A DNA stretch of 64,000 bases from Leifsonia aquatica H1aii (GTDB taxonomy: Bacteria > Actinomycetota > Actinomycetes > Actinomycetales > Microbacteriaceae), in assembly GCF_000633535.1 (NCBI RefSeq), contig NZ_AYMR01000002.1, positions 1 through 64,000 on the forward strand, given 5' to 3'. The translations under genes and the position numbers were made by a program. The notes below the pieces were generated by a model. That model saw nothing but the letters and a program-made list of their open reading frames with translations, was not told the origin of the DNA and did not search any database. Positions 1 through 64,000 of this stretch are shown piece after piece (positions within the stretch are counted from its first letter, which is position 1; every line of letters begins with the position of its first letter).

Positions 1-197
1 GACTCGTGGATCGACGCGAAGCCGCGGATCGAGGAGCCGTCGAAGAGCTGACCGACGGAGAAGAACTCCTCGTCGACGGTCGAGGCGGGGATGTTGAAGT
101 GCTGCTGCACACCGGGCAGGTCGGTGAAGCGGATATCAAGGAACTTGACGTCGGTGTCCTTGATGAACTTGAGCACCTCGGAAGAATCACGGAACAT
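1..197 (-). CDS. glnA: Glutamine synthetase type I, N-terminal part (cut by window edge)
   Basis: Glutamine synthetase makes glutamine from glutamate, ammonia and ATP in the cytoplasm. Only the first 65 codons are visible; the gene runs off the left edge. They encode the N-terminal beta-grasp domain, with the conserved stretch FTDLPGVQQHF near residues 24-34 and FDGSSIRGF near 53-61. The ATG at 195-197 is preceded by GGGAG at a normal distance. It is transcribed away from the RDD gene, and a GlnR-type operator lies about 70 bases upstream, so regulation by nitrogen supply is likely. The identification is firm. Whether this is the main GlnA (GlnA1) cannot be settled without the adenylylation-site region. 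Confidence 0.95.
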   Translation of the reverse strand, partial: MFRDSSEVLKFIKDTDVKFLDIRFTDLPGVQQHFNIPASTVDEEFFSVGQLFDGSSIRGFASIHE

Positions 198-268
198 ACG
201 GAGGACTCCCAATGGCTTGCGGTGACCGGACTGCGCGTGCAGTCCCACCCCCACGGTAGGGGGAGGCC

Positions 269-306
269 GTTTCCCCGCCGTGACGCAAATGTTTCCGGCA
301 TGTTAC
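269..306 (-). promoter_or_regulatory. GlnR operator, two adjacent boxes, upstream of glnA
   Basis: Read on the minus strand, four five-base half sites occur in order, GTAAC, GAAAC, GTCAC and GAAAC, each separated by exactly six bases. This is the published actinobacterial GlnR consensus (gTnAc, n6, GaAAc) twice in succession. It points at glnA and suggests nitrogen-dependent control. It also lies just upstream of the divergent RDD gene. GlnR itself is not in the window. Confidence 0.8.
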
Positions 307-334
307 GTGTACCGGCCCCGGGTAAACTCGACGG

Positions 335-757
335 GTGCCCCAGAACCCCCCGAACCGCTCCGGCGACATCGCCCCCAGCCGCTATCCCGGGGAGCGCCTC
401 GGTCTTCCCGAGGCCGGTCCGCGCTCCGTCGCCCGCTTCGGCCGCCGACTCGGTGCGATCGTCGTGGACTGGGCCATCGCCTCGCTCATCTCCTTCTCGT
501 TCTTCCACTACGACCCGCTCGCCAACCTCGGCATGTTCGCGCTGATGCAGGTGGTGTTCATCCCGACCATCGGCGGCAGCATCGGCCACCGCATCTTCGG
601 TCTCCGGGTCGTCGCGCTCCGCGGGGGCTGGGTGGGGCTGTGGCGGCCGATCGTGCGCACCGTCCTGCTCTGCATCGCCATCCCGGCGCTGGTGTGGGAC
701 TCCGACCAGCGCGGCTTCCACGACAAGATCGCCGGGACGGTCCTGCTCCGCGGCTGA
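335..757 (+). CDS. RDD family membrane protein
   Basis: A 140-residue membrane protein of the RDD family, whose function is not established. Hydrophobic segments lie near residues 40-57, 66-84 and 103-121. The family residues are visible as the FGRRLGA arginine near 36-40, the Asp of VVDW at 45, and the C-terminal DQRGFHDKIAGT segment around 124-135. The proposed start is GTG at 335; no strong ribosome binding site is seen. It is divergent from glnA, and an RDD protein next to glnA is a common actinobacterial arrangement. Nothing in the sequence shows a substrate or partner. Confidence 0.85.
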   Translation: MPQNPPNRSGDIAPSRYPGERLGLPEAGPRSVARFGRRLGAIVVDWAIASLISFSFFHYDPLANLGMFALMQVVFIPTIGGSIGHRIFGLRVVALRGGWVGLWRPIVRTVLLCIAIPALVWDSDQRGFHDKIAGTVLLRG

Positions 758-838
758 CATCCGCCGACGACCGCAGGGGACGAACGGACGAACGCGCCGT
801 CCCGGTGGGGAGCGGCGCGTTCGTGTCGAAGCGTCGGG

Positions 839-1537
839 TCAGCGGGCGCGCTGCGCGCGGACCTTCATCGGGTCGATGCCCTTCGGGATCGGCAGGGCGT
901 TCTCGAGCGACTGCAGGCGGTTGCTGATGGCGAGCACCTCCGCCTTGGTCAGCGTCGGCTTGATCTTGGCCAGCGTGCGGGGGACCTTGTGCAGCGCGAC
1001 CGCGTCGCTGTCCGGGCCGACGCTGATGACGGTGACGGGCACGTTCGGCAGCACGCGGGTGACCTTGCGGCGCTCCTCGTCGACCATGCGCTGGGTGCGG
1101 GTCTTCGGACCTTCGCTGATGAGCACGACGCCGCCGCGGCCGGTGGCACGATAGACCGCGTCCTGCGTCTTGCTGTTGACGGCGACCGGCATCTCGGAGC
1201 CGCGCCAGCTGCGCTTGAGCGAGCTGCGCAGCACAGCGCCGACGGCGCCCGGCTGCCCCTCGATCTGCGAGTACGCGGCGCGTTCCGCGCGGCGGCCGAG
1301 GATGATCAGGGCCGCCAGCACGCCGCCGAACACGCCCGCGATGATCCAGAGGACCATCGTGAAGACGTTGCCGCCGGAGAAGAAGATCGCCAGGAGCACG
1401 CCCGCGATGATCGGGAGGACGAAGCCCAGGATGATGTAGAGCAGTGCGCGGTCGTCGTAGCGGCGGGTCATCTGGAAGACCTGCCACATCTGCTTCAGCC
1501 GACCGGGCTCCTTGGTGGACTTGTCCTTGCGTGCCAT
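839..1537 (-). CDS. DUF4191 membrane protein
   Basis: A 232-residue protein matching the actinobacterial DUF4191 family, of unknown function. It begins with a basic cytoplasmic tail (MARKDKSTKE), then two hydrophobic segments near residues 31-53 and 59-80, followed by a soluble domain rich in basic residues. The ATG at 1537 is preferred over an upstream extension because MARKDK is the usual family start. It lies just downstream of lipA on the same strand, separated by about 50 bases, and is probably co-transcribed with lipB-lipA, as in many related genomes. No catalytic motif is recognised. Confidence 0.85.
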   Translation of the reverse strand: MARKDKSTKEPGRLKQMWQVFQMTRRYDDRALLYIILGFVLPIIAGVLLAIFFSGGNVFTMVLWIIAGVFGGVLAALIILGRRAERAAYSQIEGQPGAVGAVLRSSLKRSWRGSEMPVAVNSKTQDAVYRATGRGGVVLISEGPKTRTQRMVDEERRKVTRVLPNVPVTVISVGPDSDAVALHKVPRTLAKIKPTLTKAEVLAISNRLQSLENALPIPKGIDPMKVRAQRAR

Positions 1538-1586
1538 ACGCACAAGGATACCGTCCCGCGGGGCGTCCGGCAGACGACGTTCGCCG

Positions 1587-2576
1587 TCAGGAGACGGCCT
1601 GGGCGAACCCGAGCGAGGCGTCCGCGAGATGCTGCAGCTCCGCGGGCACAGGACGGCCCTTCGCCTGCATCGACTGAGCCCACAACCGGCCCGCGCGATA
1701 CGAGGAGCGCACCAGCGGCCCGGCCAACACACCGAGGAAGCCGATGGCCTCGGCCTCCTCCTTCAGCTCGACGAACTCGTCCGGGTGCACCCAGCGCGCG
1801 ACGGGCAGGTGGCGCGGGCTCGGCCGCAGGTACTGGGTGATGGTGATGATGTCGGTGCCGGCGTCGTGCAGATCGCGCAGCGCCTGGCCGACCTCGTGCC
1901 GCTCCTCGCCCATCCCGAGGATCAGGTTGGACTTGGTGATCAGCCCGGCCGCACGGCCCTGCGTCAGCACGTCGAGGGAGCGCTCGTAGCGGAAGGCCGG
2001 TCGGATGCGCTTGAAGATGCGGGGGACGGTCTCGACGTTGTGGGCGAACACCTCGGGGCGGGCGGAGAACACCTCGCCGAGGAGCTCGGGGCGGCCGGTG
2101 AAGTCCGGGACGAGGATCTCGACGCCGGTGCCGGAGCTCTGCCGGTGGATCTCGCGGATGGTCTCGGCGTACAGCCAGGCGCCCTCGTCCTCCAGGTCGT
2201 CGCGCGCGACGCCGGTGACGGTCGAGTAGCGCAGGCCCATGCGGGCGACCGACTCGGCGACGCGCCGGGGCTCGTCACGGTCGAACGCGGCCGGCTTGCC
2301 GGTGTCGATCTGGCAGAAGTCGCAGCGGCGGGTGCACTGGGAGCCGCCGATGAGGAAGGTGGCCTCGCGATCCTCCCAGCACTCGTAGATGTTGGGGCAG
2401 CCGGCCTCCTGGCAGACCGTGTGCAGCTCTTCGGACTTCACGAGCGAGTGGAGCTGCCGGTACTCCGGCCCCATCTTCGCCCTGGTCTTGATCCACTCGG
2501 GTTTGCGCTCGATCGGGGTCTGGGCGTTGCGGACCTCGAGGCGCAGCATCCGGCGCCCCTCCGGCACGGCGCTCAC
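1587..2576 (-). CDS. lipA: Lipoyl synthase
   Basis: A radical SAM enzyme that inserts two sulfur atoms into octanoyl groups on lipoyl domains. The 329-residue protein has the auxiliary cluster cysteines at 55, 60 and 66 ([12 protein letters not shown]) and the radical SAM motif CTRRCDFC at 81-88. The C-terminal RSSYRAG motif of the family is also present. The start is GTG at 2576, overlapping the lipB stop codon as GTGA, which suggests translational coupling. An internal ATG at 2549 would remove conserved residues. The lipoylated E2 and its E3 are encoded a few kilobases away, so synthesis of the cofactor and its target proteins are clustered. Confidence 0.97.
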
Positions 2577-3241
2577 GCGGCGGCCTCCGTCGCGGTCGTC
2601 GTCCCCGCGGCGGGCGCCTCGGCCCAGCGTTCGAAGGCGGCGACCACGAGTGGAGCGACGTCCTCCGGCGTGACGGTGCGGCCGAGAACGTGCGAGACGG
2701 TGGTGACGCCGGCATCGCGGATGCCGCAGGCGACGATGTGCTCGTACGGCTCCAGGTCGTTGGAGCAGTTCACGGCGAAGCCGTGCATCGTGACGCCCTC
2801 GGCGACCCGGATGCCGATGGCGGCGATCTTCTCGTCGCGGCCGTCGGCGCGCAGCCACACGCCGGAGCGACCCTCGACCTGCTCGCCGTGCACGCCCAGG
2901 TCGGCGAGCACGGCGATGAGCAGGGACTCCAGACGGCGCACGTAGCCGACGACATCGATCGGATCGGGAAGGCGCAGGATGGGGTAGCCGACGAGCTGGC
3001 CCGGACCATGCCAGGTGATCTTGCCTCCGCGGTCGACGTCGATCACCGGGGTGCCGTCGGTCGGCCGCTCGTCCGGCTCGGTGCGCTTGCCGGCCGTGTA
3101 GACCGGCGGGTGCTCCAGCAGGAGGAGGGTGTCGGGCGCCCGGCCGGCGACGACGGCGGCGTGCACCTCACGCTGCCGCTGGAGTGCTTCGTCGTACGGG
3201 ACGGCGTTGGTGCTGAGCCTCGAGAGGTCGTATGCAGTCAC
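2573..3241 (-). CDS. lipB: Lipoyl(octanoyl) transferase
   Basis: Transfers octanoyl from acyl carrier protein to the lysine of lipoyl domains, the step before LipA. The 222-residue protein shows the family motif [17 protein letters not shown] near 71-87, the catalytic lysine at 138 ([10 protein letters not shown]) and the catalytic cysteine at 172 in the VACGI motif. The start is GTG at 3241; no in-frame ATG lies upstream before the frame loses similarity. It overlaps lipA by 4 bases. Upstream it is divergent from the pseudokinase-like gene at 3372, so the 130-base gap should hold both promoters. Confidence 0.96.
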
Positions 3242-3371
3242 CGGTTCAGCATATATGGACTGAGTCCAGTAATTATCGTCCCTGGTCTGAAGTTCTCCAC
3301 ATCGGTCGGGCCGGCACGACCTCTGCACCGATCGGGTCCACGCCGCCCCGGCGGGACGAGAGGGCACTGGA

Positions 3372-5180
3372 ATGGAGGCCATGAGGAGATTCCGACCGGG
3401 CCACGGTGCCGATCTGGCGAGACTCGCGCAGACCGTGGCACGAGAGCTGGGAGCGCGCACGCGCCGGGTCCTCCCGTCGCCGCCTGACACGTATCACGTG
3501 GTCGTGGAGGGAGGGGAGTTGGTGCGGCCCGCCGTGCTGTGTCTGCGGATGCGACGAGGTGAGACGGGCGACGAGGGGACGGAATCCCGGGAGCGGGACG
3601 GGCCCGGTGGGCGCGGCGGGGCCGGTGGGCGCGGCGGTCCTGGGAGCCGCGCCGGGCCCGGAGACGGCCCGGTCGTCGACAGCGAGCACCTCGCCGAGGA
3701 GCACGCGCTTCCGGTGCGGCGGGTCCGCGGCGGGACGGTTCAGGTGCGGCTGCTCGAGCATCTGCCCGCGGGAAGCCTGGCCGGCCGGATGGCCGCCGGG
3801 CCGTTGAGCGTGGGGGAGGCGGTGACGATCCTTCTCGCCGTCGCCGAGGTCATGCACGCCGCCCACGGCAGTGGCTGCGGAGGGATCGAGCCGCGGTGCG
3901 CGAGCATCCGGTTCCGTGACGACGGCTGCCCGGTCGTCGCCGCCGGGGAGGGGGCCGGTCCGCTGACACCGGAGCGGGCGCAGGGCGACGCCGCGGCATT
4001 CCTCCGACTCGTCCGGGACGTGACGGCGGCCGTCGCCGACGGGCGCGGCGCCGACCTGGCGAACCGGGTCGAGACGGTGTTCGCGTCGGGAGCGGGCGGG
4101 CTCCGCGCCGCGATCCTGGCGGCGGCGCCACCCGCTGCCGTGCAGCTCGCCGGTCCACGACGCGGCGGTGCTCGCCCGGCGGTCGATCCGTCCCGGGCGG
4201 TACGCCGTCGCGACCTGGCGGATCGCGCACGGGCGGAGTCGCGCCGTCGCGTCCGCGGGCGCACGAACAGGCGGGCGGCGCTCCGGCGCACCGGAGCCGG
4301 CGGGAACGGCGGAGCCGTGACTCCCGAGGTCGGACGAGCCGTGCTGCGTGAACGCCGGGGAGCGCCGGCCGGGATCGGAGGGGGCGACGGCGGTGAACGC
4401 CGCCGCGACCCCGCCGGTCCGGAGCAGAGGAAGCGCGGTCGACTGGGTGGCGGGCGGTCAGGCTCCGGAAGCAGGGCCGGGGGCCGGAGCGCCTCGCGGG
4501 CGGGCGCCGCGGCGTGGTGGGACGCGGTGCTGGACGGGAACCCGTTGCGGGACGCGCGGGTCGCCGCGGTCGCGTACCTCCGGCGCCGGCCGAAGACGGT
4601 GGCGCTCGCAGCTCTTCCGGCGGTGCTGGCCGCTGTCCTGTTCGTGGCCGTCCCGGTCGACGCGGCCGGCCCCGGTCCGGCGGCGCGGACCGTGTCGACG
4701 GCCACGCATGGCGGATCAGAGGCGACACCGTCGGCGTCGGCGTCGCGTGCACCGGTCGCCGTCGGAGCCTCGCCCGGGGACGACGCCACCGAGGGCACGC
4801 GACGGTCCGGAGCGGCGTCGGGGCCCCCGGACGGCGGTGCACGCTGTGCGGAACCGGACGTGTTCGACCTGAACGGGGAAGGGGATGCAACCGGCGGGGA
4901 CGACGACGGCGCGGCCGGCGGCCCGCGAGAGGGCGGGGGAGCGTGCTCGGCCGTCGGGCCGGATGCGGACGATCCCGTGCGGGTGGCGATGGCGTGGCTG
5001 GCGGCCCACGGCGGCTCGAGCGGCGCCGGTCAGGGGAGCGCGGTGATCACGCAGCGCTGGGGGGAGGCCGTGCTGGTGACGGTCCGGACCGATCCGCAGG
5101 GAGGTCCGGACAGCGAACCGGCCTCGCTCCTGCTGGTGAGGGGCGAGGCCGGTTGGCGGATACGAGCGGTGTACTCGTGA
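3372..5180 (+). CDS. Pseudokinase-like single-pass membrane protein
   Basis: A 602-residue protein I cannot assign to a named family. Residues about 124-250 resemble the C-lobe of bacterial Ser/Thr kinases ([14 protein letters not shown], then [20 protein letters not shown]). The position of the catalytic loop reads GCGGIEP instead of a kinase HxD motif, and no DFG or glycine-rich loop is visible, so any kinase fold would be catalytically dead. A very basic, Gly/Arg-rich linker follows. One hydrophobic segment lies near 409-428, then a Ser/Thr/Asp/Gly-rich stretch and a small C-terminal domain with a [14 protein letters not shown] start. The kinase-like part is predicted inside the cell and the last domain outside. 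Codon use is very G-rich. Confidence 0.7.
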
Positions 5181-5186
5181 GGCGGA

Positions 5187-6710
5187 TCAGATGCCGAGGC
5201 TGCCCTCGAAGTCGCCGCCCTCGAGCCGGTTCTTCACGGCCACCAGGAAGCGGGCCGCGTCGGCGCCGTCCACGATGCGGTGGTCGTAGGAGAGGGCCAG
5301 GTACACCGTGGAGCGGATGGCGATCGACTCCGTGCCGTCCGCCGTGATGACGACGGGCTTCTTCGTGACGATGCCGGTGCCCAGGATCGCGACCTGCGGG
5401 AGGAAGACGACCGGGGTGTCGAACAGGGCGCCACGCGAACCGGTGTTGGTCAGCGTGAACGTGCCGCCCGCGAGCTCGTCCGGCTTGAGGCGGTTGTCGC
5501 GGGTGCGCTCGGCGAGATCAGCGATCTCCTTCGCGAGACCCGAGAGGTCGAGCGACGAGGCGTCCTTGACGACCGGCGTCAGCAGGCCGCGCTCGGTGTC
5601 GACCGCGATCGAGATGTTCTCGTGGTCGGGGTACACGATGTTGTCGCCGTCGACGGTGGCGTTGATGACCGGGTAGGTCTTGAGCGCCTCGGCCGCCGCG
5701 AGAGCGAAGAACGGCAGGAACGAGAGCTTCACGCCGGTCTTGGCGAGGAAGTCGCCCTTCACCTTGTCGCGGAAGGCGGCGACCTTGGTCACGTCCACCT
5801 CCACCACCGAGGTGAGCTGAGCGGTCGACTGCATGGAGATGACGGCGCGCTCGGCGACGACCTTGCGCAGCCGGGACATCGGCTGGGTCGTTCCGCGCAG
5901 CGGCGAGACCTCGACGGTCGGGGCGGCGGCCGGAGCCGACGCCGCGGCGGCGGGCTGAGCTGCCGAGAGGATGTCCTCCTTGCGGATGCGGCCGCCGACA
6001 CCGGTGCCGGTGACGCTCGCCAGGTCGACGCCCTGCTCGTTCGCGAGCTTGCGGACGATCGGGGTCACGTAGCCGGCGTTGCCGGCGTGCGCGCCACCGG
6101 TCGACGCGGCCGGAGCCGGAGCAGCGGCGGGAGCCGCAGCGGCAGCCGGAGCAGCAGCCGGGGCCTCCGCAGCCGGAGCGGCGGCGGGGGCCGGAGCAGC
6201 GGCGGGAGCCTCAGCAGCGGCGGGAGCCTCAGCAGCGGCGGGAGCCGGAGCGGCAGCCGGGGCCGGAGCAGCGGCGGGAGCCTCAGCGGCGGCCGGAGCC
6301 TCAGCAGCAGCCGGAGCCTCAGCAGCAGCCGGAGTGACGGCGGGGGCCTCAGCAGCGGCGGGAGCCGGAGCGGCAGCCGGAGCCTCCGCAGCGGGAGCCT
6401 CGGCGGCCGGAGCCGGCGCCTCGGCGGGGGCGGCCTCGGCGGGGGCGGCCGGAGCCTCTGCACCCGCGCCGGAGCCGTCGCCGATGGTCACGAGCGCGGT
6501 GCCCACCTCGACGGTCTCGTCCTCCTGCACCAGGATCGCCTCGATGACGCCGGCGACCGGCGACGGGATCTCGGTGTCGACCTTGTCGGTCGAGACTTCG
6601 AGCAAGGGCTCGTCCACCTCGACACGGTCGCCAACATTCTTCAGCCAGCGGGTGACCGTGCCTTCCGTGACACTCTCGCCGAGTGCCGGGAGGCTGACGG
6701 ATTCGCTCAT
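5187..6710 (-). CDS. sucB: 2-oxoacid dehydrogenase E2 (dihydrolipoamide acyltransferase)
   Basis: The acyltransferase core of pyruvate or 2-oxoglutarate dehydrogenase; in actinobacteria the enzyme annotated SucB often serves pyruvate dehydrogenase. The 507-residue protein has one lipoyl domain at 1-80 with the lipoyl lysine at 43 (TDKVDTE). A long Ala/Pro/Glu linker follows (about 84-208), then the E3-binding domain (about 214-248, from YVTPIVRK) and the catalytic domain with His477 and Asp481 in [12 protein letters not shown] lies about 8 bases before the ATG at 6710. It is downstream of lpdA on the same strand. Many actinobacterial homologues have two or three lipoyl domains, so one is notable. 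Confidence 0.93.
6089..6461 (-). repeat. Ala-Pro-Glu repeat region encoding the E2 linker
   Basis: Short imperfect repeats of codons for Ala, Pro and Glu (units such as [12 protein letters not shown] and [10 protein letters not shown]) fill about 370 bases. They encode the flexible linker between the lipoyl and E3-binding domains. Such repetitive DNA can change length by slippage, which would alter the reach of the lipoyl arm without breaking the frame if units are multiples of three. Confidence 0.85.
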
Positions 6711-6778
6711 GAGCTTTCTCTCCTTCAAAACCTGATGTTCAGTAGCTTATTGCAACCGCAGGTGCGGCGGCTCGGACG

Positions 6779-8152
6779 TTAGAGGGTGTGCAGTGGCTTG
6801 CCCGCGAGGTACAGGAAGGCCTCGCCGAGCGACTCGTTCTGGGTCGGGTGGGCGTGGATGAACGGAGCGATGTCCTCCGGGTACGCCTCCCAGTTCACGG
6901 CGAGCTGAGCCTCGCCGATGAGCTCGCCCACGCGAGCGCCGATCATGTGCACGCCGACGACCGGGCCATCGTTCACCCGGACGACCTTGACGGTGCCGCT
7001 GGTGCCGATGATCTCGCTCTTGCCGTTGCCGGCGAGGCTGTAGTCGTAGCTGCTGACCTTGTCCGCACCGTACTGCTCGACGGCCTTGGCCTCGCTGAGT
7101 CCGACCGAGGCGACCTCGGGGTCGCAGTACGTGACCTTGGGGATGTTCACGTCGGGGACGATGATCGGGTTCAGGCCCGCGATCTCCTCCGCGACGAAGA
7201 TGCCCTGCTGGAAGCCGCGGTGCGCGAGCTGCAGGCCGGGGACGATGTCGCCGACGGCGTAGACGCCCGGGACGTTGGTCTGCAGGCGCTCGTCGGTGAG
7301 GACGAAGCCGCGGTCCATCGTGATGCCGACCTCGTCGTAGCCGAGGTTCGCGGTCTGCGGGCCACGGCCGACGGCGACGAGCAGCAGCTCCGCGTCGACG
7401 GTGTCGCCGTTCTCGAGCGAGACGACGACGCCGTTCTCGTTCTGGGTGACACCGGCGAACCGGACGCCGAGGCGGTAGTCGATGCCACGGCGGCGGAACG
7501 CGCGCTCGAGCGACTTGCTGATCGACTCGTCCTCGTTGGGGACCAGGTGGGGGAGGGCCTCGATGATCGTGACCTCGGCGCCGAACGACTTCCAGACGCT
7601 GGCGAACTCCACGCCGATGACGCCGCCGCCGAGCACGGCGACCTTCTTCGGGACGAAGTCCAGCTCGAGCGCCTGCTCGCTGGTGATGACGCGCCCGCCG
7701 ATCTCGAGACCGGGGAGGCTGCGCGAGTAGGAGCCGGTCGCCAGCACGACGTGCTTGCCGACGATGGTGTCCTCGCCGACCTGGACGGTCGTCGGGGAGG
7801 TGAGGCGGCCCTCGCCCTCGATGACGGTGATGCCGCGGGCCTTCACCAGGCCCTGCAGGCCCTTGTACTTCTTGGCGATGATGCCCTGGCGGTACTCGGT
7901 GACACCGTTGATGTCGATGCCCTGGAGCTGGGTGATGATGCCGTACTTCGCCGACTCGCGGGAGTAGTCCGCGACCTCGGCCGCGTGCAGCAGCGCCTTG
8001 GTCGGGATACAGCCGCGGTGCAGGCAGGTGCCGCCGACCTTGTCCTTCTCGATCATGCCCACGGTGAAACCGAGCTCGGCCGCACGCAGCGCTGCTGCGT
8101 AGCCTCCACTCCCACCGCCGAGCACCACAATGTCAAAGTTCTGCTCAGACAC
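6779..8152 (-). CDS. lpdA: Dihydrolipoyl dehydrogenase (E3)
   Basis: The flavoprotein that reoxidises dihydrolipoyl groups of E2 using NAD. The 457-residue protein has the FAD-binding GGGSGGYAAA motif near 12-21 and the redox disulfide in GGTCLHRGCIPTK (Cys43 and Cys48). A second dinucleotide motif VAVLGGGVIGVEFAS lies mid-protein, and the C-terminal pair His435 and Glu440 sits in HPTQNE. The length is typical. It sits 68 bases upstream of the E2 gene on the same strand, consistent with an operon, with pepA further upstream on the same strand. Confidence 0.97.
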   Translation of the reverse strand: MSEQNFDIVVLGGGSGGYAAALRAAELGFTVGMIEKDKVGGTCLHRGCIPTKALLHAAEVADYSRESAKYGIITQLQGIDINGVTEYRQGIIAKKYKGLQGLVKARGITVIEGEGRLTSPTTVQVGEDTIVGKHVVLATGSYSRSLPGLEIGGRVITSEQALELDFVPKKVAVLGGGVIGVEFASVWKSFGAEVTIIEALPHLVPNEDESISKSLERAFRRRGIDYRLGVRFAGVTQNENGVVVSLENGDTVDAELLLVAVGRGPQTANLGYDEVGITMDRGFVLTDERLQTNVPGVYAVGDIVPGLQLAHRGFQQGIFVAEEIAGLNPIIVPDVNIPKVTYCDPEVASVGLSEAKAVEQYGADKVSSYDYSLAGNGKSEIIGTSGTVKVVRVNDGPVVGVHMIGARVGELIGEAQLAVNWEAYPEDIAPFIHAHPTQNESLGEAFLYLAGKPLHTL

Positions 8153-8191
8153 CCAGTTACTCCCTCGCGCATCAGGATTCGTGACACGATC

Positions 8192-8217
8192 CTGCCCCGA
8201 GGGGTGACTCCGGGCAG
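8192..8217 (-). terminator. Probable terminator after pepA
   Basis: A ten-base inverted repeat, CTGCCCCGAG against CTCCGGGCAG with one mismatch and a six-base loop, lies between pepA and lpdA. There is no U-tract, which is common in high-GC genomes. It may separate pepA transcription from lpdA. Confidence 0.4.
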
Positions 8218-8255
8218 GCGTTGACGGACGAGATCTTCTCGCCCATACGACCCTA

Positions 8256-9743
8256 CTACTTCCGCGAAAACTCCTCGGCCAAACGGACGAGCGCCCGTAC
8301 GCTGACGGCGGACGGTCCCTTGCCGGTGAAGCCGTACGGCGAGGCCGGTCCCTTGGCGGGGCCGGCGATGTCGAGGTGCGCCCACGGGATGCGCGGGGCG
8401 TCGTCCTCGTCGCCGGTGCGGCCGACGAACTCCTGGAGGAACACGCCGGCCAGCAGCATGCCGCCCGCGGACTGGCCCGGGTTGGCGTTGGCGATGTCGG
8501 CCACGTCGGAGTTGATGGTGGCGCGCAGCTCGCCCGAGAGCGGCATCGGCCAGAGCAGCTCGCCGCTCGCCTTGGCGGCCTGCAGCACCTCGTCGACGAG
8601 CCCCTCGGAGCCCATCACGGCGGCGTAGCGCGTGCCGAGCGCGACCATGGCGGCGCCGGTGAGGGTGGCGACGTCGACGATCGCGTCCGGGCGGTCCTCG
8701 CTCGCGGCGGCGAGCCCGTCGGCCAGCACCAGCCGGCCTTCGGCGTCCGTGTTCAGCACCTCGACGGTGCGGCCGTCGCGGATGCGCAGCACGTCGTTCG
8801 GTCGGATCGCGGAGCCGGACGGCATGTTCTCGGCCAGGCAGAGCCACGCCGACACCCGCACCGGCAGGCCGAGCCGCGCGGCGGCGAGGGCGACCGCGAG
8901 CACGGTGGCGGCGCCCGTCATGTCGTACTTCATGCCGACCATGCCCGTCGGCGGCTTCAGGGAGAGCCCGCCGGAGTCGAAGGTGATGCCCTTGCCGACC
9001 AGCGCGAGGTGCCGGGTCGCTCCGGCCGGGGCGTAGTCGACCTTGACGAGCCGCGGCGGCCGGGTGGAGCCCTGGCCGACCCCGAGGATGCCGCCGAAGC
9101 CGCCCTCGGCGAGGGCCGCCTCGTCCCAGACGGTGATGTCGACGGGGAGACCGGCTGCGGCCTCCTGCGCGCGCTCGGCGAACGTCTCGGGGTAGAGGTC
9201 GAGCGGTGGCATGTTGACGAGGTCCTTGACCAGGGAGGCCGCGCCGGCGACGGCCGTGGCGCGCCCCAGCAGGTCGTCGGCGGTCGCGCCGGCCGGAGCG
9301 CCGATCACGGTGATCGCGGGTACCGGTGCTTTCGCCGTGCTCTTCTCCCGGTACTCCGTGTACGCGTAGGAGCCGAGGGCCGCGCCCTCGATGACCGCGC
9401 CGAGCAGGGAGTCCCCGTCGGCGGGGAGCTCGATGGCCACGTGGGCGGTGCCGGCCAGCTGGCGGACGGCACTGCCTGCGGCGTAGCGGAGGGCGTCCTC
9501 GTCGAGCTCGTCGCCGAGGCCGATCACCGCGAGCGACGGTCCGCCGGCCGTGCCCGGGAGGCGGACCAGCTCGTCCCGACCGCCGGCGAAGCCGACCGCC
9601 GTCAGCTGGCCGGCGAGGGTGCCCTGATCGGGGCCGGAGAGCACGACGACCTCGTCGCGGACGACGCGGGCGCCGACCACGAGCACGTCGGCCGGGGTGA
9701 GGGAGGAGGAATCGGACGCGAGCGAGAGAGCAGGAACCGTCAT
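8256..9743 (-). CDS. pepA: Leucyl aminopeptidase, M17 family
   Basis: A cytosolic two-metal aminopeptidase of 495 residues that removes N-terminal residues from peptides. The metal and catalytic motifs are visible: VGKGITFDSGG near residues 246-256, supplying lysine and aspartate ligands, and the family signature NTDAEGRL near 327-334. The N-terminal domain is less conserved, as usual. The ATG at 9743 is the natural start. Upstream it is divergent from the PAC2 gene, and downstream it shares a strand with lpdA. No sign of truncation. Confidence 0.95.
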   Translation of the reverse strand: MTVPALSLASDSSSLTPADVLVVGARVVRDEVVVLSGPDQGTLAGQLTAVGFAGGRDELVRLPGTAGGPSLAVIGLGDELDEDALRYAAGSAVRQLAGTAHVAIELPADGDSLLGAVIEGAALGSYAYTEYREKSTAKAPVPAITVIGAPAGATADDLLGRATAVAGAASLVKDLVNMPPLDLYPETFAERAQEAAAGLPVDITVWDEAALAEGGFGGILGVGQGSTRPPRLVKVDYAPAGATRHLALVGKGITFDSGGLSLKPPTGMVGMKYDMTGAATVLAVALAAARLGLPVRVSAWLCLAENMPSGSAIRPNDVLRIRDGRTVEVLNTDAEGRLVLADGLAAASEDRPDAIVDVATLTGAAMVALGTRYAAVMGSEGLVDEVLQAAKASGELLWPMPLSGELRATINSDVADIANANPGQSAGGMLLAGVFLQEFVGRTGDEDDAPRIPWAHLDIAGPAKGPASPYGFTGKGPSAVSVRALVRLAEEFSRK

Positions 9744-9849
9744 GCTCCGACCCTAGCCCGCCCGTGCGCGTCTCACTGTTCGCTGTGGGCGTGCTGCGAG
9801 GCGGCCCGCAGTACCGGTCGGGGGTTCCGGGGCGGCCTAGAGTTGACGC

Positions 9850-10779
9850 ATGCGACTCCCCGCTGATCTGTTCGAGCTCAACCCGACCGTCGAGGTCCCG
9901 GAGGGGCTCCCGCTCGTCGCGGGCCTGACGGGGTTCGCGGATGCGGGCGCGGGGGTCAGCCAGCTCGGCACCTATCTGCTCGGCACCCTCGACAGCGAGG
10001 TCGTCGCCACCTTCGACGCGGACATCCTGCTCGACTACCGGGCCCGCCGGCCGCTGATCTACTTCGATCAGGATCACCTGGCCGACTATCAGCCGGCGAC
10101 CCTCAAGCTGTACCTCGCCTACGACGAACTGCGCCAGCCGTTCCTGCTGCTCTCCGGATTCGAGCCCGACTTCCGCTGGGAGGCGTTCACGGAGGCCGTG
10201 CTCGGTCTGATCGAGCGCTACCGCGTGCGCAGCGTCACCTGGGTGCACGCGATCCCGATGCCCGTCCCGCACACGCGCCCGATCGGGGTGACGGTGAGCG
10301 GCAACCGGACCGAGCTGATCGAGACCATGTCGGTGTGGAAGCCGCAGACCCAGGTGCCGGGCAATGCGCTCCACCTCCTCGAGTTCCGGCTGCAGGCGCT
10401 CGACCACCCGACCGCCGGGTTCGTCCTGCTCATCCCGCACTACCTCGCCGACACCGAGTACCCGGCGGCCGCGATCGCCGGTCTCGACTCGATCAGCGCG
10501 GCGACCGGGCTCATCTTCCCCAGCGACCGGCTGCGTCAGGAGGATCGCGACTTCATCGCGAACATCGACGAGCAGGTCGCAGGCAACCCCGAACTGGCGA
10601 AGCTCGTCGGCACGCTCGAGGAGCGGCACGACACGTACATGGAGGACAACCAGCTGCGCTCGCCGCTCACCGACCGCGACGGCGAGCTGCCGTCCGCCGA
10701 TGAGATCGCCGCCGAGCTGGAGAACTTCCTGGCCTTCCGCCGCCACGGCGACGAGGAGAACGGGCGCGGCGACCGCTGA
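9850..10779 (+). CDS. PAC2 family protein
   Basis: A 309-residue protein of the PAC2 (proteasome assembly chaperone 2-like) superfamily, conserved in actinobacteria. The family pattern is visible in the GLTGFADAGAGVSQLGTYLL segment and the VTWVHAIPMPVPHTRPIGVT segment, followed by LLIPHYLADTEYPAAA. The C-terminal third is acidic and helical. The molecular role in bacteria is not established; a link to proteasome or large assembly chaperoning is only suggested by the family name. The start is ATG at 9850, divergent from pepA with about 106 bases between. It is followed by an MFS carrier on the same strand. Confidence 0.88.
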   Translation: MRLPADLFELNPTVEVPEGLPLVAGLTGFADAGAGVSQLGTYLLGTLDSEVVATFDADILLDYRARRPLIYFDQDHLADYQPATLKLYLAYDELRQPFLLLSGFEPDFRWEAFTEAVLGLIERYRVRSVTWVHAIPMPVPHTRPIGVTVSGNRTELIETMSVWKPQTQVPGNALHLLEFRLQALDHPTAGFVLLIPHYLADTEYPAAAIAGLDSISAATGLIFPSDRLRQEDRDFIANIDEQVAGNPELAKLVGTLEERHDTYMEDNQLRSPLTDRDGELPSADEIAAELENFLAFRRHGDEENGRGDR

Positions 10780-10843
10780 GCCGTCGCGCCGCCCGCAAGG
10801 CGGGCTCCCCGGACCGCCGGGACGCTCCGCCTAGACTCGTGGG

Positions 10844-12184
10844 GTGAACTCGCGGCGATCCTGGTTCGTCTTCGGGATCGGCGCGTTCGCCTATCTCGTG
10901 GCGGTGATGCAGCGCACCACGATCGGTGTCGCGGGCGTCGCGGCGACCGACCGCTTCCACGTCTCGGCGTCCGTCCTGTCGACCCTGGCCGTCGTGCAGC
11001 TGATCGTCTACGCGGCGATGCAGATCCCCGTGGGGGTGCTGATCGACCGGATCGGCTCGCGCCGGCTCATGCTGATCGGCACCGCCCTGATGGTGGCGGG
11101 GCAGGTGGCTGTGGCGTTCGCGCCGAACATCACCGTCGCCATCCTCGGGCGCGTCCTGGTGGGGGCCGGAGACGCCACCGTGTTCACCTCGGTGATGCGC
11201 CTCACGAACTCCTGGTTCCGGGGCCGCATCGTCCCGCAGCTCTCCCAGTGGATCGGGAACATCGGCCAGCTGGGACAGGTGCTCTCCGCCGTCCCGTTCG
11301 CGCTCCTCCTGCATCTCTCGGGCTGGACGACCGCGTTCCTCTCGGCCGCCTCCCTCTCCGTGCTCGCCCTGATCGCGATCGCGGTCGCCATCGCGGACCG
11401 GCCGGTCGGGTCCTCCGAAGGTCCTCGGCCGGCGACCTGGTCCGACTCGTTCCGACAGCTGCGGATCAGCCTGGCGCGGCCGGGGACGCAGCTCGGTTTC
11501 TGGTCGCACTTCGTCACCCAGTCCTCCGGGACGGTGTTCAGTCTGATGTGGGGGCTGCCGTTCATGGCGTTCGCGCTGGGGATCGACCCGGCGGAGGCGT
11601 CGGCGCTGCTGATCGTGTCCGTCGTCACCGGCTTGATCGCGGGGCCCGTGCTCGGCCTGCTCACCGCGCGCTTCCCGTTGCGTCGCAGCAACCTGGTGCT
11701 CGGGATCGTGGCGATGATGGGCGTGGTATGGGCGGTGGTGCTGCTCTGGCCGGGCGTCCCCCCGGTGTGGCTGCTGATCGCGCTGCTGATCGCGCTCGGG
11801 ATCGGCGGACCGGGCTCCCTGATCGGGTTCGACTTCGCGCGCACCTCCAACCCGCTGCACAGTCTCGGGTCGGCCAACGGCATCGTCAACGTCGGCGGCT
11901 TCCTCGCGAGCTTCGTGATGATGTTCCTCATCGGTGTCGCGCTCGACCTGCAGAACGGCGCCCGCGTCGCCGCGGGAGGGGCGGCCGACCTGTACGCCCT
12001 CGACTCCTTCCGCTGGGCGTTCGCGATCCAGTACGTGATCGTGGGAGCAGGCGTGGTCCTGCTGGTCCGCGCCCGGCGGCGCACGCGACGACGGCTGCGC
12101 GAGGAAGAGGGAATAGAAGTGGCCCCGATCTGGGTTGCACTCTCCGACGCATGGCGGAGGAGGAGCGGTCGCGAGACGCGCTGA
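10844..12184 (+). CDS. MFS transporter
   Basis: A 446-residue major facilitator superfamily carrier with about twelve hydrophobic segments. The loop motif after the second segment reads DRIGSRRLMLIG, a typical MFS motif A variant. A central cytoplasmic loop around residues 185-210 separates the halves, and the C-terminus is a basic tail. The start is GTG at 10844. The substrate cannot be read from sequence; nitrate, sugar-phosphate or drug carriers of the same fold are possible. It lies 64 bases after the PAC2 gene and upstream of sigA, probably with its own promoter and no clear functional link to either. Confidence 0.88.
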   Translation: MNSRRSWFVFGIGAFAYLVAVMQRTTIGVAGVAATDRFHVSASVLSTLAVVQLIVYAAMQIPVGVLIDRIGSRRLMLIGTALMVAGQVAVAFAPNITVAILGRVLVGAGDATVFTSVMRLTNSWFRGRIVPQLSQWIGNIGQLGQVLSAVPFALLLHLSGWTTAFLSAASLSVLALIAIAVAIADRPVGSSEGPRPATWSDSFRQLRISLARPGTQLGFWSHFVTQSSGTVFSLMWGLPFMAFALGIDPAEASALLIVSVVTGLIAGPVLGLLTARFPLRRSNLVLGIVAMMGVVWAVVLLWPGVPPVWLLIALLIALGIGGPGSLIGFDFARTSNPLHSLGSANGIVNVGGFLASFVMMFLIGVALDLQNGARVAAGGAADLYALDSFRWAFAIQYVIVGAGVVLLVRARRRTRRRLREEEGIEVAPIWVALSDAWRRRSGRETR

Positions 12185-12427
12185 CCGCAGGGCTCAGGAG
12201 AAGGCGATCCCGTCCGGCGCGTGGCGGTCGTCGTGGTCGGGGGATCAGGTCAATCCGTGCAATAATTGGTGTCTGGACCCGTTCATATCTCGTGGGTCGG
12301 AGCATTCGACGATGCCCGACGTTCCCCCCGAGACTTGACATGGGTCTTAGTAATGTCCGCACGCAACCCTGAGCCACGACGGAGCCACGAGGAATCCGGT
12401 CTCCGCTTGGTATTGAAAGGTGTTCAC

Positions 12428-13747
<1,320 letters not shown>

Positions 13748-13751
13748 ACCG

Positions 13752-15026
13752 GTGCGTTATCGTTTGGCGGTCGTCGCCGGCCGCCTCGCCCGCTGGCTGC
13801 TGCGCCTGCGGGGCGGGGGGTCGGCGGTGCCCGGCCGGGTCGCGCTCGCCATCGCACCGAAGTTCTTGGAGCGCGCCGTCAGCCGGCTGCCGCTCGGTGT
13901 CGTGTTCGTCTCCGGTTCCAACGGCAAGTCGACCACCACGAACATGCTCACGGCCATCCTGCGCGAGCACGGCCTCGACGTCTTCACCAACCCGTCGGGC
14001 GGCAACCTGCCGCAGGGGATCGCGTCCGCGCTCCTCGCCGACGTCCCGCTCGACGGCTACGTCCGCGGCGATGTCGGCGTCATCGAGGTGGACGAGGCCT
14101 ACGGCGTCGACCTGGCCACCCTCCTGAAGCCGCGCGCCTCCCTGTTGCTGAACGTGCAGATCGACCAGCTCAACCGGTTCTTCGAGCCGACGCGGGTCGT
14201 CGGGATGCTGCGGTCCATCGCCGAGACCTCCTCGGAGTTCGTCGTGGTGAACGCCGACGACGACAGCCTGGCGCGCGTGGGGGCGGACCTCGCGGCCGCC
14301 GGTCGCGACGTGTCGACGTTCGCCGTGGCACCGTCGATCATCGACGCCGCCCCGAACGGGCTGGCGAACGTGGAGGACCTCACCGGCGTGGCCGCCGGAG
14401 CCCTCCCGGTGCCCGCGGTCTTCGTCTCGGCGCTCGAACTGCAGAGCGCCCAGCTCACGATCGGCGGCGAGCACGTGCGCATCGGGCTGCCGGCGCGCGG
14501 CCTGCACTACGCGGTGGACGCCGCGGGCGCGACCGCCCTGGCGCGGCGCCTGCTCGGTGACCGGTTCCGCCCGACCGCCGTCGTCGCGGCGATGGCGTCG
14601 CTGCGCACCGTCTACGGCCGAGGGGAGACCCTGCGGGTCGGCGACGAGGACATCGAGATCATCATGATGAAGAATCCGCCGAGCCTCCAGCTCAACCTGG
14701 ACTACCTGGCGGAGTCGCCCGAGCAGGTCTTCGTCGCCGTCGACGAGGGCACGCCCGACCCGTCCTGGGTCTACGACATCGACCTCTCGAAGATCGGTCA
14801 CGTCGACATCGCCTCCGGCACCAAGGCGTGGCAGTTCGCGACCCGCTTCGCGTACGCGGGCATCGAGGTCGACCAGGTCGTCCCCGAGCTGAAGCCGGCT
14901 CTGACCGCCTTCCTCGCCCTGCCGAAGCCGTCGCGCGGCACCAAGACCATGATCGTCAACTACGAGCAGATGATGCTGATCCGCAAGCAGCTCGGATTCC
15001 TCGACCTGGAAGGCGGCGAACGGTGA
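13752..15026 (+). CDS. MurT-like Mur ligase (DUF1727), cysteine-free variant
   Basis: A Mur-ligase family protein of 424 residues. The ATP-binding loop SGSNGKSTTT lies at 54-63, followed by the central ligase domain (VIEVDEAYG, LLLNVQIDQLNRF). The C-terminal DUF1727 domain has MMKNPPS and DPSWVYDID, matching the KNPAG and SWLWD motifs of canonical MurT. Canonical MurT with GatD amidates the alpha-carboxyl of D-Glu in lipid II and usually carries a four-cysteine zinc ribbon. This protein contains no cysteine, so the ribbon is absent. The start is GTG at 13752, without a clear Shine-Dalgarno sequence. It overlaps the GatD-like gene as GTGA. The exact reaction is uncertain. Confidence 0.85.
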   Translation: MRYRLAVVAGRLARWLLRLRGGGSAVPGRVALAIAPKFLERAVSRLPLGVVFVSGSNGKSTTTNMLTAILREHGLDVFTNPSGGNLPQGIASALLADVPLDGYVRGDVGVIEVDEAYGVDLATLLKPRASLLLNVQIDQLNRFFEPTRVVGMLRSIAETSSEFVVVNADDDSLARVGADLAAAGRDVSTFAVAPSIIDAAPNGLANVEDLTGVAAGALPVPAVFVSALELQSAQLTIGGEHVRIGLPARGLHYAVDAAGATALARRLLGDRFRPTAVVAAMASLRTVYGRGETLRVGDEDIEIIMMKNPPSLQLNLDYLAESPEQVFVAVDEGTPDPSWVYDIDLSKIGHVDIASGTKAWQFATRFAYAGIEVDQVVPELKPALTAFLALPKPSRGTKTMIVNYEQMMLIRKQLGFLDLEGGER

Positions 15027-15739
15027 GCGTGCTGCGCATCCTGCACCTGTACCCGCGCGAGCTGGGGATCAACGGCGACGCGGGCAACGTGCTCGCCCTG
15101 GCGGAGCGCGCCCGGTGGCGGGGCATCGAAGTGGAGGTCGTGACGCACGCCCCGGGAGCCGAGCTGCCGCCGAGCGTGGACATCGTCCACATCGGCTCCG
15201 GCCCGCTCTCCGCCCAGCGTGTGGTGCTGGAGGACGTCCAGCGCATCGCCTCCCGGTTGCGCGACTGGCGCGACGCCGGGGTGCCGCTCCTCGCGGTCGC
15301 GGGAGGCTGGCAGCTGCTGGGCCGTGAGTTCGTGACTCCGGAGGGGGAGACGCTGACCGGCGCCGGGGTGTTCCCCAGCCGCGCCGTGCTGAGCCGGGCC
15401 CGTCACGTCGGCGAGATGGTCGTGCGCAGTCCCGAGACGGGCAGCCTGGCCGGCTTCGAGAACCACTCCGCCCGGACCGAGCTGGAGGGCGGCGAGCCGC
15501 TGGGCCGCGTGCTCAGCGGGATCGGCAACGACGGAGCGACCGAGGGCGTGACCGTCGGAGCGGCCATCGGCACCCACCTGCACGGCCCCGTGCTGCCGAT
15601 GAACCCGGTGCTCGCCGACCGGATGCTGGCGACCGCTCTGCGCGCCGAGCTGCCCCCGGTGCCGCAGACGGAGCGGGTCGACCGCTACGCGACCAACGCG
15701 CGCCGGGCGATCGCGAGCCGCCTCGGGGTGTCGCTGTAG
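15023..15739 (+). CDS. GatD-like class I amidotransferase lacking the catalytic cysteine
   Basis: A 238-residue homologue of GatD/CobQ-type glutaminases, which supply ammonia to MurT. The fold is recognisable from GDAGNVLAL near 18-26, the nucleophile-elbow region LLAVAGGWQLLG at 89-100, GFENH at 144-148 and THLHGPVLPMNP at 184-195. The catalytic histidine (187) is kept. The nucleophile position is Ala93 (GCG at 15299-15301), where canonical proteins have cysteine, and the protein has no cysteine at all. Glutamine hydrolysis by the usual mechanism is therefore not expected. The frame is intact and it is coupled to the MurT-like gene, so this looks like a maintained variant, not decay. Confidence 0.85.
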   Translation: MSVLRILHLYPRELGINGDAGNVLALAERARWRGIEVEVVTHAPGAELPPSVDIVHIGSGPLSAQRVVLEDVQRIASRLRDWRDAGVPLLAVAGGWQLLGREFVTPEGETLTGAGVFPSRAVLSRARHVGEMVVRSPETGSLAGFENHSARTELEGGEPLGRVLSGIGNDGATEGVTVGAAIGTHLHGPVLPMNPVLADRMLATALRAELPPVPQTERVDRYATNARRAIASRLGVSL

Positions 15740-15796
15740 CGAGCGAGCGGACGTGCGGGCGACTGCGACGCGGTTCCGCTGCGTTCGATCGGAGGA

Positions 15797-16873
15797 TCAG
15801 CCGACGTAGACGCGCGGAACCCGCGCGGCGACGCCCGTGATCATCTCGTCCGCGATGGTCTCCGCCCAGTCCGCCCAGGTCTCCGCGGTGGCCTCCCCGT
15901 CGACGCCCGGGCCGAAGAGGATGGCCGGGTCACCCATGCGCACGCGGGCGGTGCCCGCGTCCACGAGCATCGAGTCGACGTCCACCGCGAGGACCGGGCA
16001 GCGCCGGCCGTCCAGCAGAACCGACGCCTTCGCGATGCCGAGCGTCGGGACGCCGTCGCCGTAGCCGATCGCGATCCGGACGTGCGTCGTGCCGTCCACA
16101 TGCACCTCGGTGACGGGAGCCTCCAGGCGCATGACGGGCTCGAGGCCGAGTTCTGCGCCGGTGGCATCGTCGAAGGGGGAGAAGCCGTAGGCGGCGATCC
16201 CGAAGCGGACGAGATCGAAACGAGCGTCGGGCATGCGCATCCCCGCCGAGCTGGCGGCGAGGTGCAGGATCTCGAAGCGGGCGCCGCGGGCCTCGGCCTC
16301 GGCGACGGCCTCGCGGAACTCGGCCAGTGCGCGTCGGTCCTCTTCCAGGGAGGCGTCCGCCAGGTGCGACCAGGCGGCGCGGACGCGCACGACGCCGCGC
16401 TCCTGCAGGGCCAGAGCGGCGTCGACCAGACCGGGCCAATCGGCGCGGGTGGCGCCGTTCCTGCTCAGTCCCGTGTCGACCTTGAGATGCACGACGGCGG
16501 GACGGTCCGCGCCGGCCGCGGCGATCGCGTCGAGCTGCCAGCGGGCGGAGATGCCGAGCTCGATGTCGTTCTCGATGGCGGCCTGCCACTCGGTGTCCTG
16601 ACCGTGCAGCCAGGCGAGCAGGGGAGCGGTGACACCGGCACGGCGCAGGACGAGTCCAGCAGGGACCTCGAGCACCGCGAGGGAGGTGGCACCCGCCTCC
16701 AGCCCGGCCTCGGCGATGGGGAGCAGGCCGTGCCCGTAGGCGTCCGCCTTCACGGCGAGCATGACCTCCGCAGGCGCGGCGATCGCGGCGAGATGGGCGA
16801 CGTTGCGCCGCAGGGCGGCGAGGTCGATGACGGCGCGCGGCAGCGGCTCGGCGATGGCGTCGACGATCGTCAT
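15797..16873 (-). CDS. Alanine-racemase-like subunit with PLP lysine but no catalytic tyrosine domain motifs
   Basis: Fold type III PLP racemase, 358 residues. The barrel is complete: PLP lysine 42 in AVKADAYGHG, HLKVDTGLSRNG mid-barrel, AWSHLADAS, HLAASSAGMRMPDARFD, and VRFGIAAYGFSP at its end. The C-terminal domain is altered. Where Alr has VSYGxTY with the catalytic tyrosine, the sequence runs directly from PVTEVHVDG to IAIGYGDG, and the MDQ motif reads VDS. The frame is continuous through this region and ends RVPRVYVG, as in Alr. The ATG at 16873 overlaps the stop of the preceding racemase-like gene by 4 bases. It probably acts with that protein; used alone it should lack the second catalytic base. 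Confidence 0.88.
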   Translation of the reverse strand: MTIVDAIAEPLPRAVIDLAALRRNVAHLAAIAAPAEVMLAVKADAYGHGLLPIAEAGLEAGATSLAVLEVPAGLVLRRAGVTAPLLAWLHGQDTEWQAAIENDIELGISARWQLDAIAAAGADRPAVVHLKVDTGLSRNGATRADWPGLVDAALALQERGVVRVRAAWSHLADASLEEDRRALAEFREAVAEAEARGARFEILHLAASSAGMRMPDARFDLVRFGIAAYGFSPFDDATGAELGLEPVMRLEAPVTEVHVDGTTHVRIAIGYGDGVPTLGIAKASVLLDGRRCPVLAVDVDSMLVDAGTARVRMGDPAILFGPGVDGEATAETWADWAETIADEMITGVAARVPRVYVG

Positions 16874-17583
16874 GCGCAGTGCACCCTCTCGATGCGCCGG
16901 CCCAGCCGGCTGGTGATGACGGGCGCGGCGACGCCGATCGCGTCGGCCCAGTCGAGTACGGTCGGCTCGCCGCGGGCCGGGTCGCCGAACAGGACCACAG
17001 GGTCGCCGGGGGAGGCTGCGCCGCCGCCGATGTCGACGACGAACTGATCCATGGCGATCCGCCCGGTCACCCGTCCACGGGTCGCTCCGACCTGCACGGG
17101 TGCCTTGTTGGATGCCACGCGGAGGATGCCGTCTGCGTAGCCGAGCGCCACGAGCACGAGCGTGGTCGGCTGCGCGGTGCGGTAGGTGTAGCCGTACGAG
17201 ACGCCGCGGTCGGCCTCCACGTGCTTGACGGCGATGATCTCGCCCCTCAGACGCATCGCGGGGGCGGTCGGCGTGGCCGGGTCGAGGCCGAAGAGCGCCG
17301 GCCCGAGCAGCGCACCGGAGCCTGGACCGGCCCCGCCGACGGTGACGCGGGTGTCGATGCCGTCATCCGCGAGCGCGGCGGCGTCTTCGATGCGGGACAC
17401 GACGAAACCGCCGACCCCCGCATCGGACAGCGCACGGGCCACGGGGATGAGCCCGTGGCCGTACGCGTCCGCGCGGAGATCGGCGGTGGAGTCCTGGAGG
17501 GAGGCGGCGAGAGCCGCGGCAGTGGATCGGACGACGGACAGGTCGATCGTGGCGCGCCTGCGCACGCCGTGCCCTGCGGTCAT
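16870..17583 (-). CDS. Short alanine-racemase-like subunit with catalytic tyrosine domain but no PLP lysine
   Basis: A 237-residue Alr homologue. The N-terminus starts like Alr (ATIDLSVVRS), but the PLP lysine position is Arg37 in LRADAYGHG. After about residue 95 roughly 120 barrel residues are missing, and the sequence jumps to ALFGLDP. The C-terminal domain is complete: VSYGYTY at 128-134 (Tyr130 as the expected catalytic base), GYADGILR at 148-155, SNK, and GRIAMDQ at 174-180. In Alr dimers each active site takes lysine from one chain and tyrosine from the other, so this protein complements the downstream subunit. It starts at ATG 17583, 36 bases after the DUF7455 gene. Confidence 0.86.
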   Translation of the reverse strand: MTAGHGVRRRATIDLSVVRSTAAALAASLQDSTADLRADAYGHGLIPVARALSDAGVGGFVVSRIEDAAALADDGIDTRVTVGGAGPGSGALLGPALFGLDPATPTAPAMRLRGEIIAVKHVEADRGVSYGYTYRTAQPTTLVLVALGYADGILRVASNKAPVQVGATRGRVTGRIAMDQFVVDIGGGAASPGDPVVLFGDPARGEPTVLDWADAIGVAAPVITSRLGRRIERVHCA

Positions 17584-17619
17584 CGTCCGGTCAGCCTCGC
17601 GGGTCGCGACGCGATCGCG

Positions 17620-17856
17620 TTACGCGCGCTGCTCTTCGAACAGGCGTGCGCTCTCGTCGTGCCAGCTGTGGGCGATCTCCGAGAGCTTCTCCTGGTGCTT
17701 CTTGCCGTGGTGGGCGCAGAACAGCAGCTCCCCGTTGTTCACGACGACGCGGATGTACGCCTGGGCTCCGCAGCTGTCGCAACGGTCCGCAGCAGTGAGT
17801 TGCGGCCCCGAAGCGAGCTCGTCAACCGCATCATTCTCCGAAGTGATCGTCGACAT
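17620..17856 (-). CDS. DUF7455 zinc-ribbon-like small protein
   Basis: A 78-residue protein found in many actinobacteria upstream of topoisomerase B-subunit genes. The C-terminal half carries CDSCGAQAYIRV near 26-37 and FCAHHGKKHQEKL near 46-58, so two Cys/His pairs probably bind zinc. The function is unknown. AGGAG stands 8 bases before the ATG at 17856. It is divergent from parE with about 210 bases between, and it is followed closely on the same strand by the two racemase-like genes, so these three may form one transcript. Confidence 0.88.
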   Translation of the reverse strand: MSTITSENDAVDELASGPQLTAADRCDSCGAQAYIRVVVNNGELLFCAHHGKKHQEKLSEIAHSWHDESARLFEEQRA

Positions 17857-18067
17857 GTGATGCTCCTTTCAGTCGCAACCGGTGAACTCGGTACGTCTAT
17901 AGAACCACGCTTGACCCCGAATCCGTCGCGCATTGCCTGCTATTTCGCTCAACGCGTAGCCTCCCGCGCGACGAGTGTCGGTGGCGGGGACGTTCCTCAG
18001 GGTTGTCTACGCTGGAAGGAGCAGTGCGCCCGCATCCTCCGCGCGCACCGGAACGCAAGGAGCACTC

Positions 18068-20152
<2,085 letters not shown>

Positions 20153-20176
20153 GCGAACGCGCGCCCCGCACACACG

Positions 20177-20237
20177 ACAGCGGGGTCGCATCCCGTCGCT
20201 CCGGAGGGCCGGAAACGACAGGATGCGACCCCGCTGT
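20177..20237. terminator. Bidirectional terminator between parE and parC
   Basis: Perfect 17-base arms (ACAGCGGGGTCGCATCC at 20177-20193 and its complement at 20221-20237) flank a 27-base spacer that can pair further (CGTCG region with CGACA). It lies between two convergent genes and should stop transcription from both. Confidence 0.85.
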
Positions 20238-20255
20238 TCGTGAGCGGTGCGGGGC

Positions 20256-22748
20256 TCAGCCGATCTGACGGCCGACCGAGCCCACGACCATGTCGAGGGG
20301 GGTGCCGGAGGCATCGCGGCGGGCGCCGGCCTCGGGGAGGGTGCGCGCGGCCCCGTCCGTCCCGACCGCGAGGGCCGGCCCGCGGCCGACCCAGGCGAGC
20401 ACGAGCTCGCCCTCGCCCTTGAGGAAGCGCTGGGCGCGGACGCCTCCGGTCGCACGTCCCTTGGCGGGGAACTCGGCGAGGTCGCTGACCTTGCCGCTGC
20501 CGGGGTCGGTGCCGGGCAGCGTCTGGCCGCCCGCGGCGATCGTCACGACGACCGCCGCGTCCTTCTCGCCCGCCGCCACCGCGCCGAAGGAGAGGACGCG
20601 TGCGCCGTCGCCGAGGTTGATGCCCGCCATACCGCCGGCGGAGCGGCCCTGCGGGCGGACCGACGAGGCGGGGAAGTGCAGGAGCTGGGCGTCGCTGGCC
20701 ACGAACACCAGCTCGTCGGCGTCCTCCACCTGCACCGCACCGACGACCTCGTCGCCGGGTTTCAGGCTGATGACCTCGAACTCCGGCTTGTTCGCCCAGT
20801 CGCCCGCCACGAGGCGCTTGACGACGCCCTGCCGGGTGCCGAGGGCGATCGTCCGTGCGTCGCCGAGGGAGACGACCGCGAGCACGCGCTCCTTCTTGTC
20901 GGCGAGGGCGAGGTAGTCGCCGATCTTCACCCCGGCGCCGAGCTGGATGGAGTTCAGTGGGGCGGCCGGCAGGTCGACGGGGGAGAACCGGATGAGACGG
21001 CCGGTACTCGTGACCGCACCGATCTCGGATCGGCTCGTCGTCTCCAGCTGGGAGAGGATCGCATCGTGCTTGCTGCGCCGGGCCGGCGGCTGGATGCGGC
21101 CGAGCGCGCCCGGCTCGACGCCCTCGGCCGCGGGCGGCTCGTCGACCCGCAGGATGCGGCCGGTGGTCGAGAGGTAGACGCGGCAGGGCACGTCGGCGAC
21201 CTCGAGCTGCACCTGCGCGGCCTTGCCGCGACCGGACGTCCCGGCGATGGAGGGCTTCGCCTCCGTCAGGAGGGTGCGGCGCGGGGTGCCGAACTTCGCG
21301 GCCACCTGCTCCAGCTCGTCCGACACCAGCTCGTTGATGCGCTGGCGGCTCGCCAGCAGGGCCTCCAGCTCCGCGATCTCGGCGCGCAGCTGGTCGCGCT
21401 CGGTCTCGAGCTCGATGCGGGAGAACCGGGTCAGCCGGCGCAGCCGCAGCTCCAGGATGTAGTCGGCCTGCAGCGTGCTGAGGTCGAACACCTGCATCAG
21501 GCGCGTGCGCGCCGCCTCGGTGTCGTCCGAGCTGCGGATGACCTGGATGACCTCGTCGATGTCGAGGATCGCGATGAGCAGACCCTCGACGAGGTGCAGG
21601 CGCTCCCGGCGGCGTGCCAGCCGGAACTCGGACCGGCGGGTGACCACGCGGACACGGTGGTCGAGGTAGACCGAGAGCAGCTCGCGCAGCCCCAGCGTCT
21701 GCGGTCCGCCCTCGACCAGGGCGACGTTGTTGATCGAGAAGCCCTCCTCGAGCGGCGTGTGCCGGTAGAGCTGCTCGAGCACGGCGTCCGGGCTGAAGCC
21801 GGTCTTGATGCCGATGACCAGGCGCAGTCCGTGCTGGCGGTCGCTCAGGTCGGTGACGTCGGAGATGCCGCTGAGCTTCTTGGCGCCGACCCCGTCCTTG
21901 ATCTTCTCGATGACCTTCTCGGGCCCCACCCCGTAGGGCAGTTCGGTGACGACCAGGCCGCTCTTGCGCGCGGTGATGGATTCGACGGAGACCTTGGCGC
22001 GCATCCGGAAGCTGCCGCGTCCGGTGGCGTACGCGTCGCGCACGCCGGCCAGACCGGCGATGGTGCCGCCGCAGGGCAGGTCGGGGCCGGGGACGTAGGC
22101 CATCAGGTCGTCGAGGGTCGCGTCCGGGTTCTCCAGCAGGTGCCGCGCGGCGCCGACGACCTCGATGAGGTTGTGCGGGGCCATGTTGGTCGCCATTCCG
22201 ACCGCGATGCCGCTGGCGCCGTTCACGAGGAGGTTCGGGAACGCCGCAGGGAGCACGTCCGGCTGCATGAGCTGCGCGTCGTAGTTCGGGACGAAGTCGA
22301 CGACGTCCTCGTCGAGGTCCTCCGCCAGGGCGAGGGCGGCCGCGGTGAGGCGCGCCTCGGTGTACCGCGCGGCCGCGGGGCCGTCGTCGAGCGAGCCGAA
22401 GTTGCCGTGGCCGTCGACCAGCGGGACGCGCAGCGTGAAGTCCTGGGCCATGCGCACCAGGGCGTCGTAGATGGCGCTGTCGCCGTGCGGGTGCAGCTTG
22501 CCCATCACCTCGCCGGTGACGCGCGCCGACTTCACGTGGCCGCGGTCGGGCCGCAGCCCCATCTCGGTCATCATGTACAGGATGCGGCGCTGGACCGGCT
22601 TGAGGCCGTCGCGGGCGTCGGGCAGGGCGCGGGAGTAGATGACCGAATAGGCGTACTCGAGGAACGAGCCCTGCATCTCGGTCGTGACGTCGACGTCTTC
22701 GATGCGTTCGGTGATGCCGGCCGGGTTCTGATCGTCTGCTGGTGTCAT
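20256..22748 (-). CDS. parC: Type IIA topoisomerase A subunit (topoisomerase IV ParC-type)
   Basis: The DNA-cleaving subunit, 830 residues. The catalytic tyrosine is Tyr129 in AARYTEARL. The quinolone-determining region reads [12 protein letters not shown], with Ser91 and Asp95 both wild-type in character. Six beta-pinwheel blades follow in the C-terminal domain. I do not see the QRRGGKG gyrase box that GyrA needs for DNA wrapping, which supports ParC. The ATG at 22748 is 57 bases from the divergent phosphodiesterase start. It partners parE, which is encoded convergently. Confidence 0.92.
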
Positions 22749-22805
22749 GCGTGCATTCTCGGGAGGGGCGGTGGGTCCCGCCTGCTGTGTGCCAGACTGG
22801 GCCGG

Positions 22806-23939
22806 ATGTCCCCCATGCTACCGGCCGCGTTCACGACCAGGACGAGCCTTGCCGCGGTTCTGCCGAGTTCGCTCGCCGCGGTGCGGGGGGAGGCGAACGA
22901 CCTGGCGCTGCCCGCTCTGGAGCACGTCGTGGTGATCGTCGTCGACGGGCTCGGTGCGGCCTCCCTGCGCGCACGGTCGGGGCACGCGCGCACGCTCGCT
23001 CCGCTGCTGGCCAAGACCACCACGATCGACGCCGGCTTCCCGACCACGACCGCCGCCGCCCTGACCACCCTGACGACCGGGACGATGCCGGGGGAGCACG
23101 GGATGGTCGGCTACCGCGTGCGCGACGACGCCGGGCGTCTGACCAACCAGCTGAGCGGGTGGGACGAGGGGATGGACCCCGCGACCTGGCAGCGTTCGCG
23201 CACGGTCTTCGAGCGTGCCGCCGAGCACGGCATCCCCTCGCGCGCGATCGGTCTGCCGAAGTACGCCGACTCGGGCTTCACAGCCGCCGCGCTGCGTGGA
23301 GCGGAGTTCGTCGGCGGGCGCACGATGGCCGACCGGTTCGCCATCGCCGAGTCCGTGGTGGCATCGACCGGCCCCGGCCTCACCTACCTCTACGTGGCGG
23401 AGCTCGACCAGCTCGCCCACGCCAAAGGCTGGGAGTCACCGGACTGGACGGCCGCGCTGGAGACGCTCGACGCGCTGGTGTCCGCGTTCGCCCGACGGCT
23501 CGGTCCCGGGCGAGCGGCCCTGCTCACGGCGGACCATGGCGTGATCGACGTCCCCGAGAGCGGCCATGTGCTGTTCGACACCGCACCGGAGCTGCTGGAC
23601 GGTGTGGCGGCCATCGGCGGCGAGCCGCGCTTCCTGCACCTCTACACCGAGCCGGGAGCCGATCCCGACGCGGTCGCCGACCGCTGGCGCGACGTCGAGG
23701 GGGAGCGGTCATGGGTCGCCAGCCGTGCCGAGGCCGTCGACGCGGGCTGGTTCGGCGGCGCGGTCGCCCCGGCGGTGGCGCCGCGGATCGGCGACGTGCT
23801 GGTCGCGACGCGCAAGCGGATCGCCTACTACGACTCCCGGGACGCCGCGCGCACGGGCCGCACCATGGTCGGCCAGCACGGCTCGCTCACGGCGGAGGAG
23901 ACCCGGGTGCCGTTGCTGCGGTTCGGAGCCGCGGCCTAG
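22806..23939 (+). CDS. Alkaline phosphatase superfamily phosphodiesterase
   Basis: A 377-residue enzyme of the type I phosphodiesterase/nucleotide pyrophosphatase group. The metal ligands and nucleophile are visible: [13 protein letters not shown] with the first Asp near 44, [15 protein letters not shown] with the nucleophilic Thr near 83, [20 protein letters not shown] and [10 protein letters not shown] near the C-terminus. No signal peptide is apparent, so it is probably cytosolic. The substrate is unknown. ATG at 22806 is preferred. It ends only 2 bases before the end of the convergent sepH gene. The neighbourhood parC, phosphodiesterase, sepH, DUF4193 recurs in actinobacteria. Confidence 0.85.
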
Positions 23940-23941
23940 CC

Positions 23942-25096
23942 TCAGGCCAGGTCGTCGTCCGTGCGGGCGCCGAAGACGATCTCGTCCCAGCTCGGCATGG
24001 CTGCGCGTCCCTTGCGACGTCCGCCGGCGCTGCCCTGATCGGTCGCGGCGCTGCCGGCGTCCGTGGACGTCGCGGGCGGAGCCGTGGCACCCGCCGGGGA
24101 CGGCTGGGCAGCGATCGCCTCGTCGACGATCCGGAACGGCGTCGGGGCCGACACGAGGGCCGGCTCGTCGCGCTCGGAACGTGCGGCGGGAGCCGCGGGG
24201 TGGTGGTCGGCGGGGGCGTCGTCGAATGTGGCGGCCTCGCGCTCGCCCCGGCGGCGGCGCAGGGCCTCCAGCAGGTCGGCGGTCTGGTGCAGGTCGCGCG
24301 GGGTCTCATCGTCGGCGCGGTTGATCGCGGCGCGGGTGACGGCGCCCGTGGGAGCCGAGGCGCTCGAGCCGTTGCGCGCGGTGGTGAGGGGCTCGATCGG
24401 CGTGGTGATCTCGGGGCCGAGCAGGTCGGCGACCGGCTCGGGGAAGGTGAAGGCGCCGCTGTCGAAGCGGGAGGTGTCGGGCTCGCCCTCGTCGGGGAGC
24501 ACGGCGCGCAGCCGGGGGATCAGCGTCCCGCCGCGGAGCTCGCCCGCCTGCGAAAGGGTCGTCGCCTCCGAGTTCAGCGGCGCGAGACCGTGCTTGCGCG
24601 CGTCGTACGACCAGCGTGCGTCGTGGTCGATCTCGTCGGCGGTGAACTCGAGCTTGACGATCCAGCCGGTCTCGGAGTCCTTCCAGCTCGCCCAGCGCTC
24701 GCCGGTCACGCCCAGCGACGCGAGGCGGTCGCGGATGACGGAGCCGAACGTGTCGGGGTCGCCCAGCGGGTCGACCTCGACGGCCGTGCGCACCGGCACG
24801 CTGAGCGCGCTGGCGACGATGTGCTCGCGCTCGGCGACGATCGGGCCCTCGAACCGCTGCACGTACTCCAGCGGCGCTCCCGTGACCGCGGCGACGTCCT
24901 CCGCGGACATGCCGGAGCGGATATGCGCCTGGACCTCGCGGGGCGAGAGCTTGACCCCCTCGACGGAGGCCTGCTGACGTACCTGGCGGATCTTCGACTG
25001 CAGGGCGTCGTCGACGGCGATGCGGAATCGCTCACCGTCGTCGCCGACGGCGACGATCGCACCGTTCTCGACCCCGATGACCTTCAAATCCTGCAT
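23942..25096 (-). CDS. sepH: Septation protein SepH
   Basis: An actinobacterial cell division protein that stimulates FtsZ assembly. The 384-residue protein begins MQDLKVIGVENGAIVA, the normal family start. The N-terminal DUF3071 domain contains a predicted helix-turn-helix around MSAEDVAAVTGAPLEYVQRFEG, near residues 64-84. The C-terminal two thirds are disordered and rich in Ala, Pro, Asp and Arg, ending RAAMPSWDEIVFGARTDDD, a conserved SepH tail. GGAAGG lies about 8 bases before the ATG at 25096; an upstream in-frame ATG at 25249 lacks support. It is convergent with the phosphodiesterase gene. Confidence 0.93.
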   Translation of the reverse strand: MQDLKVIGVENGAIVAVGDDGERFRIAVDDALQSKIRQVRQQASVEGVKLSPREVQAHIRSGMSAEDVAAVTGAPLEYVQRFEGPIVAEREHIVASALSVPVRTAVEVDPLGDPDTFGSVIRDRLASLGVTGERWASWKDSETGWIVKLEFTADEIDHDARWSYDARKHGLAPLNSEATTLSQAGELRGGTLIPRLRAVLPDEGEPDTSRFDSGAFTFPEPVADLLGPEITTPIEPLTTARNGSSASAPTGAVTRAAINRADDETPRDLHQTADLLEALRRRRGEREAATFDDAPADHHPAAPAARSERDEPALVSAPTPFRIVDEAIAAQPSPAGATAPPATSTDAGSAATDQGSAGGRRKGRAAMPSWDEIVFGARTDDDLA

Positions 25097-25302
25097 GTGG
25101 ATGCCTTCCGAACTCGCGTGCGTACCGGGCCAGGATGCCACGGGAACGGGGGTGATCGAGGGAATACGCCGGGCGTGCCGGAAGTTGATACCTCCGCAAT
25201 CGCTGAGAGGCTTCCGAGTGGTTTTGCTATTCCTCGGCGATTGATGCAAACTATCGCCGCCGATTGCGAGAATCGGCCGTTACGCACGAGAAGTGGATGG
25301 GC

Positions 25303-25596
25303 ATGGCAACGGATTACGACGCACCGCGGAAGACCGAGGACGACTCCGAGTCGATCGAGGCCCTCAAGGAGCGAGTTCCGGACAAGATGTCCGGTGTCGT
25401 CGACGTCGAGGATGCCGACAACCCGGGCGGCTACGAGCTGCCCGGCGCCGATCTCTCGGACCTCGACCTGGACGTCGTGGTGCTCCCGCCCCAGGCGGAC
25501 GAGTTCACCTGCGTGAGCTGCTTCCTGGTGAAGCACCGCTCGCAGATCGACCACGAGAGCAAGCTCGGCCCGATCTGCGTGGAGTGCGCCGCCTGA
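25303..25596 (+). CDS. DUF4193 small zinc-binding protein
   Basis: A 97-residue acidic protein of the DUF4193 family, common in actinobacteria and of unknown function. It starts MATDYDAPRKTEDD, has a central acidic stretch, and ends with two CxxC pairs, FTCVSCFLVKH and GPICVECAA, which should bind one zinc ion. ATG 25303 is chosen as the family start; in-frame codons upstream lack similarity. It is divergent from sepH across about 206 bases that should hold both promoters, and it terminates at a hairpin shared with the convergent DUF3093 gene. Confidence 0.9.
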   Translation: MATDYDAPRKTEDDSESIEALKERVPDKMSGVVDVEDADNPGGYELPGADLSDLDLDVVVLPPQADEFTCVSCFLVKHRSQIDHESKLGPICVECAA

Positions 25597-25612
25597 GCGA
25601 CGCACCCCACCG

Positions 25613-25638
25613 CGCCGGGGTTCTCAGGAACTCCGGCG
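25613..25638. terminator. Bidirectional terminator between DUF4193 and DUF3093 genes
   Basis: Eleven-base arms CGCCGGGGTTC and GAACTCCGGCG (one G-T pair) with a four-base TCAG loop. The hairpin includes the stop codon of the minus-strand gene and serves two convergent genes. Confidence 0.75.
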
Positions 25639-26070
25639 GGCCTCCTCGAGAACCCGGACCAGCTGGTCCGGGTTTCTTGTTGAGAGGAGCCAGTAGGGCG
25701 TCGGGTCATCGGCATCGGCGACCGGCACCTTGACGACCGGCTTGATCCAGCCGCGGATGAGCAGCCAGGCGCGGGCGTCGAGCCGTTGTCCGCGCTCGAG
25801 GGTCGCGGCGTCTCCGGCGAACGCCGCCGGCGTGCCGGTGAGGCCCAGCGGGATGCGCGCGCGGCCGGCGATCAGCTCGTCCTTCGTCACCCGCAGGGTC
25901 GGGGCCGAGACGATCAGCGCCACCGCGATCGCGGCGTAGAAGACGATCGCCAGGACGACGCCCACCGAGAAGTTGATCGGGGCGAACACCAGCATGACCG
26001 CGGGGATGACGAGCAGGGTGGAGATGAAGAGCCAGGGGGTCGCCCAGAGCCGCTCACGGTAGAGGTCCAT
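25624..26070 (-). CDS. DUF3093 membrane protein
   Basis: A 148-residue protein of the DUF3093 family. Two hydrophobic segments near residues 12-30 and 35-55 precede a soluble domain with a PTLRVTKDELIAGRARIPL segment and a WYLLST-like WLLSTRNPDQLVRVLEEAR end. The function is unknown; it is conserved next to dut in actinobacteria, and the present gene is divergent from dut with only 39 bases between starts. ATG at 26070 is the family start. No catalytic residues are recognised. Confidence 0.87.
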   Translation of the reverse strand: MDLYRERLWATPWLFISTLLVIPAVMLVFAPINFSVGVVLAIVFYAAIAVALIVSAPTLRVTKDELIAGRARIPLGLTGTPAAFAGDAATLERGQRLDARAWLLIRGWIKPVVKVPVADADDPTPYWLLSTRNPDQLVRVLEEARRSS

Positions 26071-26109
26071 GCTCCCTATTCGATCAGACTTCTGCACTAC
26101 CCTCGACAC

Positions 26110-26568
26110 GTGACCGATTCCGTCGACGTCCCGATCATCGCCGAGCAGCTCCCCTCCTACGCCCACCCGGGCGACGCCGGGGCCGATCTGTGCGCTGCGG
26201 AGGCCGTGACGCTGGGCCCGGGGGAGCGGCACACGGTCCCCACCGGCGTCTCGATCGCCCTGCCCGACGGGTATGCCGCGTTCGTCGTCCCTCGCAGCGG
26301 GCTCGCCATGCGCCACGGGCTGACGATCGTGAACGCGCCGGGCACGGTGGACGCGGGCTACCGCGGCGAGATCCGGGTGACCGTCCTCAACACGGACAGA
26401 TCGATGCCGTACGATATCGCCGTCGGCGACCGGATCGCCCAGCTGATCGTCATGCCGGTCACACGCGCCCGGTTCATCCCCGTCGACACCCTGCCGGACA
26501 GCCACCGCGGCACCGCGGGCTTCGGTTCGTCCGGATACACAGTGACCCAGTCAGGAGAGCACGCTTGA
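26110..26568 (+). CDS. dut: dUTP diphosphatase
   Basis: Hydrolyses dUTP to dUMP, keeping uracil out of DNA and feeding thymidylate synthesis. The 152-residue trimeric-type protein has all motifs in order: HPGDAGADLCA (motif 1), VVPRSGLAMRHG (motif 2), NAPGTVDAGYRGEI (motif 3 with the catalytic Asp), GDRIAQLIV (motif 4) and the C-terminal RGTAGFGSSG (motif 5). The start is GTG at 26110. The stop overlaps the TTG start of the DUF3710 gene, so the two are translationally coupled. Confidence 0.96.
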   Translation: MTDSVDVPIIAEQLPSYAHPGDAGADLCAAEAVTLGPGERHTVPTGVSIALPDGYAAFVVPRSGLAMRHGLTIVNAPGTVDAGYRGEIRVTVLNTDRSMPYDIAVGDRIAQLIVMPVTRARFIPVDTLPDSHRGTAGFGSSGYTVTQSGEHA

Positions 26569-27251
26569 GCGAGACCAGCGACACCCCGGAGGACGGCGCC
26601 GAGCAGATCGGCGCCGACGAGCTCGACGCTCCGGAGACGCAGGACGCCCCCGACGACGCGAAGTCGGCGCCGGAGGACCGCGAGACCGAGGGTCCCCTCG
26701 ACGAGAGCGAGGCCAACCCGGTCCGCCCGTACGTCGACCTGGGCGGCGTGAAGATCCTTCCCCGCGAGGGCCTGCACCTGCGTCTGGAGGTGGAGGAGGA
26801 GTCGCAGCGCGTCGTCGCCGTCGGCCTCGACTACGCCGACTCCACCCTCCAGGTCCAGCCCTTCGCGGCGCCGCGCTCCAGCGGCCTCTGGCACGAGATC
26901 CGGGGCCAGATCGCCGACCAGGTGGAGCGGCAGGGCGGTCGCATCAGCGAGCGCGACGGCGTGTTCGGCCCCGAGCTGATCGCCGAGATCCCGGTCGCGG
27001 CGCCGCAGGGCAAGCCGGGCGAGACCCGGGTGGCGCGCTTCGTCGGGGTGGACGGCCCGCGCTGGTTCCTCCGCGGCGTGATCGCGGGCGACGCGGCCAT
27101 CAAGCCGGAAGCCGCCGCTCTGGTGGAGGACCTGTTCCGCAGCATCGTCGTGGTCCGCGGCTCCGTGCCGATGCCGCCGCGCGACCTCATCCCGCTGCGG
27201 ATGCCGGCCGCGCCGACGGCGGGCGCCGACAGCGGCTACACCTCTCTCTAG
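26565..27251 (+). CDS. DUF3710 protein
   Basis: A 228-residue protein of the DUF3710 family, unknown function, usually next to dut in actinobacteria. The first 50 residues are acidic and probably disordered; the conserved domain begins at PYVDLGGVKILPREGL. It contains WHEIRGQIADQVERQGG and DGPRWFLRGVIAGDAA. The start is a TTG at 26565, overlapping the dut stop (TTGA), with AGGAGA 7 bases upstream; no better ATG or GTG is available without losing the conserved part. It is followed 6 bases later by the DUF3159 gene. Confidence 0.87.
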   Translation: MSETSDTPEDGAEQIGADELDAPETQDAPDDAKSAPEDRETEGPLDESEANPVRPYVDLGGVKILPREGLHLRLEVEEESQRVVAVGLDYADSTLQVQPFAAPRSSGLWHEIRGQIADQVERQGGRISERDGVFGPELIAEIPVAAPQGKPGETRVARFVGVDGPRWFLRGVIAGDAAIKPEAAALVEDLFRSIVVVRGSVPMPPRDLIPLRMPAAPTAGADSGYTSL

Positions 27252-27257
27252 GCACGC

Positions 27258-28151
27258 ATGGCAGAGCAGGAACCGCGCAGCGACGAGCCTCGCGAGCCCG
27301 GTGCGGCCCCATCCGACCGGGAGCCGGCCGACCGAGTGCCGACCGACCATGCGCCCACCGACCAGGCGCGCACCGACCACGTGCCCACCGATCGCGACAC
27401 CGCGTCGAACGACGACCTCGCCGCGAGTGTCGGCGAGAGCCTGGCCCGCGCCGCGCGCAAGTCCGGTCTCGGCCAGCTGACCGAGGGGGAGGCTCCGACC
27501 GGCGCCGCCCTGTTGGGCGCCCTCGGCGGTGTGCGCGGTCTCGCCGAGACCATCCTGCCCGGGCTGGTCTTCCTCATCCTCTTCACGTTCACCGAGAACG
27601 TCCCGCTGTCGATCGGCTGCTCGGTGCTCGTCGCGGTGATTTTCACCGTGGTGCGCATCGTCGGCAAGACCCCGGTGACGCAGGCGATCGCCGGGCTCAT
27701 CGGCGTGGGCGTCTCGGCCATCCTCGCCCTCATCACCGGGCGCGGCGAGGACAACTTCCTGCTCGGGATCTGGACCAACGCCGCCTACGGGGCCGCCTTG
27801 CTGATCTCGATCGTCGTGCGCTGGCCGCTGATCGGCCTCGCCGCCGGCTACCTGATGGGCGACGGGCTCGCCTGGCGCGGCGTGCGCTCGAAGTTCCGGG
27901 TGATGCAGGCGCTGACCTTCCTGTGGTTCCTCCTCTTCGCGGCGCGACTGCTCGTGCAGGTTCCGCTGTATCTGGCGCATTCGCCGGAGGCGACCAGCGC
28001 TCTCGCGCTGACCAAGCTCCTCATGGGCGTCCCCCTCTACGCCCCGCTGCTGCTCGTCACGTACTTCGTCGTGCGCGGGCAGTTCCCCCAGAAGGCGCCG
28101 CCGCAGAAGACCCCACCGCAGAAGACGCCGCAGAAGCCGGCGGACACGTAG
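27258..28151 (+). CDS. DUF3159 membrane protein
   Basis: A 297-residue integral membrane protein of the DUF3159 family, of unknown function. An unstructured N-terminus includes a PTD-based repeat (VPTDHAPTDQ and variants) near residues 25-45. The family core begins at GGVRGLAETILPGLVFLI, followed by about six hydrophobic segments between 95 and 275. The C-terminus is a PPQKTPPQKTP repeat. It is the last gene of the dut, DUF3710, DUF3159 run and ends 20 bases before the P-type ATPase gene. Proline-rich tails at both ends are unusually repetitive. Confidence 0.85.
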   Translation: MAEQEPRSDEPREPGAAPSDREPADRVPTDHAPTDQARTDHVPTDRDTASNDDLAASVGESLARAARKSGLGQLTEGEAPTGAALLGALGGVRGLAETILPGLVFLILFTFTENVPLSIGCSVLVAVIFTVVRIVGKTPVTQAIAGLIGVGVSAILALITGRGEDNFLLGIWTNAAYGAALLISIVVRWPLIGLAAGYLMGDGLAWRGVRSKFRVMQALTFLWFLLFAARLLVQVPLYLAHSPEATSALALTKLLMGVPLYAPLLLVTYFVVRGQFPQKAPPQKTPPQKTPQKPADT

Positions 28152-28171
28152 GCCGACGACCGGGGGGACGC

Positions 28172-30559
28172 ATGACCGATGCGCGAGTGAGCGAAGGCCT
28201 GACCGCGGCCCAGGTGGCGCAGCGGCGTGCCGACGGACGTCACAACGTGCAGCGCCAGTCCAGCTCCCGGTCGATCGGCGACATCCTCCGCGAGAACATC
28301 TTCACCCTCTTCAACGGCATCCTCACGGTGTGCTTCGTGGCGGTGCTGCTGCTGGGCGACCTGCGTGACGGCTTCTTCTACGGGGTGGTGGTCGCCAACG
28401 CGCTGATCGGCATCGTCCAGGAGATCCGTGCGAAGCTCGTCCTCGACCGCGCCGCCCTCCTGGCCGCGCCCGAGAGCCGGGTGCGCCGCGAGGGCCAGGT
28501 CGTGGCGGTGCCGCTGGAGGACGTGGTGCTCGACGACCTCCTGGTGCTGCGCCCGGGCGATCAGATCCCGGCCGACGCCGTCGTCGTCGAAAGCACCGGA
28601 CTCGCCCTCGACGAGTCGCTGCTCACGGGCGAGTCCGACCCGGTGTTCAAGGACGCGGACGCCCGCCTGCTGTCGGGTTCGCATGTCGTCACGGGGACCG
28701 GCTACGCCGTGGTGACCGCCGTGGGCGCCGACTCGTATGCGAGCAAGCTCACCAGTGAGATCAAGCGGCACTCTCTGGTGCACTCGGAGCTGCGGGACGC
28801 GACCAACCGCATCCTGGTGTACCTCTCCTGGATCCTCGGACCGGTGATCCTGATCACCTTGATCGGCCGGGTGCTCGCCTACGGCGGGTGGAGCCAGCTC
28901 TTCGTCGACGCCCGCTGGCGGCGCGCCCTCGTCGACGCGGTGGCGGCCGTCGTCGGGATGATCCCGGAGGGCCTGGTGCTCCTCACCAGCCTCGCGTTCG
29001 GAGTGGCGGCGATCCAGCTCGCCTCGCGCAAGGTGCTCGTGCAGGAGCTCGCCGCGGTGGAGGTCCTCGCCCGCGTCGACGTGCTCTGCCTGGACAAGAC
29101 CGGCACCCTCACCACCGGCGAGCTGGAACTGGAGGGCACGGAGCCGCTCGGGCGCGACGTCCCGGTCGAGCAGGCCGACTTCGCGCTCGCGGCGTTCGGC
29201 GCCGACGACGCCGGCAACGCGACCGCGGGCATCCTCGCCGGGACGTTCCGGAGCGACGCGTACACGGTGCTCCGGCGCGTGCCGTTCAGCTCGGTCACCA
29301 AGTACAGCGGCGTGGTGATCCGCGTCGGTTCGGGCGCGGACGCGGAGGAGAGCTCCTGGGTGCTCGGCGCACCGGAGCGCGTCCTCGCCGATCACCCCGA
29401 CGAGCTGACCCGCGCCACCGAGATCGCGGCGACCGGTCGCCGGACGCTCGCCCTGGCCCGCGCCGCGGCCCCGCTGCCGGACAGCGCACGGATCGAGCTC
29501 GCCGGCGTCCCGCTGGTGCCCGCGAAGCTGGTCGTGCTGGGCGAGACGCTGCGACCGGAGGCGACCGACACCCTCGCCTACTTCGCCGAGCAGAACGTGC
29601 GGGTCGTGATCATGTCGGGGGACAACCCGGTGACGGTCGGCGCGATCGCCCGCGCCCTGGACCTGCCGGGGGAGGCCGTCGACGCGTCCGCGCTCCGCAC
29701 CGACGAGGAGCTGGAGGAGGCGCTCCGCACCGCGGACGTGCTCGGCCGGGTCAGCCCGGAGCAGAAGCGCACCGCCGTCGGCCTGCTGCGCGCCCAAGGA
29801 CGCGTCGTGGCGATGACGGGCGACGGGGTGAACGACGCGATGGCGATCAAGGACGCCAGCCTCGGCATCGCGATGGGGTCGGCGACGGCGGCGACGAAGG
29901 CTGTGTCGCGACTCGTGCTGCTGGACAACCGTTTCGATCGACTGCCCGGGGTGCTCGCCTCCGGCCGCCGGGTGATCGCGAACGTCGAGCGGGTGTCGAA
30001 CATCTTCCTCGCCAAGACGGTGTACGGCATCCTGCTCGCCCTGGTGAGCGCCGCGCTGCTCTGGCCGTTCCCGTTCCTCCCGCGCCAGCTGACGCTCGTC
30101 TCGTCGCTGGCGATCGGCATCCCTTCGTTCGTCCTCGCGCTCGCGCCCAACCGTCGCATCTACACGCCGGGCGTGCTGCCGCGCATCCTGAAGTACTCGG
30201 TGCCGACCGGGCTGATCGCCGGGCTGGCGGCGATCGTCTCCTACGCGCCGATCCATCGTGCGATGCCGCTGCACGAGGCCCGCAGCATCGCGACCGTGAC
30301 CCTGTTCTGCGTCTCGCTCTGGATCCTGTGCGTGCTCACGCGTCCGCTGAACGGCGCGCGCTGGGGTCTGCTCGGCGGAGTCGCTGCGGCGTTCGTCCTG
30401 GTGTGCGTCATCCCGTCCACGGCCGAGTTCTTCCAGATGCACCTGAGCCTGTCGGCGGGCCTGCTGTGGGGGATCGCGGTCGGAGCGGTCGGTGCGGCGG
30501 GGATCGAGCTGTTCTACCGGTTCGCCAAGCGGCGCGGCCTGGTCTTCGATCGGCAGTGA
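28172..30559 (+). CDS. CtpE-like cation-transporting P-type ATPase
   Basis: A P-type ATPase of 795 residues. The actuator motif LTGESDPV, the phosphorylation motif CLDKTGTLTTG, and the hinge motif MTGDGVNDAMAIKDA are all present, with about ten hydrophobic segments. The membrane segment 4 motif reads GMIPEGLVL; PEGL is the form seen in mycobacterial CtpE, which has been described as a calcium transporter. Metal specificity here is inferred only from that. No N-terminal heavy-metal domain is present. ATG at 28172 follows a GGGG-rich stretch that may serve as ribosome binding site. Confidence 0.9.
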   Translation: MTDARVSEGLTAAQVAQRRADGRHNVQRQSSSRSIGDILRENIFTLFNGILTVCFVAVLLLGDLRDGFFYGVVVANALIGIVQEIRAKLVLDRAALLAAPESRVRREGQVVAVPLEDVVLDDLLVLRPGDQIPADAVVVESTGLALDESLLTGESDPVFKDADARLLSGSHVVTGTGYAVVTAVGADSYASKLTSEIKRHSLVHSELRDATNRILVYLSWILGPVILITLIGRVLAYGGWSQLFVDARWRRALVDAVAAVVGMIPEGLVLLTSLAFGVAAIQLASRKVLVQELAAVEVLARVDVLCLDKTGTLTTGELELEGTEPLGRDVPVEQADFALAAFGADDAGNATAGILAGTFRSDAYTVLRRVPFSSVTKYSGVVIRVGSGADAEESSWVLGAPERVLADHPDELTRATEIAATGRRTLALARAAAPLPDSARIELAGVPLVPAKLVVLGETLRPEATDTLAYFAEQNVRVVIMSGDNPVTVGAIARALDLPGEAVDASALRTDEELEEALRTADVLGRVSPEQKRTAVGLLRAQGRVVAMTGDGVNDAMAIKDASLGIAMGSATAATKAVSRLVLLDNRFDRLPGVLASGRRVIANVERVSNIFLAKTVYGILLALVSAALLWPFPFLPRQLTLVSSLAIGIPSFVLALAPNRRIYTPGVLPRILKYSVPTGLIAGLAAIVSYAPIHRAMPLHEARSIATVTLFCVSLWILCVLTRPLNGARWGLLGGVAAAFVLVCVIPSTAEFFQMHLSLSAGLLWGIAVGAVGAAGIELFYRFAKRRGLVFDRQ

Positions 30560-30570
30560 ACGTGGTAGAT

Positions 30571-30592
30571 TTTATCTTGACGTCAAGATAAA
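30571..30592. promoter_or_regulatory. Perfect 22-bp palindrome upstream of acnA
   Basis: The half site TTTATCTTGAC is followed immediately by its exact inverse complement. It is AT-rich in a high-GC setting and lies 108 bases before the aconitase start. It is probably the operator of a dimeric repressor; the protein that binds it is not identified in the window. Confidence 0.7.
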
Positions 30593-30603
30593 TCCCGGTG
30601 CCG

Positions 30604-30622
30604 ACGACTTAGGCTTACCTTG
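30604..30622. promoter_or_regulatory. Possible DtxR/IdeR iron box upstream of acnA
   Basis: The 11 central and right-hand bases TTAGGCTTACCT match the iron-box core and right half (TTAGGCTAACCT) with one change, but the left outer half is poor. By position 11 of 19 agree with the consensus. Iron control of an iron-sulfur enzyme would make sense, but the match is partial. Confidence 0.3.
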
Positions 30623-30699
30623 CTGGAAACACGCTTCGACGGACAACCAAGATGGATGAGGCTCGCGTTACAGCGCCTGCCGATGAAGGAGAGGGCAAC

Positions 30700-33543
<2,844 letters not shown>

Positions 33544-33560
33544 CCAGACCGTTGTCAAGG

Positions 33561-33591
33561 GGAGGCTCGGAATCACCGGTTCCGAGCCTCC
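33561..33591 (+). terminator. Terminator after acnA
   Basis: Perfect twelve-base arms GGAGGCTCGGAA and TTCCGAGCCTCC around a seven-base loop, 18 bases after the acnA stop and upstream of dxs. Confidence 0.85.
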
Positions 33592-33621
33592 TCTCGATTC
33601 AGCGGCCCTACACTCGAATCC

Positions 33622-35559
33622 ATGAGCATCCTCGAAACGATCCACGAGCCGCGCGATCTCGACCGGCTCACGGACCGGGAGCTCGTCCAGCTCGCCGCGG
33701 AGGTGCGCGCGTTCCTGATCGCCAACGTCGCCAAGACGGGTGGCCATCTGGGACCGAACCTCGGTGTGGTCGAGACGACGATCGCCATCCACCGCGTGTT
33801 CGACTCGCCGCGCGACGCGATCGTGTTCGACACCGGCCACCAGTCCTACGTGCACAAGCTCCTCACCGGTCGCCAGGACTTCTCCCAACTGCGGCAGAAG
33901 GGCGGCCTGGCCGGCTACCCGCAGCGCTCGGAGTCGGTGCACGACATCGTGGAGAGCTCGCACGCCTCCTCGTCGCTGTCCTGGGCGGACGGCATCTCCC
34001 GCGCCTTCCAGATGACCGGGCAGAACGACCGGCACGTCATCGCGATGGTGGGCGACGGCGCCCTCACCGGCGGCATGACCTGGGAGGCGCTCAACAACAT
34101 CTCCGACGACAACAGCCGGCGGCTGATCATCGTCGTCAATGACAACGGCCGCTCCTACGCCCCCACGATCGGCGGCATGGCGCGCTTCCTGAACACCGTG
34201 CGCACGCGCAGCGCGTACCGCAACCTCTACCTGACGAGCCAGCGCGCGTTCGACAAGCTCGGCGCGCCGGGCCGCTCGTTCTACCGGGGCGTCCGCGGCG
34301 GACTGCACGGCTTCCTGAGCCGGTTCTCGAACAACGAGGCCCTCTACTCGAACCTCGACATCAAGTACATCGGACCGGTGCACGGTCACGACATCCACGC
34401 GATGGAGGAGGCGCTCCTCCAGGCGAAGAACTACGGCGCGCCCGTCATCGTGCACGCGATCACGCAGAAGGGGCGCGGCTACGAGCCGGCCCTGCGCGAT
34501 GCGGCCGACCAGTTCCATGCCGTCGGGCAGATCGACCCGGAGACGGGCGAGCCGATCGAGAGCTCGAGCAAGCCGAGCTGGACGGGCGTGTTCGCCGACG
34601 AGATCGTCCGCCTCGCCGAGAAGGACCCGAAGCTGGTCGGCATCACCGCGGCCATGCTCCGGCCCACCGGGCTCCATAAGTTCGCCGAGCGCTTCCCGGA
34701 CCGTGTCCACGACGTGGGCATCGCCGAGCAGCACGCTGCGACGAGCGCTGCGGGTCTCGCCTTCGGGGGCCTGCACCCGGTGGTCGCGATCTACGCGACC
34801 TTCATCAACCGCGCCTTCGATCAGGTGTTGATGGATGTCGCCCTGCACAAGGCGGGTGTGACGTTCGTCCTCGACCGGGCCGGCGTGACCGGGCCGGACG
34901 GCCCGAGCCATCACGGCATCTGGGACCTCGCGATCCTCCAGGTCGTCCCGGGCATCCGCCTCGCCGCCCCGCGCGACGCCACCCGCTTCCGTGAGGAGCT
35001 GGCGGAGGCGGTCGCCGTGGACGACGGGCCCACGGTCCTGCGGTTCCCCAAGGGCAGCGTGCAGCCGGACATCCCCGCCGTGCGACGGCTGGAGGACGGC
35101 GTCGACGTGCTGCGCGACGACGAGCGCAAGGACGTGCTGCTCGTCGCCGTCGGCCCGATGGCGGACCTGGCGCTGAAGGTCGCCGACGGGCTGGCCGCCC
35201 AGGGCATCGGCGCGACGGTCGTCGACCCGCGCTGGGTCGTCCCGGTGCCGAAGAGCGTCCTGACGCTCGCTGCCGAGCACCGCATCGTCGTCACCATCGA
35301 GGACGGCATCCGCGTCGGCGGCATCGGCACCCGTGTGCGTCAGGACCTCCGCGAGGCCGGCATCGACACCGCGGTGGACGAGCTGGGCCTGCCCGACGAG
35401 TTCATCGACCACGCCACCCGGGACGAGATCCTCGAGGAGGCCGGCCTGACCGCCCAGAAGATCGCCCGCGACCTCGTCGCGCAGGTGCTGGGCAGCCGGG
35501 TCCCGATCGCGCGTCCGCTGCCCGAGCAGGAGCTCTCCCACCGCCGCTCGGAGGGCTGA
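33622..35559 (+). CDS. dxs: 1-deoxy-D-xylulose-5-phosphate synthase
   Basis: The first enzyme of the MEP isoprenoid pathway, using thiamine diphosphate to join pyruvate and glyceraldehyde 3-phosphate. The 645-residue protein begins with the usual HxPRDLDRLTDREL region, has HQSYVHKLLTGR, the thiamine-binding motif GDGALTGGMTWEALNN, and the transketolase-like motif DRAGVTGPDGPSHHG. The C-terminal domain includes VVTIEDGIRVGGIG. The length is typical. ATG at 33622 follows the acnA terminator, so it should have its own promoter in the 30-base gap or read through. No other MEP gene is in the window. Confidence 0.97.
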   Translation: MSILETIHEPRDLDRLTDRELVQLAAEVRAFLIANVAKTGGHLGPNLGVVETTIAIHRVFDSPRDAIVFDTGHQSYVHKLLTGRQDFSQLRQKGGLAGYPQRSESVHDIVESSHASSSLSWADGISRAFQMTGQNDRHVIAMVGDGALTGGMTWEALNNISDDNSRRLIIVVNDNGRSYAPTIGGMARFLNTVRTRSAYRNLYLTSQRAFDKLGAPGRSFYRGVRGGLHGFLSRFSNNEALYSNLDIKYIGPVHGHDIHAMEEALLQAKNYGAPVIVHAITQKGRGYEPALRDAADQFHAVGQIDPETGEPIESSSKPSWTGVFADEIVRLAEKDPKLVGITAAMLRPTGLHKFAERFPDRVHDVGIAEQHAATSAAGLAFGGLHPVVAIYATFINRAFDQVLMDVALHKAGVTFVLDRAGVTGPDGPSHHGIWDLAILQVVPGIRLAAPRDATRFREELAEAVAVDDGPTVLRFPKGSVQPDIPAVRRLEDGVDVLRDDERKDVLLVAVGPMADLALKVADGLAAQGIGATVVDPRWVVPVPKSVLTLAAEHRIVVTIEDGIRVGGIGTRVRQDLREAGIDTAVDELGLPDEFIDHATRDEILEEAGLTAQKIARDLVAQVLGSRVPIARPLPEQELSHRRSEG

Positions 35560-35577
35560 GCCCCATCGCATTCCGCA

Positions 35578-35614
35578 CGAATGTCGAGAATGGCGCGCCC
35601 ACAAGCGACATTCG
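35578..35614. terminator. Possible terminator after dxs with a repeated word
   Basis: CGAATGTCG at 35578-35586 can pair with CGACATTCG at 35606-35614. The word GCACGAATGT occurs twice (35575-35584 and 35615-35624). It may end dxs transcription. Confidence 0.4.
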
Positions 35615-35639
35615 GCACGAATGTGCGGGCGGAGGCGTT

Positions 35640-35661
35640 GACTTCGAGTGCACTCGAAGTC
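35640..35661 (+). promoter_or_regulatory. MerR-type operator and promoter
   Basis: A perfect 22-bp palindrome with half site GACTTCGAGTG. It lies between a -35 element TTGACT (35638-35643) and a -10 element TATCGT (35663-35668). The spacer is 19 bases, the long spacing that MerR-family activators untwist. It directs the MerR and aldo-keto reductase genes and is probably self-regulated. Confidence 0.75.
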
Positions 35662-35674
35662 TTATCGTGGCGGT

Positions 35675-36060
35675 ATGACCGACAGCATGACGGCGATGTC
35701 GATCTCCGACGTCGCCGAGCGCACCGGGCTCTCCACCCACACGCTGCGCTACTACGAGCGCGAGGGACTCATGCTGAGCCCCATCGAGCGCGCCTCCTCC
35801 TCCCACCGCCGCTACTCGGAGGCCGACCTCACCTGGGTCGTGTTCCTCACCAAGCTGCGGTCCACCGCGATGCCGATCGTGACGGTCCGGCGCTACGTCG
35901 AGCTCGCCCGGCGCGGCGACGACACCACGGCCGAGCGGCTCGAGCTGCTGCTGCTGCACCGCATGACGGTGGCGCGGCAGCTGGAGGAGATGACGGCGAG
36001 CCTCGCCGCCATCGACTACAAGATCGGTCTTTACGAGAAGAAGAAAGCAGGAACGGACGC

Positions 36061-36064
<4 letters not shown>
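35675..36064 (+). CDS. MerR family transcriptional regulator
   Basis: A 129-residue regulator. The N-terminal winged helix-turn-helix contains [24 protein letters not shown] near 8-31, then the family RRYSEADL motif near 45-52 and a long dimerisation helix ending in a basic EKKKAG tail. There is no cysteine cluster, so it is not a classical metal sensor; homologues of this kind respond to small organic molecules. ATG at 35675 is 7 bases after the -10 element, so the leader would be very short; the next ATG, at 35687 (MTAM), is possible. It overlaps the aldo-keto reductase start by 4 bases. Confidence 0.9.
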
Positions 36065-37041
<977 letters not shown>

Positions 37042-37076
37042 CGACTCCCACGGTGGCCCGGCCAGTGCCGGGTGCC

Positions 37077-37127
37077 GGGGTCGCAAATCGTCGCTCCGAC
37101 CTCGTCGAAGCGACGATTCGCGACCCC
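37077..37127. repeat. REP-like palindrome acting as bidirectional terminator
   Basis: Nineteen-base arms GGGGTCGCAAATCGTCGCT and AGCGACGATTCGCGACCCC, one mismatch, with a 13-base spacer. It lies between the convergent aldo-keto reductase and lacZ genes. The arms recur at 57859-57909 and 57978-58028, so this belongs to a small dispersed repeat family. Confidence 0.75.
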
Positions 37128-37147
37128 GCAGCGGGAGGGCCCGGGGC

Positions 37148-41917
<4,770 letters not shown>

Positions 41918-41921
<4 letters not shown>

Positions 41922-43255
41922 GAGCGGGCCTTCTCGATCGTCAGGCCCTTCTGGCGGAAGGCGTTCATGATGGCCGTCTCGCTCTGGGCGATGGAGTCGA
42001 CCAGGCTCTGCCCGCCCGGCTTCTTGCGGAAGCCGTCGGCGAGGATGTTGAACGACTGCTGCGTGATCGGCCACCAGGACCAGTCGGGGTTCTGCTCCTT
42101 GGAGGCGGGGAGGAACACCTCCTCGTTGTAGTTCTGGCCGCCGAACCACTTCGAGGGCTTGGTCCGCTCGGCGCCGATGTAGTCGTCGTCGGGGGACCAG
42201 CCGATCCCGGAGTGCTCGATCATCGCGTCGATGCCCTCCGGGCTGGTGGTCATCCAGACGGCGAACTCCATCGCCTCCTTCGGATGCTTGCTGTTGGCGA
42301 GGACGGCGGCGGTGGAGCCGCCGAGCGCGCTGGAGCCGAAGCCGGACCCCCAGCGGGGCAGCGGGGCGACCCGCCACTTGCCTTCGCCGCCGGAGACGCC
42401 CTGGAGCAGGGCGTCGCCCCAGCTCGCGCTGGCGCAGCCGGCGATCGTTCCCTTCGCCGCCGCGGCGAACCACCCGGTCGAGAAGTCGCCGTAGCCGGTC
42501 TGCAGGATGCCGTCGTCGATCGCCGCGTCGAAGAACCGTGCGGTCTGCAGCGTCGCGTCGTCGGTCATGTCGATGAGCCAGCGGTCGCCGTCGACGCGCA
42601 GCCAGGAGGCGCCGGCCTGGCCGGCGAGTGCCGCGAACCAGGACGGGTCGGAGTAGTTGAAGGCGTCGATGAAGATCCCGGCCTTCTTCAGCTCCCGGCC
42701 GGTCGCCGCCCAGTCGTCCCACGTGGCGGGTGCGCCCGCGCCGACCCTCTGAAACAGGTCCGGCCGGTAGTAGAGCGCCATCGGGCCGGAGTCCTGGGGG
42801 ATGGCGTAGACGCCGTCCACGTAGCTCACCTGGCTCCACAGGGTGGGGTCGTAGCGGTCGGCGTAGTCGCCCGCGCCGTACCGGGCGAGGTCGACGAGCC
42901 CGTTCACGAGCATGAACTCGGGCACGCTGCGCAACTCGATCTGGGCGAGATCCGGGCCGCCGCCGGCGGCGAGGGCCGAATACAGCTTCTGATAGCCGCC
43001 GGAGTTGCCGCCGGGGATCCAGACCGCCTCCACCTGGACGTCGGGGTGCGACGCGTTCCACACGTCCGCGACCTTCTGGAGGTCCTTGAGCCACGCCCAG
43101 TAGGTGAGGGTGATCTTCTCCCCGTGTGCGATGGGCTGGAGGGTCGGTGCACTGTTGACCGAGGACGTGCCTGGTGTGCTGCAGGCGGACAGGAGCGCTG
43201 TGGTCGCGGCGGCGGCGCCGAGACCGAGCAGAGATCGTCGTGTGAGTTCCGTCAT
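41918..43255 (-). CDS. Extracellular sugar-binding lipoprotein of the ABC importer
   Basis: A family 1 solute-binding protein of about 445 residues. It has a lipoprotein signal with twin-arginine-like TRRSLLGLGAAAA and a lipobox LLSAC, so the mature protein is anchored outside the membrane by cysteine. ITLTYWAWLKD begins the mature domain, and WNASHPDVQVEAVW and DLAQIELRSVPEF are typical of the family. The ATG at 43255 is preferred; a GTG at 43264 is also possible, and neither has a good ribosome binding site. It is the first gene of the operon, divergent from the TetR regulator. The ligand is unknown but probably a galactoside. Confidence 0.92.
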
Positions 43256-43264
43256 TTCCTTCAC

Positions 43265-43338
43265 TTCGTCGTGGCGGGAATCGGTTAGGCTCGACGTTAG
43301 CCGAAAGTAATGCAGGTGACCTAATTTGGAGATCGACC
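43265..43338. promoter_or_regulatory. Shared promoter/operator region of the sugar operon and its TetR regulator
   Basis: The 74-base gap between divergent starts contains the direct repeat GTTAGGC and GTTAGCC (43284 and 43296) and the nine-base palindrome AGGTGACCT at 43314-43322. One of these is likely the TetR binding site, but I cannot choose between them. Confidence 0.45.
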
Positions 43339-43956
43339 GTGTCAGAACCGGTGCCCCGCCGTCGTGGCCCCTACGCGAAGACGGCGGCGCTGCGTCAGCA
43401 GATCGTCGACGAAGCGCATCGCGTCTTCGCCGTCCACGGGTATCACGGCGGCTCCCTGCGTGAGATCGCCGGAGCCGTCGGTATCAGCTTAGGCAACCTC
43501 CAGCACCACTTCTCCAGCAAGGAGGAGCTGCTGGTCGCGGTCATCGCCCGCCGCGACGAGCTCGGCCACGGCGCCGTCCCGCACGCACCCGACGAGTCGT
43601 TCGACGAGCACATCCTCGCCCAGGCGGAGCACAACGAGACGATCCCCGGCCTGATCTCCCTCTACAGCAGGCTCTCGGCGGAGGCCGTCTCCGGCGACCA
43701 TCCCGGTCACGCCCACGTGCTCGACCGCTACGACGGGCTGCGCGCGGAGTACGCCGCCGAGTTCCGGGCCCTCGCTGCGGTCGGCCGACTGCGTGCGGGG
43801 GTCGAGCCCGACCTGGCGGCGGCGACGGTCGTGGCCCTCTGGGAGGGCATCCAGCTGCAGTGGCTGTACGCCCCCGACCGCATCGACGTGCCGGCGGCCC
43901 TCCGGGCGTACCTGGACCTCGTCATCGCGCCCTCGCCGGCCCCCGTACGGCCGTGA
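43339..43956 (+). CDS. TetR family transcriptional regulator
   Basis: A 205-residue TetR-type regulator. The N-terminal DNA-binding domain has the helix-turn-helix GGSLREIAGAVGISLGNLQHHFSSKEEL, spanning roughly residues 36-63. The remainder is the all-helical ligand and dimerisation domain, with LWEGIQLQWLYAPDRIDV near the end. The start is GTG at 43339. It is divergent from the sugar importer/beta-galactosidase operon and probably represses it; sugar operons more often carry LacI regulators, so a TetR regulator here is slightly unusual. Confidence 0.92.
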   Translation: MSEPVPRRRGPYAKTAALRQQIVDEAHRVFAVHGYHGGSLREIAGAVGISLGNLQHHFSSKEELLVAVIARRDELGHGAVPHAPDESFDEHILAQAEHNETIPGLISLYSRLSAEAVSGDHPGHAHVLDRYDGLRAEYAAEFRALAAVGRLRAGVEPDLAAATVVALWEGIQLQWLYAPDRIDVPAALRAYLDLVIAPSPAPVRP

Positions 43957-43960
43957 CGCG

Positions 43961-43993
43961 AGAACGCCCCGCTCACGGGGAGCGGGGCGTTCT
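43961..43993. terminator. Bidirectional terminator between TetR gene and fadB
   Basis: Perfect thirteen-base arms AGAACGCCCCGCT and AGCGGGGCGTTCT around a seven-base loop, between two convergent genes. Confidence 0.88.
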
Positions 43994-44014
43994 GCGGGTG
44001 GTGGCGCGGAACGG

Positions 44015-46153
44015 TCAGGCGACACCCTTCACCGGCGGGTGCTGGAACGTGTCGCCGAAGACGCGCTCGGACGCGCCGACCCGGTCGAGGTACGGCGTGA
44101 TGCCGCCCATCTGGAACGGGAAGCCCGCGCCGAGGATCATGCAGAGGTCGATGTCCTCCGGCGCCTCGACCATGTGGTCGTCGATCAGCATGCGGTGGAT
44201 CTCGTCGGCGAGGCCGTCCTCCAGACGACGGAGGATCTCCTCCTTCGTCCACGGGTTCGTGCCGCCGGCGATGATCTTCGCGGCGCCCTTGTCGACGCCC
44301 TTGACCTTGCCCTTCGCGTCCTTCTCCAGCAGCGTGCCGTACTCGGCGAGCTTGTGGAGGTTCTCGCTGCGGTAGAACCGCTCCGGGAAGGCCGCGTGGT
44401 GGGTGTCCAGCACGTGCGCGCCCACTTTCAGGCCGACGAGGTCGAGCAGGCGCGACGGCGGCATCGGCAGGCCGAGCGGGGCGAACGCCTCATCGACGGT
44501 CTCGAACGAGGTGCCGTCGTCGACCGCGCGCATCGCCTCGCCGAGCACCTTCGCCAGCACGCGGTTGACCACGAACCCGGGGGTGTCGGCGGTGATGACC
44601 GCGTTCTTCTTCAGCGCGGTGGCCGTGACCATCGCGGTCGAGAGCGTGGCCTCGTCGGTGTGCGGCGTCTTCACGACCTCGATCAGCGGCATGACCGCGA
44701 CCGGGGTGAAGAAGTGGAAGCCGACCAGGCGCTCCGGGTGCTTCAGCTTGGCGCCGATCTGCTCCACCGACAGGGACGACGTGTTGGTCGCGATGACCGC
44801 CTCGTCGGAGAGGTACTGCTCGACCTCCTCGAAGACGTTCTGCTTGACCGTGAGCTCCTCGAAGACGGCCTCGATGACCCAGTCGCAGTCGGCGAAGTCG
44901 GCCTTGTCGGTCGTGCCCGTGACCAGGGCGCGCAGGCGGTTGGCTTCGTCGGGGGAGATGCGGCCCTTCTCCTGCAGCTTCGCGATCTCGTCGTGGATGT
45001 ACGCCACGCCCTTGTCGACGTGCGCCTGGTCGAGGTCCGTGATGACCACGGGCACGCGCAGGCGGCGCACGAACAGGAGGGCGAACTGGCTGGCCATGTA
45101 TCCGGCGCCGATCACGCCGACCTTGGTGACCTTCTTGGCCAGCTTCTTGTCCGGGGCGCCCGCCGGGCGCTTGGCCCGCTTCTGCACCAGGTTGAAGGCG
45201 TAGATGCTCGCCTGGAACTGGTCGCCGGAGATCAGCTCCGCCAGAGCCTCGTCCTCGAGCTCGAAGCCCGCGGCGCGGTCGTTCGACTTCGCGGCCTTCA
45301 GCAGCTCCAGCGCCTTGTACGGCGACTTCGGGACGGTGCCGATGCGGCTCTCGAGCATCTTGCGGGCGATGCCGATGGCGGCGTCCCACTTGACCATGCG
45401 CTCGACCTTGCCGGGGACGTTGGGTCGCTTGACCTCGACCTGCTTGGTGAGGACCTTGTCGGCCCACAGCAGCGACTCCTCGAGGAAGTTCGCCGAGTCG
45501 AAGATCGCGTCGGCGATGCCGAGGTCGAAGACCTCCTGCGGCTTCAGCATCCGGTTCTGCTTGAGCGGGTTCTCGATGACGACCTTCAGCGCGTTCTCGA
45601 TGCCGATGAGGTTCGGCAGGATGGTCGCGCCTCCCCAGCCGGGGATCAGGCCGAGGAACACCTCGGGCAGGGCGAACGCGGCCGCGTTGCGGTCGATGGT
45701 GCGGTAGTCGGCGTTGAGGCCGATCTCCACTCCGCCGCCCAGTGCGAGGCCGTTCGTGAAGACGAACGACGGGACTCCGAAGGTCGCCTGCTTGCCGAGC
45801 ACGAAGTGGCCCAGCTGCGGGAGGAGCTTCGCGACCTCGACGCTCGGGATGTCGCCCACGCGGCTGAGGTCGGCGCCGGCGGCGAGGATGAACGGCTTGC
45901 CGGTGACGGCGACGGCGTCGATCTCGCCGCGGCCGGCCCGCTCGGTGAGCTCGTCGAACGTCTTTCCGAGCTCCAGGAGGGTGGCCGGGCCCATCGTGTT
46001 GGGCCGCGTGTGGTCGCGCCCGTTGTCGAGGGTCACCAACGCCAGGGTCTTGCCGCTGGGCAGCGGCACGTCCTTCACGAAGGAGTGGGTGACGACCTCG
46101 TCGGAGGTGAGGGCGACGAGGGGGGAGAAGTCGATCGTGGTGTAGTCGGTCAC
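44015..46153 (-). CDS. fadB: 3-hydroxyacyl-CoA dehydrogenase/enoyl-CoA hydratase, FadB-type
   Basis: A bifunctional beta-oxidation enzyme of 712 residues. The N-terminal crotonase domain has GLALGGGVEIGLNADYR and FALPEVFLGLIPGWGGAT, with both catalytic glutamates. The NAD-binding domain starts around residue 343 (VGVIGAGYMASQFALLF), and the dehydrogenase domain contains VIATNTSSLSVEQIG and VGFHFFTPVAVMPLIEVV. ATG at 46153 follows the thiolase stop by 6 bases. With the thiolase it forms the fatty acid oxidation complex. The signature matches other actinobacterial FadB proteins. Confidence 0.94.
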   Translation of the reverse strand: MTDYTTIDFSPLVALTSDEVVTHSFVKDVPLPSGKTLALVTLDNGRDHTRPNTMGPATLLELGKTFDELTERAGRGEIDAVAVTGKPFILAAGADLSRVGDIPSVEVAKLLPQLGHFVLGKQATFGVPSFVFTNGLALGGGVEIGLNADYRTIDRNAAAFALPEVFLGLIPGWGGATILPNLIGIENALKVVIENPLKQNRMLKPQEVFDLGIADAIFDSANFLEESLLWADKVLTKQVEVKRPNVPGKVERMVKWDAAIGIARKMLESRIGTVPKSPYKALELLKAAKSNDRAAGFELEDEALAELISGDQFQASIYAFNLVQKRAKRPAGAPDKKLAKKVTKVGVIGAGYMASQFALLFVRRLRVPVVITDLDQAHVDKGVAYIHDEIAKLQEKGRISPDEANRLRALVTGTTDKADFADCDWVIEAVFEELTVKQNVFEEVEQYLSDEAVIATNTSSLSVEQIGAKLKHPERLVGFHFFTPVAVMPLIEVVKTPHTDEATLSTAMVTATALKKNAVITADTPGFVVNRVLAKVLGEAMRAVDDGTSFETVDEAFAPLGLPMPPSRLLDLVGLKVGAHVLDTHHAAFPERFYRSENLHKLAEYGTLLEKDAKGKVKGVDKGAAKIIAGGTNPWTKEEILRRLEDGLADEIHRMLIDDHMVEAPEDIDLCMILGAGFPFQMGGITPYLDRVGASERVFGDTFQHPPVKGVA

Positions 46154-46159
46154 TCGGTC

Positions 46160-47368
46160 TCAGGCCTTCCGTGCAGCGCGCTTGTCGAAGTGGGGGTTCT
46201 CCCAGATGACCGTGCCGCCCTGGCCCAGGCCGACGCACATGGCGGTCACGCCGTAGCGGACCTCCGGGTGCTCCTCGAACTGGCGGGCGAGCTGGATCAT
46301 CAGGCGGACGCCGCTCGCGGCGAGCGGGTGGCCGATGGCGATGGCGCCGCCCCACCTATTGACGCGGGGGTCGTCGTCGTCGATGCCGAAGTGGTCGAGG
46401 AACGAGAGCACCTGGATGGCGAAGGCCTCGTTCAGCTCGAACAGGCCGATGTCGTCGATGGACAGGCCCGCCTTGCGGAGCGCCTTCTCGGTCGAGGGGA
46501 CCGGGCCGAGACCCATGATCTCCGGCTCGACTCCCGCGAACGCGAAGCTCACCATGCGCATCTTCGGGGTGAGGCCGAACTCCTTCACCGCGTCGCTGGA
46601 GGCGAGGAGGCTGGCCGTGGCGCCGTCCGTGAGGGGCGACGAGTTGCCCGCCGAGACGCGGCCGTGCGGACGGAACGGGGTGCGCAGGGTCGCGAGGGAC
46701 TCCATGTTGGTTTCGGGGCGCATGCCCTCGTCGCGGGTGGCGAGACCCCAGCCGGACTCGGAGCGGATCGCCACGGGGATGAGGTCGGGCTGCAGCTTGC
46801 CGTTCTCGTACGCAGCGGCCGTCTTCTGCTGGCTGCGCATCGCGAACCGGTCGGAGCGCTCCTTGGTGAGAGCGGGGAAGCGGTCGTGGATGCGCTCGGC
46901 GGTGCTGCCCATGTTGAGGGCGTCCTCGCCGACCAGGCGCTCCGAGAGGAAACGCGGATTGGGGTCGGCGCCGAAGCCCATCGGGTGCCGTCCCATGTGC
47001 TCCACGCCGCCCGCGATCGCGAGGTCGTAGGCGCCGAAGGCGATGCCGGAGCCGAGGGTGGTGACGCTGGTCATCGCTCCCGCGCACATCCGGTCGATGG
47101 CGAAGCCCGGGACGGATTTCGGCAGCCCGGCGAGCAGCGCCGCGGTACGGCCGAGGGTGAGCCCCTGGTCGCCCTGCTGCGTCGTGGCCGCGATGGCCAC
47201 GTCGTCGATGCGGTCCTTGGGCACGTTCGGATTGCGCTCCAGCAGACCGATGATCGCCTTCACGACCAGGTCGTCCGCACGGGTGTTCCAGTACTGCCCT
47301 TTTTCGCCGGCCCGTCCGAACGGAGTCCGGACTCCGTCGACGAACACGACATCGGTTCTTTCGGCCAC
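46160..47368 (-). CDS. fadA: Acetyl-CoA acyltransferase (thiolase), FadA-type
   Basis: The thiolytic last step of beta-oxidation. The 402-residue protein has the acylated cysteine 95 in DRMCAGAMTS, the motif FELNEAFAIQVL, GGAIAIGHPLAASG with the catalytic histidine, and AMCVGLGQGG with the second cysteine. GTG at 47368 is preferred because GGGAGG lies 5-6 bases before it; the ATG at 47380 would place that sequence inside the coding region. It is the first gene of a two-gene operon with fadB and lies downstream of the RNase D gene, about 70 bases apart. Confidence 0.94.
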   Translation of the reverse strand: MAERTDVVFVDGVRTPFGRAGEKGQYWNTRADDLVVKAIIGLLERNPNVPKDRIDDVAIAATTQQGDQGLTLGRTAALLAGLPKSVPGFAIDRMCAGAMTSVTTLGSGIAFGAYDLAIAGGVEHMGRHPMGFGADPNPRFLSERLVGEDALNMGSTAERIHDRFPALTKERSDRFAMRSQQKTAAAYENGKLQPDLIPVAIRSESGWGLATRDEGMRPETNMESLATLRTPFRPHGRVSAGNSSPLTDGATASLLASSDAVKEFGLTPKMRMVSFAFAGVEPEIMGLGPVPSTEKALRKAGLSIDDIGLFELNEAFAIQVLSFLDHFGIDDDDPRVNRWGGAIAIGHPLAASGVRLMIQLARQFEEHPEVRYGVTAMCVGLGQGGTVIWENPHFDKRAARKA

Positions 47369-47440
47369 AGTGCCTCCCATTTCAGGTCCGTGTCGATCCT
47401 AGGGAGGCCGTCGCGGACGACGGGAATCGTTTGATTCTTT

Positions 47441-48637
47441 CTACGAATCCGTCTCGGACGACTCGGTCGCCGTTTGGGTGCTTTCCACAAAGGCATCGGC
47501 GATCAACTGTGAGGTTGCCTCAATCTGCCACGGCCGTGCCCCGTGGGCGGCGAGGGCCTCCGCGATCGTCGACGGAGCGATCTCGGCGGGCGGCGTCCAC
47601 GCCACGCGGCGGAGTGTCTCCGGCGTCAGCAGGTTCTCCAGCGGGATGCTGCGCTCCTCGGACAGCGCGGTGAGCGCCGCGCGGGCGGCCTTGAGCCGGC
47701 CGTCCGCTTCCGGGTTGCGGTCCGCCCAGGCGCGGGGAGGCGGCAGGGTGTCGCCGGTGCCGCGCATCACCGGGAGGTCCTCGGTCGTGCGCCCGAGCTC
47801 GATCGCGCCCCACCAGCGGTCCAGTTCCGTGCGGCTGGCGCGGCCGGTGAACTCGCGCAGGGCGGCGAGGCCCCGTTTGGTGTCCGGGAGGGCCTTGGCC
47901 GCGGCGGTGAGCGCGGCGTCGGGCACCAGGCGCCCCGGTGCCGTGTCCAGCTCCTGGGCGAGGGCGTCGCGGCTCAGCCACAGCTCGCGCGCGACGGCCA
48001 GGTTGCGCAGTCCGCGGATCGAGTGGATGCCCGACAGGCGCCGCCACGGCTCGTGACGGACCGGCGTCAGCTCCCGGGTCAGCTCGGAGGAGAACTCCTG
48101 CTGCGCGATCTGCGTCTTGCCCGACTCCTCCAGCAGGCCGGCGACCGCGTCGCGGAGGTCGGGCAGCAGCTCGACGTCGAGCGTGGCGTAGGTCAGCCAG
48201 GGCTGGGGGAGGGGGCGGGTGGACCAGTCGGCGGCGCTGTGCTCCTTGGCCAGGTGCACGCCGAGCAGCTCCTCCACGACCGTGCCGAGTCCGACGCGCG
48301 GCATCCCGAGCAGGCGGGCGGCGAGTTCGGTGTCGAAGATCCGTGCCGGGTCGAGTCCGACCTCGCGCAGGCAGGTCAGATCCTGAGTGGCGGCGTGCAG
48401 CACCCATTCGTCGCCGGCGATGGCGGTGTTCAGCTCGTCGAACCGGCCGACCGCCGGGGGGTCGAACAGGAACGTCCCGGCGTCGCGGCGGAAGACCTGG
48501 ATGAGGTAGGCGCGCTGAGAGTATCGGAAGCCGCTCGCGCGCTCGGCGTCGACGGCGATCGGGCCGTTGCCGGCCGCGATGACGTCGACGGCCTCGAGGT
48601 AGCCCTCGCGGGTGTCGATGACGGAATGGTCAGGCAC
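47441..48637 (-). CDS. Ribonuclease D with HRDC domain
   Basis: A 3' to 5' exoribonuclease of 398 residues. The DEDD exonuclease motifs are visible: Asp30 and Glu32 in IAVDAERASGF, Asp in ATQDLTCL, and Tyr/Asp in TYATLDVELLPDL. An HRDC nucleic-acid-binding domain follows around residues 205-290 (RELWLSRDALAQELD). The start is GTG at 48637, eight bases inside the end of the DUF3000 gene. The pairing of these two genes is typical of actinobacteria. The RNA substrates are not known here. Confidence 0.92.
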   Translation of the reverse strand: MPDHSVIDTREGYLEAVDVIAAGNGPIAVDAERASGFRYSQRAYLIQVFRRDAGTFLFDPPAVGRFDELNTAIAGDEWVLHAATQDLTCLREVGLDPARIFDTELAARLLGMPRVGLGTVVEELLGVHLAKEHSAADWSTRPLPQPWLTYATLDVELLPDLRDAVAGLLEESGKTQIAQQEFSSELTRELTPVRHEPWRRLSGIHSIRGLRNLAVARELWLSRDALAQELDTAPGRLVPDAALTAAAKALPDTKRGLAALREFTGRASRTELDRWWGAIELGRTTEDLPVMRGTGDTLPPPRAWADRNPEADGRLKAARAALTALSEERSIPLENLLTPETLRRVAWTPPAEIAPSTIAEALAAHGARPWQIEATSQLIADAFVESTQTATESSETDS

Positions 48638-49223
48638 GCGGGCTCCGTCTCGTCAGCAGGCTCACGCCCTCGGCGGTGGGGGGAAGGCCGGCCAGCATGC
48701 ACAGCAGCTCGCCCCACCCCTCCACGTGGGCGGTGATGTCCGTCTCCAGGGGGCTCCAGGAGGCGCGCAGCTCGATCTGCGACCCGTCGCCCTGGGCCGC
48801 CAGCTCGCCGAAGCCGGTGCTGATGATCTTGGTCGCGGTGCCGCTCGCCGCGGTGTAGCGCGCCTGGCGGGCGTCGAGCGCGTCGACCAGCCAGGACCAG
48901 GTCACATCGGCGAGGAAGGGGTCGAGCCCGATGTCGGTCTCCAGCGGCGCCTGGGCGAAGCAGACGATGCGGAACGGCCCTCCCCAGGCCTCCGGCTCGT
49001 CGGGGTCGTAGAGCAGGATGAACCGGCCGGTGCCCAGCTCGGAGTCGTCGCCGTGCGCAGCGGGTCGCACGTCCGCGGCCAGGGCGACCGCGAACGGTGC
49101 GAGCTGGGCGGGTGCGGGGATCTCGGTCACCGTGAGCTCCGGACGGGCCGGGGCGGCACGGACCGACGCGAGGGCCGCGGCGAACGCGGCCGGCACGTGC
49201 GGGGTGGCGGGTGGAGTCGACAC
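48630..49223 (-). CDS. DUF3000 protein
   Basis: A 197-residue protein of the actinobacterial DUF3000 family, unknown function. The conserved blocks include RFILLYDPDEPEAWGGPFRIVCF near the middle, then DVTWSWLVDALD, GTATKIISTGFGEL and IELRASWSPLETDITAHVEGW, each characteristic of the family. The start is GTG at 49223. The stop lies 8 bases inside the RNase D gene, indicating coupled translation. Upstream it is divergent from the hydrolase gene. Confidence 0.88.
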   Translation of the reverse strand: MSTPPATPHVPAAFAAALASVRAAPARPELTVTEIPAPAQLAPFAVALAADVRPAAHGDDSELGTGRFILLYDPDEPEAWGGPFRIVCFAQAPLETDIGLDPFLADVTWSWLVDALDARQARYTAASGTATKIISTGFGELAAQGDGSQIELRASWSPLETDITAHVEGWGELLCMLAGLPPTAEGVSLLTRRSPRA

Positions 49224-49323
49224 GACAAGAACACTAGGAGTCTTTGCGGGTCGGCGACGGTAAGGCACGCCGCCTGGGGAACTCCTGAGGGTGCGCGCCG
49301 GGCCGCGCCGGTACGCTGACCGC

Positions 49324-50511
49324 ATGGCGCGCGAGAACAGGTCAGTCGGATTCGTGAAGGCCCTCGCCGTGTCGGCGATCGTGGCCGGGGGGCTGGCGCT
49401 GGCCACCGCGGCCGGAGCCGCCTACGTGATCAGCCGGGTCGCCCGCACCGTCATCACCCCGGTGCGCCGCCGACCGCAGAACCAGAGCATCCGTTCGGTA
49501 GACACCGCGCTCGGCACCATCACCCTGGCCTCCACCCCGGACAGCCGGATGCCCGGCCGCTTCGGCGTCTGGTTCGGCGGGGAGACCGGGCACGCGAAGG
49601 TCGGCGGCCTGCTCGCCGTCGACGACGCGACCGTCACCCGGGAGCTGGAGCGGGTGGAGTTCGGCGACCTGCAGCCGGGACGCGCGCGGATCAGCGGCTA
49701 CTACTACCTCCAGCCGGAGGAGCTGGGACTGCCCGTCACCAGTGTCGAGATCCCGACCGAGCTCGGCCAGGCCCCGGCCTGGATCTTCCCGGCGGACGAC
49801 GACGCGACGGACGAGGGACGCTGGGTGATCCAGGTGCACGGCTGGGGCGCGAGCCGCCAGGAGGGGCTGCGTGCGGTGCGCACCTTCCACGACGCCGGCT
49901 ACACCTGCCTCCTCTCCTCCTACCGCAACGACGGAGACGCACCCGACAGTGCCGACCGCCGCTACGGCCTGGGCGGCACCGAGTGGCGCGACATCGACGC
50001 CGCCCTCGGCTACGCCGCCGCGCACGGCGCGCGCTCGATCGTCCTGATGGGCTGGTCGATGGGCGGAGCGGTCGTGCTCCAGACCATCACGCGCTCGGAC
50101 CGCCTCGACCTCGTCACGGGGATCGTCCTGGAATCGCCGGTGGTCGACTGGGTGGACACGCTGGAGTATCAGGCCCACCTGCTGCGGCTGCCCGACCCGA
50201 TCGCGCAGGGCGCCATCCGGCTGATCGAGTCCACCTGGAGCGGACCGATCACCGGCCAGGGGGCCGCGATCGACCTGGCGAGCATGGACTTCGTCTCGCG
50301 GGCGAGCGACCTGACCCTGCCGACCCTGATCCTGCACAGCGACGACGACGGCTTCGTGCCCTCCACCTCCTCGCGCGCGCTCGCCGAGGCGCGCAACGAC
50401 ATCGTCACGCTGGTGCCGTTCACCGTCGCGCTGCACACCAAGCTCTGGAACTACGACGAGCGGAAGTGGACGGCGGCGATCTCGGACTGGCTGGCCGCGA
50501 CCCTGCGCTGA
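49324..50511 (+). CDS. Alpha/beta hydrolase with N-terminal membrane anchor
   Basis: A 395-residue serine hydrolase. A hydrophobic anchor spans about residues 10-35, followed by an N-terminal domain and the alpha/beta hydrolase core. The oxyanion loop VIQVHGWGASRQEG and the nucleophile Ser245 in GWSMGGA are clear; the acid lies in ILHSDDDGFVP and the histidine probably in VALHTKLWN. ATG 49324 is chosen because it gives the compact anchor. It is probably an esterase or peptidase on the outer face of the membrane. Substrate unknown. Confidence 0.85.
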   Translation: MARENRSVGFVKALAVSAIVAGGLALATAAGAAYVISRVARTVITPVRRRPQNQSIRSVDTALGTITLASTPDSRMPGRFGVWFGGETGHAKVGGLLAVDDATVTRELERVEFGDLQPGRARISGYYYLQPEELGLPVTSVEIPTELGQAPAWIFPADDDATDEGRWVIQVHGWGASRQEGLRAVRTFHDAGYTCLLSSYRNDGDAPDSADRRYGLGGTEWRDIDAALGYAAAHGARSIVLMGWSMGGAVVLQTITRSDRLDLVTGIVLESPVVDWVDTLEYQAHLLRLPDPIAQGAIRLIESTWSGPITGQGAAIDLASMDFVSRASDLTLPTLILHSDDDGFVPSTSSRALAEARNDIVTLVPFTVALHTKLWNYDERKWTAAISDWLAATLR

Positions 50512-50537
50512 GCGCGCGGATCGTACGTTCGAGCGGA

Positions 50538-50972
50538 TCAGGCGGCGAGCTTCTGCCGCACCTGCCGCTTGGTGCGGCCCAGCAGGGCCGACATCCCACG
50601 GATGCGCAGCGGGGAGACCGCCTGCGTGAGGCCGAGGGTCTGCGGGAAGTCGTCCGGGACGGCCAGGACCTCGTCCGCGGTCAGACCCGCGAGTCCCTGC
50701 ACCAGGATGGACGCGAAACCGCGCGTCGTCGGAGCCTCCGGCGGGGCGGTGGCGAACAGGTGCACCACGTTCGTCTCGTCGACCTCCACGAAGATGAAGA
50801 CCGGCGCCTGGCATTCCTCGACCCGCTCCAGCAGGTCGGGGTGGTCCGCGTAGCGCTCGGGAAGCGCGGGGAGCTCGTCCGAGAACTCCAGCAGCAGTTG
50901 CAGGCGGTCGGGCTGCTCCAGTGCCAGGAAGTCGTCGCGGATCTCGGCCAGGACGCCGGTCAGTTCGGTCAT
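50538..50972 (-). CDS. sufE: SufE family sulfur acceptor
   Basis: A 144-residue SufE-type protein that accepts persulfide sulfur from a cysteine desulfurase for Fe-S cluster assembly. The catalytic Cys54 is in VEECQAPVFIF. The C-terminal RIRGMSALLGRTKRQV is typical. It lies 9 bases downstream of the rhodanese-like sulfurtransferase gene on the same strand, so both are probably co-transcribed and concerned with persulfide transfer. SufS is not in the window. Confidence 0.93.
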   Translation of the reverse strand: MTELTGVLAEIRDDFLALEQPDRLQLLLEFSDELPALPERYADHPDLLERVEECQAPVFIFVEVDETNVVHLFATAPPEAPTTRGFASILVQGLAGLTADEVLAVPDDFPQTLGLTQAVSPLRIRGMSALLGRTKRQVRQKLAA

Positions 50973-50981
50973 CGTTCCAGG

Positions 50982-51881
50982 CTACTTCGCCGGGACCTCG
51001 CCCGGCTCGGAGCCGGTGGCGATCGGCACGCGCACGGCCGAGCCCCACTCGGTCCACGAGCCGTCGTAGTTGCGCACGTTCTCGAAGCCGAGCAGGTGGG
51101 TCAGCACGAACCAGGTGTGGCTGGAGCGCTCGCCGATGCGGCAGTACGCGATCACGTCGTCGCCGGGCTTCAGTCCCGCGTCGCCGAGGTAGACGGACTC
51201 CAGCTCGGCACGGCGCTTGAAGGTCGCGTCGGGGGCGGCCGCCCGCGCCCACGGGACGGAGGCGGCCGAGGGGATGTGGCCGGCACGCAGCGCGCCCTCG
51301 GTCGGGTAGCCCGGGATCTCGGTGCGCTCGCCGCTGTACTCCTCGGGGGAGCGCACGTCGATCAGGGGGCTGCCCAGGTGGGCGAGCACGTCGTCCTTGA
51401 AGGCGCGCACACGGGTGTCGTCGCGCTCGACCACCGGGAACTCGACCGGGGCGGGCACCGGGACGTCGCGGGTCAGCTCACGGCCCTCGGCGATCCACTT
51501 GTCGCGGCCGCCGTCGAGCAGACGGACGTCCTCGTGGCCGAACAGCGTGAACACCCAGAGCGCGTACGCCGCCCACCAGTTGTTCTTGTCGCCGTAGATC
51601 ACGACGGTGGTGTCGCGGGCGATGCCCTTGGAGCCGAGCAGCTCGGCGAAGCGCTCGGCGCTGACGTAGTCGCGCACCACCGGGTCGTTGAGGTCGGTGT
51701 GCCAGTCGATCTTCACGGCGCCGGGGATGTGCCCGGTTTCGTACAGCAGGACGTCCTCGTCGGACTCCACCACGACCAGCCCGGGTTCCCCCTGGTGTTC
51801 GGCCAGCCAGGCGGTGCTGACCAGACGCTCGGGGTGGGCGTAGTCGGCGAAGTCGGTCGACGGGTCGGTCTCGATGGCCAT
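50982..51881 (-). CDS. Thiosulfate/3-mercaptopyruvate sulfurtransferase, two rhodanese domains
   Basis: A 299-residue sulfurtransferase with two rhodanese domains. The N-terminal domain ([23 protein letters not shown]) is non-catalytic. The C-terminal domain has the CDC25-like signature [13 protein letters not shown] and the active-site Cys247 in [13 protein letters not shown]. The loop composition CRIGERS is that of thiosulfate sulfurtransferases such as mycobacterial CysA/SseA. The start is ATG at 51881. It is divergent from zapE and coupled with sufE downstream. Confidence 0.93.
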
Positions 51882-52040
51882 GCTGTTCTTCCTCCGGGAT
51901 AGGCTGGGATCCTGCGAAAAGCAGGGAACGCAGTCCTCAGGCTACGCGGCGCGGACCGGCCGTGACAGGCGAGCGCACACACGGCGAAACACTGCGACCT
52001 CCACTCGCTCCGCTCCCGACCACGAAGGTGCCCTCCCGTC

Positions 52041-53096
52041 ATGACCCTCGATCAGATCGGCGCTCTCCCGCGCCTCGCGGACCGCTCGCCCCAGATCACC
52101 GGAGCGGAGATCGCCGCCAGCCTGGTCCCGCCGTCGCAGTTCGAGCGCGCCACCTTCGACACCTATCGCCCCGACCACGACTACCCGTCACAGGCGGACG
52201 CCGTCTCCACACTCAAGCTGTTCGCGAAGTCCTGGGAGCCGCAGCGCCCGGCCGGCCTGTTCAGCCGCAACCGCAAGAAGGTCGCCGCGATGAAGCCGGG
52301 CGTCTACCTCGACGGCGGATTCGGCGTCGGAAAGACCCACCTCCTGGCGGCGCTCTGGCACGAGGCGCCCGGGCCCAAGTACTTCGGCACCTTCATCGAG
52401 TACACCGCCCTCGTCGGGGCGCTCGGCTATGCGGGTGCCGTCGACCTCCTGCGCGGCTCCACCCTCATCTGCATCGACGAGTTCGAGCTCGACGACCCGG
52501 GTGACACCATGATGATGACCCGCATGCTCGGCGAGCTCGTCGCCTCCGGCACCCGCATCGCCGCGACCAGCAACACCCCGCCGAACGCCCTCGGCGAGGG
52601 CCGCTTCGCCGCCAGCGACTTCCTCCGCGAGATCCAGTCGCTCTCCGCCAACTTCGAGACCCTCCGCATCGACGGCCTCGACTACCGCCGCCGCGACACC
52701 ACGGGCAGCGCCGTCACCGTGCAGCCCGACGAGTACGCCCGGGTGCTGGCGGCGCTCGCCGCACGGGGGGAGACGGCGACCTCCGACACCTTCGACGACC
52801 TGATCGCCCACCTTGCGACGGTGCACCCCTCGCGCTACATCAAGATCCTCGACGGCGTCGACGTGATCGGCCTGGACGGCGTGCACGTGCTCCACGACCA
52901 GATGGCGGCGCTGCGCCTCGTCGCGTTCATCGACCGCGTCTACGACGCCGAGATCCCGATCGTGCAGACCGGGGTGCCGCTGAACGACATCTTCGACGAC
53001 GACATGCTCGGCGGCGGCTACCGCAAGAAGTACCTCCGCTCGGTGTCGCGCATGATCGCGCTGACGGCGGGGGAGCTGCCCCCGCACGACGCGTAG
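52041..53096 (+). CDS. zapE: ZapE (AFG1-like) ATPase
   Basis: A 351-residue AAA-like ATPase. Walker A is GGFGVGKTH at 92-100, Walker B LICIDEFEL, and sensor I TSNTPPN; the protein ends in the family segment KKYLRSVSRMIAL. In E. coli ZapE modulates FtsZ ring constriction; in other bacteria the role is not known. ATG 52041 gives the usual N-terminus. It is divergent from the sulfurtransferase gene and followed by a large inverted repeat before amtB. Confidence 0.93.
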   Translation: MTLDQIGALPRLADRSPQITGAEIAASLVPPSQFERATFDTYRPDHDYPSQADAVSTLKLFAKSWEPQRPAGLFSRNRKKVAAMKPGVYLDGGFGVGKTHLLAALWHEAPGPKYFGTFIEYTALVGALGYAGAVDLLRGSTLICIDEFELDDPGDTMMMTRMLGELVASGTRIAATSNTPPNALGEGRFAASDFLREIQSLSANFETLRIDGLDYRRRDTTGSAVTVQPDEYARVLAALAARGETATSDTFDDLIAHLATVHPSRYIKILDGVDVIGLDGVHVLHDQMAALRLVAFIDRVYDAEIPIVQTGVPLNDIFDDDMLGGGYRKKYLRSVSRMIALTAGELPPHDA

Positions 53097-53129
53097 GCGG
53101 TCTCGCACCGACCGCCGAGCACATCGGCA

Positions 53130-53160
53130 GCCCGCGGAAACACAGTGTTTACACGCGGGC
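53130..53160. terminator. Large inverted repeat after zapE
   Basis: Arms GCCCGCG (53130-53136) and CGCGGGC (53154-53160) flank a second inner pair AAACAC and GTGTTT. It may terminate zapE or be part of the amtB control region; the inner part also contains GAAAC and TTTAC in GlnR-like spacing, read in opposite orientation. Confidence 0.5.
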
Positions 53161-53167
53161 CGCACGC

Positions 53168-53205
53168 GTAACACCCGCGAAACACGCGTTGTCTGCGACC
53201 GAAAC
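53168..53205 (+). promoter_or_regulatory. GlnR operator upstream of amtB
   Basis: Half sites GTAAC, GAAAC, a degenerate TGTCT, and GAAAC are each separated by six bases. The architecture is identical to the glnA operator at 269-306 (38 bases). It lies 95 bases before the amtB start and suggests activation of ammonium uptake under nitrogen limitation. Confidence 0.7.
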
Positions 53206-53299
53206 CTCCCGCGTTCAGACTGGCTCCACCCCGAACCGCTCCCGCCCCGAATGGGAGCGCACGAGAGCCGGGGCACGCACAGAGAGGTAGACAATACGC

Positions 53300-54574
53300 A
53301 TGGTGCTCCACACAGCAGCGGACTACGCAGAAGCCGGGACGGTCAACGCCCTGTGGCTCCTGGTCGCCGCGGCCCTCGTTCTGCTCATGACCCCGGGTGT
53401 CGCCTTCTTCTACGGCGGCATGGTCCGGGCCAAGAGCGTCGTCAGCATGATGATGATGAGCTTCGGCGCGATGGCCCTCGTCGGCGTCCTCTGGGTCGTC
53501 TACGGCTACGGCCTCTCGTTCGGCCCGGAGTCGATCAAGGGCGTCCTCGGCACGCCCGACTGGTTCCTCAGCAGCCTGATGGGCAAGGATGGCCTGACCC
53601 CCGACCTCGGCGGCCTGGCCTTCGCGGGCTTCCAGGCGACCTTCGCCATCATCACCGTCGCCCTGATCTCGGGCGCGATCGCCGACCGCGCCAAGTTCGG
53701 CTCGTGGATGGTCTTCGCCGGCATCTGGGTCACGGTCGTCTACTTCCCGGTCGCGTACTGGGTGTTCAACCTCTCCAACGGCTGGATCGCGGCCGGTCTG
53801 CACGTGAACGACTTCGCCGGCGGCACCGCGGTGCACATCAACGCCGGTGCGGCAGGTCTCGCGCTCGCCCTGGTCCTCGGCAAGCGCGTCGGCTTCCAGA
53901 AGGGCATGAGCAAGCCGCACAACGTGCCGCTCACCCTCCTCGGCGCCGCACTCCTCTGGTTCGGCTGGTTCGGCTTCAACGCCGGCTCCGAGGCCGCGGT
54001 CGACGGGGTCGCCGCCCTCGCCTGGGTCAACACGCTGGCCGCCCCGGCCGCCGCGACCATCGGCTGGCTGGTCGTCGAGAAGCTCCGCGACGGCAAGCCG
54101 ACCTCCATCGGCGCCGCCTCCGGCGCGGTCGCGGGTCTCGTCGCGATCACGCCGGCCTGTAACATCCTCACCCCCGGGTGGGCCATCCTCCTCGGTGTCG
54201 TCGCCGGCGCGGTCTGCGCCCTGGCCGTCGACCTGAAGTTCAAGCTCGGCTTCGACGACTCGCTCGATGTGGTCGGCATCCACCTCGTCGGCGGCATCAT
54301 CGGAACCCTGTGGATCGGCTTCTTCGGGTTCACCCACGTGGACGGCGACGCCAGCAAGCCGTTCTCCAGCCTCCTCTACGGCGGCAGCTTCCAGCAGCTC
54401 GGCGTCCAGGCACTCGGTGCCGCAGCCGTCCTGATCTACTCCTTCGTCCTGGCCTACGCCATCGGCTGGGCGATCCAGAAGACGATGGGCTTCCGCATCA
54501 ACAACGAGGACGAGCTGGCCGGCGTCGACACCGTGGTCCACGGTGAAGAGGGCTACGCCCTCGAGACGGTCTGA
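53300..54574 (+). CDS. amtB: Ammonium transporter
   Basis: A trimeric-type ammonium channel of 424 residues and eleven membrane segments. The key residues are present: the Asp and first twin histidine in VNDFAGGTAVHINAG, the second twin histidine in DVVGIHLVGGIIGT, and FGFNAGSE in the inner half. The C-terminal cytoplasmic tail is intact. ATG at 53300. A GlnR operator lies upstream, and no glnK/PII gene follows, which is unusual; instead an Amt paralogue is next. A terminator-like hairpin separates the two. Confidence 0.95.
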   Translation: MVLHTAADYAEAGTVNALWLLVAAALVLLMTPGVAFFYGGMVRAKSVVSMMMMSFGAMALVGVLWVVYGYGLSFGPESIKGVLGTPDWFLSSLMGKDGLTPDLGGLAFAGFQATFAIITVALISGAIADRAKFGSWMVFAGIWVTVVYFPVAYWVFNLSNGWIAAGLHVNDFAGGTAVHINAGAAGLALALVLGKRVGFQKGMSKPHNVPLTLLGAALLWFGWFGFNAGSEAAVDGVAALAWVNTLAAPAAATIGWLVVEKLRDGKPTSIGAASGAVAGLVAITPACNILTPGWAILLGVVAGAVCALAVDLKFKLGFDDSLDVVGIHLVGGIIGTLWIGFFGFTHVDGDASKPFSSLLYGGSFQQLGVQALGAAAVLIYSFVLAYAIGWAIQKTMGFRINNEDELAGVDTVVHGEEGYALETV

Positions 54575-54599
54575 CCCGCTCGACCCGACACACAGCACA

Positions 54600-54637
54600 C
54601 CGAACGGGGTGCCGCCATCCGGCGGTGCCCCGTTCGG
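54600..54637 (+). terminator. Probable terminator after amtB
   Basis: Long arms CCGAACGGGGTGCCGCC and GGCGGTGCCCCGTTCGG, two mismatches, four-base loop. It lies 26 bases after the amtB stop and before the Amt paralogue. Confidence 0.75.
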
Positions 54638-54715
54638 CGTCGGGCCGTCCGGCGTCGAGGCGTCCGGGTCCGGGCTCGGTAGGGTGATGCTGGCCTTTCG
54701 AAGCGGAGGAGCGGG

Positions 54716-55966
54716 ATGGCGACGGCGACAGCGACGAGCGCGCAGGTGGATGCGCTGCTGCTGCTCTTCTGCGGCGCGCTGACCCTGCTGATCGTCCCGG
54801 GCCTGGCGTTCTTCGTCGGCGGCCTCGCCGGTCGCGCCCGCGCCCGACGGGCGCTCCTCTTCGTGCTCACCGGCACCGCCGTCGTGGTCGTGCTGGCCGT
54901 GCTGGGCGGCTACGGGATGCTGGCCGGAGACCCGCTGATCCCGCACCTGATCGGTGTGCCCGATCTCGGCCTCGCCGGTCAGCACGGCGCGTACGCGCTC
55001 GCCCGCGCAGGTTCGCTGATCGCCGTCTGTGCCGTCGCGGTCGCCGTCCTCGGGGCTGCTGTCGCGTCGCGGATCACCCTGCGGGCGTGGCTGGTCTTCT
55101 CCGCCCTCTGGAGCGTGCTCGTGCTCTTCCCCGCCGGGTACGCCGTCTTCGCCCTCAGCGACGGCTGGGCGGTCTCTCTACTCGGTGTCGTGGACTACGG
55201 AGGCGCGCTCCCGGTCGGGCTCGCTGCGGGGGCGTCGGCCGCCGGCGTCATCGTGGCGTGCGGGCGTGGCGAGCACCTCGTGGAGAGCGGGCGCAGCCTC
55301 CCGATCGTCGCCGTCGGCGGCACGCTCGTCTGGATCGGCTGGCTCGGGCTGGTCACCGGGTCGGAGGGCGCCGTCGACCAGTACACCGCGCCGATCGCGA
55401 TCAACGCCTTCCTGGCCGCCTCGGCCGGGTGCCTGATGTGGATGCTGGTCGACCGCATCCTGCTGCGCCGGCCGACGCTCGCCAGCGTGTTCTGCGGAGC
55501 GTTCTCCGGGATGGTGGCCATCACCCCCGCGTCCGGCGTGCTGACGCTGGGCTGGTCGCTGCTGCTCGGCGCCCTCGCCGCCCTGGCGTGCGCGACGATG
55601 GTCGACGTGGCGGCGCGGGCCCGCTTCGGACCGGCGCTCGCGCTGTGCGTCATCATGATCGTCGGCAGCATGGTCGGCCTCCTCTTCGTCGGGCTGTTCG
55701 GGCGTGGCGGCGGGATGGTCGAGAGCGGCAACTTCGACCTGTTCATCGCCCAGGGCATCTCCGCCGTCGCGGTGCTGGTCTACGCGTTCGTCGTGGCCCT
55801 CCTGCTCGCTCTGCTGCTGCGCTTCACCATCGGCCTCACCCGGGTCCGCTATGGTGCGGAGCGTGGCCTCCCCTCGACGACTCCTGACCGCGCTCCGGCG
55901 GCTGTTCCGGCCGAGCCCGCGCCCCGCGCCCTCCGCTCCCGGCGCTCGCTCCGCTCCGACCGCTGA
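54716..55966 (+). CDS. Divergent Amt-family paralogue without the twin histidines
   Basis: A 416-residue protein aligning end to end with the neighbouring AmtB (VPGLAFFVGGL, GVVDYGGALPV, GWLGLVTGSEGAV, ITPASGVLTLGW). The conserved aspartate (160) remains. The first twin histidine is Gly168 (VDYGGALPVG), and the second aligns with Met314 (CVIMIVGSMVG). Both pore histidines that define conducting Amt proteins are therefore absent, and the pore phenylalanine region is changed too. About eleven membrane segments are intact, and the frame is open, so it is not obvious decay. It may be a sensor or carry something other than ammonium. Its 3' end overlaps the next gene by 116 bases. Confidence 0.85.
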   Translation: MATATATSAQVDALLLLFCGALTLLIVPGLAFFVGGLAGRARARRALLFVLTGTAVVVVLAVLGGYGMLAGDPLIPHLIGVPDLGLAGQHGAYALARAGSLIAVCAVAVAVLGAAVASRITLRAWLVFSALWSVLVLFPAGYAVFALSDGWAVSLLGVVDYGGALPVGLAAGASAAGVIVACGRGEHLVESGRSLPIVAVGGTLVWIGWLGLVTGSEGAVDQYTAPIAINAFLAASAGCLMWMLVDRILLRRPTLASVFCGAFSGMVAITPASGVLTLGWSLLLGALAALACATMVDVAARARFGPALALCVIMIVGSMVGLLFVGLFGRGGGMVESGNFDLFIAQGISAVAVLVYAFVVALLLALLLRFTIGLTRVRYGAERGLPSTTPDRAPAAVPAEPAPRALRSRRSLRSDR

Positions 55967-56387
55967 ACCCGGCCGCACCGGCGCCGCAGCCACGGTGCCG
56001 GTCGACCCGCGGCGGCTGGGCGCCATCCGCACCTCGTACGTGCCGAGCACGGACGGCGATGCCGACCCGGGTGAGATCGTCTGGACCTGGGTGCCGTACG
56101 AGGAGGCGGACGGTCGGGGCAAGGACCGGCCCGTCCTCGTCGTGGCGGCGGAGGCCGGTGGGACGGTGCTGGCCGTCGCGCTGACGAGCCAGGAGCATCC
56201 GGGGCGGCCCGAGTACGTGCCGATCGGCGCCGGCGCGTGGGACGGCCGCCACCGGCCCAGCTATGCGCGCGTGGACCGGGTCTACCGGTTGCATCAGGCC
56301 GGGATGCGCCGCGAGGCGGCCGCGCTCGGCCGGGCGCCCTTCGACGCCGTGCGCGCGGCCCTGCGGCAGCGGTACGGCTGGCGCTGA
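55851..56387 (+). CDS. MazF/PemK-like protein
   Basis: A protein of up to 178 residues. A basic, disordered N-terminus of about 65 residues leads to a PemK/MazF-like domain with PGEIVWTWVPYEEADGRGKDRPVLVV near 73-98, where the conserved PGEIV and RPVLVV motifs are clear, and ALTSQEH, then RVDRVYRL. MazF/PemK toxins cut RNA. No antitoxin gene is beside it, and solitary versions of this family in actinobacteria have no proven function. The start is uncertain: ATG 55851, GTG 55854 or GTG 55863. It begins within the 3' end of the Amt paralogue in another frame. Confidence 0.75.
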   Translation: MVRSVASPRRLLTALRRLFRPSPRPAPSAPGARSAPTAEPGRTGAAATVPVDPRRLGAIRTSYVPSTDGDADPGEIVWTWVPYEEADGRGKDRPVLVVAAEAGGTVLAVALTSQEHPGRPEYVPIGAGAWDGRHRPSYARVDRVYRLHQAGMRREAAALGRAPFDAVRAALRQRYGWR

Positions 56388-56493
56388 GCGAGCGGGGTCA
56401 CGTCGGTCGCCCTCCACGACACCGTTCGTCATGGAGCGTCGCACAGCGCAACGCGACCGCGCCGTGCCGGCAAGCGGACACTAGGGTGGCCGC

Positions 56494-57789
56494 ATGCCAG
56501 AGGACTGTAGCTGGGACTTCGAGACGCGCCAGATCCACGCGGGGGCGGTGATCGACGCCGAGACGCACGCGCGGGTGACGCCGATCTACCAGACCGCCGG
56601 CTATGTCTTCGAGGACTTCGACGACGGCGAGGAGCGGTTCGCCGGGCGCAGCACCCAGCGGGCGTACTCGCGCAACGAGAACCCGACCAATGCGGTCGCC
56701 GGGCGCCGGATCGCCGACCTGGAGGGCGGGGTCGACGGCATCGTCGTCGCCAGCGGACAGGCGGCGATCGCCGCCGCGCTCACCGCCCTGGCCGCCTCCG
56801 GCGACCACGTGCTCGTCACCCGCTCCCTCTATGAGGGCACGCGCGAGATGTTCCGTGGCGTGCTGGCCCGCCAGGGCATCGACTTCGAATACGTGGCCGA
56901 CGACGCGTCGGACGAGGAGTGGGCCGCCCGGGTGCGCCCGACCACGCGCGCGGTGTACACCGAGACCCTGCCGAACCCGCTCAACCAGGTGGTCGACATC
57001 CGCCGCCTTGCGCGCATCGCCCACGCCGCGGGGCTGCCGCTGGTGGTGGACAACACGGTCCCGACGCCGTACCTGTGGCGGCCGATCGAGGACGGCGCCG
57101 ACATCGTCATCCACTCGACCTCCAAATGGCTGGCCGGCCATGGAGCCGTGCTCGGCGGCGCGATCGTGGACGCGGGGAGGTTCGACTGGGCGGCGAACGC
57201 CGAGCGTTTCCCGCAGCTGACCGAGCCGCCGCGCGCGGGAGTTCCGTCGTTCGTCGACCGCTGCGGCGCGGGAGCCTACCTGGCGTACGTGCGCACCGTG
57301 ATCGTGCTCGAGTACGGCCCCACGGTGCCGCCGTCGAGCACGTTCCTGCTGCTGCACGGCATCGAGACGCTCTCGGTGCGGATGGACCGGCACGTCGCCA
57401 ACGCGCAGACCGTCGCCGAGCTGCTCGCCGGGCGTCCGGAGGTCGCGCGCGTGTTCTATCCGGGGCTGGAGACGGACCCGGGCCACGCTCTCGCCCGCAC
57501 CTACCTGCCGAAGGGCACCGGCTCGATCGTGTCGTTCGAGCTGACCGGCGGGCGGGAGGCGGCGCGCCGGTTCATCGACGCCCTGCGCCTGGTGACCCCG
57601 ATGACCCACATCGGCGACGTGCGCAGCCTGGCCATCCACCTCGCGAGCACGATCCACGCCAAGCTCACGCCCGAGGAGCGCGCCGCCGCCGGCATCACGC
57701 CCGGGCTCATCCGCCTCTCGATCGGCTTGGAGAGCCCGCGCGACCTCGTCGCCGACCTCTCCGCCGCGCTCGACGCCGCCGGGGCCTGA
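56494..57789 (+). CDS. Cys/Met metabolism PLP enzyme, probable O-acetylhomoserine sulfhydrylase
   Basis: A PLP-dependent enzyme of 431 residues. The PLP lysine is Lys211 in HSTSKWLAGHG. The N-terminus TRQIHAGAVIDAETHARVTPIYQTAGYVF matches the O-acetylhomoserine (thiol)-lyase group, spread over residues 11-39. YSRNENPTN and VASGQAAIAAAL are typical. It would make homocysteine from O-acetylhomoserine and sulfide, though cystathionine gamma-synthase activity cannot be excluded. A TAGGGT-like -10 element lies a few bases before the ATG at 56494. Its last codons lie in a 17-bp tandem repeat. Confidence 0.9.
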   Translation: MPEDCSWDFETRQIHAGAVIDAETHARVTPIYQTAGYVFEDFDDGEERFAGRSTQRAYSRNENPTNAVAGRRIADLEGGVDGIVVASGQAAIAAALTALAASGDHVLVTRSLYEGTREMFRGVLARQGIDFEYVADDASDEEWAARVRPTTRAVYTETLPNPLNQVVDIRRLARIAHAAGLPLVVDNTVPTPYLWRPIEDGADIVIHSTSKWLAGHGAVLGGAIVDAGRFDWAANAERFPQLTEPPRAGVPSFVDRCGAGAYLAYVRTVIVLEYGPTVPPSSTFLLLHGIETLSVRMDRHVANAQTVAELLAGRPEVARVFYPGLETDPGHALARTYLPKGTGSIVSFELTGGREAARRFIDALRLVTPMTHIGDVRSLAIHLASTIHAKLTPEERAAAGITPGLIRLSIGLESPRDLVADLSAALDAAGA

Positions 57790-57831
57790 CCGTCGGCGGG
57801 GCCTGACCGCTGGCGGCGCCTGGCCGCCGGC
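57781..57831. repeat. 17-bp tandem repeat at the end of the metY-like gene
   Basis: Three consecutive 17-base units begin GGGGCCTGACCG, GGGGCCTGACCG and GGCGCCTGGCCG, followed by a partial fourth. The stop codon TGA of the upstream gene is inside the first unit and is repeated in the second. Confidence 0.85.
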
Positions 57832-57858
57832 GGCGCCCCGGCGCCGCTGTCCGCGCCC

Positions 57859-57909
57859 GGAGTCGCGAATCGTCGCTGTGGCGACCGCAGAGCGACGTTG
57901 TGCGCCCCC
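57859..57909. repeat. REP-like element, copy 2
   Basis: Left arm GAGTCGCGAATCGTCGCT and right arm beginning AGCGACGTTGTGCGCCCC. Related to 37077-37127; here the outer stem is less well paired. Confidence 0.7.
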
Positions 57910-57911
57910 TG

Positions 57912-57944
57912 CGTCATCGTGCCGTCATCGTGCCGTCGCCGTGC
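57912..57944. repeat. 11-bp tandem repeat
   Basis: Three units CGTCATCGTGC, CGTCATCGTGC and CGTCGCCGTGC follow one another between the two REP-like copies. Probably replication slippage. Confidence 0.75.
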
Positions 57945-57977
57945 CGTCGCCGGGGTGCGCCAGGAGGTCGCGCTCGC

Positions 57978-58028
57978 GGGGTCGCGAATCGTCGCTCTGC
58001 GGGCGTCGGAGCGACGTTGTGCGCCCCC
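57978..58028. repeat. REP-like element, copy 3
   Basis: Left arm GGGGTCGCGAATCGTCGCT and right arm AGCGACGTTGTGCGCCCC, the right arm identical to copy 2 through the following CTGCG. It probably terminates transcription from the convergent genes on each side. Confidence 0.7.
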
Positions 58029-58074
58029 TGCGACGGCGCGTGTGGTGAGGGGCGGGCGTGCGCCCGCGACCGGA

Positions 58075-59268
58075 TCAGACGGCGCGGGCGAGGGCGGGGG
58101 AGGAGGTGCGCGCGGCGCGGGCGTCGACGGTGGCGGCGATGCGCCGCACGGCTTCCAGAACAGTCGACGGGTCGCACGCCAGGTTGAGGCGGGCGAAGCC
58201 GCGCCCGGGCTCCCCGAAGGCGAGGCCGGAATTCAGGGCGACCCGTCCCTCGTCGATGAGCACCCGCGCGGGGTCGTCGCCGAGGCCGGCGTCGCGGAAG
58301 TCGAGCCAGACCAGGTAGCCGGCATCCGGGCGGATCATGCGGACGGACGGTGCGTGCACGGCGAGCTCCGCCTCCAGCAGGCGCACATTGGCCACCAGAC
58401 GATCGAGGAGGCCGTCCCGCCAGTCGAGACAGGAGAGGGCGGCGACGTTGGCGTGCAGGCCCAGGATGCTGGTGCGCGCGGCGAGCTCCTCGGGCAGCCG
58501 GGTCAGCAGCGCGGCGGAGCGCTCCTCGGCGGCGACGACGACGGCGCACTTGAGGCCCGCGAGGTTCCACGCCTTGCTGGCGGAGGTCACGGTGACGGCG
58601 CGGGCGCCGGCCGCGCGGGCGATCGGAGCGAACGGGGTGAAGACGGTTCCGGGATGGGTGAGGGGAGCGTGCACCTCGTCACTGACGACGAAGACCTCGT
58701 ACGCGGCGGCGAGCCGGGCCAGCTCCTGCAGGGCGGCTCGGCTGTGACATCGGCCGGTCGGGTTCTGCGGGTTGCACAGCAGGAGCGCGTCCACCCCGCC
58801 CGCGAACGCCGCCTCCATCCCGGCGAGATCGAGCACCCAGCCATCGTCCTCCCGCAGCGGGACGGTCACGGCGACCGCGTCGGCCTCCTCCACCATCTCG
58901 AAGAACGGCGGGTACACCGGAGGCGTCAGCACCACCCGGCCGCCGACCTCGGGAAGCGCGAGCCGGAGCGACTCGACCACCCCGACCGTCACATCCGTCG
59001 CCAGGTGCACCCAGTCGGTGTCCACCCGCCAGCCCCAGGAATCGGCGGCGAAGCGGGCGAACGCCGGTGCCAGCGGGCCGGCCGCGTCGAGGTAGCCGGT
59101 GTCGGAGTTCCGGAGTGTCTCGGCGACCCGGTCGAGCACCGCCGGCTCCACGTCGAAGTCCATCTCCGCGACGAAGACAGGGAGGACGTCCGCCGGGTAG
59201 CGGCGCCATTTGATACTCGACCTGGTCGCGAAGAGCTGCTCCAGGGGGCGTGCCGGTCCGAAGCTCAT
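58075..59268 (-). CDS. MalY/PatB-type PLP aminotransferase (cystathionine beta-lyase)
   Basis: A 397-residue fold type I PLP enzyme of the MalY/PatB group. KWRRYPADVLPVFVAEMDF near 20-38 is the group's characteristic N-terminus. CNPQNPTGRC, VSDEVHAPLTH and the PLP lysine 232 in SASKAWNLAG are clear. These proteins cleave C-S bonds, for example cystathionine to homocysteine, and some act as regulators in addition. It is convergent with the metY-like gene, so two sulfur amino acid enzymes face each other across a repeat-rich gap. ATG at 59268. Confidence 0.92.
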   Translation of the reverse strand: MSFGPARPLEQLFATRSSIKWRRYPADVLPVFVAEMDFDVEPAVLDRVAETLRNSDTGYLDAAGPLAPAFARFAADSWGWRVDTDWVHLATDVTVGVVESLRLALPEVGGRVVLTPPVYPPFFEMVEEADAVAVTVPLREDDGWVLDLAGMEAAFAGGVDALLLCNPQNPTGRCHSRAALQELARLAAAYEVFVVSDEVHAPLTHPGTVFTPFAPIARAAGARAVTVTSASKAWNLAGLKCAVVVAAEERSAALLTRLPEELAARTSILGLHANVAALSCLDWRDGLLDRLVANVRLLEAELAVHAPSVRMIRPDAGYLVWLDFRDAGLGDDPARVLIDEGRVALNSGLAFGEPGRGFARLNLACDPSTVLEAVRRIAATVDARAARTSSPALARAV

Positions 59269-59361
59269 GCAGTTCAGGGTGCCTCAGGCGCGCCCGCTGC
59301 GCGACCGGAGGTGTCACAGGGCGTAGCAAAGGGGCGGGAGGGAGGCCTCCCGTGCGCGATC

Positions 59362-59808
59362 TCAGGGCTTCCAGGTGACCGCGAGGGCGAGGGCGGCCAT
59401 GGCGACGACCGCGCAGCCGGTCGCGAGGAGGACGACCCGCGTGACGCGCATTCCGGCGGATCGTGCCACGAACCCAGTCATGATCGCCGACGCGGCCAGT
59501 CCGAGGAGCACCAGCACGCCCGAGATCTCGGTCTTGAACAGGCTCTCTCCGGCATTCAGTGCGGCCATATCGTTGTCGTAAGGCCCGAGCCAGCCGTATC
59601 CGGCCAGGAGCCGCAGCGAATCAAGGGCCGAGGCGGCCGGTACCGTGAGCAGGATGACGGTGAAGACCACGATCGTGATGGTCGCCTCCGGAGCGGTCCG
59701 CCGCCGTCTCTCCGGGTGCAGGGTGGAGGGCGCGCCGTCCGTTCCGAGCGGATCGGTCTGCGGGCGCTCAGCAGGCCCGCCCGAGAGTTCGTGCGTGTGC
59801 GCGTTCAC
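59362..59808 (-). CDS. Unrecognised small membrane protein
   Basis: A 148-residue protein I do not recognise. A polar N-terminus of 40 residues (HERRRRTAP-like basic end) is followed by three hydrophobic segments, near 43-63, 95-114 and 124-145. The loop between the first two contains YGWLGPYDNDMAALNAGE. The start is GTG at 59808, overlapping the upstream gene by 4 bases (GTGA), so the two small membrane proteins are co-translated. No motif for an enzyme or transporter is visible. Confidence 0.7.
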   Translation of the reverse strand: MNAHTHELSGGPAERPQTDPLGTDGAPSTLHPERRRRTAPEATITIVVFTVILLTVPAASALDSLRLLAGYGWLGPYDNDMAALNAGESLFKTEISGVLVLLGLAASAIMTGFVARSAGMRVTRVVLLATGCAVVAMAALALAVTWKP

Positions 59809-60164
59809 GGTCCGCCACTCAGCGAGCACGCCGTGTAGCCGCCGTCCGCATGGACGATGATCACGACCGGCGTGCCATCGGTGTCGGCGGCGAGGATCTC
59901 GCCGCCGCCGATCGTGGTGCCGTTGGGCCGCATTCCCGCCGCTTCGGACGCCGTGGCGGTCTTCGGGCGGTCCAGGGGGCCGCGGCAGCTGTAGTCGCGA
60001 CCTTGGTACTGGGCCGTCGTCGGAACGGCACGCGGCCACCAATCACCCGTCCTGCCGTGGACCAGGACCGCACCGATCACCACCGCGAGAGCGGCGAGCG
60101 CGATCAGTGACGCGGCCACCGTCAACCACCGGCCTTCGTCGCCGGGTCGTCGGGTCGTCGTCAT
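59805..60164 (-). CDS. Unrecognised small membrane-anchored protein
   Basis: A 119-residue protein with one hydrophobic segment near 14-36 and a small outer domain of about 80 residues. Two cysteines (60 in DYSCRGP and 113 in YTACSLSG) could form a disulfide outside the cell. Several start codons are possible; ATG 60164 gives a short basic N-terminus. It is coupled to the three-segment protein downstream. Function unknown. The tRNA-Val gene lies just upstream on the same strand. Confidence 0.65.
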   Translation of the reverse strand: MTTTRRPGDEGRWLTVAASLIALAALAVVIGAVLVHGRTGDWWPRAVPTTAQYQGRDYSCRGPLDRPKTATASEAAGMRPNGTTIGGGEILAADTDGTPVVIIVHADGGYTACSLSGGP

Positions 60165-60239
60165 CGTCCCCACCCCCGCAGCACAGCATAACGGGGGACT
60201 CGGTGCAGACGGGGGAGCGACCGCCGCAGGAGCGCGAAC

Positions 60240-60261
60240 GGCCCCCGGCGGACCGGGGGCC
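60240..60261 (-). terminator. Terminator downstream of tRNA-Val(CAC)
   Basis: Perfect nine-base arms GGCCCCCGG and CCGGGGGCC with a four-base loop, immediately 3' of the minus-strand tRNA gene. Confidence 0.8.
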
Positions 60262-60268
60262 TTCTCTC

Positions 60269-60344
60269 TGGTGGGCGATACCAGACTCGAACTGATGACC
60301 TCTTCCGTGTGAAGGAAGCGCGCTACCAACTGCGCCAATCGCCC
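60269..60344 (-). tRNA. tRNA-Val (anticodon CAC)
   Basis: A complete cloverleaf on the minus strand. The acceptor stem is GGGCGAT with ATCGCCC, the anticodon loop TTCACAC gives CAC, and the T arm contains GTTCGAGTC. The 3' CCA is encoded (60269-60271). It reads GTG codons. Confidence 0.93.
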
Positions 60345-60522
60345 GTGGGGTTCGCATCCGGTGTCCCGGCTGCGAGATTCGATACTAGCCGACGCGGGGC
60401 GTGGAATGCACATCGGTCGCGGCCGGGCGCGGCGACACACCCGGGTGGCGTGTCTGGTTTTGGTTTCGGCGAACGGATCAGCTAAAGTCATTCAAGTGCC
60501 GCAGGGAACTGCGGAACGAAAT

Positions 60523-60594
60523 GCGGATGTAGCGCAGTGGTAGCGCATCACCTTGCCAAGGTGAGGGTCGCGAGTTCGAATCTCGTCATCCGCT
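60523..60594 (+). tRNA. tRNA-Gly (anticodon GCC)
   Basis: Acceptor stem GCGGATG with CATCCGC, anticodon loop TTGCCAA giving GCC, and T loop TTCGAAT. CCA is not encoded. It is the first of three tRNA genes on the plus strand. Confidence 0.93.
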
Positions 60595-60663
60595 CGAGTC
60601 GGCCCGGTCTCTACGGATTCCGGGCCTCTCGATACGGTACGGTACTTTCCGTGTTGTGGCTTC

Positions 60664-60734
60664 GGTGGATTGGCCGAGAGGCGAGGCAGCGGCCTGCAAA
60701 GCCGTATACACGGGTTCGAATCCCGTATCCACCT
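60664..60734 (+). tRNA. tRNA-Cys (anticodon GCA)
   Basis: Acceptor stem GGTGGAT with ATCCACC, anticodon loop CTGCAAA giving GCA, T loop TTCGAAT. CCA is not encoded. Confidence 0.93.
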
Positions 60735-60759
60735 CGATCCTGAACCTGATTCAGGCTCT

Positions 60760-60834
60760 GGGCGATTGGCGCAGCGGTAGCGCGCTTCCCTGACACGGAA
60801 GAGGTCACTGGTTCGATCCCAGTATCGCCCACCA
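60760..60834 (+). tRNA. tRNA-Val (anticodon GAC)
   Basis: Acceptor stem GGGCGAT with ATCGCCC, anticodon loop CTGACAC giving GAC, CCA encoded at 60832-60834. It is nearly identical to tRNA-Val(CAC) at 60269-60344, in the opposite orientation. A terminator follows directly. Confidence 0.93.
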
Positions 60835-60839
60835 GAGAG

Positions 60840-60863
60840 AAACCCCCGGGAGACCGGGGGTTT
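60840..60863 (+). terminator. Terminator of the tRNA-Gly-Cys-Val transcript
   Basis: Perfect ten-base arms AAACCCCCGG and CCGGGGGTTT with a GAGA loop, followed by a short T run. It is the clearest intrinsic terminator in the window. Confidence 0.9.
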
Positions 60864-61028
60864 CGTCGTTTCACGTGCGTATCGTCCCGGAGGCCGCTCG
60901 CGGCCCACGGCCGGTCTGGAGGAGAGCTTTCTGGGGCGATCATCGGTGCGCCGTGGCAGGGGAGCGATCGCGGGAGCGATCGAATCATTCTCGTGCGCGT
61001 CCCCGCCGCCGTCGCCTAGTATCCGGCT

Positions 61029-61397
61029 GTGAGTGAAACACCCCCTCCAGCGCCGCCGATCCCCGCCGGCTGGTACGCCGACGATCGAGGTCGTGTTCGT
61101 TGGTGGGACGGCAGCTCGTGGACGGAGAAGCGTGCCCCGCTGGCGCAGACCGTACCGCGGACGCCGAGCGGCAGCCTCGGCCTGACCGGGTTCGTCTTCG
61201 CGTGCGTCGCGTTTGCCGCAGCTCTCGTCGTCGGGGTCCTCGGTGTGCTCATCGGCCTCGTCGGCGTTGTCGTCTCCGTCTTCGGAACCACGGAACGGCA
61301 TCGGGGAGGTCGACGGCTCGCCATCGGAGGCGTCGTCCTCTCCGTGGCGTCGATGTGCGTCGGCGTCGTCACATCGTGGATGGCGTGGATGTCCTGA
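61029..61397 (+). CDS. DUF2510 domain membrane protein
   Basis: A 122-residue protein. The N-terminus has the DUF2510 motif PAGWYADDRGRVRWWDG near 12-28, a small tryptophan-rich domain. Two hydrophobic segments near 51-81 and 97-118 follow, with a basic RHRGGRRLA loop between. DUF2510 is frequent in actinobacterial membrane proteins of unknown function. The start is GTG at 61029, 166 bases after the tRNA terminator. No partner gene is evident. Confidence 0.83.
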   Translation: MSETPPPAPPIPAGWYADDRGRVRWWDGSSWTEKRAPLAQTVPRTPSGSLGLTGFVFACVAFAAALVVGVLGVLIGLVGVVVSVFGTTERHRGGRRLAIGGVVLSVASMCVGVVTSWMAWMS

Positions 61398-61495
61398 ATA
61401 GCAGGATACGGATGCGTCGTCCCGTCGCACCGCTGTGAGTTCGGGCGCTCGGAGGGGCGCCTCATGATCGCGATGCGAGCATTTCCTGCCGCTCT

Positions 61496-61516
61496 GATCA
61501 CTATAGTATAGTGATC
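61496..61516. promoter_or_regulatory. 21-bp palindromic operator upstream of the MFS/nucleoside hydrolase genes
   Basis: Perfect ten-base arms GATCACTATA and TATAGTGATC around a central G, in a GC-rich surrounding. It lies 120 bases before the MFS start. The style (AT-rich core, odd centre) suits GntR or LacI type regulators, but no regulator gene is in the visible part. Confidence 0.65.
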
Positions 61517-61635
61517 CGAACGTGCATTCCACCGCAGAATGAGCGCTGCCGGCGGCAGGAATCAGCTCGGTGCGGCGGAGGCGCACGGACACAGTCGATC
61601 GCCTCCCCGCGCGGAGGACAGAGCAAAGGAGCTCC

Positions 61636-62952
61636 ATGAGCACGGAAGAACTGGCGGCCACCTCCGCGCCGCAATTGACGGGGAAGCCCAGCAGAACCGA
61701 GCGGCGGAACCTGCGCGCGCTGAGCTGGGGGCATGCGCTCGAGTGGTACGACTGGGCGATCTTCGGGCTGCTCTCGGTCTACATCGGCGCCGCGTTCTTC
61801 CCGTCCAACAACCCGCTGGCGTCGACGTTGAACGCGCTGGCGGTTTTCGCGGTCGGGTTCGTCGCGCGCCCGCTCGGCGGCGTCGTGTTCGGCTTCGTGG
61901 CCGACCGCTTCGGCCGGCGGAAGATCATGGTCGGCGCCATCGGAGCGGTGGCGCTCGGCAGCTTCGTCATCGGCGTGCTTCCCGACTACCGCGCCATCGG
62001 CGTGGCCGCCCCGATCATCGTCGTCGCCGCTCGCCTCCTGCAGGGACTCTCCGCGGGTGTCGAAGCGCCGCTCGGCACCGCGTACGCCATCGAGCTGGTG
62101 CCGAACCGCCCGGGCTACGTCGCCGGGTTCTTCGCCTTCTTCAACAATCTGGGCAACCTGCTGGCGCCGCTCTCCATCTTCTTCATCAGCCTGACCCTCG
62201 GGCCGGATGCGCTGGCCGCGTTCGGCTGGCGCATCCCCTTCATCCTCGGCGGAGCGTTCGGCCTGATCGTGCTGTGGCTGCGCAGCACGCTGCCCGAAAC
62301 CCTCGACACCACGGCGATCCGCACCGTCGGCGGCCGCCGTACCCCGGACAGCACGGTCTGGCGCGACGTGCGGAAGTACTGGCTGAGCGTGCTGGCCACC
62401 GTGTTCGTGGTGGGCGCGATCCAGGCATACAACTACACCTGGATCGCCGGCCTCCCGAACCTCGCGAACGGGACGTTCGGTGAGGACCCCACCGCGGTGT
62501 TCGCCATCACCACGGGGATGGGCGTCTTCCTGACGATCGGGGCGTTCGTGCTGAGCCGCATCCTCGACCGGTTCCCGCTCTCCCGGTGGTTCGTGGTCGC
62601 GCGGATCCTGGCCGTCCCGACGATCTTCCTGGCTCTGCTCTACTCGCAGCCCGGGGTCGGGACGCTCGCCGGTGTGATGTTCGGCGGCGCCATCGTGCTG
62701 CTGCTCAACATGACGATCTTCGTCGTCGTGTCGAACTCGCTCCTGCCGCAGCACATCCGCGGGACCGGGCTCGGCCTCGGCTACGGGCTCGGGGTGGCCA
62801 TCTTCGGCGGCACCGCGTCCTACCTGCTGCTCTGGCTGCAGAGCCAGCAGCTGCTGTGGGTGTTCCCCGTCTACATCTCCGCCCTCTGCGCCATCAGCGT
62901 GGTGCTCTACCTCCTCGCCAAGCGGCGCAACGGCCTCTTCGTGGGGAAGTGA
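61636..62952 (+). CDS. MFS transporter, metabolite:H+ symporter type
   Basis: A 438-residue MFS carrier of the ProP/ShiA-like group. The N-terminus SWGHALEWYDWAIFGLL is typical of the group, followed by motif A as FVADRFGRRKIM and RLLQGLSAGVEAPLGTAY in segment 4. AAAGGAG stands 5 bases before the ATG at 61636. It is followed after 91 bases by a nucleoside hydrolase on the same strand, so it may import nucleosides or a related compound; the group otherwise carries organic acids and betaines. The upstream palindrome suggests substrate-dependent control. Confidence 0.88.
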   Translation: MSTEELAATSAPQLTGKPSRTERRNLRALSWGHALEWYDWAIFGLLSVYIGAAFFPSNNPLASTLNALAVFAVGFVARPLGGVVFGFVADRFGRRKIMVGAIGAVALGSFVIGVLPDYRAIGVAAPIIVVAARLLQGLSAGVEAPLGTAYAIELVPNRPGYVAGFFAFFNNLGNLLAPLSIFFISLTLGPDALAAFGWRIPFILGGAFGLIVLWLRSTLPETLDTTAIRTVGGRRTPDSTVWRDVRKYWLSVLATVFVVGAIQAYNYTWIAGLPNLANGTFGEDPTAVFAITTGMGVFLTIGAFVLSRILDRFPLSRWFVVARILAVPTIFLALLYSQPGVGTLAGVMFGGAIVLLLNMTIFVVVSNSLLPQHIRGTGLGLGYGLGVAIFGGTASYLLLWLQSQQLLWVFPVYISALCAISVVLYLLAKRRNGLFVGK

Positions 62953-63043
62953 CCGCCCGAGACCGCCCGCGCCGACAGGCCTCCGTCGGCGCCCGACACC
63001 CTCACCCGACGACCTCACCTGACGAACGACACCAAGAGAAAGC

Positions 63044-64000
63044 ATGACGATGGAACGACTGATCATTGACACCGACCCGGGGATCGACGACGCCGGGGCC
63101 CTGTTCTGGGCGCTCTCGACGGATGCCTTCCAGATCGAGGCGCTGACGACCGTGTTCGGCAACGTCGACGTCGCCACGGCCACCGCGAACGCGCGCAAGA
63201 TCGCCGACCTCGCCGGCCGCCCCGAACTGCCGATCTGGCGCGGCTCCGCCCGGCCTCTGGTCGGCGAGCCCCACTACGCCGAGCACATCCACCGCCCCGG
63301 CGGAGTGGGCTACTGGGAGTACCCCGACCCCGATCCGCAGGCGGACGACAAGCCGGAGGCGGTGCGCCGGATGATCGAGACCGTCATGGCGGCGCCGGGC
63401 GAGGTCACCATCCTGGCCCTCGCACCGCTGACGAACGTCGCCCTGGCGATCACGCTGGAGCCGGAGTTCGCCCGCTCGGTGCGCCGCATCATCTACATGG
63501 GCGGAGCCGCCCTCACCTGGGGCAACGTGACCCCCGTCGCGAGCGCGAACATCTTCAACGACCCCGAAGCCGCGGCGATCGTCGTCCAGTCGGGCGCCCC
63601 GCTCACGCAGGTCGGCCTGGACGTGTCGAGGAACTTCGCCCTCACCCCGGGCCACCTCGAAACGCTCTGGGCTTCGCAGTCGCCCCTGGGGCGGGCGCTC
63701 TGCGAGATGATCGGCTACCCGGACCGCCAGAACGACCGGGACGAGATGCCGGAATGGAAGACCGAGGGCATGCACCTCAACGACGTGCCCTGTGTCGCCT
63801 ACGCTCTGAACCCGGACTGGTTCACGGTGCGCCGGCTGCACGTCGACGTGGAGCTGCGCGGCGAGTACACCCGTGGGCAGACGGTCGTGCACATGACCGA
63901 TCGCTGGCACGGCGAGCCGAACGTGGACGTCCTCCTCGGCATCGACGGCCAGGCCGTCGCCGACGCGCTCACCGCCGCGGTCACCGCGTTCGCGCCGACG
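63044..64000 (+). CDS. Nucleoside hydrolase (cut by window edge)
   Basis: At least 319 residues of an inosine-uridine nucleoside hydrolase family protein; no stop occurs before the window ends. The calcium-binding DTDPGIDDA motif lies near residues 8-16, and LAPLTNVALAI and the NIFNDPEAAAIV segment are typical. Where many members have a catalytic HDP motif near the C-terminus, this protein reads HLNDVPCVAYAL, so the aspartate stays but histidine is replaced by asparagine. ATG 63044 or 63050 may be used. It probably releases ribose and base from imported nucleosides, in a transcript with the MFS carrier. Confidence 0.88.
   Translation, partial: MTMERLIIDTDPGIDDAGALFWALSTDAFQIEALTTVFGNVDVATATANARKIADLAGRPELPIWRGSARPLVGEPHYAEHIHRPGGVGYWEYPDPDPQADDKPEAVRRMIETVMAAPGEVTILALAPLTNVALAITLEPEFARSVRRIIYMGGAALTWGNVTPVASANIFNDPEAAAIVVQSGAPLTQVGLDVSRNFALTPGHLETLWASQSPLGRALCEMIGYPDRQNDRDEMPEWKTEGMHLNDVPCVAYALNPDWFTVRRLHVDVELRGEYTRGQTVVHMTDRWHGEPNVDVLLGIDGQAVADALTAAVTAFAPT

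Follow-up and report, generated by a model that had tools for sequence, protein, structure and literature searches.

Alanine racemase (Alr) is the textbook symmetric dimer, in which two identical chains form two equal active sites, and is an antibiotic target. Its serine-specific relative VanT is linked to the membrane. Dimers whose catalytic subunit requires a degenerate paralogue as a partner are known from the prozyme systems of eukaryotes (e.g. the trypanosomatid AdoMetDC or deoxyhypusine synthase), where the prozyme mostly activates. Each active site of Alr takes its lysine from one subunit and its tyrosine from the other (PMC3485190). The same article describes Lys39, Arg136, Ser204 and Arg219 as contacting PLP and Tyr265, Arg290 and Arg309 as acting in trans, and assigns alanine specificity to Tyr354, which adjoins Tyr265' of the opposite chain and is replaced by Thr in Lyr, Ala in Bar and Asn in the Alr-type domain of VanT. 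Lyr and Bar, racemases of the Alr fold that accept larger cationic substrates, keep both catalytic residues and carry Thr391 and Ala393, respectively, at the specificity position (PMC3485190). Neither a split nor a heterodimeric form of the enzyme was described among the matches listed from the open-licence PMC literature.

The window examined here, the whole stretch of 64,000 nucleotides from Leifsonia aquatica H1aii, carries two Alr paralogues on its minus strand. The upstream gene, A (positions 16870..17583, 237 amino acids), encodes a barrel-less and putatively Tyr-donating protein, and gene B (15797..16873, 358 amino acids) encodes a protein that bears the PLP lysine and lacks the catalytic Tyr loop. 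Both reading frames are intact and overlap by 4 bp, the stop codon of A and the start codon of B sharing the sequence ATGA (16870..16873), from which translational coupling is inferred. In B, Lys42 (16748..16750), the counterpart of the Schiff base-forming Lys39, lies within AVKADAYGHG, the VSYGxTY loop is missing at the junction of residues 258 and 259 (16097..16102), and VDS replaces MDQ. Its Arg138 (16460..16462) and Arg223 (16205..16207), which correspond to Arg136 and to Arg219 at the pyridine nitrogen of PLP, are invariant in the alignment used, and Asp342 (15848..15850) occupies the place of Tyr354. In protein A, Arg37 (17473..17475) replaces the PLP lysine, which is Lys39 in the Alr of G. 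stearothermophilus, and the protein keeps the motifs GYADG, AMDQ and VSYGYTY, the last of which contains Tyr130 (17194..17196), the equivalent of Tyr265' and the proposed catalytic base in trans. Arg155 (17119..17121), the proposed entryway residue in trans, and Met178-Asp179 (17047..17052) align with Arg290' and Met312'-Asp313', respectively. Lys39 is found only in B and Tyr265 only in A, and both are present when the two chains are combined. The frames, the overlap and the motifs of both proteins had been reported in the preliminary description of the locus, and all of them were confirmed here.

The Pfam profile Ala_racemase_N is matched in full by B (1–220) and only over positions 1–77 of 220 by A, and Ala_racemase_C is matched only over 35–127 by B and over 1–126 of 127 by A. 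The deletion in the barrel of A, previously put at about 120 residues, is real but somewhat larger: of the 135 barrel columns in the alignment, A occupies only 9, hardly any barrel is left between residue ~83 and the C-domain, and the phmmer match of A to the Alr of S. lavendulae skips from residue 84 to residue 230. B scores 194.5 bits against TIGR00492, above the cut-off of 168 bits, and A remains under it with 122.7 bits. AF2 predicts a confident fold for A as a single chain despite the deletion (pLDDT 92.8, pTM 0.89), and the corresponding values for B are 93.2 and 0.90. The model of A superimposes on S. lavendulae Alr (PDB code 1vfh) over 232 amino acids with a root mean square deviation of 2.0 Å (Z 25.9), with most of the barrel missing; the model of B, a TIM barrel with a C-terminal β-domain, superimposes over 352 amino acids with 1.5 Å (Z 46.5).

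A and B resemble Alr, the fold-type III PLP enzyme described by TIGR00492 and their paralogue, in the fold, although A is without most of the barrel, and in the inferred two-base layout of Lys and Tyr across a dimer interface; unlike Alr, each has lost one half, so that a single site and a barrel-less partner are expected. The pair would work in the manner of Alr across two chains, yet it is no strict member of Alr, because the criteria of Lys39 and Tyr265 within one chain and of Tyr354 are not met. Like Lyr and Bar, B has no Tyr354, but it has Asp342 in its place and lacks one of the two catalytic residues that those enzymes keep. It is not nearer to them in sequence, as its best matches are actinobacterial Alr (E 9.2e-65), compared to 2.7e-25 for Bar and 3.9e-15 for Lyr. 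VanT, unlike A and B, is complete, and both proteins score far below the VanT profile cut-offs. Compared to the prozymes, which belong to other enzymes and to eukaryotes, the partner in this bacterial pair would donate a catalytic base. We interpret A and B as an obligate heterodimer with one composite active site, to which we assign a probability of roughly 0.85; the physical association and the racemase activity are inferred.

On the plus strand, the pair is flanked by convergent murT- and gatD-like genes for peptidoglycan amidation (13659..15739) and by a divergent gene for a type II topoisomerase B subunit, here called parE (17975..20152). The murT- and gatD-like products match MurT_C, Mur_ligase_M and GATase_3 above the Pfam cut-offs, and their best NCBIfam matches are MurT and GatD, both below the curated cut-offs. 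The topoisomerase exceeds only the cut-off of a gyrB subfamily and may be either gyrB or parE. Both sides of this neighbourhood are conserved. Searches with A and with B in 299 genomes of the family, complemented by 60 fetched regions (one of them a placeholder) and 59 named loci, yielded 74 distinct A-type and 77 distinct B-type sequences from 25 coded genera; the 27 genus labels used comprise these 25, Leifsonia (which is g1) and one named genome. Matches below 60 bits, identical sequences and one partial sequence at a contig edge (L158_+1) were dropped before counting. The pairs of g2, g34, g16 and g85 were seen later and stand outside the genus, residue-column, dN/dS and adjacency counts. 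For each of the 73 A genes that could be judged, an adjacent B lies on the same strand, in the order A-B in 68 cases and B-A in 5; three fused open reading frames (L149, L160 and L036) were split into halves for alignment and excluded from this count. Where flanks were available, all 48 loci of the family at the murT-parE site (pair-1, which includes the window pair) show at least one of ParE, GatD, MurT and SigA, although two of these loci (L080 and L146) perhaps derive from one genome. Pair-1 loci are one syntenic site across the Microbacteriaceae. A local event in a single strain was ruled out by this synteny.

A census by Pfam C-domain search covered 60 genomes with a completeness of at least 95%, which represent 59 genera and were classed by gene positions and profile ranges. 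The two-gene pair was found in 18 genomes, a single-chain fusion in 2, a tandem of full-length Alr genes in 8, and only a stand-alone complete Alr in 32. Only the A half reached the threshold in G015 and G030, and B was added from further sequence data (in the case of G030, from other genomes of its genus). The A gene of G124 is truncated where the contig ends, and a separate search supplied the second domain of the G020 fusion. The tandem lies at the glmS site, and its second, full-length gene is referred to as T2 (e.g. L062 of Herbiconiux) and occurs in genera other than that of the window; residue 354 was inspected to confirm T2 in only four of the eight census tandems (G011, G026, G034 and G040). 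No genome of the 60 has both pair and tandem, an exclusivity that is only suggestive, because relatives are not independent. In an order-wide search of 248 genomes (threshold 1e-25), of which at least 18 belong to the family, all the short-frame matches with near-full coverage that were listed belong to the same family, genus g85; the 93 genomes without a match do not appear among these results.

A complete Alr co-occurs in 17 of the 18 census genomes with the pair, and the window genome encodes two further Alr proteins of full length, of which one occupies the customary glmS-alr-tsaE site; its complete Alr P0003 (G000:C7) has Trp at position 354. According to the preliminary description, a complete alr elsewhere in the genome, combined with the absence of the pair from close relatives, would have refuted the heterodimer. 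The former is met by G000:C7 and the latter is not: the A-B architecture is present in all five other sampled genomes of the window genus, and also in seven named Leifsonia records. The named records nearest to the window are Leifsonia sp. 71-9 (94% in A) and L. aquatica (92%), in line with its assignment to Leifsonia.

The columns of Lys39 and Tyr265 (for T2, also D354) were used to set the classes A, B and full, and therefore give no evidence for the split; the remaining columns do. Met312, His166 and His200 were sorted among the own-site and partner-site residues by their roles in Alr. The own-site residues K129, R136, H166, H200, S204 and R219 are present in all 72 pair-1 B rows. In pair-1 A, the first five are gaps in 59–65 of 69 rows, and R219 is Arg in only 4 of all 74 A rows. 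The partner-site residues display the opposite distribution, with Arg290' in 74/74 A and 6/77 B rows, Arg309' in 69/74 and 7/77, and Met312' in 74/74 and 1/77. The lysine place in pair-1 A is filled by Arg in 53 of 69 rows and by A, S, T, G or P in the others, with one gap. The columns taken as the own-side entryway residues Asp171/Glu172 are kept neither in B nor in T2, the first being S in 65 of 77 B rows, although this column match is uncertain. Five A proteins (L142-L144, L162 and L164) have a long remnant of the barrel, with the lysine and most PLP residues gone; the two kinds of loss, of site and of barrel, are therefore separable.

In comparisons of the window genes with five of these Leifsonia records, dN/dS amounts to 0.14–0.30 for A and 0.08–0.19 for B, values by which both genes are judged to be under purifying selection. 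A pseudogene or an assembly artefact was ruled out by conservation, dN/dS and the occurrence in many genomes. That A and B are decaying duplicates, pseudogenes of former alr copies, would agree with the complete alr elsewhere in the window genome and with the loss of most of the barrel of A; it is already contradicted by intact frames at dN/dS of 0.08–0.30, by the recurrence of these reciprocal losses across 25 coded genera and by 17 genomes in which no other Alr was found, so that hardly any weight is left to it. From residue conservation, substitution ratios and gene adjacency, the split of A and B is shown to be complementary, selected and co-inherited.

As a natural experiment, these 17 genomes are the strongest evidence for the heterodimer. 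They belong to four genera (g77, g50, g21 and g16), and every alanine racemase found in them is asymmetric: profile searches revealed no complete Alr in 5/5 genomes of g77, 5/5 of g50, 6/6 of g21 and 1/1 of g16. All five g77 genomes (99% complete) have four Ala_racemase_C matches, which make up two split pairs. The second pair occupies the glmS-tsaE site in the reversed order B', A', and its junction is ATGA, as in the window pair (read in one genome, L169). In g50, the Ala_racemase_C matches of all five genomes lie within a single open reading frame with one barrel and two C-domains, in the order Lys barrel, C-domain without Tyr, and another C-domain that has V/ISYGGEY and MDQ. The frame continues into TsaE, as detected by Pfam in L196 (660 amino acids from the first Met) and visible in L195, and the remaining three g50 frames are similar in length; further PF01168 proteins of these genomes have no C-domain and were taken as non-Alr. 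In all six g21 genomes, the barrel and both C-domains are likewise in a single frame, of 634–725 amino acids; the second C-domain is below the cut-off in G161, G211 and G293, and the sequence was read only for G020. The single g16 genome (0.9 Mb, 98% complete) has the parE-linked pair only and no housekeeping Alr. The occurrence of pair-1, with D354, on its own in this genome is a poor fit to a pure diamino-acid enzyme.

A D-amino-acid transaminase (TIGR01121) was found above the cut-off in none of 5 and none of 13 genomes, the latter including the window genome. This profile is narrow, as just one of the 14 control genomes has a match above the cut-off, and its absence is therefore weak evidence against a divergent transaminase; fold-IV matches reach 65 bits (cut-off 277), and a divergent route to D-Ala is possible. 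If racemisation is the route, an asymmetric enzyme makes the D-Ala of the 17 genomes. The split and fused forms at the glmS-tsaE site, which have Tyr354, are inferred to serve their hosts as alanine racemases.

The same genomes bear on two other arrangements. A or B could pair with the housekeeping Alr in a mixed dimer that tunes it, since most census genomes with the pair (17/18) hold a complete Alr and T2 genera carry two full-length Alr in tandem. Such a role appears unlikely given that A and B are adjacent, co-inherited and in some genomes fused together, and that g77, g50, g21 and g16 offer no complete Alr partner that could be found. Fusions of A and B in one frame occur in the order A-B in G234 (L036), where an Ala-rich linker joins the two halves, and in G243 and G283 (L149 and L160), and in the order B-A in g21 and g50. 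B might, alternatively, be a homodimeric PLP enzyme of other chemistry (a one-base epimerase, decarboxylase or aldolase), with A as a regulatory subunit. The absence of the second base from B, the retention of Met312 in only one of 77 B rows and the acidic position 354 would be expected from such an enzyme; the retention in A of exactly the partner-site residues would not, and the housekeeping-site split with Tyr354 belongs to the only Alr set found in g77, just as the fused form is the only Alr found in g50 and g21. We regard this alternative as improbable, and the composite active site of a heterodimer remains the preferred interpretation.

The trait columns were excluded from the phylogenetic trees. 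With a support of 99.7, one side of the tree is made up of pair-1 B and T2. In the first full-length tree, T2 falls among the B rows and B requires 4 changes; without eight long rows, B requires 2 changes in the free tree, and a tree in which pair-1 B is held together has a higher likelihood (p-AU 0.673). T2 is read as the sister of B because of this better constrained tree and the 99.7 split. The preliminary description had envisaged degeneration after duplication: the complementary loss is confirmed, but the nearest relative of B in the trees is T2 and not A. The matching gene orders alr-T2 and A-B suggest, by inference, that A perhaps descends from a copy of alr and B from T2. The A rows, including A' of g77, group with an SH-aLRT of 84 on long branches, and A' may derive either from pair-1 A or from a separate copy of alr.

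The B' protein of g77 falls within the housekeeping alr clade. A single origin of the Tyr losses in the window family and in g77 was rejected, as a clade of pair-1 B and g77 B' is not accepted by the AU test (p-AU 0.0036; a quick tree was used, and the tested group was named after the first tree had been seen). The Tyr loop was therefore lost at least twice. The position of g50 and g21 inside the housekeeping clade depends on long branches and on their occurrence at the glmS-tsaE site, and therefore no third origin was counted. As judged from the trees and gene positions, the pair occurs widely in the family and is no one-off, and the housekeeping alr underwent a second, separate split.

The substrate of pair-1 is less certain than the heterodimer. 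Position 354 is Asp or Glu in all 71 pair-1 B rows with a letter at this place, and likewise in the further rows of g2, g34 and g16; it is Tyr in 5/5 B' rows of the second g77 pair and in 4/4 rows of g50 and g21. Complete Alr proteins have Tyr in 70 of 77 rows, the others being W (3), H (2), R (1) and G (1). As to the cell walls of the family, the peptidoglycan of Rhodoluna, a member of the Microbacteriaceae, yielded D-Ala-D-Dab (PMC4156110), walls of the Clavibacter type are described as B2-γ with diaminobutyrate (PMC5882085), and Dab is named for those of Agromyces (PMC3855984). An acidic residue at position 354 fits a cationic side chain, and together with the MurT/GatD-like neighbours and the Dab in the walls of Rhodoluna and of the Clavibacter type this led us to propose that pair-1 makes D-Dab or D-Orn for B-type peptidoglycan. 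We give this proposal about even odds, clearly less than the heterodimer itself, and the activity is inferred. A complete Alr in 17 of 18 pair genomes makes the pair dispensable there for D-Ala, and since 32 of the 60 census genomes have neither pair, fusion nor tandem, any role in D-diamino acids is not universal in the family. No diamino-acid racemase of the Microbacteriaceae was described among the matches listed from the open-licence PMC literature.

The heterodimer may also be correct with alanine as the substrate of pair-1, which would then be a back-up alr with an incidental D354. The g16 genome with pair-1 only, the score of B above the NCBIfam alr equivalog cut-off (194.5 vs. 168) and the seven of 77 complete Alr rows that also lack Tyr354 are compatible with this. 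It does not account for D/E354 in 71/71 rows, whereas the splits at the alr site retain Tyr, nor for the assignment of position 354 to specificity (PMC3485190). Alanine is thus a serious but less favoured possibility than a diamino acid.

For the obligate heterodimer with one site, already put forward in the preliminary description, support now comes from pairing, reciprocal residue retention, selection, fusions and genera without a complete Alr; association and activity are again inferences. A and B would assemble in the Alr arrangement, in which only one of the two sites works. The barrel of B is predicted to bind PLP via Lys42 and to contribute the remaining own-site residues, among them the substrate arginine, and the C-terminal domain of A would pack on the mouth of this barrel to provide Tyr130 as the opposing base, Arg155 and Met178. 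The mirror site would be dead, with no PLP barrel in A and no Tyr in the C-domain of B. Pair-1 would most likely act on L-2,4-diaminobutyrate or ornithine, both small diamino acids, and possibly on alanine too, and the D-isomer produced may enter the interpeptide bridge of B-type peptidoglycan.

Relatives of Leifsonia thus appear to build one working racemase from two incomplete, complementary proteins. We somewhat favour a broader scheme, in which the symmetry of Alr was broken at least twice in the Microbacteriaceae, at two loci and with opposite gene orders, to give obligate heterodimers with a single site. One of these would be specialised in the D-diamino acids of B-type peptidoglycan; the other would replace the housekeeping alanine racemase altogether and, in relatives, has been fused into single chains that combine one barrel with two C-domains and, in one genus, with TsaE as well. 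B exceeds the NCBI 'alanine racemase' profile cut-off, yet on the heterodimer reading it should be inactive alone. The pair is a candidate racemase for the D-diamino acids of B-type peptidoglycan. If the heterodimer is true, one subunit can dispense with about 126 of the 135 barrel residues. A one-site Alr that arose at least twice, and whose living relatives include full-length tandem, long-barrel, truncated and fused forms, would then illustrate step by step how a homomer turns into an obligate heteromer.

The window's genome carries a second full-length Alr on contig C26 (locus L003, positions 1045–2295, minus strand). In the alignment, this protein and its counterpart in genome G033 (locus L189) keep Lys, Tyr and MDM, with His both in place of the carbamylated Lys129 and at position 354. 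The two proteins form a branch of their own in the tree.

Genome G225 contains two A–B pairs, separated by about 3.4 kb, within one region (L136, 2370–9532). The alignment shows that the second A retains 77 of 135 barrel columns, with Lys replaced by Gly.

In genus g50, TsaE is joined in-frame to the alanine racemase. The fusion ORF of genome G049 (L196, 451–2430) is supported by Pfam, a similar fusion is visible at L195, and ORF lengths are similar in the remaining three genomes. The g50 genomes also encode PF01168 proteins lacking Ala_racemase_C (frames of 362–402 aa; e.g., G049, C1, 1119628–1120299), which are perhaps, as a guess, of the D-threonine-aldolase or D-serine-dehydratase type.

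At tandem loci, for example Herbiconiux (L062, 4269–6532), L110, L118 and L128, the gene after the housekeeping alr encodes a second, complete Alr carrying Asp354. This second enzyme may represent a homodimeric relative of the pairs at the murT–parE site, or possibly a first stage of heterodimerisation.
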